Assembly (NCBI GenBank): GCA_000697665.1
Contig: KL197715.1
Span: forward strand, 1,448,168-1,512,167
DNA: 64,000 nucleotides
Reading direction: 5' to 3'
Source: Jaapia argillacea MUCL 33604
Lineage: Eukaryota; Basidiomycota; Agaricomycetes; Jaapiales; Jaapiaceae
The notes under the pieces are model-generated. The model saw nothing but the letters and a program-made list of their open reading frames with translations. It made no database searches and was not told the DNA's origin. Of this stretch, positions 1 to 64,000 are shown piece after piece. The translations under genes and the position numbers were made by a program. The first letter of the stretch is position 1. The number at the start of each line of letters is the position of its first letter.

Positions 1-1013
1 ATGAACATCTTCATGAAGATAAAATCAGTCTATGATACTCACACATCCACCCTTCTCGTTCGCATCTCAGAACGTTCCTGGGTACGTTGCTCAGCAAGAT
101 CCGTCTGGTAGCTCTCGCAACGGGAAGCGTGCTGAAGTTTATGGGTCAGAAACATACCACAATCGACCGGTTTGAGAGATACTTACCAAAGAAACCTCCG
201 CCATGAAAATCGTTCGCTGCAGTATGAACGACGCCAAACCATCTTCGTCATCTCGCAAGGCTTCGATGTGTTGAAAAACCAAATCGACCTCGTCCTTCGG
301 ACATAAATTCGGACGGGAATCTGGAGGGTGGTTAGTACAAGCAAATCACTGGTTCACGTGGCGCAGGACTGACATCGCTCACGGCGTACTTTAGGAAGAA
401 TTTCGTCCCACTCAGCCTCACAAGGGAAGGAAGGGAGAGTCAGAGAATGAAACTCAACGAAACTAGGATGAACATGTGTCAAGGGGAACCAGAGGTCATT
501 TGACAAAAAACACACTGTTGATCCAGACACGCTTTACAAGCCCTCCGGCGATAAATCCAAAGTACGACCTGGACACCAGACGTGCCGCAATACTAGGCTC
601 GGAGCTAATCGATATCACTACTTCCGAGACCGAAGATCATTATACTCACATGACAATGTGGATCGAACAAGAGCCGAGCATATTGGGGCTCGGTCAAGTA
701 TGATGGGCATTCTGGCAGGTTCTCGACGTTACTACGGGCTTGCTCCCACAACCACTTGGATGAGCTGCGCGCTAATATATTGTGGAAGGCCTTTGACGTC
801 CAGGTGAGGCGTAGGAGATCTTTTGGATACAGATGTCCGAATATCTAAAGGCAAGATCGGTGGGCGCTCAACCGGGATGGGGATTCGATGACTTACTTCG
901 AAGAAGATGTCGAGTGGCATGTCGACCAACTTGGCGAGTTTCCCTCGTCTCCCTTTCACGGCCTTGGTCTTTGGAACGTCCTTCGCGACTCTGCTAGGTT
1001 TGGTAGGACCCAT
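1..1013 (-). CDS. F-box domain protein, partial (runs off left edge)
   Basis: Six exons read leftwards: 1013-897, 844-650, 592-516, 462-383, 320-187 and 131-43. A seventh intron starts at 42 and leaves the window. All junctions are in phase. The N-terminus is basic (KGRRGKLAKLVDMPLDIFFE), followed by an F-box-like stretch (IFGHLYPKDLLRLTWTSKAF) and the Y/W-rich TEPQYARLLFDPHCHYCG segment. A second Cys pair (RRRACKACLDQ) suggests a small zinc site. The last exon is Arg/Glu-rich and probably helical. This order is typical of the large Agaricomycete F-box family, whose members are thought to be substrate receptors of SCF ubiquitin ligases; the substrate is unknown. The start at 1013 is the first ATG before the basic region, but an upstream exon cannot be excluded. 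The C-terminus is missing only because the window ends. Confidence 0.82.
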
Positions 1014-2084
1014 TGGCCGCGCGAGGGCTGCTTAGGATGGTGTGATGATGAGAGTAGTGGAAGAGAGAGGATGCAGTGCATCTTGTGTGCCTCGACTGTG
1101 TGGGATAAACGTGGTCCGGAGTATGCACGCTACGCGAGAATACTCGGGTGGCCCTCCTGAGCGCTTATTCTGGCACGAATGGGGAAGCGTAATCGGCGTG
1201 GGCGTCAATACCGCCAACCGATACTCAGTCGGAAATGAAGGGGTGTGCCCTCGCATCGGAGTTGGGGAGGTTCTCGCAGCCCGATTGTACAGAATAAGAC
1301 AGTCCAGAAGGCGATAATAACACCCGGAGCATGTCTTAGGTCCCAATCTTGGTCCCAATCGGTGGAATGAATGTGGTGTGGCGCTTGACCTGAAAAATCA
1401 CATGTGCGATCACCCATAGGCTTCCCGAGGTCCATATGATGGGACACAACTCTTGAATATGCTACTCGAGTAGATGTGCGTAAGAATATTGCGGACCAGG
1501 ATGTTTCATATCAGTGAATGGACAGGATTCAGATAGACGTCCCTACGTACCTTGCACCAATATTCAGAAATTTTACATTCGCGCCGTGAACGGAGGGCAT
1601 AAGTATCACGGCATAAAATAGAAATGGACATTCGCCTGCTGGAAGGGAATAAAAAAATACTGGCAACGTGAGGTTAGGTCCTAATTCAAGCTCGGCAAAT
1701 GGAGCTGCACGTCGGACACATGATGTCCCGAGCAGGACCGACCGAACTCACCACAAGGCTCCCGCAGACTTGCGCCGATGACGACCCCAGTTCAGTTGCT
1801 CGGGAATAAATTGGGTCACCGTATTATGTAGCACGGAAGTATGGACGAGATGAACCATTTCTGGGTTGGCTCGGGCTTTTTGGCCGCTATCATGACCATC
1901 TCCCGCCCGAGGAACTTGAAGAATCCACGATGGTGCTGGGTGTTTGTTTCTCGAGTCTGTTTCTCGAGTCTGTTGCGCAAGCCGCGGGCCGCCGACTTGG
2001 ATGAAAGCAGCATTGCAACTCGAGGGTATCGCCAGCTGATTGAGAGACACATTGAAGAAGACATACGAACAAAGGAGAGAGATA
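1014..2084. other. No supported gene
   Basis: Upstream flank of the F-box gene. Several overlapping ORFs of 60-140 codons occur on both strands, but none gives a coherent protein or clean splice sites. A short in-place duplication (cagactcgagaaa, twice) lies near 1945-1975. Confidence 0.5.
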
Positions 2085-2359
2085 CTATGCCAGAGGCCTA
2101 ACTCGGATTTGGGCATAGGACGATCCAGCACGATTTTGGAGGTGACTGCGTCGTGCGTTGTTCTCATCTCGGAAAGACCAGGAACTACTTGCGAACCACA
2201 CGCAGTTTCGTGTCGGAATCATCGAGGCGATCAGATGATGCGACCTCGGGACCATGAATGACAGCACCGACGGTGATAATCTGCGATATCTGCGTCCTAC
2301 CCCTCCGAATCTGCGATGCAAATGAGCGCAATCTCCGCTGCTTCATCTCCGTTGTTCAT
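2085..2359 (-). CDS. Weak candidate: small two-exon ORF
   Basis: A possible 72-residue protein starting MNNGDEAAEIALICIADSEG, with exons 2359-2301 and 2244-2085 joined across a GT-AG intron in phase. The upstream part of the same frame (to about 2533) also looks protein-like but lacks an ATG. No family is recognised, and composition alone supports it. It could equally be a chance ORF or a gene remnant. Confidence 0.18.
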
Positions 2360-2798
2360 GATCTTAATATTTACTCCCTCCCTTCGAATGGCCCTCCTCT
2401 CCAATTCCCTCTTCGCAGATGCTAGCGTCAACTCAGTAAGGTATTCTAGGCAACGAAGGGGTTGTTCTCTTGCCGCGACAACAATGGCCCCGTATGATAA
2501 TTCCGTCACTGGCCAACACCATCCGACCAACACGTGCTAAACACGCCCCAGACTGCATCTCCCTCGTTTTTCTATCAAATCACAATCACTCATGTCTTCC
2601 AACACGCTGGAACTTGAAACGACTCGGAAGCTCTCGATCTAGCCATCTTCATCACAGATACACGAGGTTATCCATGCATCTCAACTTACTCCGTCACTGC
2701 AACAGCATGCTGCCGTTTCTTTCCTAAACCTCGATTGCTTCAGGCAGTTTAGATATTCGTTTCTGCGGAAAAGCACATCGGATCGATACCAGATAGTT
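2360..2798. other. No supported gene; upstream region of the coiled-coil gene
   Basis: Intergenic. It holds the presumed promoter of the gene starting at 2799. No clear TATA box or repeat is visible. Confidence 0.4.
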
Positions 2799-5461
2799 AT
2801 GAGCTTGGGGTAAGTCATTCCTATCAAATCTTGCTTTGGCTCGTAGCTGATCACTCTTTTCGTTATTCAGATTTGATTACGAACCAGGCAGCGTATGGGA
2901 CGAAGAAGTTCGTCTCCCTTCACTCCCTTCCTCCGCCTCAGGTTCCTCGGATTCCTACTCCATCACCCGTCCCCTCCCACCCCGTCGTCCAGCATCCGCT
3001 CGTCCTTACCGCGCAACAGGACAATCCCCTCCTCCTTCACCGCCCCCATTACCCGAGCGCCAACATGACCAAACCGCCCGTACCCACCACGAGTCTCGGA
3101 GTAAAACCACCACCCGTCTCTTGACGAAATTGTTAGCCCGTGAAGAACGTTCCACGCAGAAACTTCATTCAATCTACACCATCACATCTAACCAACTTGC
3201 TCAAGAAACCAATCGTGCCGATTCGCTCACTTCCCAACTCCAAACCGCCCTCGGCCACATCCGAACCCTGACACAAACAAATCGTACACTCACCCTCGAC
3301 GTCACGCGCCTCTCCTCTGAACTAACTCTGTACAAATCTCAACTGGATATCGCGCAGAAGGAGATTCTGAGAGCGCAAGCCGTTGTAGATGAACTTGAAC
3401 AAGCGAGGAAAGAGGCAGAAGAAGAAGCTGCGAAGGCTAGGAGCATTGCGAGGAGGTTTAAGGAGGAAAGATTAGTTGATGGTGCAAGGGAGGAGGGAAG
3501 GAGGGAAGGATTCCGAGATGGTTTGGAGAGGGGACGGAGGGAAGGTCTGAGAGATGCTAGAACTGCCGTAGAGATCGGCAGAAGAAGGTTTGGGAGGGAT
3601 ATCATCGTCGAGGAGGCTTATGACGATTATGCGGAGGAGGAAGAAGAGCAAGAATCCCCTGCGAGAGCTGCAACTCCTCCTCCGCCCCCTCCACGCACGC
3701 CTGTGCCTCCTCCAGGTGTAGTATACTCTGCACCACGACCTCCCTCATCGTACGTCTCAAAACTTCCTTGATCGCATTGTTCACCCTACATATCTAACTT
3801 TGCTCGTACAGGAACCGTTCTCGCCGACCTGCTCCTCGCGTTCACATCCCAGACGTGGCCCAAATTGCTCCCCCTCTCCCACGTGCAACACTCACCACCC
3901 CGCTTCGTCTCGACTCACCACACCACGCTCCACCAAGCCCAACCCCACCTCCCGGTCAACTTTTCAACCAACCTCAACATCCAGAAGTCATCCGCCTCCG
4001 CAACAACGAACAATCCCCAATCTCGCCAACTCATTCGCGTTCACATTCAATCCCTCCTGATGGTTGGATTCCACATGTGGATCCCGACGTCGATTCATCG
4101 AGGCCGATTCCTATACCTCCTCCTTATCGGTTGTCGAGACCTTTGAGTCCGACGACTTCGCGACGGCGCGAGATGCCTGAACCAATCGTATTTCCGAATC
4201 CCGAGCCTTCCGGTGTAAGAGTGAGGGATTACGCCTTTAGAGGAACCGAACGTGATGCTTATCGACCTCCTCCTGTTGGTGGTGCGGGAGATTCAAGTAC
4301 CACGGCCAACTTGGCACCACCATTCAGACCTTCTTCGAGAACGTCAACTAGAGTGTCTGATTATGATTTGGTTAGTCCTCCCAGGACCTCATCGGAGACT
4401 CAAAGGCCAGAGAGGAGGAGGAGAGGTGCAAGTGTTAGTGAAGGGGTTTATGACGGTGGCGGGAGTGTGAGTGGAAGAGGGAGTGTGGGTAGGACTGGGC
4501 CCATTGGGATTTATGGTCCGTTATCGGTATGTCGTCCCTTCTCTCGAATGATGGACGTTTGCGAACTCGTTCTACAGCGAATTCAGACACCTCAACCTCA
4601 AGCACAAGCGCAACCTCCCAGGCCCCCACCTCAAGTACAGGTACCTGCACCGCCGCAACCGCCGGTGGACAGAAGTTCGTCGAGGACCCCTCTGGATCGG
4701 GTCTTTAGGAGATTATATCGGAGTCGGACTTCGTCCAGTAATGGTGTACCCCAGATCACTGTCGAGCCACCCGTCAGTCTCTTCCTTTCTTTCCGTAATA
4801 CTCCATCTCCCACGTTTTGCCGTATGCTGATCCACCATTTCAGTCTCAATCCAACTCGACTGGCACTCCCACAACGACTGTTACGCGAAGAGACCTTCTC
4901 AGCCCTGAGCTGGCTGAAAGAACGTTACCACCGGTCACTACCTCTGAAGAAGAACATCGCTCTCAACAACAGCAACAACAGCAATCATACTTCCCACCAC
5001 AGCAAGCCCCTCGGCAACAGCAACAGAGGCAACAACAACCGGGCTACGCCCCACCTCATCCCCACTATCTCCCACAAATCCAACCATCACCTCAAATCCA
5101 CCACGTCTACCCAATAACAATCCCAGACCAACCGATGCCCGTCCTACTGGCCGATGGTAAACTGCCACCTGGGTTCCAACCTCTTGGACCTCCGACACCA
5201 GGTCTTTACCCACAGACTTCGTCTGAAGCTTCAACCTTTAGGTTTGCCGTACCCCCTTCGCCAAGTGGCGCAAGTCTAAATGCTGGAGGCGCCGCTAGTG
5301 TTCCTTTGCCTCCTTCTACATCTGGGACTGGGGCTGGGGGCAGATCGACTTCGATGTCGATGTCGAGAAGAGGTGGGAGAGGAGAGAGCGAGGCAGGCTC
5401 GGAGGAGAGTGCCCCACTTCAAAGACCATTTTCAATCTTCAACGACTCGACGGCAGGATAA
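2799..5461 (+). CDS. Coiled-coil, proline/glutamine-rich hypothetical protein
   Basis: Five exons: 2799-2809, 2871-3749, 3812-4526, 4578-4772 and 4844-5461, giving 805 residues with all phases consistent. The first coding exon is only 11 nt (MSL plus a split Gly). It is supported because the next exon reads straight on as FDYEPGSVWDEEVRLPSLP. Residues about 88-230 form a long coiled coil, ending in an Arg/Glu/Gly repeat (GRREGFRDGLERGRREG). The remainder is disordered: Pro-rich tracts, an SRTSTRVSDYD-like Ser/Arg region, and a Gln/Pro block encoded by CAA/CAG repeats near 4965-5060. No enzymatic domain is visible. The layout suits a scaffold, cytoskeletal or polarity protein, but that is inference only. 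Single-copy in the window. Confidence 0.72.
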
Positions 5462-6091
5462 GTTCCCTTTCCATTCTCGTCCTCATCATTTCGCATGGAT
5501 TCCCTTCTCTTTCATTCTGATCACTCCAGGAATGTATTTACAGGCTCAAGCCCAACTCACTCTGTATGATTTCTCTCACCCATGACATCTTATGCCTCAG
5601 GATACGTTGTATGCTTCGATTCTAAGACCCTATGACTGTAGCTTATGTTTGAATGTTGTACTACCAGAGCGAGTTGGAGGACGTTCATCAGCGGGCTGAT
5701 AGAACCCTTGTACACTACCACACGTAGATCTAGAACAAACCAAAAGAAACGCCTGTCTCGAGATGTTGACTACGATACGTTCAATTGGGGTTAAAGGTCA
5801 TCTCCTCGACGAATGCGATTACTTAGGGTGTATGACTGCGAAGAGGCCAAATTAATCCTCGACGTCGGGAACCCTGATGCGTAGCTGGAGTGGAGACAGG
5901 AGGATGGTAATGAACCCCGGATGAATCGATAAGGCCCGAAGGGGACGTTAGGGTGATGTCGCAGAAGTTTGACATGCGGCTCCTACACTGACACGTGTGG
6001 GCGAAACGCGCGGCGGAGTACCTTCAACCACCTCCGAGCCTTCGTCGGCGTGGGGTCGAGTGGTGACTCAGCTATGTTGTGTTGCAAAGAT
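5462..6091. other. Convergent intergenic region, no gene seen
   Basis: Lies between two genes pointing towards each other, so it should carry both 3' UTRs. No repeat or RNA gene is recognised. Confidence 0.4.
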
Positions 6092-7870
6092 TTATTGAGT
6101 GCCAAATCTCGCCAAGGTCGAGAAATTCTCACCGGACGGCAGGGAGCCGATGTCAACGCAACTACATGGACATGAACTGCAGCGATGGCAGGGGTCGAGC
6201 CATTTTTCACCTTCGAGACTTTCCTCCGAGATGATACCTTCGCTATATAGACGAGATCCTACCAGTGGTTGTTGTACCAGTGCGAGGTTGGATCTCGTGA
6301 ACTCGTGTAGGTAATACGAATCGCTGTTCAGGCATAAGCTTCCAGTGAAACGAGTGATTGATGTCCGGGTGGAAGCGCCATCTGTGTGTTGGGCCGCACC
6401 TTCGAATGCATCCGTATGATAGTTGGTGGTGTCGGTTGGAAGGGTGTCTCCTTCCATTGTCCTAGGTCCCTCAATGAAGGAGGCGAGGTCACCTGGCAAA
6501 TAGATCGAACTTGGATGTAAGCGCAAACTTCCGGTAAAGCAGGTAAGAGCTGTTCGAACGGAACGCATGCTTGTCCTGCGAGAATTGGGGATGAGTCTAG
6601 TCTGGACAGCTTGTTGGATAGATTGTCCATGTGTTAATTGCTGCTTCGAACTAGTGGCAAGGATAACATCGCAGTTTGCCTCGAAGTTCGTCGTGCTGGC
6701 TCCGGGGGGTGAATCTAAAGCTCGCCGTTCTAGACTGTTCGTTGGAGGAGTATCCTCATTTGTGATAATGGCCGAGTCCTGTGGACGGGAGCGAGTTCGC
6801 TTCTTCCGCCTTCGCTTCGAAGTAGACCCAGTTGACACATGGTCGGTCTCAACGGCATCCACCATATCGTCATCTGTTTCTCCGGAAGGGCGGCGATCCT
6901 GTAGAACTGGATAGTAGAAGAGTGAAGGGTAGGATTGAGTCGAGCTCCGAGATGATGGAGAGGTGTGATGACGTACCTGGGAACTCTGTAGATTGAAGCA
7001 TACCACTAGGGGCGGTGATATCCTGGTCACCAACTTCGCCGGTTAGTTTATCTTGCTCTACGGTCGAGATGGCGAAAACGTGGTGCGCTGATAAGCTATC
7101 TGTCGGTATTGAAAAGGTTGAGTGTCTATGTTGGATATCAACCCCCTCTAATTTGGAAGAGTAATCGGCCTCCTCTTCAAAAACCCTGGCGACGATGGGT
7201 TTCCCGGCAGCCTTGGTCTCTCCTGGTGAATGACGAAGTGACGGAAGATTTAGAGTGAAGGGATATGGCTCAGGCCGGAGGGCGGTTGTCGAGCGTAATT
7301 TAGGAGGGGGATCTTGCACCGGCACCCGAAGACCTTCCAGATCTCGCAAGAGCTTTGTAGCCTAGAAGCCAGCATACCGAAAATGAGTGTTTCGGGAAAA
7401 CGCCAAACAGCGACCTCGCAACTATTATCGCGGAGGAACGGCGTGCTTACAGCTGTTTCGGAAAGACTGAACAGTATTTGAGATCTTTGGCGCTCCTTCT
7501 TTAACTGGTCGAGTAACTCGGTCTGCTGACTGCGCAGTGACATCCCAGAGGACCGTAGCTTAAGGTTCTCCACACGAAGTGCAGATATCTCAGCACTCAG
7601 CTCTTCTACCCGGATCCCCAAGGACGAGTTGATCCTGGAAAGGTGTCAATGGACATCTCAGCACACGGAAAGAGCATGAGCGAACTTTGCGATATGATTG
7701 TTAACCCCAAGATACTTCTTTTTGGCTGTTTAAAAATAGTGTCAGGGAATTCGAAGTCGATGTCAACTAAACTGGCTGAACCGACCAATATCAGAATCAT
7801 CCATCATCTCAGGCTCCCCCATACTGATAAATCGAGTGGAAGTGGGTGATCTTTTCTTGATCGCAGCCAT
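6092..7870 (-). CDS. Shugoshin-like protein
   Basis: Exons read leftwards: 7870-7768, 7725-7686, 7634-7451, 7361-6977 and 6906-6092, giving 508 residues, all in phase. The second and third exons join to give KKKYLGVNNHIAKINSSLG and then RVEELSAEISALRVENLKLR, the N-terminal coiled coil of fungal shugoshins (residues about 36-110). In this family the coil recruits PP2A-B56 to protect centromeric cohesin in mitosis and meiosis. A basic KRRRKKRTRSRP patch lies in the C-terminal half. I do not see the usual C-terminal Sgo motif, so the last exon may hold an unrecognised intron or a diverged end. That exon carries two diverged copies of an FTGSLxLxxxxxYL segment. The first two introns are short (42 and 51 bp). 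The assignment rests on the coiled coil. Confidence 0.72.
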
Positions 7871-8285
7871 GGCTTGCTTGAATTTGAAGATGGAGGGGAA
7901 GGAAGAAGCCTGTCAGGTGGGGTTTATCGCGAGAGTGTGCAGGAATAACTAGTACAAGTTTCGACTTGAACTGTTGTCCTGGGACACGTGTGCAGCGCCA
8001 TGCAGAGCCTCCTTGGCATCACGACAACGATGAAGGCGAATTTCCCGTGCCACATGGCCCCAGATACACGCTGAAAACAAGCTGCAACGTCATATTGGCA
8101 GGTAACGGGGGCACTCAGACTTAAATCAGACTCTGAGAGGTCATGTAAACGTAAATCAGGAGGAGAAAGGGCACCGAGACAGTGAGTCACTGTGCTCTTT
8201 CGTTATATCCAAGAAACCACGCCACGTATCCAGGTGCGAAGCTCGTCTCTTCCACTCGACGTTTCATAGGCAGACCCGAACCCAC
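7871..8285. other. Divergent intergenic region
   Basis: Shared upstream region of the shugoshin-like gene (-) and the first tandem F-box-like gene (+). No clear regulatory motif seen. Confidence 0.4.
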
Positions 8286-9633
8286 ATGTTGAGTCGACGA
8301 TTGTTTACATGTACATCTTTTGAAAGACTCACAACTTGCGTTTATTCAGCCCACGTCGCGTCACGAACCACTGATATGCATCCTCACGACCCAACCCACG
8401 GCAGTCACTCATTGCCTGTCGAACTGTACCGACCGATTGCTCGTTTCGTCGACGAGAAGAATGCATTATGCATCCTCTGCCTCGCTTCGAAGACCTGGTA
8501 CACCGAGGTTATGCCATCCCTTTATGGGTCCGTTTCCGTTTCGACCGGCAACTACTTGGATTGGTGCAACACAATCATCGAGAAACCATTCTTGGGCGAG
8601 CTCGTTCACTCATTCTCCATCATTTTCCTCCCAAAGCGGAAGCGGGATATCAATTACCTCGTCATTCGCTTGGCACTCGCTCTCCGCAATCTCATCAATT
8701 TAGAAACGCTCGCGATATCCAACGGGGAGGGTTGCGAGATCACCACCTGTCAAGTCCTCCCTGCATTTGTCGCTTGTAGCCTCGATCTTCGTCGGTTCGA
8801 TTGCCAGATCCCTTGGCCCTACCCGAGCGACATCATGACCCTTTTCGCATTCCTCGAGCGACGTCCTGGTATCACCGAATTCTACTGCGAACCCGAGCAT
8901 CCAGATCTATACACACCACGAGAGGTCATCGTACCAGTACCGCTCTTGGCCAACCTTACGCACCTCAGCTGCTCTGTGGACCTCTTCACTGGTTTGACTG
9001 TTACCCCCGCGCTTGAGAGCCTACAGGTAGATTGTGGGGCTGGGGTGGAACCACAGCTGCTTTTATCCACGCTAATTCGTGTGCAGAAGACTCTTCGGAA
9101 TCTCTGTCTGAGGCGATCCACACCATCACCATTTCTCTTCGCTTCCGAACAAATACTCGCCGGAGATGTCGTTCGTCGAATCGCGGAAGGCGTACCTATG
9201 CTCCATTCACTATGTGTTCATGACGATAGCATGAGGGTGAGTAGCATTATTCGCTTCTAAACACATTCTTACCATCATTACAGACGTACGTCAGACGCTC
9301 ACAGCTCGATGATTTGGTCTCATCATTTGCACAATTCCCTCAACTAGAAATCATCTCGTGTAGCAGCTACGCCCATAAGTCCACGGTTCTGATCCCCCCA
9401 ATCGATCCCTTTGCTCTTTCGCCAATCGAAGTTGCCGGGCGCTTTTTGGGGGCGCTTCCGTCTGTTCGCACCGTCACGATCCCGGTTTGGGATCGCAGTC
9501 AGCTATGCTACGCCAGGTCGGGAGTGTCATCGAGCCCTGTGTTGGGAACTACGTGCGAAGAGACTTGTCTCGGTATGTTCGTTCTAAAGTGACTCTGCAA
9601 GTCCTGACCGTTCTTTCAGGATGCCGACCATGA
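8286..9633 (+). CDS. F-box-like/leucine-rich protein, tandem copy 1
   Basis: Three exons: 8286-9236, 9284-9572 and 9620-9633, all in phase. The last exon adds only CRP after a split Gly, and the same ending recurs in copy 3, which supports the model. The F-box-like start reads LPVELYRPIARFVDEKNALC, then LASKTWYTEVMPSLYGSVSV. The rest is a leucine-rich region without clear repeats, as in many Agaricomycete F-box proteins. The start at 8286 is used because the aligned 5' sequence in copy 2 also begins MLSR; an inner ATG at 8376 matches the start of copy 3 better. Likely role: SCF substrate adaptor (inference). Both flanks are duplicated around copy 2. Confidence 0.75.
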
Positions 9634-10674
9634 ATCGCGTTATTGATCTCCTCGCGTGGCTGTGTGTCTCCCATTGCTGTAACTGTTACGCCTACCCCTT
9701 GAGTTGAACTTTTTGGGATGAGATACTTTGACTTGTGCAGTCAGTGCCATCGATCTACCCTCGAGCTCTCTGCACCTACCGTTGTGAGTAAAAAGGACGA
9801 CACCGATCGTGAAGTTGCCTCGTCTGAAGGACAGCAAGTACTCGTGAGGGGCATCGGAAGACGCTTCGCATTCAAATCTACTCATGAAGACGAAAGTGTC
9901 ACTTTAATAGCAGACTGTTTACCACTGAGATCACTGTCTAGATTGTGGTTCTGGAGGCGAATCGTGTGGGGTTGACGACTGAAGGCCGTCAATTTACAAG
10001 CGGAACACCATAGGCATAGGAACTCAGCAGTATGGTACTACCACACTACTGACGTTGTGGACTCTGTCGCATCGACTCTTAGAGACTTTCTTGAACACCG
10101 ACAGTGAGTCTGAACGAGAAGATGATGGTCGTTCCGTCACAGGACGAACTGATCAAACTATGTATATCCATCATATCTGATTGCGATAATCTAAATATAG
10201 CTACTTCTCTAGTTAGAATATACGGAGTAAAAATGTGAAGCCGCAAATAGCAATTTTGAAGCTATTACATGAGTTATCCCAAGTTGCCACATTCTAATCA
10301 CACAAACCTCCACATTACGACTGAAGCTGATATGTCCGCCCTCAAATTCCCATCGCTTTGCCAACCAGAAGTATGTCCTGAGGCAGTGAGGCTTGAGCCT
10401 GAGTGGTGAAAGGAACCGAAAGACCGTGATGGAGTCATGCTCAGCTTTTGCACATTTCAATTTAATCATCGAGACTTGTTCCGACGCCTTTTATACCCGG
10501 AATCCATCGAAAGGCGAGCAATCATGTTCTGTGTATGGAGAAAGAATCGACGTGTATCCAGGAGCAAAGCTGCGACTGGCGCTCAGTTTCCCTCGACCAC
10601 CTTGGATCGCGAAGAGTATTTTTCGGTACCCAACCCCATACCCAAACCCAGCCCCAGTCCCAAACCTTACATGT
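9634..10674. other. Spacer between tandem copies 1 and 2
   Basis: Contains the 3' flank of copy 1 (about 9679-9740), which is repeated behind copy 2 (about 12047-12108). This shows that the duplication unit included flanking DNA. No independent gene is seen. Confidence 0.5.
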
Positions 10675-11988
10675 TGAGTCGACAGTCATTTATACCTTCC
10701 AGTTCTGAAAGACTCATAGTAATGGACGCCTAGTGTAAAGCGCGCCACCGACACACCCCACACTTCAACACGTCCTTGTCCACCATTGCCCGTCGAACTA
10801 TACCGACCCATCGTCAAATACGTCGACCAAAGGAGCGTGTTATGCACCCTCTGCATCGCCTCAAAGACCTGGTACACCGAAGCTATCCCATACCTTTATA
10901 GGTCCGTTTCCGTTTCGGCTGCCTACTTGCAGTGGTGCAACACAATCGTCGAGAAACCATTCTTGGCCGAAATCGTTCGCTCATTCTCCATCACGTTTTT
11001 TCCGGATCGGAAAAGGGATATAAATTACTTCGTCATTCGCCTGGCACTAGCACTCCGAAATCTCGTCAATTTGGAAACATTGACGATATCCAACGGGGAG
11101 GGTAGCAAGATCACTACCCATCAAATTCTCTCTGCTTTCGATGCTTGCGGGAGCATCAATCTTCGCCAGTTCGATTGCCGGATTCCTTGGCCCTATTCGA
11201 GAGATGTCAGGTCGCTTCTCGCATTCCTTGAGCGACACCCTGGTATCACCGAATTCCGCTGCAATCCCGATCGTCCAGATCTAATAGCACCACGAGAGGT
11301 CATCGTACCGGCGCCGCTCTTGGCCAACCTCACGCACCTTAGCTGTTCTGTGGATCTTTTCGTTGGTTTGGCTGATATACCTGCACTTGAGAGCCTGCAG
11401 GTATCTTGTTGGACTAGCGTGGAGCTGCAGCTGGTTTTGCGCACGCTAGTTCGCGTACAGAAGACTCTTCGGAAGCTCTGCCTGAGGCGATGCACACCAT
11501 CCTCAGGCTCTTCCGAAAGAGTACTCGCTGGAAGTGTCGTTCGTGGAATCGCTGAAGGTGTACCTATGCTCCATTCATTATGTGTTCATGACAATAGCAT
11601 GAGAGTGAGTTGCGCTATTTGCCTCGAAACGCTGGTTCTTACCATCATACCAGACATATGCCACACTTCCAGAAGTCGACGATTTCATCTCGTCATTTGC
11701 ACGATTCCCTCAGCTACACATCGTCTCATGCAGCAAATATGTTGACAAGCCCGAGGCTGTGATCTACCCGACCAATCCGTTTGCTATTTCATTGATCCAA
11801 GTTGCCGAACGATTCATGATGGGGCTTCCGTCCCTTCGCATCGTCATGATTCCGAATCGTGGCGCGTATCGCTTTACCAGGTCGGGAGCGAGTGTGCATC
11901 CTGTACGAGCTGCTTGCGAAGAGCCTTGCCTTGGTATGTTCCTTTCAAAGTGACTTTCCACGTCCTCATGGTCCTTTCAGGTTGTTGA
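10675..11988 (+). pseudogene. F-box-like protein, tandem copy 2, start region broken
   Basis: The body is intact: exon 1 to 11604, exon 2 at 11654-11933, exon 3 at 11981-11988, with the same splice positions as copies 1 and 3. It encodes LPVELYRPIVKYVDQRSVLC and the leucine-rich body. The 5' end is not intact. The ATG aligned with copy 1 (10675) opens MLSRQSFIPSSSERLIVMDA and stops at 10731-10733. The frame that encodes the F-box begins after a stop at 10720-10722 and has no ATG before LPVELY (10786). No splice acceptor bridges the two. The C-terminus ends after GC instead of GCRP because TGT CGA became TGT TGA. It is either a start-lost pseudogene or uses an unseen upstream exon. Confidence 0.6.
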
Positions 11989-12561
11989 CCATGAATCTCG
12001 TTGATGGCAATGTGCCTCATCTGGTGCTGTGACGATCTTAGATTCTCAACCTGTTACGCCTACCCCTTGAATTGAATCTTTCGGGATGAGACACTTTGAC
12101 CTCTAGAGTTGAAGGGCCAAGGCGAATACCCCAGTGCCCTCGACCTACCCCTCAGCCATCTACATAAGCAGAGGAATAACATTAACGCCCCAGCAGCCCT
12201 GAGAAAGTACGGATCATGATCGCGAAGTTGCCGTCCGAATCATAGAAAGCTCGTCCTTTATGTAAGGGATATCGGAGGACACCCTTCACCGACGAAACCA
12301 CAGCCTGGACAAATGAGTGAACGGAGTCCAGCCTCCAAAATTGCCGGTGAGTCACAAGAGGGGCAATGAGATAGAGAGCCAATAGAGAGCTGGATAGCTA
12401 CAGCTACTTAAATGGGCGATTGGGTGTCTCTCCAACTTCAAATGCCTCTACTATGTTGGAACTCGAAATTGAAAAGAACTTCTCCAGGATCTGCTGAAGT
12501 GTGTCAATAACCAGGTCGAAAGCTCACTCGTTGAGTGAACAATTCTCCACGTTGATGCGTT
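11989..12561. other. Spacer between tandem copies 2 and 3
   Basis: Carries the duplicated 3' flank of copy 2 (about 12047-12108). Nothing else recognised. Confidence 0.45.
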
Positions 12562-13891
12562 TTGAAATATTCACAATTTATTTACATGTTCAGCCAGCAA
12601 CTCGTCATTGACATGTCTTACGACCCGACCCACCACAGTCCATCGTTACCCGTCGAACTATACCGACCCATCACCAGCTTCGTTGACCAAAGGTGTGACT
12701 TGGTCAACCTGTGCCTCGCCTCAAAGACCTTGCACAAGGAGGTTATACCATACCTCTATAACTTCGTTTCCCTTTCGACCAGGAACTTGGAGTGGTGCAA
12801 TACAATCATCGAGAAACCATTCTTGGGCGCATTCGTTCACTCACTATCCATCAACTTCGTCGCAATGCGAAGGAGCGATATTCGCTACTTCCTTGGTCGC
12901 GTTGCACTATCACTCCACAATCTCTTCAATTTGGAAGCGCTAGCGATATCCAAAGGGGAAGGGTGCCAGATTACCGCCCGCGAAATCCTCCCTGCATTCG
13001 CGGCTTGTAGCCTCGATATTCGCCAGTTCGATTTCCAGATCCCAGGGCCCCACGAGAAAGACATCGCGTCCCTCTTCATTTTCCTCGAGCGACGTCCGAC
13101 TATCACCGGATTCCGCTGCTACCCTTATATTCACGCCCTTCGCTTGCCACAATATCCCATCATACCAGAATCGCGCTTCGCGGCGCACCTTTCCCACCTT
13201 AGTTGCAGTGTGGAATTCTTCGTTGGTTTCACTGTACTTCCTCCACGTGCACTTGAGAGCCTCCAAGTATCGTGTAGGCACACCACGGAACTAGAGCTAG
13301 TTTTATCTGCCTTAGCCCGTGTGGAGAAGACCCTTCGGAAGCTCTGTCTGATCCACAGCACGTCAAATCCCTTCTCTGTAGACGTGCACCCTAACGTTCT
13401 CGTTGGGCGAATCGCGGAAGGTGTGCCGATGCTCCACTCATTATGTGTTCATGATAATACCATGATGGTCAGTGACGCGATTCTACCTGAAACATATTCT
13501 TATCACCGTTGCAGACATATATCAGAAAGCCTAGACATTTCGAACCTTTCATTTCCTCAGTTGCGCGATTCCCTCACCTAGAAAACCTCTCGTGTAACGG
13601 CGACAGGCCCTACAATTCATACTCCTCGACTGCATTCCACCGACTTTATAGCGGTACCTTGAAGCTTGCACCAACCGAGATTGCCAAATGGTTTCTGGCG
13701 GTGGTTCCGTCTCTCCGTTCTGTCATGATCCCGGTTTGGCATATCGGCCAAATTTGCTATGTTAAGATGGAATCAGGAGAGGTGATAGCGAAACCCGTGA
13801 CGGGAAATATGGATGAAGCAACTTGTCTCGGTGGGTTGATTTATGAGTGACTCTTCACGCTCTGACCACTCTTTCAGGTTGTCGACCATGA
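12562..13891 (+). CDS. F-box-like/leucine-rich protein, tandem copy 3
   Basis: Exons 12562-13467, 13515-13830 and 13878-13891, all in phase and with the same intron positions as its neighbours. F-box-like start LPVELYRPITSFVDQRCDLV, then LASKTLHKEVIPYLYNFVSL. A second in-frame ATG at 12613 (MSYDPTHHSPS) aligns with the inner ATG of copy 1 and may be the real start. The C-terminus is again GCRP followed by a stop. It is the most diverged of the three, so the array probably grew in steps. Predicted role as for copy 1. Confidence 0.75.
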
Positions 13892-14452
13892 AGGAAACTC
13901 CGTCCTTGATGGTGGGCCGTCTACTTCGCCTTTGAGCCATCATGTCCTTCACCCATCTAGAAGTCATCTTCTCACCTGCTTTGCTCTCGGACCCTTCATC
14001 ACCTTCGTCGAGGCCTCGTTCCGAGTCAGGGCGGCCCCTCGATCTATCACTACCCTTTACACTACGAAAGGTCAGGCTGTCACAGATAAGATATTGTACA
14101 GATCTATAGCACTCACGACAATCTGAGTCGTCGGTATCGAGGCTAAAGCCACCATCTGTAATTATCACCCAAGAAACAGGTGCATCTCCCATGCGATTTA
14201 TCGCCCATCTCATGTAGTGAATTGTCACCCCCGTTCCGAAACGCTCTGCGTGTTCATACCTCTATTTAGCTTGTCCTAATTGCACCATTTTGGGTCGATT
14301 CGCGAGTTCGGTCATGGCAGAGGTGAGGACAGGGTAAACTCTGCCGGCCCGTCTCTGCCGCCGCTCATTGCATCACTTGTTCGGTCGAGCGGGGCTCCCA
14401 CGAGACCAGGTTCATCGTCGGTTCGTCCACGACAACGAAGCGACAAACAATC
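13892..14452. other. Intergenic; upstream of the alpha-mannosidase gene
   Basis: A 151-codon ORF on the minus strand (13773-14228) overlaps the last exon of F-box-like copy 3 and shows no domain; I treat it as chance. Confidence 0.4.
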
Positions 14453-17400
14453 ATGGCTTGCCAACACAACCGACCCACTAACTCGTATCCTGAACAGAAC
14501 TTGGGTCCAGGAAACAAGTGGATCAAACATCTCACTCAAAACCGTCTGGGAACCTTCACCGGCGGTCACTTCTCCGACGTCAACCTCTCGTCCGTTCTCT
14601 TCACTCACAGGCTCGATGACCCCGGTCATATCAAGCTCCAAGTATGGAGCGCACCGGGCCTCACGAAACCTACCTTTGAAGAGGCTATGAAGCAGAAGTT
14701 TAAGCCTGCGAAGAAGGGAGATTCATTTGGACCTTCTTGTGAGTTATCCGTGCGAGCTGAGTTACACGTGTCTGCAGCGCTGATGCGATGGGCGTCATGA
14801 GGGACGAATCACTGGTGGAAAGTTTCGGTGACCATTCCAGCATATTGGCTTCAGTATGAGCGAGTTCAATGTCAGTGCTCCAACACCGTCCACACGACCA
14901 TGCCATTGACAGTGACGCTGCAGTTGAATTTGACCCTGGTTGCGAAGCCATGATTTACACTGTCGATGGAACACCGCTGCAAGGTCTGTCGCTGCAACTC
15001 GTTTCGGCCATGAGGCAAGACTGACTTGGTCACCATAGGTATCACTGGTGGATACGGCGGGGACCGACGTGTCGAGTATATCATCCCACTCGATGCTCGC
15101 AAGAAGGGAACCCACGACTTCATTATTGAGTCCAGTTGCAATGGCATGTTCGGTGTTCCATGGAACGGAGATACCATCGCTCCCCCCGATGCAAGTCTCA
15201 TCTCGGTTTCCTGTCCATATGCCAAGCTCACGTCGCTTCACCCTTTTTCAGATGAACAGATACTTCTCCCTCGACTCTGCCGATCTCGTAGTCCCCAACC
15301 AAGAAGCCTGGGGTCTCCTCTGGGATTTCACGACTCTCCGCGAATTAGTCGACACCCTCCCCGGAAACACCGCCCTCCAAAACCGCGCATTAGTGGCTGC
15401 AAACGAAATCATGAATGTTTTCAAGAACGGCGACGTTGATAGTGTGGGTAAAGCTAGGAAGGTGGCTGAGGAGGTGTTTGGAGAGGGCTGGGAGCAGAAG
15501 GGTGAGAAGATTTATGAGGAGGGATCGGCCAAGGCACAGGTCTGGGGTATTGGCCATTGTCATATCGATACGGCTTGGTGGGTAACGTTCCAGGAATCCG
15601 TTATACGGTGGTTAGGATCTGATTATGAACGCAATCATAGGCTCTGGCCATATCGCGTGACTCAGCAGAAAGTCGCCCGTTCATGGTCAACTCAAGTCGA
15701 TTTGATGGAACGTTACCCCGAACATCGCTTTACTTGCTCCCAGGCTCAACAATACAAATGGCTTGAAGAAGTCCGTCTTTCCTTCCCCTCCCACCGCCAA
15801 AACCTCTACTAATGCCGGATCTCCTTTAGCTGTATCCACCCCTCTTTAAAGCCGTCTCATCCAAAATCGCTTCAGGTCAATTCCACCCCGTGGGCGGTTC
15901 CTGGGTCGAAAACGACTCCAACATGCCTTCAGGCGAAGCCCTAGCCAGACAATTCGTGTTCGGTCAGAGATATTTCGAGAGTAGGTTTGGGAAGAGATGC
16001 GAGACTGCTTGGTTACCTGATAGCTTTGGGTTGACGGGGGCGCTGCCACAGATTGTGAGAGGGGCGGGGATGAAGTACTTCTTTACGCAGAAGCTGAGTT
16101 GGTGAGTGCTTTTCTTAGGCGATGGTTTGTGTGTTTTGTGTGTTGATTTGTGGGTTTAGGAATAATATGTGAGAGGCAAAGAGGTTTGGTTGTGGGAGTT
16201 GGCAAACTAAGAATATACCTCTCCCCTTTAGAAACGTGTTCCCCCATTCTACCTTTAACTGGGTGGGTATCGACGGGACCCAGATTCTGTGTCATATGAC
16301 TCCTGTTGGTGAGTGTCTCCCTTCTTGTTGGCTTTTGGCATTCGGTTGTTAATTAATTCGTTGCTAGATACTTACACCGCGCAAGCGACTGTCGGAGACG
16401 TCAATAAGGGGCTGACGAACCATAAGGTACTGTGAACTCATTTTTTTGTCTATATTGGATACGCAACTAACCTTGGCGGTGTAGAACTTGGAATCGAGTT
16501 CAACTTCGTTATTGGTATTTGGGAATGGCGATGGTGGAGGAGGACCTTTGGCCAAGATGTTGGAAAATGTGAGTCTCTTTCTTATCTCTTGTTCGTTGCG
16601 TATGTGTTTAAGATATGATGTATCCACCAGCTACGACGTATCCGCGCTACCACCAACAACCACCGTGAACTCCCTCCGGTTAGTATGGGTCGGTCAGTTG
16701 ATGAGTTCTTTGATGAGTTGGCGGACGAGACGAAGATGGGTAAGACGTTGCCGAATTGGTATGTCTTACAATCGGGGTTTGTCTCTTCGTTTGTCGCTGA
16801 TGGTTTTACGTGACAGGCATGGGGAACTGTATCTTGAGGTGAATATGCAATGCGTCGTCCTTTTTTCCGCCCTTGAACTAACATTACGCCGCACAGTTCC
16901 ATCGGGGAACATATACATCTCACGGTGAGCCGTTATGCGTGTTGTTCACAGAACAAGTCGTTGAGTGTCGTTTATAGGCTCCATCAAGAAAGGGAACCGC
17001 AAGTCTGAGATTCTTCTTCGAGATGTCGAGGTGAGCCTGGAAAGATTCTTGGCCTCTAGTGTATCTCTGAATATCTTCTCTTCAATCTCTGTAGCACGTC
17101 GCGACCTTGGCTTCGCTCTATTCTTTGTTCAAGAAGGATTATCTCTATCCGAAAGCCAAGATTGACGAGTGTTGGGAGAAGGTTTTGTTGAATCAATGTA
17201 AGGAAGTGTTCTAATCCTCATCTCTGTTGACAAGCTAACGGCTCTTCGCGTGTCCAGTCCATGATGGTGAGTTCTTCGTATAGCCAACACCCCACTTGCT
17301 GATAAGGCCCCCGAAGTTCTACCCGGTTCTGCAATGTATGTCGCCTATGCTGCTTTGAATTCTGACCGTTACTAATGTGGCATCAGTGGCATGGTCTACG

Positions 17401-19490
17401 ACGACGCTGAGAAGCTGTACACTGAAGTTCGCAAGGATGGTCAAGAACTCCTCGAAGAGGCCTTCGACACTTTCCTCCCTGGCTCCTCTCTGCTCTCGTT
17501 AGAATCAGTTGCCCAGCAAAAGTTCACCAACTCTGGGAATATCGTCGCATTTAACACCACCTTCTTCCCTCGTCGCGATGTCGTCAAAGTCCCCGTTACG
17601 GGATCCGCCTCACGTCTCAAGTCCAAGGTTGTGCAAACTGGGAAGGACGGAGTCGGTTATGCTTTGATGGATGGTTCCCAGGGCGGTTCCCTTGTTGCCA
17701 GTCGTGGGCTGTTTGCGGATTGTATGCCTCCGTCGAGTATGTGGCGCATTCGCTCTATGAAGTGGTGACTACTAACTTGGTTTTGAGTAGTCTTCTCGAA
17801 CGGATCGGATCACTTTGTCATTAGGAACTCAAGTGTTCAACTCACCATCTCTGGTGGTCGTATTACGAGTCTGTTTGATGTCCAACTTGGGTATGACCCT
17901 TGGTACACTCCTGCTGTGATGCCTCTAATTTCCGACTACTAGTCGCGAACTTATTCCAGAAGGAGAGAGCGGAGGGTTGGTGATATTTGAAGATCGTCCC
18001 AATTATTGGGATGCGTGGGGTGAGTCAATTTGTTCCACATATCACCGGTGCCCTGTCTCATGCCCTGCAACCAGATGTCGAGATTCATCACTTGGAAAAG
18101 GCGACGAAGCTTGAATTCTCCAAGTTTTCTGTTGTGGCAGAGGGTCCTCTCCGGGCAGCTATTCGAACGGAAATAAAGTACAACAAGAGTACTATCGTTG
18201 TGACGGTTAGTGCTGTGTCACTTCGTAGATTTACTTCGTTGATTCTGACACACTGCAGATTTCCTTGGACGCCATTGCTGGTAATGACCTGCAGTCTGAC
18301 TCGAGGTTATATCGCTGACTCCCGCCTTCGTAGCTACCGTCAAGGCAAATTCTAGATCCCTATTCCTTTTCGATGCAGTTGTCGATTGGCACGAACGCCA
18401 TGAATTCTTGAAATGTCTGTATCGAACTCTTGTCCCACCGATGAAGTGGCTAACATTATCTCCCAGTTGAACTGCCTTTGAATATTCACAATGACAATGC
18501 TATTTACGAATCTCAATGGGGCTTTGTGCAACGACCAACCCACAGGAACACCACTTGGGACTCGGCGAAATTCGAAGTTTGCGGCCACAAGGTTTGTTTC
18601 CAATTTCCACTCCTCCGACCGCGTCTCACGATCGTTCGCTTCCAGTATGCAGATCTCAGCGAGTATGGGTACGGTGTTGCCATTCTATCTGAATCCAAGT
18701 ACGGTTTCTCCTGCCAAGGGAACGTTCTTCGCATCTCGTTGCTTCGAGCTGCCACGGCTCCCGACGCCGAACAAGACCAAGGTGTGTAAGACGTAATTGT
18801 ATTTTCGGAGCGACTCTGATTTCACTGCTGCAGGGAAGCATGAGTTCTCTTGGGCAGTGTTGCCACATGTTGGTCATTTCTTGGAGTCCGATGTCCCCAT
18901 GGCTGCATACCTCTTCAACTCGCCGCTCCACCGTGAGTGTTTTTGCCTCCTCTTCTGCCATCGATATTCAGTGTCTTGTCTCCGATTAGTTCGATATATT
19001 CAAGTGGACGGTGTCCAGTCCGCGCTTTCGCAAAGAGGTTCGCCTTTCCTGGTCGATGGGGCTCCGAATGTGATTTTGGAGACAATCAAACGAGGCGAAG
19101 ATGACGATTTCAGTCGGACAAAGACGACGTCCACCGTCGTTCTTCGCCTTTACGAGGCCTTTGGAGGTCACGCCCAAGTCAGGCTCAGGGTTGCTCCCTA
19201 CTTGTCCGTGGTGAAGGCCCACGTTACCAACTTACTGGAAGACGAACTAAGCGAGTTGAGCTTGGTGCGACCTGAAGAGGATGAGGAAGGTTTTGCCATT
19301 CTCAAGTTGAACTTCCATGGCTTCGAAGTCAAGACAGTGAAGCTGGTCGTTGGTTCGTGGCTACCACCCGTCACTGAACAATTGTGAGTGGGTAATATCT
19401 GAAATTTCGTTGTCGATGCTTACCGAACCCTCCAGGTCGTCGACCAAGCATGACAGCTGGGTCAACGTTGAGAAGCTTCGACTTTTCTGA
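14453..19490 (+). CDS. AMS1: Alpha-mannosidase, GH38, vacuolar Ams1 type
   Basis: 29 exons, 1146 residues, all phases consistent. Exons: 14453-14738, 14802-14870, 14924-14983, 15039-15190, 15252-15577, 15641-15770, 15830-16101, 16160-16168, 16232-16308, 16368-16426, 16485-16568, 16631-16758, 16817-16838, 16897-16924, 16978-17030, 17095-17197, 17258-17266, 17317-17335, 17387-17721, 17791-17890, 17943-18019, 18075-18205, 18259-18280, 18334-18414, 18467-18591, 18646-18781, 18834-18932, 18990-19383, 19436-19490. The zinc-binding motif GHCHIDTAWLWP is at about residues 290-301, and WLPDSFG carries the nucleophile Asp at about 405. PHSTFNWVGIDG and NQFHDVLPGS are further family blocks. There is no signal peptide, as in yeast Ams1, which reaches the vacuole by the Cvt/autophagy route and trims free oligomannosides. 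Two exons are 9 nt long, and the intron at 15191-15251 has a GC donor. Confidence 0.95.
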
Positions 19491-19766
19491 GCGTATCAAC
19501 AGCTTGTCTCCTGCATAGGATTGTAGTTGTATTGCGGCAACGCTGTATGTTGTGGGTGTTTTGTATGCTGTATTATGCCGGTTGCTACCGCCCAAATTGA
19601 TGTTCCAGTGAATCATTCGTGTTACCACCGCGACTTGACGCGAGGCCTGAAGTTCGAGACGAACTACTTTCGGTGAATCAGAGCAAATGAAAGTGGCGGT
19701 GACGGGACTTGTTACAATTCCAGACGCATGTGTTACATTCTACAGATACAGGAACCAGAAACACGG

Positions 19767-22700
19767 TTACAGCCCATTCCACTCAAACCCTTTCTGAACA
19801 CTAAATCCACCCTCCAAAACCATCTTCTCACAACTCGCTCCAACCCTAACACCATACCACCCACTCTCCACCACCCAACTCCCAATCCTATCCTCCCAAT
19901 ACGAAACGGCATACTTATCCAACGGCAATTCCACAACTTTACTTGCTCCTGGAGCCAGATCTCGTACTTTTGCAAAGGCTTTGAGCATGAGAGGTGGGTG
20001 GGTCAAGTCGGAGGTGGTTGGGAGTGTTACGTATAGTTGGACTATCTCGGAGCCGGGGAGGGAACCTGTGTTGGTGATTGTGACTGAGGCTGTTAGGTTG
20101 ATGTCGGTTTTGCTTAGGGATGGTTTTGTGAATTTGAGGTCGGTGTAGGAGAAGGTTGTGTAGGAGAGACCGTGGCTGTTGATAGCGGTGTTAGGAAGAT
20201 GAAGAGAAAGGAAGAGACGAGTCTGTGATTTACGTACCCGAAAGCGAAGGCAGGTTCGATCTTGCGTTGCGCAAAGTGTTTATAACCCTACCAAACCACA
20301 TATCAGTGATAACGCCCCCAATCATCAAAAGACCCGAACACTTACAACGAACAAATCCTCTCCATACCTCACCTTTCCATTCTCATGATGGAAATGCCCA
20401 TGAGCGGGTACGTCCTCCAAGCGTTTGGGGAAAGTCAAGGATAATTTGCCAGAAGGGTTGACTTTGCCTAGCAAGACGTCGGCAATGGCTTCTCCCGTTG
20501 CGTTACCCAAATACCAAGAGTGAACGATGGCGGCTACCGAGTCGGCCCATGGCATCGTTATCGCAGATCCCTGTGTGACGAGAAAACATCAGTGTTTGAT
20601 GGAAGGGAAAGCAAAAAGGTACGTACAGCTTGAGTGACGACGATGGTGTTAGGGTTCGCTTTAGCGACCTTTTCAACCAACTCATCCGTCCTCCCAGGTA
20701 GCGCAAGCGTAACCCTATCATACCCCTCCGTCTACCACACACCCACACGTGCATCAGCCTCATAAAAAAAACCACAAAAACCAAGAAAAAACCGTACCTC
20801 CCAATCCCCATTCAACCCCACAACAGCCACAACCAAATCAGCCTCTCTAGCAACCTCAACAGCCTTCTCCATCTCCTCATCAGCCTCCCTAACCTCCGCT
20901 CCACCCAACCTAACACCAGGATTCGAATCCATCACACTCTCATCTTCATCCCCGTCCGCTGGTCCTCTTACGTTGCAGAATTCTACTAGGATGGAATGGG
21001 CTTTGTGGGCTTTGAGTGGGTAAGTGCCTTTTTCTTCTAGGGTTCCGGCGTTGAAGAAGTATTCGCCGCGGCGTTGGCGGGTCCAGTTGTCGATTACGAG
21101 TTTGCCGTCAACGTAGAGCTGGGGGGACCCAATTATTAGCCATCACGTCTTAACGAGGTACGAAGGGAGAGAGCCAGCCAGCCAGCAACTGAAAAGCAAC
21201 TCACCTTTGCTCTCCCAGCAGCAATCAACCCAAACTCAAACAAACAATCCTCCTCCCTCTTAATCACACCCTCCAATTTCAAAGTCCACCTCTTCGTAAT
21301 CCCCACGGGTGCTTCTGCACTGATGAAGATCCTAGTTTCGTCTATAACTTGTTTTTTGAATGGGACGGAGAGGGGAGTCATGGAATCGGGTGAGGTGTGG
21401 GAGTACCAGGTTCCTAACCATCCTGGTTGGCCGGAGGGAGTGAATATGTCGTAATCGAGGGACGGGAGGGTCATGTATGCTTTGAACATCCCAAAAAAGT
21501 CAGTATCGTTGGTTTGGGGGCTGGGAAGGAAGGGACAACTCACTCCTTGCACCCTCAGCATAAGTAACCTCAACATCTTTCCCCAACGCCCCCACAATCC
21601 CCTCAAAAGGCGAGACATAATAACTAGGTTTGAGAGCAGCCGAGCCACCACCGCTCAAGACTATAGCTTTCGCGTTCCCTCCTACAATCGCTATTTTCTT
21701 GATTTTGGATGGGTTGAGGGGGAGGAGGGGGGAGGAAGAGGGAGAGGGAGGAGAGTTCTTGAGGAGGACGATTGATTCTGATGCTACTTTCTTCATGAGG
21801 AGCTTATCGGCTGGTGATTCCCTCGTATACTCTTTCCCATCTCCGTCCAACACCTACATCAAACCCAGCGTAGCACATCAGTACTTCTCCCCCTCGCACA
21901 AACAAATAAAGGGAGGGAACGCACCTCAGGGGCACCAGCAGCACATTTCTTAACCATCTCCAAAACCTTCTTAGCTCGTTCTTTCACGGTCCTAACCATT
22001 ATTTTCCTACTTCCTATTGATCTGTTCATGAGATCGAGAGTGCGCCATTTGTTTGTGCCGGGCATTTCGAGGTCGAGGCCTGCGTTTAGGGCGTGGTCTA
22101 TTGAGTAGATGCCGAACCTGGGAGGTGGTGTTAGCGGGGGAGGAGGAGGGGGGTGAGAAGGAGGAGGGTGGAGAAAGCAAGGGAGATGAAGGGGATAAGG
22201 AAAGGGGGAAAGGCGAGGAACGAACATACCAATCCGACATGATCATCCCCTCGAACCCCCATTCCTTCCTCAAGATATCACGAATCAAAGCCGGGTTCTC
22301 TGAACAATGCGTTCCGTTCACCCTATTATACCTATGTGAGAGTAAAGCGGTCAGCTACGAGTAAATCGATGAGGAGAGGGGGGACGGACGCGGTCATGTA
22401 ACACCAAGGCTGAGCGTATTTCTGAGCCAACATGAATGGCATTAGGTATATCTCGCGGAGAGCGCGGGGGGAGAGGATGGAATCGTATGCCATTCTGTCG
22501 TTTTCTTTGTCGTTGCATCTGTAGGTGGTGGGTGTGAGGATGGGGAAGCAGGGAAGGAGGGAAGAGGTACGTACACGAAATGCTTGATACAAGCTCCGAT
22601 ACCTCCTTTCTGTACGCCGTTGATATAAGACGAAGCGATCATGCCAGAGAGGAAAGGGTCTTCTGAGAAACTTTCGAAAGCCTTTATTTGAAGTTAGCAT

Positions 22701-23254
22701 TGACACCAAGTCTATACAAGAAGGAGCGTACTCGACCGCCGAGAGGGTTCTACATGAATGATGAGTGAGTTTGTGAGTTTGGAGAGAAAGCAAAGGAGGA
22801 CGTACGCGTTGAATGTTACATGTCGGAGCGAGCAGGATGGAAGCAGCGCGTAACTTTGCTTCTTCAGCAAGCAGTTTCAAGCCAACTTCTTCTATGAGAG
22901 CGGTATCCCAAGTAGCACCCAACGCGGTTGCCGACTAACGAGACGCGAGTGGAGTTGAGCACCATGAAAAGCAGGGTGATAGAGGGAGAGACGTACAGGC
23001 AAGCACTTTGCAGGGGTGCCCATGAAGAAGTTGTTACCTCTGACACCTACGCGCAGCGTCAACGGATGCTGGTATAAGATGGAAAGGAACGTACCATTGG
23101 GACCATCGCTGACCTTGATAGCGGGTACGCCCAACCTAGGTACCTCGTGTGTATGCCAGAAGCCGACACCGGCAGTCAAGAGAATAGCTTCATCTGTGGT
23201 CAACTGGTCGACGACGTTGTCAATGTCAGCCTTTGCGAAGTCTGAGGGAGGCAT
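19767..23254 (-). CDS. Beta-glucosidase, GH3 with PA14 insert (copy 1)
   Basis: 15 exons, 860 residues, all in phase: 23254-23095, 23046-22997, 22934-22806, 22749-22732 (18 nt), 22681-22575, 22518-22390, 22331-22230, 22117-21925, 21853-21544, 21479-21205, 21118-20798, 20731-20627, 20570-20346, 20287-20238, 20175-19767. The order is GH3 barrel, C-terminal alpha/beta domain split by a PA14 domain ([19 protein letters not shown] to [13 protein letters not shown]), then a fibronectin III-like end. The nucleophile is Asp of GMIMSDW (codon 22234-22232). The acid/base motif is [21 protein letters not shown] is the conserved substrate-site block. No signal peptide, so probably an intracellular aryl- or oligosaccharide beta-glucosidase; exact substrate unknown. 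Convergent with the mannosidase (276 bp between stops). Confidence 0.93.
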
Positions 23255-25243
23255 GGTGTGCGAGATATAGGGAAGTCATTGTGATGGTGGTGGTGGATAA
23301 TATACGAGTGCGGTTAGCGATGGCGCTCAGCTACCAAGTCCAATTCCGAGGTTTATCCGAATTGTTGCCTTTTGCCACTTTGCGCGACCCCGCACTCCCT
23401 CGGCCTCCCTTCCCTCGTCGCCCATATCTGTGAACGCTATCTGTGAATGCCAAGCCGTTTGAGACCTTGAAGTGTCTATTGCCTTCGGCTCATCAATTGC
23501 TATCTCCATCCTCAAGTCCCCACCCGGCATATCTCCCAAATTTTACGAGTTACAACCCATCGTGATCAACGTCTCGCGTTGCCCATCTCTTAGCCGTGCA
23601 CTTGGTCTGTCAGCAGACTCAAATCGAGTCCCGTCGCTCTCAGGCACTCCCAACCTTGACTAACATCCCCTCGCCGAACCTCTCACCGCTTCCGATCCCC
23701 AACTACTTCCTCCCCACATTCTGATCTTCCTGCGCTCTGGAATTATATCTACAACACACGCTCTCCAGCGGATCGGCTCACCGTACCCAATTATCGTTCG
23801 CTTCAGGAGTTACCGGAAGAAACGAGATCGGAGAGAATTGATGGTGGTAATGGGAACTACTTATCGGTGTGTTCATTCGCCTCGTCTTTTCACGTTGTTG
23901 CAATGTTGGAAACGCTTTGTTCTAGTTCTGAGAAGTTATGATCACAACACGCGTCGAATCGTCTGATCCGCGCCTTGCATCTCAGTCGTCGGCATATATG
24001 CACTTCAGTGTTCGAGCGTCGGGTTCCAAATGAAATGACACTTCGCGCGAGGAGCGAGAAAAGAAAGGAGTCGATCGCTTCGTCCCTCCCTCGCTCGGGA
24101 ATTCACTGGGATGAACGAGATCAGCGCAACCGATGGTGACATGGAGAACCGGGTACCACTTATCGATGTGTTCATTCACCTCTTTGAATCATTGGGGCCA
24201 TCATCCTTGAAAGTTGGAAGCCTGGAGGCGAGCAGAAGTGCACTGTATGTCGTCCTCGTTCACGAATGCTACTAGTAGCCTTCCTCAAACATTTCCCCCA
24301 AATCTGAGATATGATTGAAGAGCCAAACGCACGACAGGCCCCGAGATGTATACATCATCCTAATAACCCTCGCATTACCCCCCCCCAAAAAATACTTTGG
24401 TTAGGGTACGAAACACCCCAACCAACGAAAGGGTGCGTTGGGACCATTGATACCCCAACGCCTGCTTTGGTCCGACGAGTTTGCTGCGGTGGACACCTGT
24501 CTGTCCGCGTCTGCCCCTCCACCCACTTTTCTTCGAGTATCGAGTGTGAATATTTCTTTTTTTCAAATTAGGAGGGTGGGTTTGATATCCTTTTCTTTGA
24601 GTTCTAAAGCGAACATTGCTTCGGTAAAGATAACACACCGTCCCATGGTTTTTCGTCGAGACGATTTTCTAAAATCTAAAATGGGTCAATGCGAGTCCTG
24701 AGGCGAGTGAGGTGAGTGCGGTGGGCCACTTAGGTCTGAGCATGAACACATTGTTCAGCGAACCTCCTTACCTTCTCCAACAATCACGTCCTGGTATTCT
24801 CTAACTGAAGAATATCCCTCATCTTATAGCTTAGAAACTACTTCCCTGGCGATGCGCAGGACAAGTGATCTCGCCGCAGCCACTGATCGCCTCCCCCCCT
24901 TTTTATGAACACTCTGAAATTGGTCAGTCTGAGGTGGGGGCCGACTTCATGTGCGAGCATGAACACGATTTTACCCCTCTCAATCTCTACCAGCCAACAT
25001 CCCAAACTTTTCACAGAATAAACGTTCATAAAGTCTTCAACCGCATTTTATTCTATGGACAAGTTCAAGGGCAGTCGGTGTACAAGATAAGCGAAACAAC
25101 AAGTTTAGTAGTACAAAACGCGAGGATACGAGTATCCTCTTTTATCGAGAAATAATCGCCACCTGTAGCGTCCAGTTAGAGCTCGGTATTCAGATACCAC
25201 CTCACAAAACAAAACTCACCAAATAGAAAGGCGACCAAGCCAT
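23255..25243. other. 2-kb intergenic region, no gene
   Basis: Between the start of GH3 copy 1 and the end of the P450 gene. Holds an imperfect direct repeat (about 23840-23885 and 24128-24182) sharing acttatcg-tgtgttcatt-c-cctc. No coding signal or RNA gene seen. Confidence 0.45.
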
Positions 25244-27366
25244 CTACAATTCCAATACTTTGGCAACATTCTCATCCCGAGGAATACACTTGATCCTGAA
25301 AGGCATAGGTGAACGACCAGAGAGCCCATCATACTCTTTCAAATCGATAGGTTCACCAGGGATAGCCTCCATCCTGAAACACCAAAGCATCCTGGCGATC
25401 GTGAGCCAAATCTCTCGCTCGGCTACGATCATACCAGGGCAAATTCGACGGCTAGTTTAATCGCAAAGTTAGTTGGTGGTGGATGAATATTAGATTGAAT
25501 GGCATTTTACCCAGCTCCGAACATCCAATGGTCCCGTTCATTAGCGTTTGCGAGGTTGGCGCTCTCTGCGGATGTAGTCGAGTCGTTAATGTAACGATCC
25601 GGCTAGAAAGCATGTTCGTGAGAACGCTAATAAACGAGAAGGATTCAAGGGACGGGACTCACGTCGAAAGTAGTCGGGTCGGGGTGACGAGCAGGATCGT
25701 GGTGCATGGTATAAGTATTCAACACCACCACAGTATCCTTCGGGATAAAGTATCCATTGTAGTTGAAATCTTCAGTGGAGAAGTGTGGGGTACCGAGCCA
25801 GAAGGGGTTATGGCATCGCTCAACTTCCTTGACGATAGCGTGGATGTAAGGTAGGTTCTTCTCGTCGTCAACGCCGGGCATACGGTCTCGTCCAATAACG
25901 CGATCCAACTCGGCGTGAGCTTTAGCTTGAATCTCCGGATATGCGGCTAGAGGGGTTCAATAAAGATCAAGTTGTCCAACGAACAAGAGCCGTATAACTC
26001 ACGAATAAGAGCTGGGAAAATGACCAGGAGAAAGTGAGTTCAAAGATGTCACAAAATGGAGGACGATGAACGTACCACTAAACCATTGCATGATAGCAGC
26101 CGTCTAGAAACCTCCTTGAGTAAAAATCAACCAGGTGGATTAGATATGTACGCACAGTCTCAACACCTCCAATCATAAAGGCAGATGCGAGAATAGCCAT
26201 ATCAGTATCATCCAAACCTTCTTCCTGTCGTGCCAAAATCATAGACTTTGCGAGACAATCGGGTACATCCTCTCCGCGATTCATCTGCGTCTCGATATCC
26301 TTGATGAGACCACCATACGTACCGATCAAACCACCATGCAAGTGGCGTCCGCGGGATCTCATAAATGTCGGGATCTTTTGGAGGAATGGGACGAAGTCAA
26401 CGAGATTGGAAACAGGACCGGTGCAATTCCTGGAGGATGGTCAGCTATGAACGCCGGGGGGACACATGAAATCGAAAAATCTCACATGAATTCGCGAGAC
26501 AGACGGAGGGCAGTTTTGACCAATTCGTCGTCGATGCTATTGGTCCTGATGCCAAAAACGATGGTCAGCATGTTGTTGAGAGAGCATCGTCCGGCGTGTG
26601 GCTACCATGAGGATATAGATGTTAGTACTTCTCTATCAGTAAAAATGGAACGACGAACTTGGGGGTTAATGGGGCTGGCACCGGCCTTGCCTTGGATGAA
26701 GAGCTCCTTCATGAGAACATCAGCCTCAAAGTCAAGAACATGAGTGTATGTATCGACGGCACGATAGTTGAGGTACGCAGTTGCGACGCGGCGGTGCTTG
26801 CGCCTATCAACCGATGCATTAGCGAGATCAATCAACTAGGAGACAAATCATGCCACCATCGGTCATTGTAAGGCGTAGCGGTGATACCACGTCCGGCAAA
26901 AACGGTCTGAGATTTGATGAACATTTCTTTCCTGGAGGAAAAGACAGCACCATTGGTGACCATGAGATCTTTTGCGATAACAGGGTCGGAGATCACAACG
27001 AAAAATTGGTTTCCAAGCCACATCGAGTAGAGGGGGCCAAATTTCTTGGCCCAATAGTCAAGAGTCAACTCCGGGTACGAAGTCAAGAATGGGAATGACC
27101 CTGTATGAGACGTCAGCCTCGGCGTCCGATGGGTTTAGGAGAAGTTACACACCAAGGATGGGTAAGCCGATCGGACCTGGTGGGACTCGAGAGCCATCTT
27201 TGGCCAAGATATGGCGAACTGGTGAGGTAGTGAAAAGGTAGGCTGCAGCGAGCGCGATCGACAAGAAAGCTACGACGGCTGGGCTGACGACCGGGATCGA
27301 AGAGCCCTCGCTCTTAGGTGTAACAAAGGCAGAGAAGAAATCAACGGAAGGGGAGGGGCGAGACAT
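25244..27366 (-). CDS. Cytochrome P450 monooxygenase
   Basis: Ten exons, 537 residues, in phase: 27366-27153, 27100-26857, 26803-26659, 26601-26486, 26429-26156, 26103-26076, 26011-26003, 25946-25663, 25602-25511, 25451-25244. An N-terminal membrane anchor (about residues 22-45) is followed by the proline hinge VPPGPIGLPILG. The K-helix ExxR is EVER, and PDRY marks the PERF-like region. The heme loop is FGAGRRICPG with Cys at about 473. The I-helix reads GGVETTAA, with Glu-Thr replacing the usual Asp/Glu-Thr-Thr core in normal position. It should be an ER-anchored oxygenase needing a P450 reductase. The overall layout recalls fungal aromatic-acid hydroxylating P450s, but the substrate cannot be read from sequence. 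The seventh exon is only 9 nt. It lies between two GH3 genes on the same strand. Confidence 0.93.
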
Positions 27367-28468
27367 GGTCGAAATATGAACTGCAGAAACAAGGGCTGGC
27401 GACGAGTTCCTTTATACTCCAGAGATGTATAGATCAAACGACCAAGGATAATATTTCACAAGACGTGGCATCAGCACAAAATTTACCTCTCGCAATATAC
27501 AATGGCGGTGATTGGAACTTGGCCATGGGGGTTACCGTTCCATGCGGAGCCGCGGGAGGATCTCCCGCGAATGCGGACCTTGGCTCGTCGACGATCAAAT
27601 TCTTGTGAAGGATAGCAGGCCGAGGAAGAGGTCGTAACACTTTCGAGAGTTCTGAAGACCAAGGACGTGAAGAAATGGCGCTTCCAGTATTGTGGAGAAG
27701 GAGACCAATGATGCTATTTAGATCGACTTCGAAATCGTGACAGCGAGCCAATTGTGAGATGTCCGAACTTCAGACAGGGATAAACTTTCTTCATGTAAAT
27801 GTGGGGTAGAATCCGTTGCCGGAGCTGCAGGAGACGCCAGTGAAGAGTTGGATAAACCCATCTGATTAGACGACGAGCACCCGCGAGACGGTTGGATGAG
27901 AAGGCTTGAAATCGTCATCAGTGCGCCAGTAAAGCTACAGTATTGCTCGAGATGTGAAAGCTTGAGCGGGATGCGTCGTCGGTGTACCGGTTAGCTGCCC
28001 TGCCCCACAATGGCCCGTGGTATGGGGAAGTTGAGCCAACTGATAGAAAATCAAGAATCAGAGAATAACCGTCGCGAAGCTTGAGCAAGTCAACAGCTGT
28101 GTTTGTGAGAACATTACTGTAATATCCTTTTGTCTGTCGACGAGAGTACAGTACGAGTCACAGTCTCGGTTTCTGTCAACGCATCCACTCCAGACCGAAA
28201 AGCGTTGCCGGCCCGACATCCCGAACAACCTGAACGCGTCCTCTTTCATTTCGGACTTGCGTCTCCTCATGGCCGCCGTGCTTGTGCATTGCGGAGGGCT
28301 AGGTTCAGAACTTGAGTTCAGTTTCCCAGCGAAAGTCGACGGTGCCAAAGGGTCACACGAATGATCAATCGATCACACCGAGAGGCCACTACATTTTACT
28401 AGTAAAAGTACACCATTCCAAGGATTATCCTTCTGATTCAGTGCCCAGCTCCTTCTCAAACCGGACGC
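27367..28468. other. Intergenic, no supported gene
   Basis: Upstream of the P450 and downstream of GH3 copy 2. Short ORFs on the minus strand (27434-27918) have no recognisable content or splice support. Confidence 0.45.
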
Positions 28469-31400
28469 TCAAAGCCCATCCCACTCAAAGCCCTTCCCAA
28501 CCTCAAAACCACCCTCCAAAACCATCTCCTCAGAACTCCTCCCAACCCTAACGGAATACCATCCCCTCTCAACCACCCACCTCTCAATCCTCTCTTCCCA
28601 GTACGACACAGCATACTTATCCAACTTCACTTGCGCCACCCTACTCTCTCCCGGCCCCAAATCCTTCACTTTCGCAAATGCTTTAAGCATAAGAGGTGGA
28701 TGGGTAAGGTCGGAAGTGGGTGGGTAGGAAATGTATAGTTGGACGATTTCGGAGCCTGGGAGTGAACCAGTGTTGGTTACCGTGACGGAGGCGGTTAGGG
28801 TGATGTCGGAGGGAAACAAGGTTGGTTTGCTGAATTTGAGGTCGGTGTAGGAGAAGGTGGTGTACGAGAGGCCATGTCTGTTTTGTGGTGTTAACGGGTG
28901 AAGCGATGGAAAAATAGATGCATGGGCATACCCGAATGAGAATGCGGGCTCGATCTTGCGATGAGCAAAGTGTTTGTATCCCTATATGCACCATCAGACC
29001 AACTCTTTACACGACTAAAGGATGGTGAAACACTCACAACAAACAAATCTTCTCCATACCGGATCTACGTCAAACCCGATCAGCACTTCCACTGATATCA
29101 TAGAATCCGACAACCAAAAACACACACACCTTGCCATTCTCCGAGTGGTAATGTCCATGAGCAGGAACATCCTCCAATCTCTTCGGGAAGGTCAAGGACA
29201 ACTTCCCACAGGGATTAAACTTTCCAAACAACACATCCGCGATCGCATCGCCAGTTGCATTACCCAAATACCACGAGTGCACAATGGCAGGGACTGAATC
29301 CGCCCACGGCATGGTGATCGACGAGCCCTGTACCACCACCCATTAGCACTCCTGGAACGGAATGGAACGAAGAAATAACGCATATACTGACAGCTTGAGT
29401 GACAACGATAGTATTCGGGTTAGCTTTCACAACTCTCTCCACCAACTCATCCGTCTTTCCCGGCAACGCAAGAGTCTCCCTATCACCTCCCTCAGTCTCC
29501 CAATCCGAATTCAACCCCACAACAACAACAGCCACCTCAGCTCCCTTTGCACATTCCTCAGCCTCTTCCAGCATTCCTTCCTCACCTCCAAACCTGACTT
29601 CTGCCCCGCCTAACCTGACACCAGGGTTGGTCTCCATGATGGCTTCGTCCTCGTCTCCGTCTGCTGGTCCGCGGACGTTACAAAATTCGACGAGAACATG
29701 GTGGGGTGTCTTGGCGAGTAGGGGGTAGGTGGATGTTACTTCTGGTGTACCGTAGTTGAAGAAGTAGGTCCCTCGAGTTTGACGGGTCCAGTTGTCTACT
29801 ACCAGATTTCCATCGATATACAGCTAGATGGGTAACCCAGCAAATTAGAATATTACCGATATACATATGAAGGAGGGAGAAGACCAACCTTCGCTCGCCC
29901 AGCCACAGTCAACCCAAACTCCCACTCACCCCCTTTCTCAACTTCCATAATACCCTCCAACTTCAACGTCCAACTCCTAGTCAGACCTTTCGGCTTCTCG
30001 GTGCTGATGAACACCCTAATCTCGTCTATAACCTCTTCCTTGAACGGCGTCGAGAGAGGAGTGAGCGAGGTGTCGGATTCATGAGCGTACCACGTCCCCG
30101 TCCAACCTCGGGCGCCGGTTTTGGTTCGTAGATTGTAATCTAGGGTTGGGAGCATCTTGTACGCTACGAGTCGCGACAAGAAAGTGGGAGATTTGCACGT
30201 TAGCGTCAAACTAGGAGAAGTGGGAGTGATAAAACTCACTTCGGGAACCCTCGGCATAAGCCACTTCCACATCCTTCCCTAAAGCGTTAACGATCCCATC
30301 AAAGGGCGACACCCAATAACTCGGTTTCAAGGCCGCAGAACCTCCTCCACTAAGAACGACCGCTTTGGCATTCCCGCCTATAATCGCAATCTTCTTGATT
30401 TTTTGAGGGTTCAGAGGTAACAATGGCGACGAAGAAGTAGTAGAGGAAGAAGGAGCGTTCTTGAGAAGGACAATTGAGGACGACGCTAGTTTTCGCATGA
30501 GGAGAGTGTCCGAGGGCGATTCCCGCGTATGTTCGAGTTTATCTCCATCCAATATCTAAAAGACAACAGAATATCAGATCAGCGCCCCGCCCCATACCCA
30601 CGAAAAAGTCTACTAACCTCCGGGGCACCCGCCGCACATTTCTTAACCAACTCCAAAACATTCCCCGCTCTCTCCTTAACAGTCCTCGCCATAATCTTCC
30701 TACTCCCCACACTCCTATTCATCAAATCCAACGTCCTCCATTTATTCACTCCTGGCATCTCAAGGTCCAAACCAGCGTTGATGGAATGGTCGATAGAGTA
30801 AACGCCATACCAATCTGACATTACCATCCCGTCAAAACCCCAATCACCCCTAAGGATGTTTCGGATGAGGTGAGAGTTTTCGGAGCAGTGAGTTCCGTTG
30901 ATACGATTGTAACTAGATGGGGTGATGAGTTACGGGAGAGGGAGAAGAGGGAGGGGAGAGGACGGACGCGGTCATGTAACTCCATGGTTTTGCGTGTTTT
31001 TGAGCAAGCATGAATGGCATCAAATAGATTTCGCGAAGGGCACGAGGGGAGACTATGACATCGTATGCCCTCCTGTCTAGTTCTTTGTCATTGCAACTAA
31101 GTACCAGGATTGAGCAAAGGGTTGGGGGAAGGGAGAAAGAGGGTAGACGTACACGAAATGTTTGATACAAGCTCCGATGCCTCCTTGTTGGAGACCGTTG
31201 ACGTATGCGGCTGATATCATGCCAGAGAGGTGCGGGTCTTCAGCGAAACTTTCAAAACTCTGAGTAGACCATTGATCTTTAGAAGATAGCTTCTTGGAAA
31301 GTTGCGAGAATGGAGACGTACTCGACCACCCAGGGGATTCTGCACAGTCGGATACACGTGAGTGGAAGTGGGAGGGAAATAGAGAAGGTAAGGGAGTACA

Positions 31401-31846
31401 TACACGTTGGATGTTACACGTTGGGGCCAATAATATGGATACAGCTCGTGACTTGCATTCTTCGGCGAGGAGTTTCAAAGCGACTTCTTCGATGAGTTCG
31501 GGATCCCAAGTCGAACCCAGCGCCGTTGCAGCCTGATGAGACTTGAGACGACATATTCATTTGAGGGAAGCGGGAAACGAACAGGAAGACATTTGGCGGG
31601 AGTACCCATGAAATAATGGTTCCCTCTAACGCCTGCGTATCGTGCTCAGTCAACCCAAGCTCACAATGCATGGTAGCAAGACCCACCGTTAGGCCCATCG
31701 CTAACCTTGATTGCAGGTATACCGAGTCTAGGAACTTCGTGAGTGTGCCACGAACCGACACCGGCCGTAAGCAAGATAGCTTCGTCGAGAGTTAGTTTCC
31801 GGACGACGTCGGGGATGTCAGCGTTGGCGAAGTCGGAGGGCGGCAT
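28469..31846 (-). CDS. Beta-glucosidase, GH3 with PA14 insert (copy 2)
   Basis: 14 exons, 864 residues from the ATG at 31846; an in-frame ATG at 31864 would add six residues, but copy 1 begins MPPSDF as here. Exons: 31846-31687, 31632-31583, 31532-31404, 31339-31322, 31259-31153, 31096-30968, 30912-30618, 30555-30240, 30163-29889, 29823-29392, 29327-29130, 29064-29038, 28981-28932, 28877-28469. Nucleophile Asp in VMSDWYG (codon 30815-30813), acid/base block DWETEGGDR, PA14 from LDYNLRTKTGARGWTGTWY. No signal peptide. It is a paralogue of the gene at 19767-23254, with the same exon boundaries except at three places, which differ by clean intron presence or absence. Function as for copy 1; substrates may have diverged. 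Confidence 0.93.
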
Positions 31847-33308
31847 CGTCGTTCCAGTTGTCAATAGTAATATGTGGTGTGAAGAAAGTGCATATAGAAG
31901 ACATTATGAGATGAAGATATACTTTTGGACGTAGGTAGGGGTGTGAGGAGGATGGGAGAGCACAAGTCCAACTCCGAGGATTATCCGACTTGGTACCTGG
32001 CGTTTCCCCGGATTTCCATCCCCTCCCTCAGTCCGTCGGGTTCCCTGGTGTCGCCGCCGTCTATAACCGTTCGTAATTCCTGTTGTCACCAGACTATCTT
32101 GCTATTGTCAGATCCTCGACGAAACTGGCTTGGTGTTTGATTTCAAAGACCTCCGAATGGACAGCAGCGAAAGGGAACTTCAAGCGCCACCGTCTGGCCA
32201 AACTCGAACCTCAATTTTCTGATCAATAGTTACTTGACTTCTATTCTTGTGAAATCGTTCTTCGAGCATGGCTGATGGGCTTGGCGGTTCGATGTGTTGG
32301 ATAGTAACGAGGAAGCTTAGGATGTCGAGCCAGATTATTGCTAGGCATGTGAGCCTGAGGATTGTTGTCGACAGAATTGCGACCAGCATCAAGTAAGCAC
32401 TTTCCGTTTGGAGTGAATTCAAAATTCTCGAGCAGAATTTTGGATATTCCCAACAGATCACACGTTTGCTGAGGCTATCGACGCGTTGACCAGGTCATCG
32501 GTGTTTGTCGGGGCGCCCCACCACATATCATCCGAACAGAGGAATTTTACTTGATTTGGACACGTCGTCGTTGTGTCTACATCGTGCTTTCCGCGAGTCT
32601 TTGCTGTGTAGCTTCGCAGCTTGCCTCGATCACTGGCACAGCATTCCCCCTTGCTGGGACCACCGCGCTACCGGACGGTGAGTGTTGTGGTCTTGTTCAC
32701 TTAAACACTGTGCATCCACTTGCTCCCCAGGCGCTTGTCCACTCAGTTCGGCTCACGCACAAAGAATGGGCTTCATTGACGTCCAAAAAGTGCCGTGAAG
32801 CGCTCAAATGAGCATTTCGGACGTGAGAAGCTGATCCCGCTTTCAATTTTCCTATTAAGTGTATCTGGGGATGTGATTGGCCATCATGACCAGAATTGGG
32901 GGATCACTTCCTGTAACAACTGGCCATTCGCCCCGGTTTCTCTAAGGCGCTGTTGCAGTGTAGCGTGAGTGAACCCGTTTCTGGACAAAAATCCACCCCA
33001 AACACGTACTCAACCTCCCTTCTGCGTTCGTTCCCCCAAAACGTTCCCTGATCCGGTTACACATATTTCCAGCCGAATAATCATTGCGCCCGAATCAATA
33101 GACTCATCAAACGTCCAGAAGCTGCAAAATTCCAAGGAACGTCATGCACAGACTTTGACAATAGCCCCAGAACATGCCACTGCCTGTTAACACGCCATGC
33201 TCAAAGGTCGTGTCGATGCTGACACTGAGTATTAGAACATCGATCTCGCTGTGAACCTCGCAATTTACCCCTTGTTCGCACTCTTTCATTATATCTGCGA
33301 GACTCACT
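31847..33308. other. Intergenic; one weak secreted-peptide candidate
   Basis: Around 32570-32811 (+) a hydrophobic leader-like frame (IVLSASLCCVASQLASITG) could splice from 32680 to a short Cys-containing end, but no in-frame ATG precedes it. Nothing else is supported. Confidence 0.3.
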
Positions 33309-35490
33309 ATGGCTAATGATAAAGGCATTTCAGGCCAGCGCCCTCGGCTTTCCGACAATGGTGCGTGGATTGCACTGCACGTCCTATTGCCCGTATTGAT
33401 TGTACGGTTTTGGCGTCGTCCAGTCACTTGGTCCGAAATGCGAATCTCGACCCCTTATGATCGCAACAACCCAGTTCAGTGAGCGAATTCCCTCGGTCGG
33501 ATCTGTAATTTCTCCAACGTGGCTCTCTTTATCATCGCGACATTAGAGTGCCTGAGGATGTCCACATTCTCAAGGCCCGAATATTGACGTTAGAAACCGA
33601 GAACAAGCTCATATTATCAAGAAACGTAGATCTCGGCGCTCAGATCGAACAAGGATTTGCTGAAGCAGTGAAGTTGAGAGCGTTTGTTATTGACTCGGTA
33701 TGTTCACATTTGCCATGGTTAATGCCCATTCTCAACGGGAACGACAGGTTTCGGGCCTTTTTGAGACATTTCGTGTTTGTCGTGAACTTGTTGCTCCGTA
33801 CGAACCCAAACTTTCGCGTCCAACTGCTGTGAAACATCAGCAGGAACGCAGACCTTCAACTGACGGAGATCAGAGCGAGCAGGAGAGGGAGAGGGAAAGG
33901 GACCGAGACAGTGTGTCTGATGATCTCCATCGGGATGCCTCCATGAGACCAGCCGGTCAACACTCACGGGAGGCTAGCAAGACGTCTAATGGTGCAAGGG
34001 TTTGGAATAATATCACGTATGGAGGTTAGATATGTGCTCCTTCCAGACCTTGCCCTTCTGATTGTTCTTCTCTTATGCACAGGAGATTTGTTTCACAGCC
34101 CCGCCATAGCACTCTCTTCTTCCCGCGATTCCACCAAGAGTAATCCTCCATCGAGCGCCTTGAGTTTTGCATCTGGAGTAACAAGTCTTCAGTACTCCTC
34201 CGACGACAACTCTCCACCGAATCCAGCTCCTGCCCCTACGACCGCCTCGCCTTCCACTGCCCACCAACACGTTGAGACTAGCTCGTCTGATGCAGATGAT
34301 GACCATATCGCAGGTGATGGGCATATCGCAGATGACGACCATATCGCAGACGATGAAGCTGAGATTCGAGCCCGCCCAACGAAGAAGGGTCTTGCACACC
34401 TTACTGGTGTTACAAGGTCGGCAGACACGACAGTACCGCCTCCAGACAAGATCGCTTCTTCCAAGGGCCAACGCCAGGCAAAAACTCGCGGTGTCGTGGC
34501 GGCGACACAATCTGCCTTGGTGACTCGTCCTCGTGCCCAATCGTTCCGGTAGGTCTATCGTCCATTCGTCCAGTCTCACCTGATTGACGGAGCCCTTCTA
34601 TCTCGGATATCGTTTCCAGTGGAACCCGCACCAAATACCGACCAATGTCCCCCCTTGTCGACGAAGTCACCCATACATATGAACTCGACCTACAGGATCC
34701 CCAGGCAACAGCTACAAATGAATCGTATTCGGACCTTCCATCACTTCCAGGAGACTCTTTGTCCACAGGACCCGAAGTGGTGTTTGAAACCGAACCTGCA
34801 GTACCTCCCCTCTCCTCGCCGACGCCTCGGTATCCTCCTTTGCCGGAGTTATCACATTCGAACCGCCTACCTCATGGCGCCCTCGATAATGAACCTCCGC
34901 ATCCAGTTCGTCCTCCACGCGAAGATGTCCAGCATCATCAACGTCCTACCGCTCTGACAATCGATACTGGGTCATGGAGCCCGGTTAGCACTTCTTCGCG
35001 TGCTTCATCGCGCCTCACTGCTATTTCTACGGATTCCGGTTATGCTTCTTCAGCGAGAAGTTCCCATCATCCAGATTGGAGGTTGACCAAGAGTTCCAAC
35101 CTCGCGAAGTCCATCTATTTCCAGAACTTTCAAGTACGAAAATTGTCCTTCTTTGTACCCATCTGCTGACTCCCATCTACCTAGGATCACCCCAACCGTC
35201 GTTACCATCCGGACTCTAGTGGTGGCCCTGAGGCACCTCCAGAACTCCCAAAGGAATCAGCAAAGTTATCAGGTCAGGTTTCATTTGGAGCCCCCGCCGA
35301 TATGCATCCTCCGAGTGTTGGTTCTGCCCTCAACGTAGGATTCCAGCCGTCTCCTGTGCGTAGCACGATTTCCCAATCCAGAGGCTGACGTCTAATGCTT
35401 TCGCTTCAGCCCGTACCGCCCCCCAGGAATTTCCCTCTGCGTGAAGATATATCCCCGCCGACGTCACCGAAGCGCCGTTCGGCTCCGTGA
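33309..35490 (+). CDS. Hypothetical disordered protein with short coiled coil (paralogue A)
   Basis: Eight exons, 588 residues, all in phase: 33309-33360, 33424-33478, 33547-33697, 33748-34024, 34083-34548, 34620-35133, 35185-35355, 35410-35490. After a short start (MANDKGISGQRPRLSDN) comes PYDRNNPVQVPED and a coiled coil (ILKARILTLETENKLILSRN). The rest is low-complexity: a run of alternating Arg/Glu, an Asp/His/Ile tandem (DDDHIADDEAE), Pro/Ser tracts and STDSGYASSARSS near the C-terminus. No known domain. The gene at 37503-39286 has the same order of parts: PYD-NP motif, coiled coil, acidic stretch and STDSGYAS. The two therefore look like diverged tandem paralogues of a lineage-specific family. 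Nuclear or cytosolic location is likely, as no leader is present. Confidence 0.62.
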
Positions 35491-37016
35491 CCCTAGACGA
35501 TAGTTGGAAGATGGATGATCGACGCATCCCGTATACCCTTCGTGGAAGTTCAACTCTCGACGGCAGGTTCCTCAGGCTGTCGAAACAGGACATGGGCGAG
35601 ATCTTACAGGCGAAGACTTGCTTGCCCCTAGCTCCTCGTTCCCGGACTTTGGCGCTAACTACCGAGTAATTTCTTTGGTTTGTGGACAAGCCAAAACTTG
35701 CTTTATTTTTCTCGGCGGAACGGTTCCCAGTTTCATTGTACCTGGAGATGGTGATGTTCAACGTTCTACCGAGTCTGGCAGTAATACCCTCTTCGTCATT
35801 TCCCCGAACTACGATTGGCTCTTGGTGGTTGAGACCTTGGTCCCTGAGCCCAGGAGCCCTTTTGGACGAGCATCAGACAGGGGGAGAAACTGTCATCAGC
35901 GAGGAGGAAGTACAAATACGACCATGTCGATCGCGCTGTCAGGCTGGGGACCATTACTCCCCTCAACTGCACACGATCTACGAATACCCACTCTGGGAAC
36001 CTCTGGTATACCGTGAACCGACGCCACTGCTCGCAAGCTTGAGAGATGTGGTTATTACAGAGCCAGACAACGATTTGAGTTGAAGTTGGATTCAATAGAT
36101 GACGCCATCAGCATTGGCGAAAACGGAGAGCAACATACTTAGATTGTATGGAGATTCTTTGGTGGTTCCACCTGGTGTCGACAGGTTGCACGAAGAGAGT
36201 TGTCGCCTTAAGAGAAGTCATTACTCGTAAGTATGAGTTGTTGATGATATCCTTTGTATGTACCCTTGTGTTGGCGGTTGACTGGGAGTCCAAAAATTTC
36301 CCCGTGGCAGTTTGTTCCGAACCTTCGCAGCCGGGCTTGAACCTTCGTTCACGCTCTTGGGTCTTAGTTAGCGATTCAAGCCCGTCTCATACATGGCAAC
36401 ACTCTCTGTTTGTGTTTTTCTCAACCCGACTACCTATCTTTTTAAACGCTGGCGGAAGTCTTGGCAGGATAAGTACGCTAGTTTATGTGACCAACTTTGA
36501 CGAAGCTATCATCTGTGTTGGAGTCACCTCTGTACCGTCGCTCCCGTCGACGACCTTGCATTCCATATGGTACAAAGTTCCAAGTCGAACATGAATTCCC
36601 AACCCATGTTCTGAGCAATTCGGAAGCTCGAATCTTGCGCTGCTGCCTCGCTCTGAAATATCGTCTCCAGGTCATCGATTGACTTAGAGAAACCAAGGGA
36701 TGTACTTTGAAGGTGAGCTCTCTCGTTCGATCTCATCACATTTGGTGGGGTCTCTGCTCGCCTGCAGTCTCTCCAAATCCGTCGGTGTCGACGTCATGTC
36801 CAAGAGCGTTTTTTAAAAGCCAGAAGCAGTCGACTCGCCTTGTTGTTCTGGACTGTTTCGGTCAGCTGAAGACCAAGTCAACTTCGTCTATGCATGCATC
36901 ACAGACGTAAGGGCGTCTTGCCTTGCCAGTCGCAGCCAAGTCGCACGACTCATCACCCTTCACGTCAGACTTCTGTTGGATGCTTCGCCCCACACCATTT
37001 GGACGCCAGTAGGAAA
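35491..37016. other. Intergenic, no supported gene
   Basis: Overlapping ORFs of 60-148 codons on both strands, none with a domain or a consistent splice pattern. It may contain decayed family sequence, but I cannot align it by eye. Confidence 0.35.
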
Positions 37017-37294
37017 ATGAAGTTCGAGGCATCCGAGGGGTGTGGTCGTGCTTTAAGTGAGGCCCGCAGTCCCAACTTCACACCAGCAACACATCGCATT
37101 TCGTACCCGATCATCCTCTGCGTTTTTTGCACCGCTCTGCTACTGGACAGTAAGCCTCGCAGTCGAATTTGTGGTTTCTTACCAGCCCAATGCTTGCATT
37201 TTCAGGTGGATGCGAAATCGTTTCCGGGGAAGCAAAGGGTGGTTGCTGCAGTGCGATGAAGCCTTCCTTGCTACCGAAGGCGCCCATGGTCTGA
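37017..37294 (+). CDS. Weak candidate: small Cys-containing protein
   Basis: Two exons (37017-37149, 37206-37294) join in phase to 73 residues. It has a central hydrophobic segment (ISYPIILCVFCTALLLDS) followed by several Cys. Splice signals are reasonable (GTAAGC and TTTTCAG). No family recognised. It might be a small membrane or secreted protein, or a chance frame. Confidence 0.25.
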
Positions 37295-37502
37295 TTGATA
37301 GACGTGAGATTTTGATGGTTTCCTTTTTACCTTTCCTAATCTGTGTATGTGGTATTCAATTTCCGGGATGAGGCCCAGTGATGAGGACGACATAACGAGA
37401 CCCTCATCCGCACCCACTTTGCATGTTCTGGACATATTTCACCTAGAGCTCTCGCCATGGATTGTTTGGACACCCCCTCCTCTAGCATCCTGGTTAAGCA
37501 CC

Positions 37503-39286
37503 ATGTCTGGTAGTGAGTTTCCCGACCAACCATCGGGCTCGGACATTGGTATGTAGAAGGTACTGATGTCCCGATGGACTGTATTGACGTATTCGGCGTT
37601 GGCCAGCTACTGTTACCGAAGGACCGAAATTGCCTTCTCCAGGTCCTTATCATGGCGCTCAGCCTCTGAAATCCGCTGTTCCCTCGCTCTCCTCTAGCTC
37701 TCCTGCTGCTGCCTTTTCCGATGAACCATACGACAATCCCAAGGTTATAGCTCTGCTGTATGATGAGATAGAGAGGCTACGCTCTGAGAACTCCCTTTTA
37801 TGGACCTTCATCGGCGAGCTAGGAAGTCAGCTACAGATTAATCTTGTTCGGATTGATGACTTGAACGAAGGGGTAGGGTCTCAGTGTTCCAACCCAAATA
37901 TGACTTCCTGACTTTGTCTTTCGGTAAAGCGTCATGCTTGTTTCTTGTCTCGTACGAGCGATCTCTCGCCTCCTCCAGCATCCCCCCTACACCGCCGTAG
38001 ATCCAATCCTCATCGAAGTGGCACTGCTCGAAACCATCGACCCAAGAGGGATCCCGAGGGCGAGCTCGAGGTCTTGGGTAATGTGGTTTCCAACGGGCAT
38101 GGTGACGATCGCGCTCTTCACTAGCACCATAATGGCTGATATTGTTTCAGCAGGCCCTGAAGATGGACCCGCCGTTACTCGCTCCGCCCAACAGGTTGCT
38201 GCCAATAAGACTGATCCTACGTATAGCGGATCGAGCAATGGCTCGCGAGTTACCAACTTGGAGCTTACACATCCCTACGATCACACCCCCCCATTACCTC
38301 CATGTCGTTCTCTCACTCCCGAGACCTCTCCTACCCATCTGGCCGATGATAACATCCTCGCTGGTGCTCATAATGCAGACGATGATCCATGTCTTGAAAT
38401 TATCCACGATTCCGAACACAAACCAAACGGCGAAATCGTGCAGGGAGAGATGACATCCCTTACGCTTCAGACTGCATCCTCCTATCTCCGCGAACCTTCG
38501 CCAACTCAAGGAGAAACCTCCATGACAATCCCCGACCCTTTGAACCTCACTATCTCTGCTTCTGAGTCATCCCTGTGAGCACATGCTCCTCCCATTGCGC
38601 GCCTTCCCTAATCTCGGCACTATGCGGTGATAGTTCGAACGCAGGTCCCCCGACGGACACGCTCCTCTCTCCGTTGTCGAGCGGCCTCCCACAGAGTCAT
38701 CACATGTACTTGCCAGTCTTACAAACCGCGTTTACAGTCATCTCGACCCATAATGATGACATTCCCCAACACGAATCGTTGTATCCTGACCCTGGCGCTG
38801 CAGTATCCGGACCTCCATCAGAGTATCCCAAAACTACGTTCAGCTCTTCGCTTCAGTGGCGTCCGTTGCGGGGGGGTTTGCGGTCTGTGGACCCCGCGTC
38901 ACGGGAGAATTTCCCCTCCGATTCGTTGCTCGCAGTGGCTAGTGGCGACATCGTACCGCTTCTTCGAGCTTCTTCGTCGTCGACTGGCAGGGAGAGTCAG
39001 CGTCTATGGCCAGAGAGATCTGATATCACTCCCTGCAATCGTGTGGATGCGTTATCCGAGGACGATATGTTGGCTTCAACAGATTCAGGTTATGCCTCGC
39101 CCACGAAACATCGCCTTGCTGCAGTAAAGAGCACGCGCAGGAGTTCATATAAAGTACGACCTCCACGTTGGCTCCGACTCCGTTCTCACCTAATCTCTAC
39201 CCCGATAGCGTTCGATACACCGAAGCATGCCACTGCCCGATTATGATGCACCACCATCTACGGCACTGATGCCTTATTCGATGTGA
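37503..39286 (+). CDS. Hypothetical disordered protein with short coiled coil (paralogue B)
   Basis: Six exons, 493 residues, all in phase: 37503-37548, 37607-37872, 37930-38077, 38151-38574, 38634-39153, 39209-39286. The start is MSGSEFPDQPSGSDI. A PYDNPKVIALLYDEIERL motif leads into a coiled coil (RSENSLLWTFIGELGSQLQI). Then come an Arg-rich stretch, an acidic DDNILAGAHNADDD segment and STDSGYASPTK near the C-terminus. These parts occur in the same order as in paralogue A, 2 kb upstream. No enzymatic or binding domain is seen. The third exon is read in a frame different from the longest ORF there. I prefer it because it gives SPPPASPLHRRRSNPHRS and joins both neighbours in phase. Confidence 0.6.
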
Positions 39287-39363
39287 TAACTTGTTTCACC
39301 CTACTCCACCCTGGAGAGTGGTGATGTTGGCTTCTCTCCTCTCTTTATAGCCTCTGACAATCG

Positions 39364-39834
39364 ATGATAAGCCCTTCGATGACTGGCTGTGGTTATGTAC
39401 GGCAACCTGATATATGTATACTTCCTATTACTATATATCGTAATATATTTAATAACTTAACTGCTCCAAGGGGCGGGGAGGATGTCGTTTGCAAGTCACA
39501 GGATGAGCCTTTCGTTGCCGTGACCCAAACGGTCGACCAGTACCCTCCTCCGTTCTCTCAAGTCGGTCCACCTACCATGGCAGTTCTTGATGGTAGTGAT
39601 ATCCTCGTGAAAGCTTCTCGTAACGGTTACGAGCTCGGTAGTACGATTTGCGGTTCCATTCGTGGCCCCTTAGCTCAGGTCGCTCAGGGACTCCGACGTG
39701 AAATGTTGTTGAGGAAAACTGGGTATTCGATACCAAATACGCCTGAACTACGTTGGCGAGGAATGGAGAAGATATGTCGTATGCGGCAGAAATTAAGAGA
39801 AAACGAGAAGGGCGGGGGAGGGTTCAAGTTCTAA
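39364..39834 (+). CDS. Weak candidate: 156-codon ORF
   Basis: Open frame of unknown content ending in a basic GMEKICRMRQKLRENEKGGG tail. The more protein-like part begins at the inner ATG 39577 (MAVLDGSDILVKASRNGYEL). It lies right behind paralogue B and might be a remnant of a neighbouring gene. No homology recognised and no splice support. Confidence 0.25.
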   Translation: MISPSMTGCGYVRQPDICILPITIYRNIFNNLTAPRGGEDVVCKSQDEPFVAVTQTVDQYPPPFSQVGPPTMAVLDGSDILVKASRNGYELGSTICGSIRGPLAQVAQGLRREMLLRKTGYSIPNTPELRWRGMEKICRMRQKLRENEKGGGGFKF

Positions 39835-42800
39835 CCGTGGCAGTGATGTCACTGTTGTCTGTTTACCCACGGTGCCACTTTCGACTTCATCCTTATTGCA
39901 CTGGCAGTTCGTTCGTCGTGAACAGCCTACAGTAACCGGGTCTTCGAGTTTTCCAACTTCGAGCGTCTCTCTCTACCAACGGAGAACGATCGCACTGCAT
40001 ACAGACATGGTTGGCTCATCGGTCCCACACTCTGGAGCCTTTCAATATACCAGGTACCATCGAGATTTGCAGCAACTGTGCCTGGTGAGTCTCCAATAGC
40101 ATGGCGCAACTGGGCAAGATCTCCTCATAGGCGCAGATCTCGAGGTGCTGAAGCAGGGCAAGGCACGGGCGAGTGGTCCTTGCAGGGCTTGTCGATCTTC
40201 ACGTCTTGGACAAGCTGCGGACCAGCTCAGGCTGTCGATGGAAGTTGTCACGGAGTTGAACGCCTTTTCGCCGTGCCTTCTATTCGTCAATGTATGGTCC
40301 GTGCTGCACATTACCGTCGCCTCCTACTAACGAGAGAGCACGACGATAACGGTTTGTCCCCCATTACAGATACGCTATAATGAGCAACGCACCCCCAAAC
40401 GTTCCCCCGGTCATGCGGAAGTTCGGCGCTAGGACAGTTACGCACAAAATTCAGCTTTCTTCGCCTTGAATACAATTGCGTGGGTGCTGATCGGAGGACG
40501 CTGCCGTATCGTCACCCTGCTGTCCACAGTTTCTCCCACGTCGTGAAGTCAATTCGGTGAGTATGACCACTATTTGATCCACATTTTGACTGCCAATCTT
40601 GACAGCCATTTGTCGTCCTTCCCATCTGACGTGGCCGGCGTTCATTTCAATCCCAATTGACTCGGTATGGTACTTTCCAAACTGCCCACTCAGGGATGGG
40701 CGATCTTCTGCTTTCAAATACGTTAACTTTACTGATGTCATTCTGAACGTTCTGCAAGTTTTCGCCGACTTGACGGTCTCACCATGTAGAGCATGATGCA
40801 AGTTTATGTGCTGGCTTCGAGAAGCAACGGCAACAACATCGTTCCGCATTCCAACAGATTAGTCTGCCACGCAAACTCCCCCAACCGTACATCAGATGCA
40901 CGTCATGTGCCAACATCCCACTTATCTCGGTCGGACCGAAGATGCTGAACACCGCTGTGCCAGACATCATGCTGAGGGAACAAATAGCCAACAGGACTCT
41001 CGCGCTTGGAACTTCTCTTCTCGCTATCCCACAAGTGTCTTGCGATCGTACCCTGCGTTCACCCGCGGACCCACGTCCTCGTGGATTCACCTCTCTGTTT
41101 CAAGAATTTGTAATGTGAACATTCGCGGACAAATGTGAACGCCGAGACCAAACCAAACTCCCCATCCTTCTGCTGATCCTGATGTTCCGACCACATTCGA
41201 GCTGGCAATGTAGAGTCTGACCGGATGAGGCCTCATTGAAGAGTGCGACAGTCGCATCGCACAGTCATCATCTAACAAAATGAATTTCATATCATCAATA
41301 AAGCCTCACTACCATTCGTAAGTTCTTTCATTTCTCGATCACCACAAAAGCTAAACTGTGCACGTTTACGCTTTCAGAACAAGGGCGACCCTGATCAACA
41401 TGATCACCGCGTTTTCGCCACCAGATTTGACAGAAAATGACGATCCGCGTACGGGTCATGTTTTCCTTTCGGTACCGCGGGAGCGCCGACCTTTACCATA
41501 AGCGGCAAGGCTGCTTTGACAAGCTCGCTTTTAGCTGGATTCCTCATCCAGGGTTCTCTCGGGAAGCTTTCAATCTTTCTGTAAGGTTTGGGGTTCTGTG
41601 CAGTGCCCGTGGGTGGGTTATTCGTCCTGTTTCAGAGAGTTTTCGAGCGCCAAGGTATGTCCGTGACTGTACAGAGGGCGCTTTACCTCTTCACTTTGGG
41701 CCCCTCCCTTTCTGCTCGATTGTTGACCTAATTACCTCCTCTTAGACCACTTGAGTCACCGGACGTATCGCGGTTGGCTTTCGTTCCTCTGCCAGCGTGA
41801 TAGCAATTTCCAATTTCCAATGCCCTAGATGGAGATTCGCGGCATCCCGGCATGAACATTCCTCTCGAAGAGTCGAAAGCATCTTTTGGATGTTCATCGC
41901 GGAACGATTTGCATTAATTCAAGATCCATCGCCTTTCATCCTCGTATAATCTGATTGTGATTGTGGCACCGAGGAGACCTTCGCGGAGTCAGGAAATGGC
42001 AGTTACGTCATGATGATTGGCAGCCAACCGACACGATCGCGTCGCAGCTGCATCTCAGCGACACAATGTCAGGGTGGATGGACAAGGATAAAGGACGAAG
42101 CTTGAATGTATGTATCTTTCTTACGTCTACGATGGGTAGTTAGTCGTCCTTTTAGGATGCAGCCTAACATCCGTTATTCAAATGCCGTAGGCGTTGAGAA
42201 ACCTCCCTCAATCCCAGGGCTTCTTTTCAAGAAATTCCGACCACCCCCGACCAGCTTCACGATGAAATCCCGTATGTCGTCCCAGGACTCCCTTCCTATC
42301 CTTTCGGGTGTTTCGTGTTGGTCGCGTAGCTTCCCCCATCCCTTTTGGCGTTCTCAAGATGTTAGCGTCTTCGGTAAGCCCTGTATTTGTATGCCGCTTA
42401 GGTTGAAATCCAATGTTCATCGTCGATAGATATTCTGACCTCGGATCTGGCACTGCGCTGTGCCTACACTGCCATGTCGCCAATTTGTTCTTGCCAGCAA
42501 AGCTCCGGGTCTTCGCCATCCCTTGGTCACTTCCTTTGACCGAAAACCTTCTGGATTATTCTACGTTTATGGCTCGGACCACAGCCGACCCCACTGCTGT
42601 TATCCACGCATCTATTCTGCCGGTCACATGTTTGTGACTTTCTCTTCTCCGTCTGTTGGTCTTCGACATCTGGATGACCCAGGCGATCTTGCGATACTGT
42701 CCACTATTTTTTCCTGGGCGCTTCCTCCACCCCACAGCCTTCGACCTAAGCTTGGTACACTCCAGGAGAACTCGTGACTCTCTTCTTGTGAGTAGGCCGT

Positions 42801-45015
42801 GCTCGGAGTCCATCTCACTTGGCGCTCATCAATATTGGAACATTCTGGGATCCGCGCTATTTCTTGCCTGTCCTTATCAAACTCGAGGGTCCGTGTGGTC
42901 TGATCCTCTAGCCAATGCCGCGTAAACTGGTTTCCGAGTTTCCTCGTCGCAAAAACATTTACCACATCCTCTTCTACCCATAATCTCTCGGAAATCGCAC
43001 AAAGTCGCACGGATGCTGCGCTGTCCATCCGGTCACAAATATCGATCAATTCCTATCGCACAACTCGGGCAGGATTCTTGGAAGCAGCAAACTACTCATC
43101 TCGCCGATCTGATGCCAAAGTGAACCTGTGATTCGTCGCATGTCACAAGGAAGGATGATCGTTCCCCACATGGAATGTGTCGATGATCCCAGAATAGTCT
43201 ATTGTGGGCAAGAGACCTGCTACTTGTTCATCGGACATTGTGTGCGACCTCGGGACCCTACTTGGATTCCCATCTCAAGGAGCGAGTTGAGCGCCGACGT
43301 TCTTTTGTTCCAATGTTGGGGTGGTCTGGTTTTGCGGAGAATGGAATTCTTATCTTGGCTGCTGATGGGACGGATCACTTGAACGAGTTGGCTGGATCCT
43401 TGCAGGGTTGTTTTGGACGTGGGCTGCTACGATAGGTTTACGAAGGATCCCTCATGACCGACCGGATGATCTGTGCGTGTCGGGACTCTCTCCACGCATA
43501 CAACGCGATGGATGAATTATCAACTTGTCCTTGGTCGACGGAGAACCCTTACCAAACATACAGCCAATCTCGAGCTTGCGGCGTCGCAATAAGTGGATCC
43601 GCAACAATGTTTATGGCATTAATTAAACCAGCACTGCATGAATATGGCCGCACGCTCTCGACCCAAGGTGATTGTTTCGGACTCAAGACGGCGCCGTCGA
43701 GTCTGCCCAACAGTGGTGATAGAAGTAGCAAGTCTGGACCTGGCGATCTGTCCCGAAAAGGCAAGTCTTGTATTCCCTCGAGGGTTTTTTTCTGCTGGAC
43801 TAGACAGCACAGGTGGAAGTTGTGGAGTGGGAGTGGAATCTAGTGGAATGCGAGGCGAGTGGCTTAGGCGGACGGATGTCAGCTCACGTGGTGTTTGGGT
43901 GTATGCAATTTGAGATTTGTCCGAGAGCACGCGATGGACGATCGGGGGACAGAAAAAAGAAAAGGGTCGGGGGATCCGAAACGTCAAAACTTGTTTGTTG
44001 ATTAGATTGGACTCCGTGAATGGTGGAGTTTGCGATGATCGAGGTGGCTGAAGGACGTTGACTGACTAACTGTTGGGAAAGATATTGCGCAATCGGTACG
44101 AAAGCCAACAGGATATGAATGTAGGCTAACGGATGGGATTGAATGGACATTGTTCCGGTTTGGAGGAGGACATTGTGATGGCGCGATATAGGCCGAAGTA
44201 TGCAGCGTCGGCATTGTAAGATTGGGTGGAATATCCGAGATGACCGAGGAGTCGATGACAGATTGAGGATGACAGTCGTGCAGATGCGATACCGGATTTG
44301 GATTGATCAAGTGCCAAGAGTCTATCGTTTGCACAGCCACCAAGGGGCGAGATCGACGTGGAAGACGCCGACATGTTTTGCATTCGGTTTTCACAGGGAG
44401 GCCCTCCAATTGGACAATGCACTGATTGGACGATCGGGAGCAGACAGTGGGAGTCCTTTGCCAGGCTGGAGCAAAGCAAAGCTGACTACACTGAGAACGA
44501 ACTATTCATTCTCGCGGTCTGGGTCGATATTCCACTCCGAGTACACCAAGTTCAATGGGTGCTCGTGGAGAAGCAAAAACATTTTACGCCCACCCGGGAA
44601 TACTCCGCGCGGGCCAGCGGGCAGCATACCAAGTCTACGTACATATCCGTGCAGCTGCAGCAAATGAGCCAGCCCATCCATGAACACGGGGTGCATCGTC
44701 GGTGGAGAGGCGGGCGAGGAAAGCGTCCGAGTCGAATACGTATTTATAAAGTGCACCCCAGCAGCGGATGGCTGGAACGTCTTGTGACGGAAAAACGAGA
44801 GGATGTTCATGTGCATGTTCGAACCTAGTTTTGATCAAGTTTAGGATAGCGTCGAAAAGCAAAGAGTCGGTGCCGGAGCAGACCTTATGCCCCTGATCCA
44901 TGGTGCTGGGTCATTTCAATCTCCGCCTGGCGGGTGCCTTACTTAATTGAGGTGGTTCAGGCACCCTTGTCGAAGCTTGTCCCCCTTTTTACCCCTCGCA
45001 GTTTCAAAAGTGGGC
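39835..45015. other. About 5.2 kb without a convincing gene
   Basis: Many short overlapping ORFs on both strands. Two are slightly better than chance. One is a two-exon frame from the ATG at 41280 (GTAAGT donor at about 41325, reading on to a stop near 41500, about 53 residues). The other is a minus-strand ORF at 44635-44901 (88 residues, starting MDQGHKVCSGTDSLLFDAIL) that would be divergent from the zinc-finger gene by 114 bp. Neither has a recognised family. No transposase, reverse transcriptase or terminal repeats seen. Confidence 0.35.
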
Positions 45016-47176
45016 ATGGACAATACAGGCCCTGCTGGCAACCACAACGTCAACGACATCCCTGCCGACGCTGTCCCCGACGTTGACGACCATCACTCCC
45101 TTAGCCGACACATCAAGCAGGAACACCCAGATTCTCCCACAGCTGACTCCCCCGCATCCGACATGGCTGCCCTCGTCGCCTCTACAAATTCTCACCTCTT
45201 TTCCAACGGGAATAATATCCCCTCTGCTGCTGCGGGCGTCAATAAACGCTACAGGCCAGCCCCTGCCAAAACCTTTCAATGCAGCGGCTTTGGCGACTGT
45301 CGCATGGTTTTTAGCAGAAGCGAACACCTCGCCAGGCATACCAGGTACGTCACGCTTTTTTATTTCACCGGTAGCTTGTCCTGAATGTCGATCAGGAAAC
45401 ATACTGGCGAGCGTCCCTTCAGCTGTCACTGCAGCAAGCAATTTTCCCGTCTCGACAATCTTCGTCAGCATGCCCAGACCGTCCACGCAGACAAACAGGA
45501 GGAGAACGAGAAGATGATGAAGGACCTCGCCTCGCTCCACGCGTCCATGACCGCTGCCAACAGGGCTGGCAACCCTCGTGGCAAACGCGGTCAGGCTGCC
45601 GCTGCCGCAGCGGCCGCTCTCGCTCAGGGCAGCACTACCGTCAAGCAGGAGATACCCCATATACCGCCAATGCATCCGCGGCCGGCCACCAGTACTGGAT
45701 ACCAAGGTACTGGTCCCGATCATCACAACGGCGGCGTCGTATACCATGGCGCAACCTGGCACGTTCGCGCTACCGACGTCGACCCCTCTACTTCTTCCCG
45801 TCCCTCCAGTAACAGCCATTCCTTTCGTGACCCCGGCCAGTCCTTTCGTGCCCCTCCATCGTACTCTTCTACCGCTCTCAGTAGCAACAGCAACAGCCAG
45901 CAACTCCACGAACAGCACGTCTCCCATTCCTTTCTCCCCTTCTCCAGCACCTTCAACTTCGAGCTCCCAGCAAGGGATGTCAGGCCCGGATCGAGTAGTA
46001 GTCGCCCACCCACATCGGGTGGCACCACTTCCCTCCCGCCCCTCTCTGCAGTCGTCTCCTCTGCCCTCTCCTCTCAGTCACCCCCACCCATCCTCCAACA
46101 GCCCCAACAATCAATACTTCCCATACCACCACCATCATTTGCCCACGCAAGGCGACCGTCAACAGCCAATCGTCCAGGAACCGCTCCAGCATCCTATTCA
46201 AACTCAACAAGATCTTCTTACGATCCAGGATCAGGAATGGTCGGCATTCGCACAGAGCTACCAGTACCTTTCCATGGACGTTCCTACGGAGCCGCACACG
46301 ACATGGGAGCATACCAATCATCAGCCGTCGCCGGAGGATACGACGACTCACCCTTTTCCTTCCACCCTCCCGCGCTCGCCGACCCACTCCCAACAACTGG
46401 ATCATCCTCATACAGCAACAACCCTCGTAAACGACCTTACTCGGGATCAGACGACGATGATGGCCCACGTGAACGCGGAGACTATGCTTCAGGTGACTAC
46501 GAGTACGGCTCAGAGTCAAGACCACAATCTCGACGACTCTCCGTCATGGAACTCTGTAATGACACCGATGCAAGTCCAAGATCTGGAGCTCTACGCCCGA
46601 TATCATCAGCAGGTCCCTACGGATCATTCGGAGGATCAAGCTCAGCGGCAGAACCCTCACGACCAGACACCTCATCCGGTCTCGTCTCATTCGCATCCGC
46701 ACTCGCACTCGGCGATTACAGCCCACCTCTACTCGCAAGAGCTCCGCCGACAACAACAGGATCAACTTCGGCAGGTTCGAGAGCGTCAGCTTCAGCGCCA
46801 ACGGGAGCAGGAGAGGGCTCGCAGGGATTCGGCGGCGGAATATCTGCAATATCGGCATCTCGCTTCGGCGTATCAGCAGCAGGATCATCAGGCGTCCACT
46901 CATCAGTTGGTTCAGGCGGCAGCTCATCACCATCAGCTATTTCAACTCCAAGAGCCGCCTCGTCCTCACCATCACTATCCGGCACATCCACAGCATCAGC
47001 CCACAGTCCACGATCACCCCTCTCCGCCGTACAACCAACATCTGCATAATCATTATCGCTACTACAACGGTACGAATGGTCATAGAGAAAGTCGGAGTCC
47101 GCCGTCGCCGGTCGAGTACGACGACAGTCCGTCCATGGGCCCTCCATCCTTGTCGCCACCGTTGCCGTTGGAATGA
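45016..47176 (+). CDS. C2H2 zinc-finger transcription factor
   Basis: Exon 1 is 45016-45344; exon 2 starts at 45396, and the splice falls inside finger 1. Finger 1 reads [20 protein letters not shown] and finger 2 [21 protein letters not shown] (about residues 93-140). This is the fungal two-finger arrangement of Msn2/Rsf2/Adr1-like regulators, which bind G-rich sites. A long Ser/Pro/Gly-rich region follows with a conserved-looking [12 protein letters not shown] motif (about 46530-46560). Downstream, two frames are open together. Frame +1 stops at 47049. Frame +2 reads a helical Gln/Arg stretch ([20 protein letters not shown]) and a plausible C-terminus stopping at 47176. An in-phase 43-bp intron (46679-46721) would join them, and I adopt that end. 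If it is absent, the protein ends at 47049. Target genes unknown. Confidence 0.8.
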
Positions 47177-47768
47177 GAGAACGGGCGAGGGGGTATTTAA
47201 AAGCCTTTTCCAGTCTGATTAGCCTCCTCGCCTAAGGACGTTACTTGTGTGGTCTGTATTTTGATGGAGATGCAGGATTAGCCTAGTCCGTCCTGCAACA
47301 TTGTTTCTTCTTGACTGTGGGTTCGTCGTTGTCCTTCATTCGTTCCAGCGTACATATTTTATTGCCGTCATATCGCTCTCCTTGCAAGTCGAGTACAATA
47401 CCCACCTTATATTTTGCTGTCAACATTGTATCCGTCACCCATGATGATAGACCTCCTCTCGCACTTGTTTTCGATACACCCAGTAGCTCATACACGCAGC
47501 TATCCACCAGTAATTGTATCCCCAGTATACCCACCATCTCATCACCCCACGCGCTCGATTGGACAAATTATTGAAACACACTCGACGCTCGATCTTGAAT
47601 ACAAATTAATTCTCGACTACACTTCTATGCCCATAGTACAACACTGCACGGCGCGAAATGTTTACAAGGGTGATATCCGACGAGCAAACGATGAGGGAAC
47701 GAGCAGAGGGGATACAGATCATTGTGCCAGCAATTACATCTAATCAATCTAAGTCTTGTGGACGAACG
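47177..47768. other. Convergent intergenic region
   Basis: Between the 3' ends of the zinc-finger gene and the SRPK gene. No gene or repeat seen. Confidence 0.4.
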
Positions 47769-53662
<5,894 letters not shown>

Positions 53663-55552
53663 ATGGCCTCAGCTCCCCCCTCCTCAGCTCCCCCGAGTAC
53701 GAATTTCCCCCGATTTTCTGTGATTTTACTCAGTTTATGCCTTTACAGCTTCGAGTCCGTCGTCTGTCTCGACTCCTCCTCCATCGTCTCCCCCACCAAC
53801 ATCTGCCCCTCCAACCTCCGCGTCAAGCCTCCCAAGCTCCGCGCCTTCTTCCGCTCCATCCTCCGCACCCTCATCGATCCCTTCCTCTGCGTCTTCACCA
53901 CCAACCACTTCAGCCACTTCCACTCCCACGTCCGCTTCCACAGCACCAGCAACTGTGACCACCCCAACCTCCACGGTCCCACAGTCGACATCAACCGTTT
54001 TCCGTTCGACTCGGTTCCAGACCGCCACCAGTAATGGCAACGTAATTACTATTACCAACATCGTCACTGGTTCCCCCACTGCGTCCTCCAAACCTGTAAA
54101 CAATGCAGCTGGTACTGGGTGAGTCGTTCACTAACGTCCACCTTGTTCTCACTAATCAGGTCCTTCAGCTTCTTTTCGAACAAAGGAGCCGTGGCAGGTG
54201 TTTTCGCCGTCGTGGGATTGTTCGTTCTCGCCATCGGATTCTTCCTCCTTACCAGCTACATCCGAAAGCGACGCGCCAAGGAATTCGACCGAGATGTTGC
54301 AGAGGCAGCTCGAGAAGCTCAAATGTCAGCTGGTGCCACAGCTCCCTACTTTGATGACGATGATGTTGGGTATGGAGGTGGATACGGCTCGAAAGCTGGG
54401 TATGGTGGGGCTGGCGGAGGTTATGGAGGTCAAGGTGGTTACGGTCAGGACCAGGGAGGATATCAAGGCACATTATCCGATACCACCCACGGAACTTACG
54501 CACAACCTCCCATGAACGCTACCGATAGCTATGGGATGCGTGAGATTCAGTCTTCGCAACCCAACATGGTCCAAAATCCATTCGACCCATCGTACCCCAC
54601 TGGAGTCGGCATGACTGGTGTGGGTGTACAACGCGCACGATCCATGAAAGATCCGAACGCGGGACCTCGGCCATACGGCGCTTTCACAGGTCCCGGCCAA
54701 TACCCACCCGATGACGGGAGGTACAGGGGCGGCGCCGCTGTGGAAGCTGAACAACAGTGGAATATCCTTCACGCTGCTGGGTTATCTGAGCACGCTGAGG
54801 GTGCTATTGGCCGAACCCTCTCACAGAAGCAGGTCACGTCATACAACACCAACTACTACAACACTGGCGCTCCCTCCCGATCACGATCTCCCCCCGTTTC
54901 TCGACCGGATCGGCTATCGCGTTCACCCTCTTCGGGTGGATTGCTGTCAAATTCATCGCATTCTCAGCATTCCGTTCCAGCTCCTGCGCCCCAGCCTCAA
55001 CCTCAGCCCCAAGCTCAAGGCAGCAGCTCGGATGTGAGACAGCGTCGCGAATCCTACGCTGCTCACTACCAACTCGACTTCAAACCAGATGAATACCGAG
55101 GGCCTCCCGCATCTCCCCCTCCACCCATACCTCTTCCTCCCCTTCCGCCATACGAGGCCCACCTTCACCCCATCTCCCGCCCAATATCCGGTGATGTCTC
55201 CATTTATGGTGGTGTCGCCGATAATCGCCACTCTCCCAATTCTCAGCTTCGCGCTTCACCCGTATCTGCACATTCGGGAAATGAGAGGATTCAAACACCT
55301 CAGGGACTCGCTACACATTCGCCCTATACCCCAGAGGAAAGCGAGGATGAAGATGGTGACATTGGTACTGGAATCGGAAGGGCTTTTGCCCGGGGTCCAA
55401 GCCCTCTTGCGGACGATACGATGAGTTTGAAGGATGAGGATGATTATGGGGGTGGAAGGCGAGTCCTGAGGGTAAGTGATTCATTTTCCATCGTCTTGTC
55501 ATCCTCTCATTCGTAAACCCCTGACCGATTTCAACAGGTCGCAAACGAGTAA
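53663..55552 (+). CDS. Single-pass membrane protein with Ser/Thr/Pro-rich ectodomain
   Basis: Four exons, 576 residues, in phase: 53663-53696, 53749-54118, 54160-55471, 55538-55552. The last exon encodes only VANE. Residues 1-134 are almost pure Ser/Thr/Pro/Ala, a likely O-mannosylated stalk, followed by one transmembrane helix (GVFAVVGLFVLAIGFFLLTS, about 147-166) and a basic stop-transfer (YIRKRRAKEF). The cytosolic tail has a Gly/Tyr-rich block, Pro/Gln tracts and an acidic EESEDEDGD patch. There is no clear cleavable signal peptide. The layout resembles fungal wall-stress sensors (Mid2/Wsc-like) and SHO1-type membrane proteins only in general form; no WSC Cys domain exists. A plasma-membrane sensor role is inference. 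The second intron is just 41 bp. Confidence 0.75.
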
Positions 55553-56484
55553 TTCAAGTCATCATCTTCCATGGCCTCAGCCATGGTGTACTCATGTCGC
55601 AAGTATGAGCATATCCAGTCTTCTGTTCATAAAAGTTGTGCTTCTAGATTGATCTCGCTGGATCCTTACCCTCGTCGCTCTTTTCTTCTTGGGGTCTTGC
55701 TTCGTCGCTTCGATTCGTCTCGGACTCCGTCCATCTGCGGATACCTCTTTCGCAAGCCTTCTTTTCTTTACTTATTCTTAACCGTAACCGTACTTTGCTT
55801 TACCTATTCTGAGCGTCTTGATTGTTGTGTTCTGTGCTGGCTTGTGTCGTGCCCTCCTTTCATGTTCAAATTGTGAGGGTACGAGTGCGTTGGGTGTTGG
55901 GTAGTTGATAGTCTCTGACGAGTGTGCTGTTTGGACGATAAATATAATATGGGACTTGCTCGGATCGCTGCGAGTTCGCCACTGTTCGCTACCGAACACA
56001 AGTTTTCATTGAGTAACTGGGTCCTTCCTTCCACTTACCATGACCATCGAATCTTGATGCATGCACCTTCGACGAGATGATGGCATACAAATGCATCTCA
56101 ATCTCTGGACAGAACCTGAGCTGACCGACCGTTCTCTTCCGCTACTCGGCTGTGAAGACTTTTATCGGTTGCACACTTCGTCCTAGCTCGTCATCTTGGT
56201 CGGATCAAGCTGAGTCCACTCAGTCAAGCAGCTGCTTCCAGTCCGTCTCTCGACACCGATGGCGTGCATCTCCGTCTTTTACGTCCTGAAATTGGGTGTG
56301 GCTTGACGTATCAGTTGTCTGGAGATTCAACCTTCACGCCGTCGATTATCCTGTCTGAACTTGGCGGCAGGGAAGATGGATTGTAATTCAGACAGCATAG
56401 GCTCACTATACATGCTTCCATGCGCCTTAGGCGCTAACCTGTCGTTGAATTCTTCATAAAGCTAGAACTTGAGGATGGTGAGTT
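55553..56484. other. Intergenic, no gene seen
   Basis: 3' flank of the membrane protein gene and 5' flank of the oxidase gene. Nothing recognisable beyond short chance ORFs. Confidence 0.4.
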
Positions 56485-58441
56485 ATGCGACTATTCTCAG
56501 TCCTCCTCCTCCTCATGCCTTTCAGACCATTTTATGTCCTTCTCCTTCTCGCCGCCATCTCCACAAGTTATGCCATCCCCTTCCCTCGAAGATCTGCATC
56601 TTCATCGACCAACGCCAGCGTCCTGATTCTCGGAGGCGGTGTTGCAGGCGTAATCGCAGCACGAACTTTACACGAACAAGGAATCACCAACTATCTCATC
56701 ATCGAAGCCCGCAATGAGCTCGGGGGACGACTCACTAGTCACAAGTTCGGGGCGAAGGACCATCAGTATACTGTAGAAGTTGGCGCAAATTGGGTACAGG
56801 GAACGGAAACTCCGGGTGGTAACACGAATCCCATCTGGACTCTTGCGAACAAGCACAATGTATCGACCGTCTACTCCGACTATTTCGATAGTATGAGTGA
56901 GTGAGCCCAACCCATCCTGCTCCGTTGCGTATATCACGATCTCATCGAGTTTCTAGCAACCTACGATTACACCGGCCAGATGGATTATCTTGACCTCTTC
57001 AATAAGTCAATTGACGCCTATACGATGCTAACGGATGTTGCGGGTGCGTCGTTTCCCGTTCCTCTGTGGGTACCCGACGGACTGATCCCTCCCGTTAGGT
57101 GCGAGAGTTGCCAGGCGTGAGGTGGACTCGACGTCTAGGACAGGATATTCACTCATCGGTTCCAAGCCACAAACTCCACAAGAAATGGCTGCAGAGTATT
57201 ATCAGTTTGATTGGGAGTACGCCCAGACTCCCGAAGAGACGTCGTGGATTGCGTCTTCGTGGGTGAGTTCCTTTCTGTGCCCATTTCGTTTGCTCCCTCA
57301 AGAGTGCTCTCGGTCCTCCAGGCAAATAATTTCACCTTTGACCCCTCGGAAGGCGGTTTCTCCGACGAGAATTATCTCTGCATCGATCAACGTGGCTTTA
57401 AGACTATCGTGCAAGCGGAAGCTTCCGAGTTCTTGGATCAGCATCAAGTCCTTTATAACGCAACCATCACCGACATCGCCTACTCGCCAAGTGGGGTTCA
57501 GGTTTCTCTCGCTGATGGCAGGGTCATCAATGGCCAGTATAGTATCGTGACCTTCAGTTTGGGTGTTCTCCAACATGACGATGTCGTCTTCGAGCCAACG
57601 CTACCTGATTGGAAGGTCGAGGCTATTCAAAGTATGACGATGGTAACGGTGACTTTGGTATCTCAACACCGTTCCAATCTGACATGCATGGTGCTTCAAA
57701 GGCAACTTATTCGAAGATATTCTTCCAGTTCCCCGACAACTTTTGGTTTGACACCCAGGTGAGTTTCGATCTCGTCGTTCGTCGTATGTGAGTGATGTGA
57801 GCCAATCATCATTCTCATCGTCCCCAGTTCGCCCTTTACGCGGACAAAGAACGCGGTCGATACCCCGTTTGGCAATCACTCGACCTCCAAGGCTTTTTCG
57901 AAGGCTCGGGAATACTGTTTGTGACCGTTACCGTGAGTCGCATACTTGTCTCGTCATTCTGGTTGTCTGATCTTTCATTTATAAGGGTGACTTCTCTGAG
58001 AGGATCGAAGCACTTCCCGACTCGCAAGTCCAACTTGAGATTCTCTCTGTTCTGCGCAACATGTTCCCCAACGTTACGATCCCGGACCCTATCGATTTCT
58101 ACTATCAGCGCTGGCATAGCGATCCCCTTTTCCGCGGGAGCTACTCGAACTGGCCGGCGAGTTTTTTCAGCGAGCACCATGAGAACCTGAGGGCCGATAT
58201 CCATGGGAGACTTTGGTTTGCCGGCGAGCATACTTCCATGAAATGGTTTGGTGCGCCTCCTGTTTCCACGTCCTTTCGTCTCACCACTGACACTATCTTC
58301 CTTGTAGGGTTCCTGCACGGCGCTTATTTCGAAGGATTGGATGTTGCGACCAGGGTTGCGGACTGCATTAATGGCGGCGGTTGTATCTCACTGCAACATT
58401 TCAATGAAGTCAAGAACGCGAGGAGCTATACCGTAGGATAA
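56485..58441 (+). CDS. Flavin amine oxidase (polyamine oxidase-like) with secretory leader
   Basis: Eight exons, 514 residues, in phase: 56485-56896, 56957-57043, 57099-57262, 57322-57642, 57702-57758, 57828-57932, 57986-58250, 58308-58441. The Rossmann FAD site is VLILGGGVAGVIAARTL, followed by IEARNELGGRL and EVGANWVQG. The C-terminal FAD block is GRLWFAGEHTSMKWFGFLHG. The size and motif order fit the Fms1/PAO branch of flavin monoamine oxidases, which oxidise spermine or spermidine and release H2O2. Two hydrophobic starts are possible: 56485 and the inner ATG at 56515, whose MPFRPFYVLLLLAAISTSYA is a standard signal peptide. Asn-X-Ser/Thr sites agree with secretion. Secretion would make it an apoplastic H2O2 source, which is inference. 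Confidence 0.9.
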
Positions 58442-58747
58442 TCTATACCCACTGTTGTTGTAATTTTGTATCAAACTGTTTGTGGGACGTAGACGTGGAC
58501 AGCGAAAGGCTCGATTTCTGAGCTTGCGGCGCGCCCAAGTTGTCTCGATACTAGTACTTCTATCTTCCCTCTCAACTTGCAAAACATTATTACAACCTAC
58601 AGTCCACGCATAGTTTGTTGGCGCAGAATTATGTATGTTGTAATTTCCTTAGCTGTCTCGTGCCAGCTCATTAACTTTAGGGAGATGGCGCATCCAAACC
58701 TTCAACCGACGCATCGTCACTTCAAAGTTTCACGATATTGGGCTTAG
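58442..58747. other. Short intergenic region
   Basis: Nothing recognised beyond the flanks of the two genes. Confidence 0.4.
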
Positions 58748-60600
58748 ATGCTTCACTTCCCTCAATCACCCCAGCCGCCTCAACCGAAACGGAGCTCGAC
58801 ATCATTCAATCCGAAATCATCTCCACTTTTCATCTCCATCGACGACGATCTCCGAGATGCAAGACGTGTTATCTCCCATGGGCAGGAGGACGACCTGCGC
58901 ACGGCGCTCTCACGTATGGTTTCCAGAGTGGAGGAGCTCGTTCGTCCACCTTTTATCTGGCAATTATTAGATTGTACTGATCTCATACGGCAGGCAAACC
59001 TCTTGAAAGAGTCTTACACTCAAACCTCCGACCTTCAAACCGAACTCACTTTGGCGAAGTCAAACCTCCAGCTCTCCCTCGCCAACAATGAGATGCTTGA
59101 AGATGCCCTCAAGCGGGATAGTGGAGGGAAGGGAAGGGATGTTGGTTGGCGGAGACTGAGCGCACAGGAGAGGGAACGGGAGCGAGAACATCACAAGAGA
59201 ATAACTGAAGAGGAGAGGGAGTCGAGGAGGAGCGAAGACACTGGGTCAAACTCGCAATTGGGGAGTCCGGTGTTGCCGTCCCCAACACCAACGCCGCCGC
59301 CGCAAGACACTCGATTCTTCCGTTTCCGTTTCGGCTCATCTGCGAACGCGTCAAACTCTCGTGCACCATCCCCATCACTCAATGCATCCACACCGAATCT
59401 AACCCGATCCCAATCCCACGCCGGCCCGCCTTTGTCGGCACCTACAATGGCGCCCACGGCTACGGCAATCCCGAACTCGACGAGACCACACCCTCTGGCC
59501 GCTTCCCATCTTACCTCTGCCTCCTTACCATCCCTCATTCCGGACCCATCCGATCCTTCACCTGCTCCACCGCCGATATCCCACCAAGAATTTACCGATC
59601 TTAAGAACAAGTTCGACGAGGTTACCAACCAACTCGCCCAAGTCAACAAACATCTAGAAAGTGTGAAGAAAGAAGTAGAGGGCGAGAGAAAGGAGAGGGT
59701 CCGGGTTTGTGACGAGAAAGGGCGATTGGAGGAGGAGTTGGAGTCTCTGAGCCAGGCTCTGTTTGAAGAGGTAAGTCGTTTAATCTTTCGATTTAAATCC
59801 ATTCCGCCCATTGCGATCATTCTTCCATGTCCCTTTCTTGTCGGTCCTCACATTGAGGACTGCTACGCGATCGATGGCACGATGCCTCCTTCCTATCTCG
59901 CCCACTTAACCGCCACCTGTTCATAATGGCGTCCGTTAATACGAAGCGTTCTTTGTAGGCAAACAAAATGGTTTCGACTGAACGTATCCACCGACACGAA
60001 ACGGAAGAAGAACTGAAGCAAGCCCTGGCCGAGAAGGAAGCCCTTAAAGGCGCCTTGAAGGTTTTGGAAGTTGAGCTTTCTGGCTTGCAGGCTTCGTCAA
60101 ATTCGAGAGCAACCGTCGCAGGAACTCGTAGCAGTGACCGCGGCGACGGAGTCGTCCAGGGCAGGTCGAGAAGTAGTTCAGCTGTAGGGATCAAGTCAAG
60201 GAGGTCTTCTCGCTCGAGTGGTAGTGGGAGTGTCAGTTCGATCGTTTTCGTCGGAGGTGATTCGGGGCTGAGATCTGAGGACGAGGTACATTTTTCTTCA
60301 GATAGCTGTTCTAAGGCCAGCATTGTGGATGTTGACGTTAATGACCTTCCTCAGGCTGGGATCCCATCGAAACAAAATATTTCACCATCACTTGCCACCT
60401 CTACCACCCCAGATACCATCTCCCCCACCCCTCCTCCGTCCATTTCATCCGATTCACCATCGTATCCCTTCGCTCAAGAAGTGTACGTAGCAGAGGAGGG
60501 CCCCGACCCTTGGGCAGACGCCACTTCCCAGAGTCCTATAGTGGGGAGAGGTAGCATAGCTTCCTTTGCTCCACAGCAAGAAGGGCCCATTGCACTATAG
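58748..60600 (+). CDS. Sec2-domain Rab guanine-nucleotide exchange factor-like protein
   Basis: Three exons, 536 residues, in phase: 58748-58939, 58994-59770, 59959-60600. Two coiled coils are present: one at about residues 45-110 and a second at about 265-370. The second contains LSQALFEEANKMVSTER, created by splicing exons 2 and 3, and continues as HRHETEEELKQALAEKEAL. This is the Sec2/Rabin8 core that displaces GDP from Sec4/Rab8 during delivery of secretory vesicles to growth sites. A Ser/Pro-rich region separates the coils. The tail is Ser-rich and acidic and ends in a DPWAD-like segment that might bind adaptors. The third-exon intron is unusually long (188 bp) for this window. Confidence 0.82.
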
Positions 60601-60886
60601 ATGTAACCGAGTGTTCGTGGTGTGTGTCCTTACGCCAGGATGAGAGATGTTATCCCCAAGTGCCGCAGATCGGTTGGGAGAGATGGGAGCGGGGGAATGG
60701 TGGTCGGTTTTGGTCCATTCGGATGGTCTCATCATGAGATACTGATGTGACACTCAAGTTCTTGATGATTCTATGTAATTGTCTACCGCAATGTCGTTAT
60801 CGCTGTTTTGCTTACGATGTCTCTAACAATATCACAACTTCAAATTATTCCGGTCCCTTCCCCTCTTGAACAGTAGACTCGGCGCT
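60601..60886. other. Convergent intergenic region
   Basis: Short gap between two genes facing each other. Nothing seen. Confidence 0.35.
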
Positions 60887-61486
60887 TTAGGAGGGGAGGG
60901 GCTCGGTTGTTCCTGGAGTTTCGACGGTATTGAGGGGATTGTAGTTACCCGTGAGGAGCGGTATGTCGTGGGCATGGTAAGTAGGATCACATGAGGTCCA
61001 TTGTGCGGGGGAATACAACGAACAGAAAGCGAGACACCAGATGAGCATCAAGAACCACAATTCAAGTATACTGACAATGTCAAAACAGAAGTCGTCCTTC
61101 TGTCCACCCCAAGGTGTCCGAAATGTCTCGTATCGTTCACATCCCAGACCCTGGTCCTCAAACTGCAATCGGGGATCATACAATTTGAAACTAACCATCC
61201 TCGCAGCATGGCTCCAAAAACAGTCGAACAGCGGGTGTTCCGTAGATTTCCCGTAAACCCAATGACACTCCACAGGGGTGGTGTGGACCAGTCTTGATAA
61301 CGTCGTCAAGTTCGCATTTGTGAGTTTGGGTTTCCGCCATTGTCCACCTCCATGACCCTCGACGGGAACAACGTCAATGTTCTTTATGATGTTCAAACTG
61401 CACAAAAAATAAAAAGTGCCCCACACACCTGAATTTGACCAATGAGACTCAAATTTGGGTGAATGTGAGGTAAATTTGTTGGTCAA
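60887..61486 (-). CDS. Hypothetical protein with hydrophobic segments
   Basis: Uninterrupted 199-codon frame. The middle (VECHWVYGKSTEHPLFDCFW, then FKLYDPRLQFEDQGLG) looks like a folded domain rich in aromatic residues, His and Cys. One strongly hydrophobic stretch (ILELWFLMLIWCLAFCSLY) is a probable membrane helix. A candidate intron-like stretch (gtgtgt to tttgtgcag) lies near the 5' end, so the true start may be downstream of 61486. No family recognised. It borders the repeat region and could be lineage-specific or a remnant. Confidence 0.45.
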   Translation of the reverse strand: MTNKFTSHSPKFESHWSNSGVWGTFYFLCSLNIIKNIDVVPVEGHGGGQWRKPKLTNANLTTLSRLVHTTPVECHWVYGKSTEHPLFDCFWSHAARMVSFKLYDPRLQFEDQGLGCERYETFRTPWGGQKDDFCFDIVSILELWFLMLIWCLAFCSLYSPAQWTSCDPTYHAHDIPLLTGNYNPLNTVETPGTTEPLPS

Positions 61487-61710
61487 GAACTAAATTATAT
61501 AGGAAACAGTGGAACTCATGTGGGCTTAAGCCAGCATGGAGCTGGCCTGTCTTGTTCGAAGACATTCTGAATTAGTTAGGCTGGTGTCACCTTGACCTGT
61601 CCTTGTTCATTACATGCAATCAGTCCATAGATATATTGATTGTAACTATGCTCGAAAGGTGACAGGCATGTGTAAATCAAAGTTGTTGTCCCGGAGTGGC
61701 GCGTGCAACA

Positions 61711-62032
61711 TCAGATGAATGTGATGGGCAGGAGCTACTGCCCGCACATTAAGCAAATGTGATGTGCGGGCGATGTTGAATGGATACATACAAATAATAA
61801 TAGTGCCACTTAGTTAAGGCCCATTGTGATTTAGCTCTGCCGCTCAGATAGATTTCAGATTCTGTGTTTAACGAAGATTGACAACGTGTGGGCAAGATAG
61901 ATGACAGGAGCAAATGTAGTATAAATACTATTCACGATGGCGCAATATTATTAGTATGAGATTGAATGTGATGGGCAGCAGCAACTGCCCGCGCATTGAG
62001 TAGATGTGATGTGCGGGAGATGTTGAACGACA
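61711..62032 (+). repeat. Hairpin-bearing repeat module, direct copies
   Basis: Two similar hairpin blocks start near 61714 and 61961, each reading gatgggcag...ctgcccgc(a/g)catt, a short loop, then gatgtgcggg. The stretch 61811-61895 (ggccc...tctgtgtt...gtgggcaag) matches 62070-62157 inside the fold-back arm, so this is a diverged direct copy of that arm. No coding capacity. Confidence 0.75.
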
Positions 62033-62886
62033 TGCACACTTGAAACTTACAAGACATATTGTAACTGAGTTGAGGCCCGTTGCCGTTTAGCGCTGGAACA
62101 TGGATAGCTATTTGGGATTCTGTGTTGAATGAAGATCATTTACAACGAGTGGGCAAGGGGAAGGGAGCAAGCACATACTACTGTCCGTGCATTGAGTAAA
62201 TGAGATGTGCGGGGGATGTGGACAGTCACATGTCACTGAGAAGAGTGATATAGATCATCTGGGTTGATGATGGAATGAATGCGTAGTTGCTGAGCGTCTG
62301 GAAGCAGTCAAGCCAGCTGGCATACGATTGTCAGAGTTGAGTTGGCAACGATAATAGTAAATATTGTATAGATATATATTGCAAGGCAGAGGCGGCCATG
62401 TACCCCACACATTGGATGAATGCGATGTGCGGGAGAAGGATGTTGGAATAAGATGTAATATTTGTAAAGGAGAGCCAGCCGTGTGCCTGCACATCGCATT
62501 CATCTGATGTGCGGGGTACATGGCCACCTCTGCCTTGCAATATATATTTATACAATATTTACTATTATCATTGCCAACTCAACTCCGACAATCGTATGCC
62601 AGCTGGCTTGACTGCTTCCAGACGCTCAGCAACTACGCATTCATTCCATCATCAACCCAGATGATCTATATCACTCTTCTCAGTGACGCGTGACTGCCCA
62701 CATCCCCCGCACATCTCATTTACTCAATGCGCGGGCAGTAGTATGTGCTTGCTCCCTTCCCCTTGCCCACTCGTTGTAAATGATCTTCGTTCAACACAGA
62801 ATCCCAAATAGCTATCCATGTTCCAGCGCTAAACAGCAACGGGCCTCAACTCAGTTACAATATGTCTCATAAGTTTTGAGTGTGGG
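62033..62886. repeat. Large fold-back element: 401-bp inverted arms, 52-bp loop
   Basis: Left arm 62033-62433 and right arm 62486-62886 are inverted copies. They align without net length change and show scattered single-base differences, mostly transitions. The unpaired centre is 62434-62485. Within each arm the motif cccgc(a/g)cat...atgtgcggg repeats. No transposase, and no clear target-site duplication at the ends. Best described as a non-autonomous fold-back or MITE-like element, or a palindrome formed by inverted duplication. Confidence 0.85.
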
Positions 62887-63430
62887 CGCTCAGCTCAACA
62901 GATGGTCATTGCTCCAGATGATGCAGAGATTGTAAAGAAAAACAAAAATCAATCAATGATTCAGAGTTCCCTGTGTTGTATTCTGTATTTTGATTCATAT
63001 ACTCCAGGTCAAGGACAGGTAGAGGAGGCATCAGCGACTTCCGAGAGATGGTTGAGCTCCAAGCGACCCCATCAATATTTGTAAAGTGAGATCAAGCAAT
63101 TTCCCAGTACTATTGGTTGGTGGGTAGAAAGAATGGACTGAAGTCGCGACAACTTGCGCGCATTGAGTTCCAACGATGTGCGCTCATTCATGTAGAACCT
63201 TCCGTCAAGTTTGAATGCACATCAACCAGAGTAGCTGAGTCCATGACCGACAAGGTATTGGTGCATCTTGCGGAGCCCCTGATTTATGGAGACGCACACA
63301 TCGGTGACGACGGATGTGCGAAGGTACCCTTGCAAGGGATCCTGTTGATATTGTAATCACAGTATTCCAAATTAAGATATCTCAATCACATGACTGTCTG
63401 GTGGTCGCCACGAGGCAAAGAAATTGTTTT
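62887..63430. other. Spacer between repeats, no gene
   Basis: ORFs of at most 79 codons (for example 63117-63356), none recognisable. Confidence 0.4.
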
Positions 63431-63520
63431 AGGTGGGAGCGAGCGCGAAGCGCGAGCGAATCAAGATAAGTCGAAAGGAGTAAAGAATAACAGGCTATCC
63501 GAAGAGTAGACACTGTTTCG
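63431..63520 (+). repeat. Direct repeat, copy 1 (GC-rich palindromic core)
   Basis: Begins aggtgggagcgagcgcgaag and continues through a near-palindromic GC core into tcgaaaggagtaaagaataa and cactgttt. About 90 bp, repeated 480 bp downstream. Could be part of a terminal repeat of a transposable element or of a longer tandem repeat cut by the window edge. Confidence 0.8.
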
Positions 63521-63910
63521 ATAATCTCTTCAGACTCTTTACTCTAGGCTTTTATATTACCTGGCATGGGTTCCGGCCCGAACTAACCCCAGAGTACCCA
63601 TGAGAGAATTCCCATCGGGGAATGATATACCCGTTCTCCATCACAGCCAACACGGTCAGCGGGCAGAGCGAATCTTGCCATGACACAAGGACTGCACCCG
63701 TAATAGGTCTGCGAAGCAGAAGCATAGCCACCCAGCCGACCATGGGTCAAACCGGAATGCGCAGTAACCCCCACGACCGTCCGTTCAGGTCTTACTTTAG
63801 GTATAATTGCTACGGGACAAGTAGTCAGTGATTTATGCTATTGGTCGCAAGCGTATGGCGAAATACACGCTGTCAGTCCAAACAGAGTTAGTGTGTGGAG
63901 GGTTAGGGTT
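63521..63910. other. Interior of the 480-bp repeat unit
   Basis: No coding sequence supported. Ends with a telomere-like motif, gggttagggttagggg, at about 63898-63915. Confidence 0.5.
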
Positions 63911-64000
63911 AGGGGGGAGCGAGCGCGAAGCGCGAGCGAATCAAACTAAGTCGAAAGGAGTAAAGAATAACAGGTGTTCCGGTGGGAGACAACACTGTTT
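63911..64000 (+). repeat. Direct repeat, copy 2 (cut by window end)
   Basis: Second copy of the 90-bp GC-palindrome repeat at 63431, offset exactly 480 bp at its start. It differs at a few bases (tcaaacta for tcaagata) and by a 2-bp indel near the end. The window stops inside the unit. Confidence 0.8.

Follow-up and report, generated by a model that had tools for sequence, protein, structure and literature searches.

The fold-back of DNA described here, from Jaapia argillacea, has its closest described counterparts in the fold-back inversions of Saccharomyces cerevisiae and in the Mutator/Foldback-type elements, to which Tm1 of root-knot nematodes, a non-autonomous transposon, reportedly belongs (PMC3169594). 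In yeast, hairpins with stems of 4-15 bp mediate fold-back inversions, those with loops of at least 15 nt being a class of their own (PMC7467729), and in the part of that report drawn on here all of the fold-back inversions underwent secondary rearrangement. The fold-back priming model set out in PMC10622511 runs to a dicentric chromosome. In a yeast strain whose telomeres are uncapped, rearrangement is still driven by divergent inverted repeats lying up to ~50 kb from the end (PMC10164571). Transposons of some fungi show CpG-type C-to-T decay, for which Microbotryum and Tuber give a strong signal, Puccinia and Melampsora a weak one (PMC4352252).

The present locus would share with the yeast inversions an inverted copy made by way of a short stem and a loop, here 9 bp and 52 nt, a loop size belonging to the class of 15 nt or more; it differs in being interstitial, in its length of 399 bp and in having a repeated dyad as the putative seed, and it is known from sequence alone, as compared with the yeast cases in the parts of PMC7467729 and PMC10622511 cited above. 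We read it as a putatively subtelomeric inverted duplication, a fold-back inversion scar without a recognised gene, which would have been seeded by dyad half-sites and then have undergone CpG decay, and we give this reading a probability of roughly 0.55. The window analysed is the last 64 kb of a contig (C7:1448168-1512167) in an assembly of 43.7 Mb and 95 contigs, and the fold-back in it consists of three parts:

62035..62433, + strand: left arm of the fold-back, holding dyads H3L and H4L (arm alignment)
62434..62485, no strand: spacer (loop) of 52 bp, starting with the apparent tail of the H4 unit (arm alignment, dyad scan)
62486..62884, - strand: right arm, inverted copy of the left arm, with 19 transitions, 16 of them CpG-consistent (arm alignment)

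The fold-back is confirmed as a DNA structure. Its arms, 399 bp each, are identical at 380 of 399 positions (95.2%), with 19 mismatches, no indel and a 52-bp spacer between them. Two inverted arms around a 52-bp loop had been proposed in an earlier note made from the letters of the window, and both arms and loop are borne out; the arm size of 401 given there included two non-matching bases at each outer end, and 399 align. The base-by-base alignment, one of the two checks by which that note had let its claim stand or fall, is gapless, and identity is kept throughout at the level just given. When the 64-kb window was compared with itself by BLAST, inverted matches that were 50 bp or longer and had less than 5 kb between the arms came to two rows, both at this locus, and a candidate-limited search of the one assembly with the left arm, the BLASTN-type check of copy number that had been suggested, matched the two arms alone. 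Outward extension of the inverted arms scored 16, against a shuffle mean of 18.2 and maximum of 26, and past the inner ends at 62433 and 62486 no arm similarity was found. An inverted copy of the neighbouring segment, a short spacer and no other copy found are the marks of an inverted duplication, and the locus has all three.

The end of the contig is occupied by a repeat:

63425..64000, + strand: contig-end repeat, putatively telomere-associated, with two TTAGGG units at 63903-63914

These terminal 576 bp match at least 31 places genome-wide, their own copy counted. By hand count, 27 of the 31 places found sit within 20 kb of a contig end, and in 26 of these 27 the repeat is oriented outward, the exception being on contig C92; the remaining four are one place on C84 and three at 89-94 kb on C1. 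Since the window ends at a contig end and carries an end-enriched repeat, the fold-back locus is probably subtelomeric, a status that is likely but unproven because no long telomere array was seen; among the scanned loci L010 to L072, three or more TTAGGG in a row occur in L030 and L045 only, which overlap on C1. No plasmid relatives were found. As an observation in its own right, the contig-end repeat, with its TTAGG-type starts and its core GAGCGCGAAGCGCGAGCG, is a handy marker of putative subtelomeres.

The repeated stems that the earlier note had seen inside the arms hold up as one 30-nt dyad motif, a 9-nt half followed by 12 nt and a reverse-complementary 9-nt half, with a consensus of about CCCGCRCAT-N12-ATGTGCGGG. 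Eight dyads lie within 1.6 kb, two of them (H5 and H6) outside the fold-back to its right, and pair at 6 to 9 of 9 positions, G-U counted. They are given here together with the older direct units on the left:

61716..61962, + strand: older direct unit U1, the aligned part of which, 61716-61896, is 74% identical to U2 (alignment)
61741..61770, + strand: dyad H1, 9 + 12 + 9 nt (motif scan)
61963..62158, + strand: older direct unit U2, spanning the left arm's outer edge at 62035 (alignment)
61988..62017, + strand: dyad H2 (motif scan)
62184..62213, + strand: dyad H3L, left arm (motif scan)
62404..62433, + strand: dyad H4L, its right edge exactly the left arm's inner end (arm alignment, motif scan)
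62486..62515, - strand: dyad H4R, its edge exactly the right arm's inner end (arm alignment, motif scan)
62706..62735, - strand: dyad H3R, right arm (motif scan)
63155..63184, + strand: dyad H5, outside the fold-back (motif scan)
63293..63322, + strand: dyad H6, outside the fold-back, decayed, with 6/9 pairs (motif scan)

A window scan allowing at most 2 mismatches of 14 at the 12-nt spacing gave 9 matches, which are the eight dyads plus a ninth site at 40886; over the 20 alternative spacings from 4 to 24 there were 5 matches altogether, in 20 mononucleotide shuffles 3 altogether, and in the reversed window 0. Motif and spacing had been derived from the copies before scanning, and the scans were not blind. 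A strict pattern, likewise made from the copies, occurs at 6 places genome-wide, 5 of them here, with 0 for a reversed control pattern; the sole strict match beyond this locus is at C31:342990-343015. Hairpins as such are not unusual in the window, where stems of at least 9 pairs number 243 in overlapping counts, and only the specific motif and its spacing stand out. H5 has loop letters in common with H2 and H3 and is therefore probably a true copy; those of H6 are not shared with them. Elsewhere in the genome, at L005:1501-1526 (C35:109939-109964), the same half-sites stand 8 nt apart in a perfect palindrome of 26 nt, CCCGCACATGAAATTTCATGTGCGGG.

The older units give an order of events. U1 (61716-61896) and U2 (61963-62157) are 74% identical, with 17 transitions and 20 transversions; a diverged direct copy to the left had been noted before, correctly as to its presence, and there are two such copies, not a single one. 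Because the alignment of U1 with U2 runs across 62035, the left arm's outer edge, and nothing is mirrored past the right arm, the inverted copy postdates the direct array. On the right, a wider alignment of the flank with the direct units was not above shuffles, save for a 24-bp stretch, 63074-63097, which spacer positions 62457-62479 resemble (score 31, against a maximum of 25 in 60 shuffles) and which may be another remnant of the old array.

The inner ends of the arms, 62433 and 62486, are the exact edges of H4L and H4R, a coincidence with a chance of roughly 1% by a hand estimate from counting dyad edges. The 9-nt half-sites at this junction, 62425-62433 and 62486-62494, form an inverted repeat with one CpG-type mismatch today, and since the halves of a dyad are complementary, a 3' end bearing one half can anneal to the half of another dyad. 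The inverted duplication may then have arisen as follows. An older, degenerate direct array with a 30-nt dyad in each unit would have been hit by a break or by stalled synthesis, and a 3' end that carried the left half of some dyad would have turned back on itself and paired with the right half-site of H4, a priming geometry of a 9-bp stem and a 52-nt loop. Synthesis would have copied ~399 bp of the array backwards before the copy exited early and rejoined the downstream DNA; the early exit is assumed, because the yeast products, as described in the parts of the reports cited above, are large, dicentric or rearranged and the copy here is interstitial and of 399 bp. Once duplicated, both arms would have been depleted of CpGs through C-to-T changes, the decay to be expected if the DNA is methylated. 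Against priming it must be said that no separate copy survives of the partner dyad that would have supplied the left half-site, and the priming step therefore cannot be shown; at the exit point, no microhomology was demonstrated.

All 19 of the differences between the arms are transitions, and 16 of the 19 are CpG-consistent, that is, an ancestral CG is now TG or CA in one arm, or TG stands opposite CA. When 19 random transitions were placed on the arm, a mean of 4.9 and a maximum of 13 were CpG-consistent, and 16 or more were reached in 0 of 5000 trials; the concentration of transitions at CpG is that expected of 5-methylcytosine decay. The T or A state is in the left arm 11 times and in the right arm 8 times by hand count, and so both arms have apparently decayed. 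The divergence, judged from the sequence, fits the decay of what would have been methylated CpGs after duplication. Cytosine (C5) methyltransferase domains are present in the genome, and with the fungal repeats treated in the part of PMC4352252 used here the locus shares both these domains and CpG transitions on repeated DNA; it differs in that the signal comes from the two arms of one locus and that methylation is read from it indirectly. The earlier note was right that the arms differ little (19 differences in 399 bp) and took this for a recent or gene-converted origin. The few differences agree with that in so far as 3 of 399 positions lie outside the CpG type, and no conversion tract was shown. 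Gene conversion between the arms was rejected on a judgement by eye, the differences being spread over the whole arm with a longest clean run of ~100 bp.

Low CpG is not special to the fold-back locus. The observed/expected ratio is 0.64-0.87 in five segments of 61000-63424, as against 0.94 for 1-61000; all five being low, it is the whole neighbourhood that is CpG-poor and not the fold-back alone. The contig-end repeat (63425-64000) has a ratio of 1.02. In 850-bp steps over the window the lowest values are 0.62 and 0.63, at 21251 and 20826, with the fold-back third at 0.66; the stretch 20826-22100, which holds this minimum of the window (0.62-0.63 per 850 bp), is perhaps another decayed repeat. 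Across 21 sampled stretches beside contig-end repeats the ratio lies between 0.30 and 1.20, with the highest value in a stretch that has 729 masked bases, and from this spread the decay is patchy.

The same 21 stretches, a few of which lie 1 to 17 kb inside a contig, contain one other long fold-back, on contig C42, as well as 40-42-nt inverted matches on C35 and C92. Long fold-backs thus number 2 in 22 sampled stretches, the end of the window included, the sole interior control being the rest of the window. Positions 61401-63424 matched none of the 21, and a family of the present fold-back near other contig-end repeats was rejected on that ground. The C42 fold-back does have relatives:

L049:2590-3319, strand not given: C42 fold-back, flanks matching at 8/9 bases (by eye)
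C4:1321606-1322365, strand not given: C42-family copy with a 9-bp duplication, CCTGGGACG (by eye), and ends CAGGCTCCTTAAACCAG
C3:1183483-1184644, strand not given: C42-family copy with a 9-bp duplication, GCCTAAGTC (by eye)
C33:128371-129179, strand not given: C42-family copy, by sequence match to C42

By their sequences these four form a Mutator/Foldback-like family of fold-back transposons, the 9-bp duplication being what we take to be the mark of Mutator-type elements. The C4 copy is far from contig ends, so fold-backs are not confined to them. Between arms, the C42 fold-back has 26 transitions, 9 transversions and 10 CpG-consistent differences, the C4 relative 6, 0 and 0, and the terminal repeats of the C3 copy 4, 3 and 0; with none that is CpG-consistent at C4 and C3, the CpG signature is absent from those copies. 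Around the C42 copy itself there are degenerate direct repeats, and the CpG ratio of its stretch is 0.30.

It is against this family that a transposon origin of the present locus has to be judged, namely that it is a non-autonomous fold-back element, for example of the Mutator/Foldback type with long terminal inverted repeats, and now a single decayed copy. The genome has such a family in C42 and its relatives and has MULE transposase domains, CpG decay is typical of silenced transposons, and the long inverted arms, short middle and lack of any gene found are common to both; but the two fold-backs have no sequence match and a relation between them was rejected, no second copy of the present arms was found in candidate-limited searches of one assembly, and the outer boundary falls inside an older repeat unit. 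Nor is there a target-site duplication at the outer ends, whether of 6-7 bp exactly or of 8-12 bp with at most 1 mismatch, so that neither the duplication of ~9 bp nor the several copies with shared ends of Mutator/Foldback elements are seen here. A transposon, while possible, is less likely than a fold-back-primed inverted duplication. That the locus is an error of assembly or sequencing is extremely improbable: it lies close to a contig end, where such a reading might be entertained, yet 19 of 19 transitions, 16 of them CpG-consistent, and no indels, with CpG-specific divergence on both arms, would be unexpected of an artefactual copy and argue against one, if indirectly. A protein-coding origin was likewise rejected for the ORFs scanned. 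Three that lie within or beside the locus (60887-61486, - strand; 62255-62575, - strand; 63117-63353, + strand) gave no Pfam match above cut-off, the best having 13.1 bits against 27; ten window ORFs gave two matches and two further ORFs inside the locus one, all below cut-off. The earlier statement that no coding gene explains the fold-back accordingly holds among the ORFs scanned.

The same note had suggested that a long hairpin transcript could feed the RNA-silencing pathway. On a reading of this kind a duplex of ~400 bp would be diced into small RNAs, perhaps keeping the chromosome end silent. The predicted fold is indeed very stable on both strands, at -768.2 and -762.9 kcal/mol against shuffle means of -251 and -241 (20 shuffles each), and Piwi and RNase III domains occur in the genome, with which a silencing role would be possible. 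Hairpin small RNAs have been reported from fungi, and the locus has in common with such milRNA and hpRNA loci a long fold-back whose transcript would be double-stranded, although it is known from DNA alone; the same source has only a fraction of the reported fungal loci surviving validation and natural long hairpin RNAs in need of exploration (PMC9757828). The sequence does not support the proposal: arm differences favour pairing on neither strand (10 G-U-preserving on the + strand against 9, by hand count), which led us to reject an RNA-pairing constraint on the arms, and the candidate-limited DNA search with the arm offers no long target elsewhere, only the two arms having matched. Rfam has no match in the window at gathering threshold; MIR6151, the sole match up to E = 1, scored 27.2 bits where the cut-off is 71 and was rejected. 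We hold a hairpin-RNA locus to be distinctly unlikely. It is very improbable, in turn, that the dyads are the functional part, as an array of binding sites for a dimeric protein or as extruding hairpins, and the large fold-back a by-product. The 12-nt spacing is kept in 8 of 8 dyads, two of them in flanks that, save for the 24-bp stretch, align with the units no better than shuffles, the half-site starts are 21 bp apart, about two helical turns, and 5 of the 6 strict genome matches are at this locus; however, motif and spacing were taken from the copies and then required by the scans, which builds in part of the regularity, H1-H5 have loop letters or flanks in common and may be mere copies, the variation of the half-sites is by eye mostly CpG-type change and not constraint, and the 21 other sampled stretches (83,874 bases) hold only two weak matches passing the 2-mismatch limit. 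A related proposal, improbable to us, is that the dyad cluster, near-unique to the locus in the assembly, may be a functional array that acts in cis at one chromosome end, with dimeric-protein sites nucleating silencing or replication, for example, and that the fold-back is a hairpin locus of unusual length that grew from one dyad; were an array of this kind present, this would be a case of a palindrome at a chromosome end being seeded by protein-binding dyads themselves.

We infer no selected function for the large hairpin, and the fold-back is most likely an unusual but explicable scar, not a demonstrated gene-silencing device. CpG-specific divergence between arms suggests itself as an in-sequence check that may tell real palindromes from inverted-read artefacts in draft genomes. 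Seeding of palindromes by short hairpins has been studied in yeast assay strains, in the parts of the reports cited here (PMC10164571; PMC10622511; PMC7467729); if the reading as an inverted duplication is right, the locus would be a natural, CpG-aged case of a small hairpin motif seeding a larger palindrome near a chromosome end.
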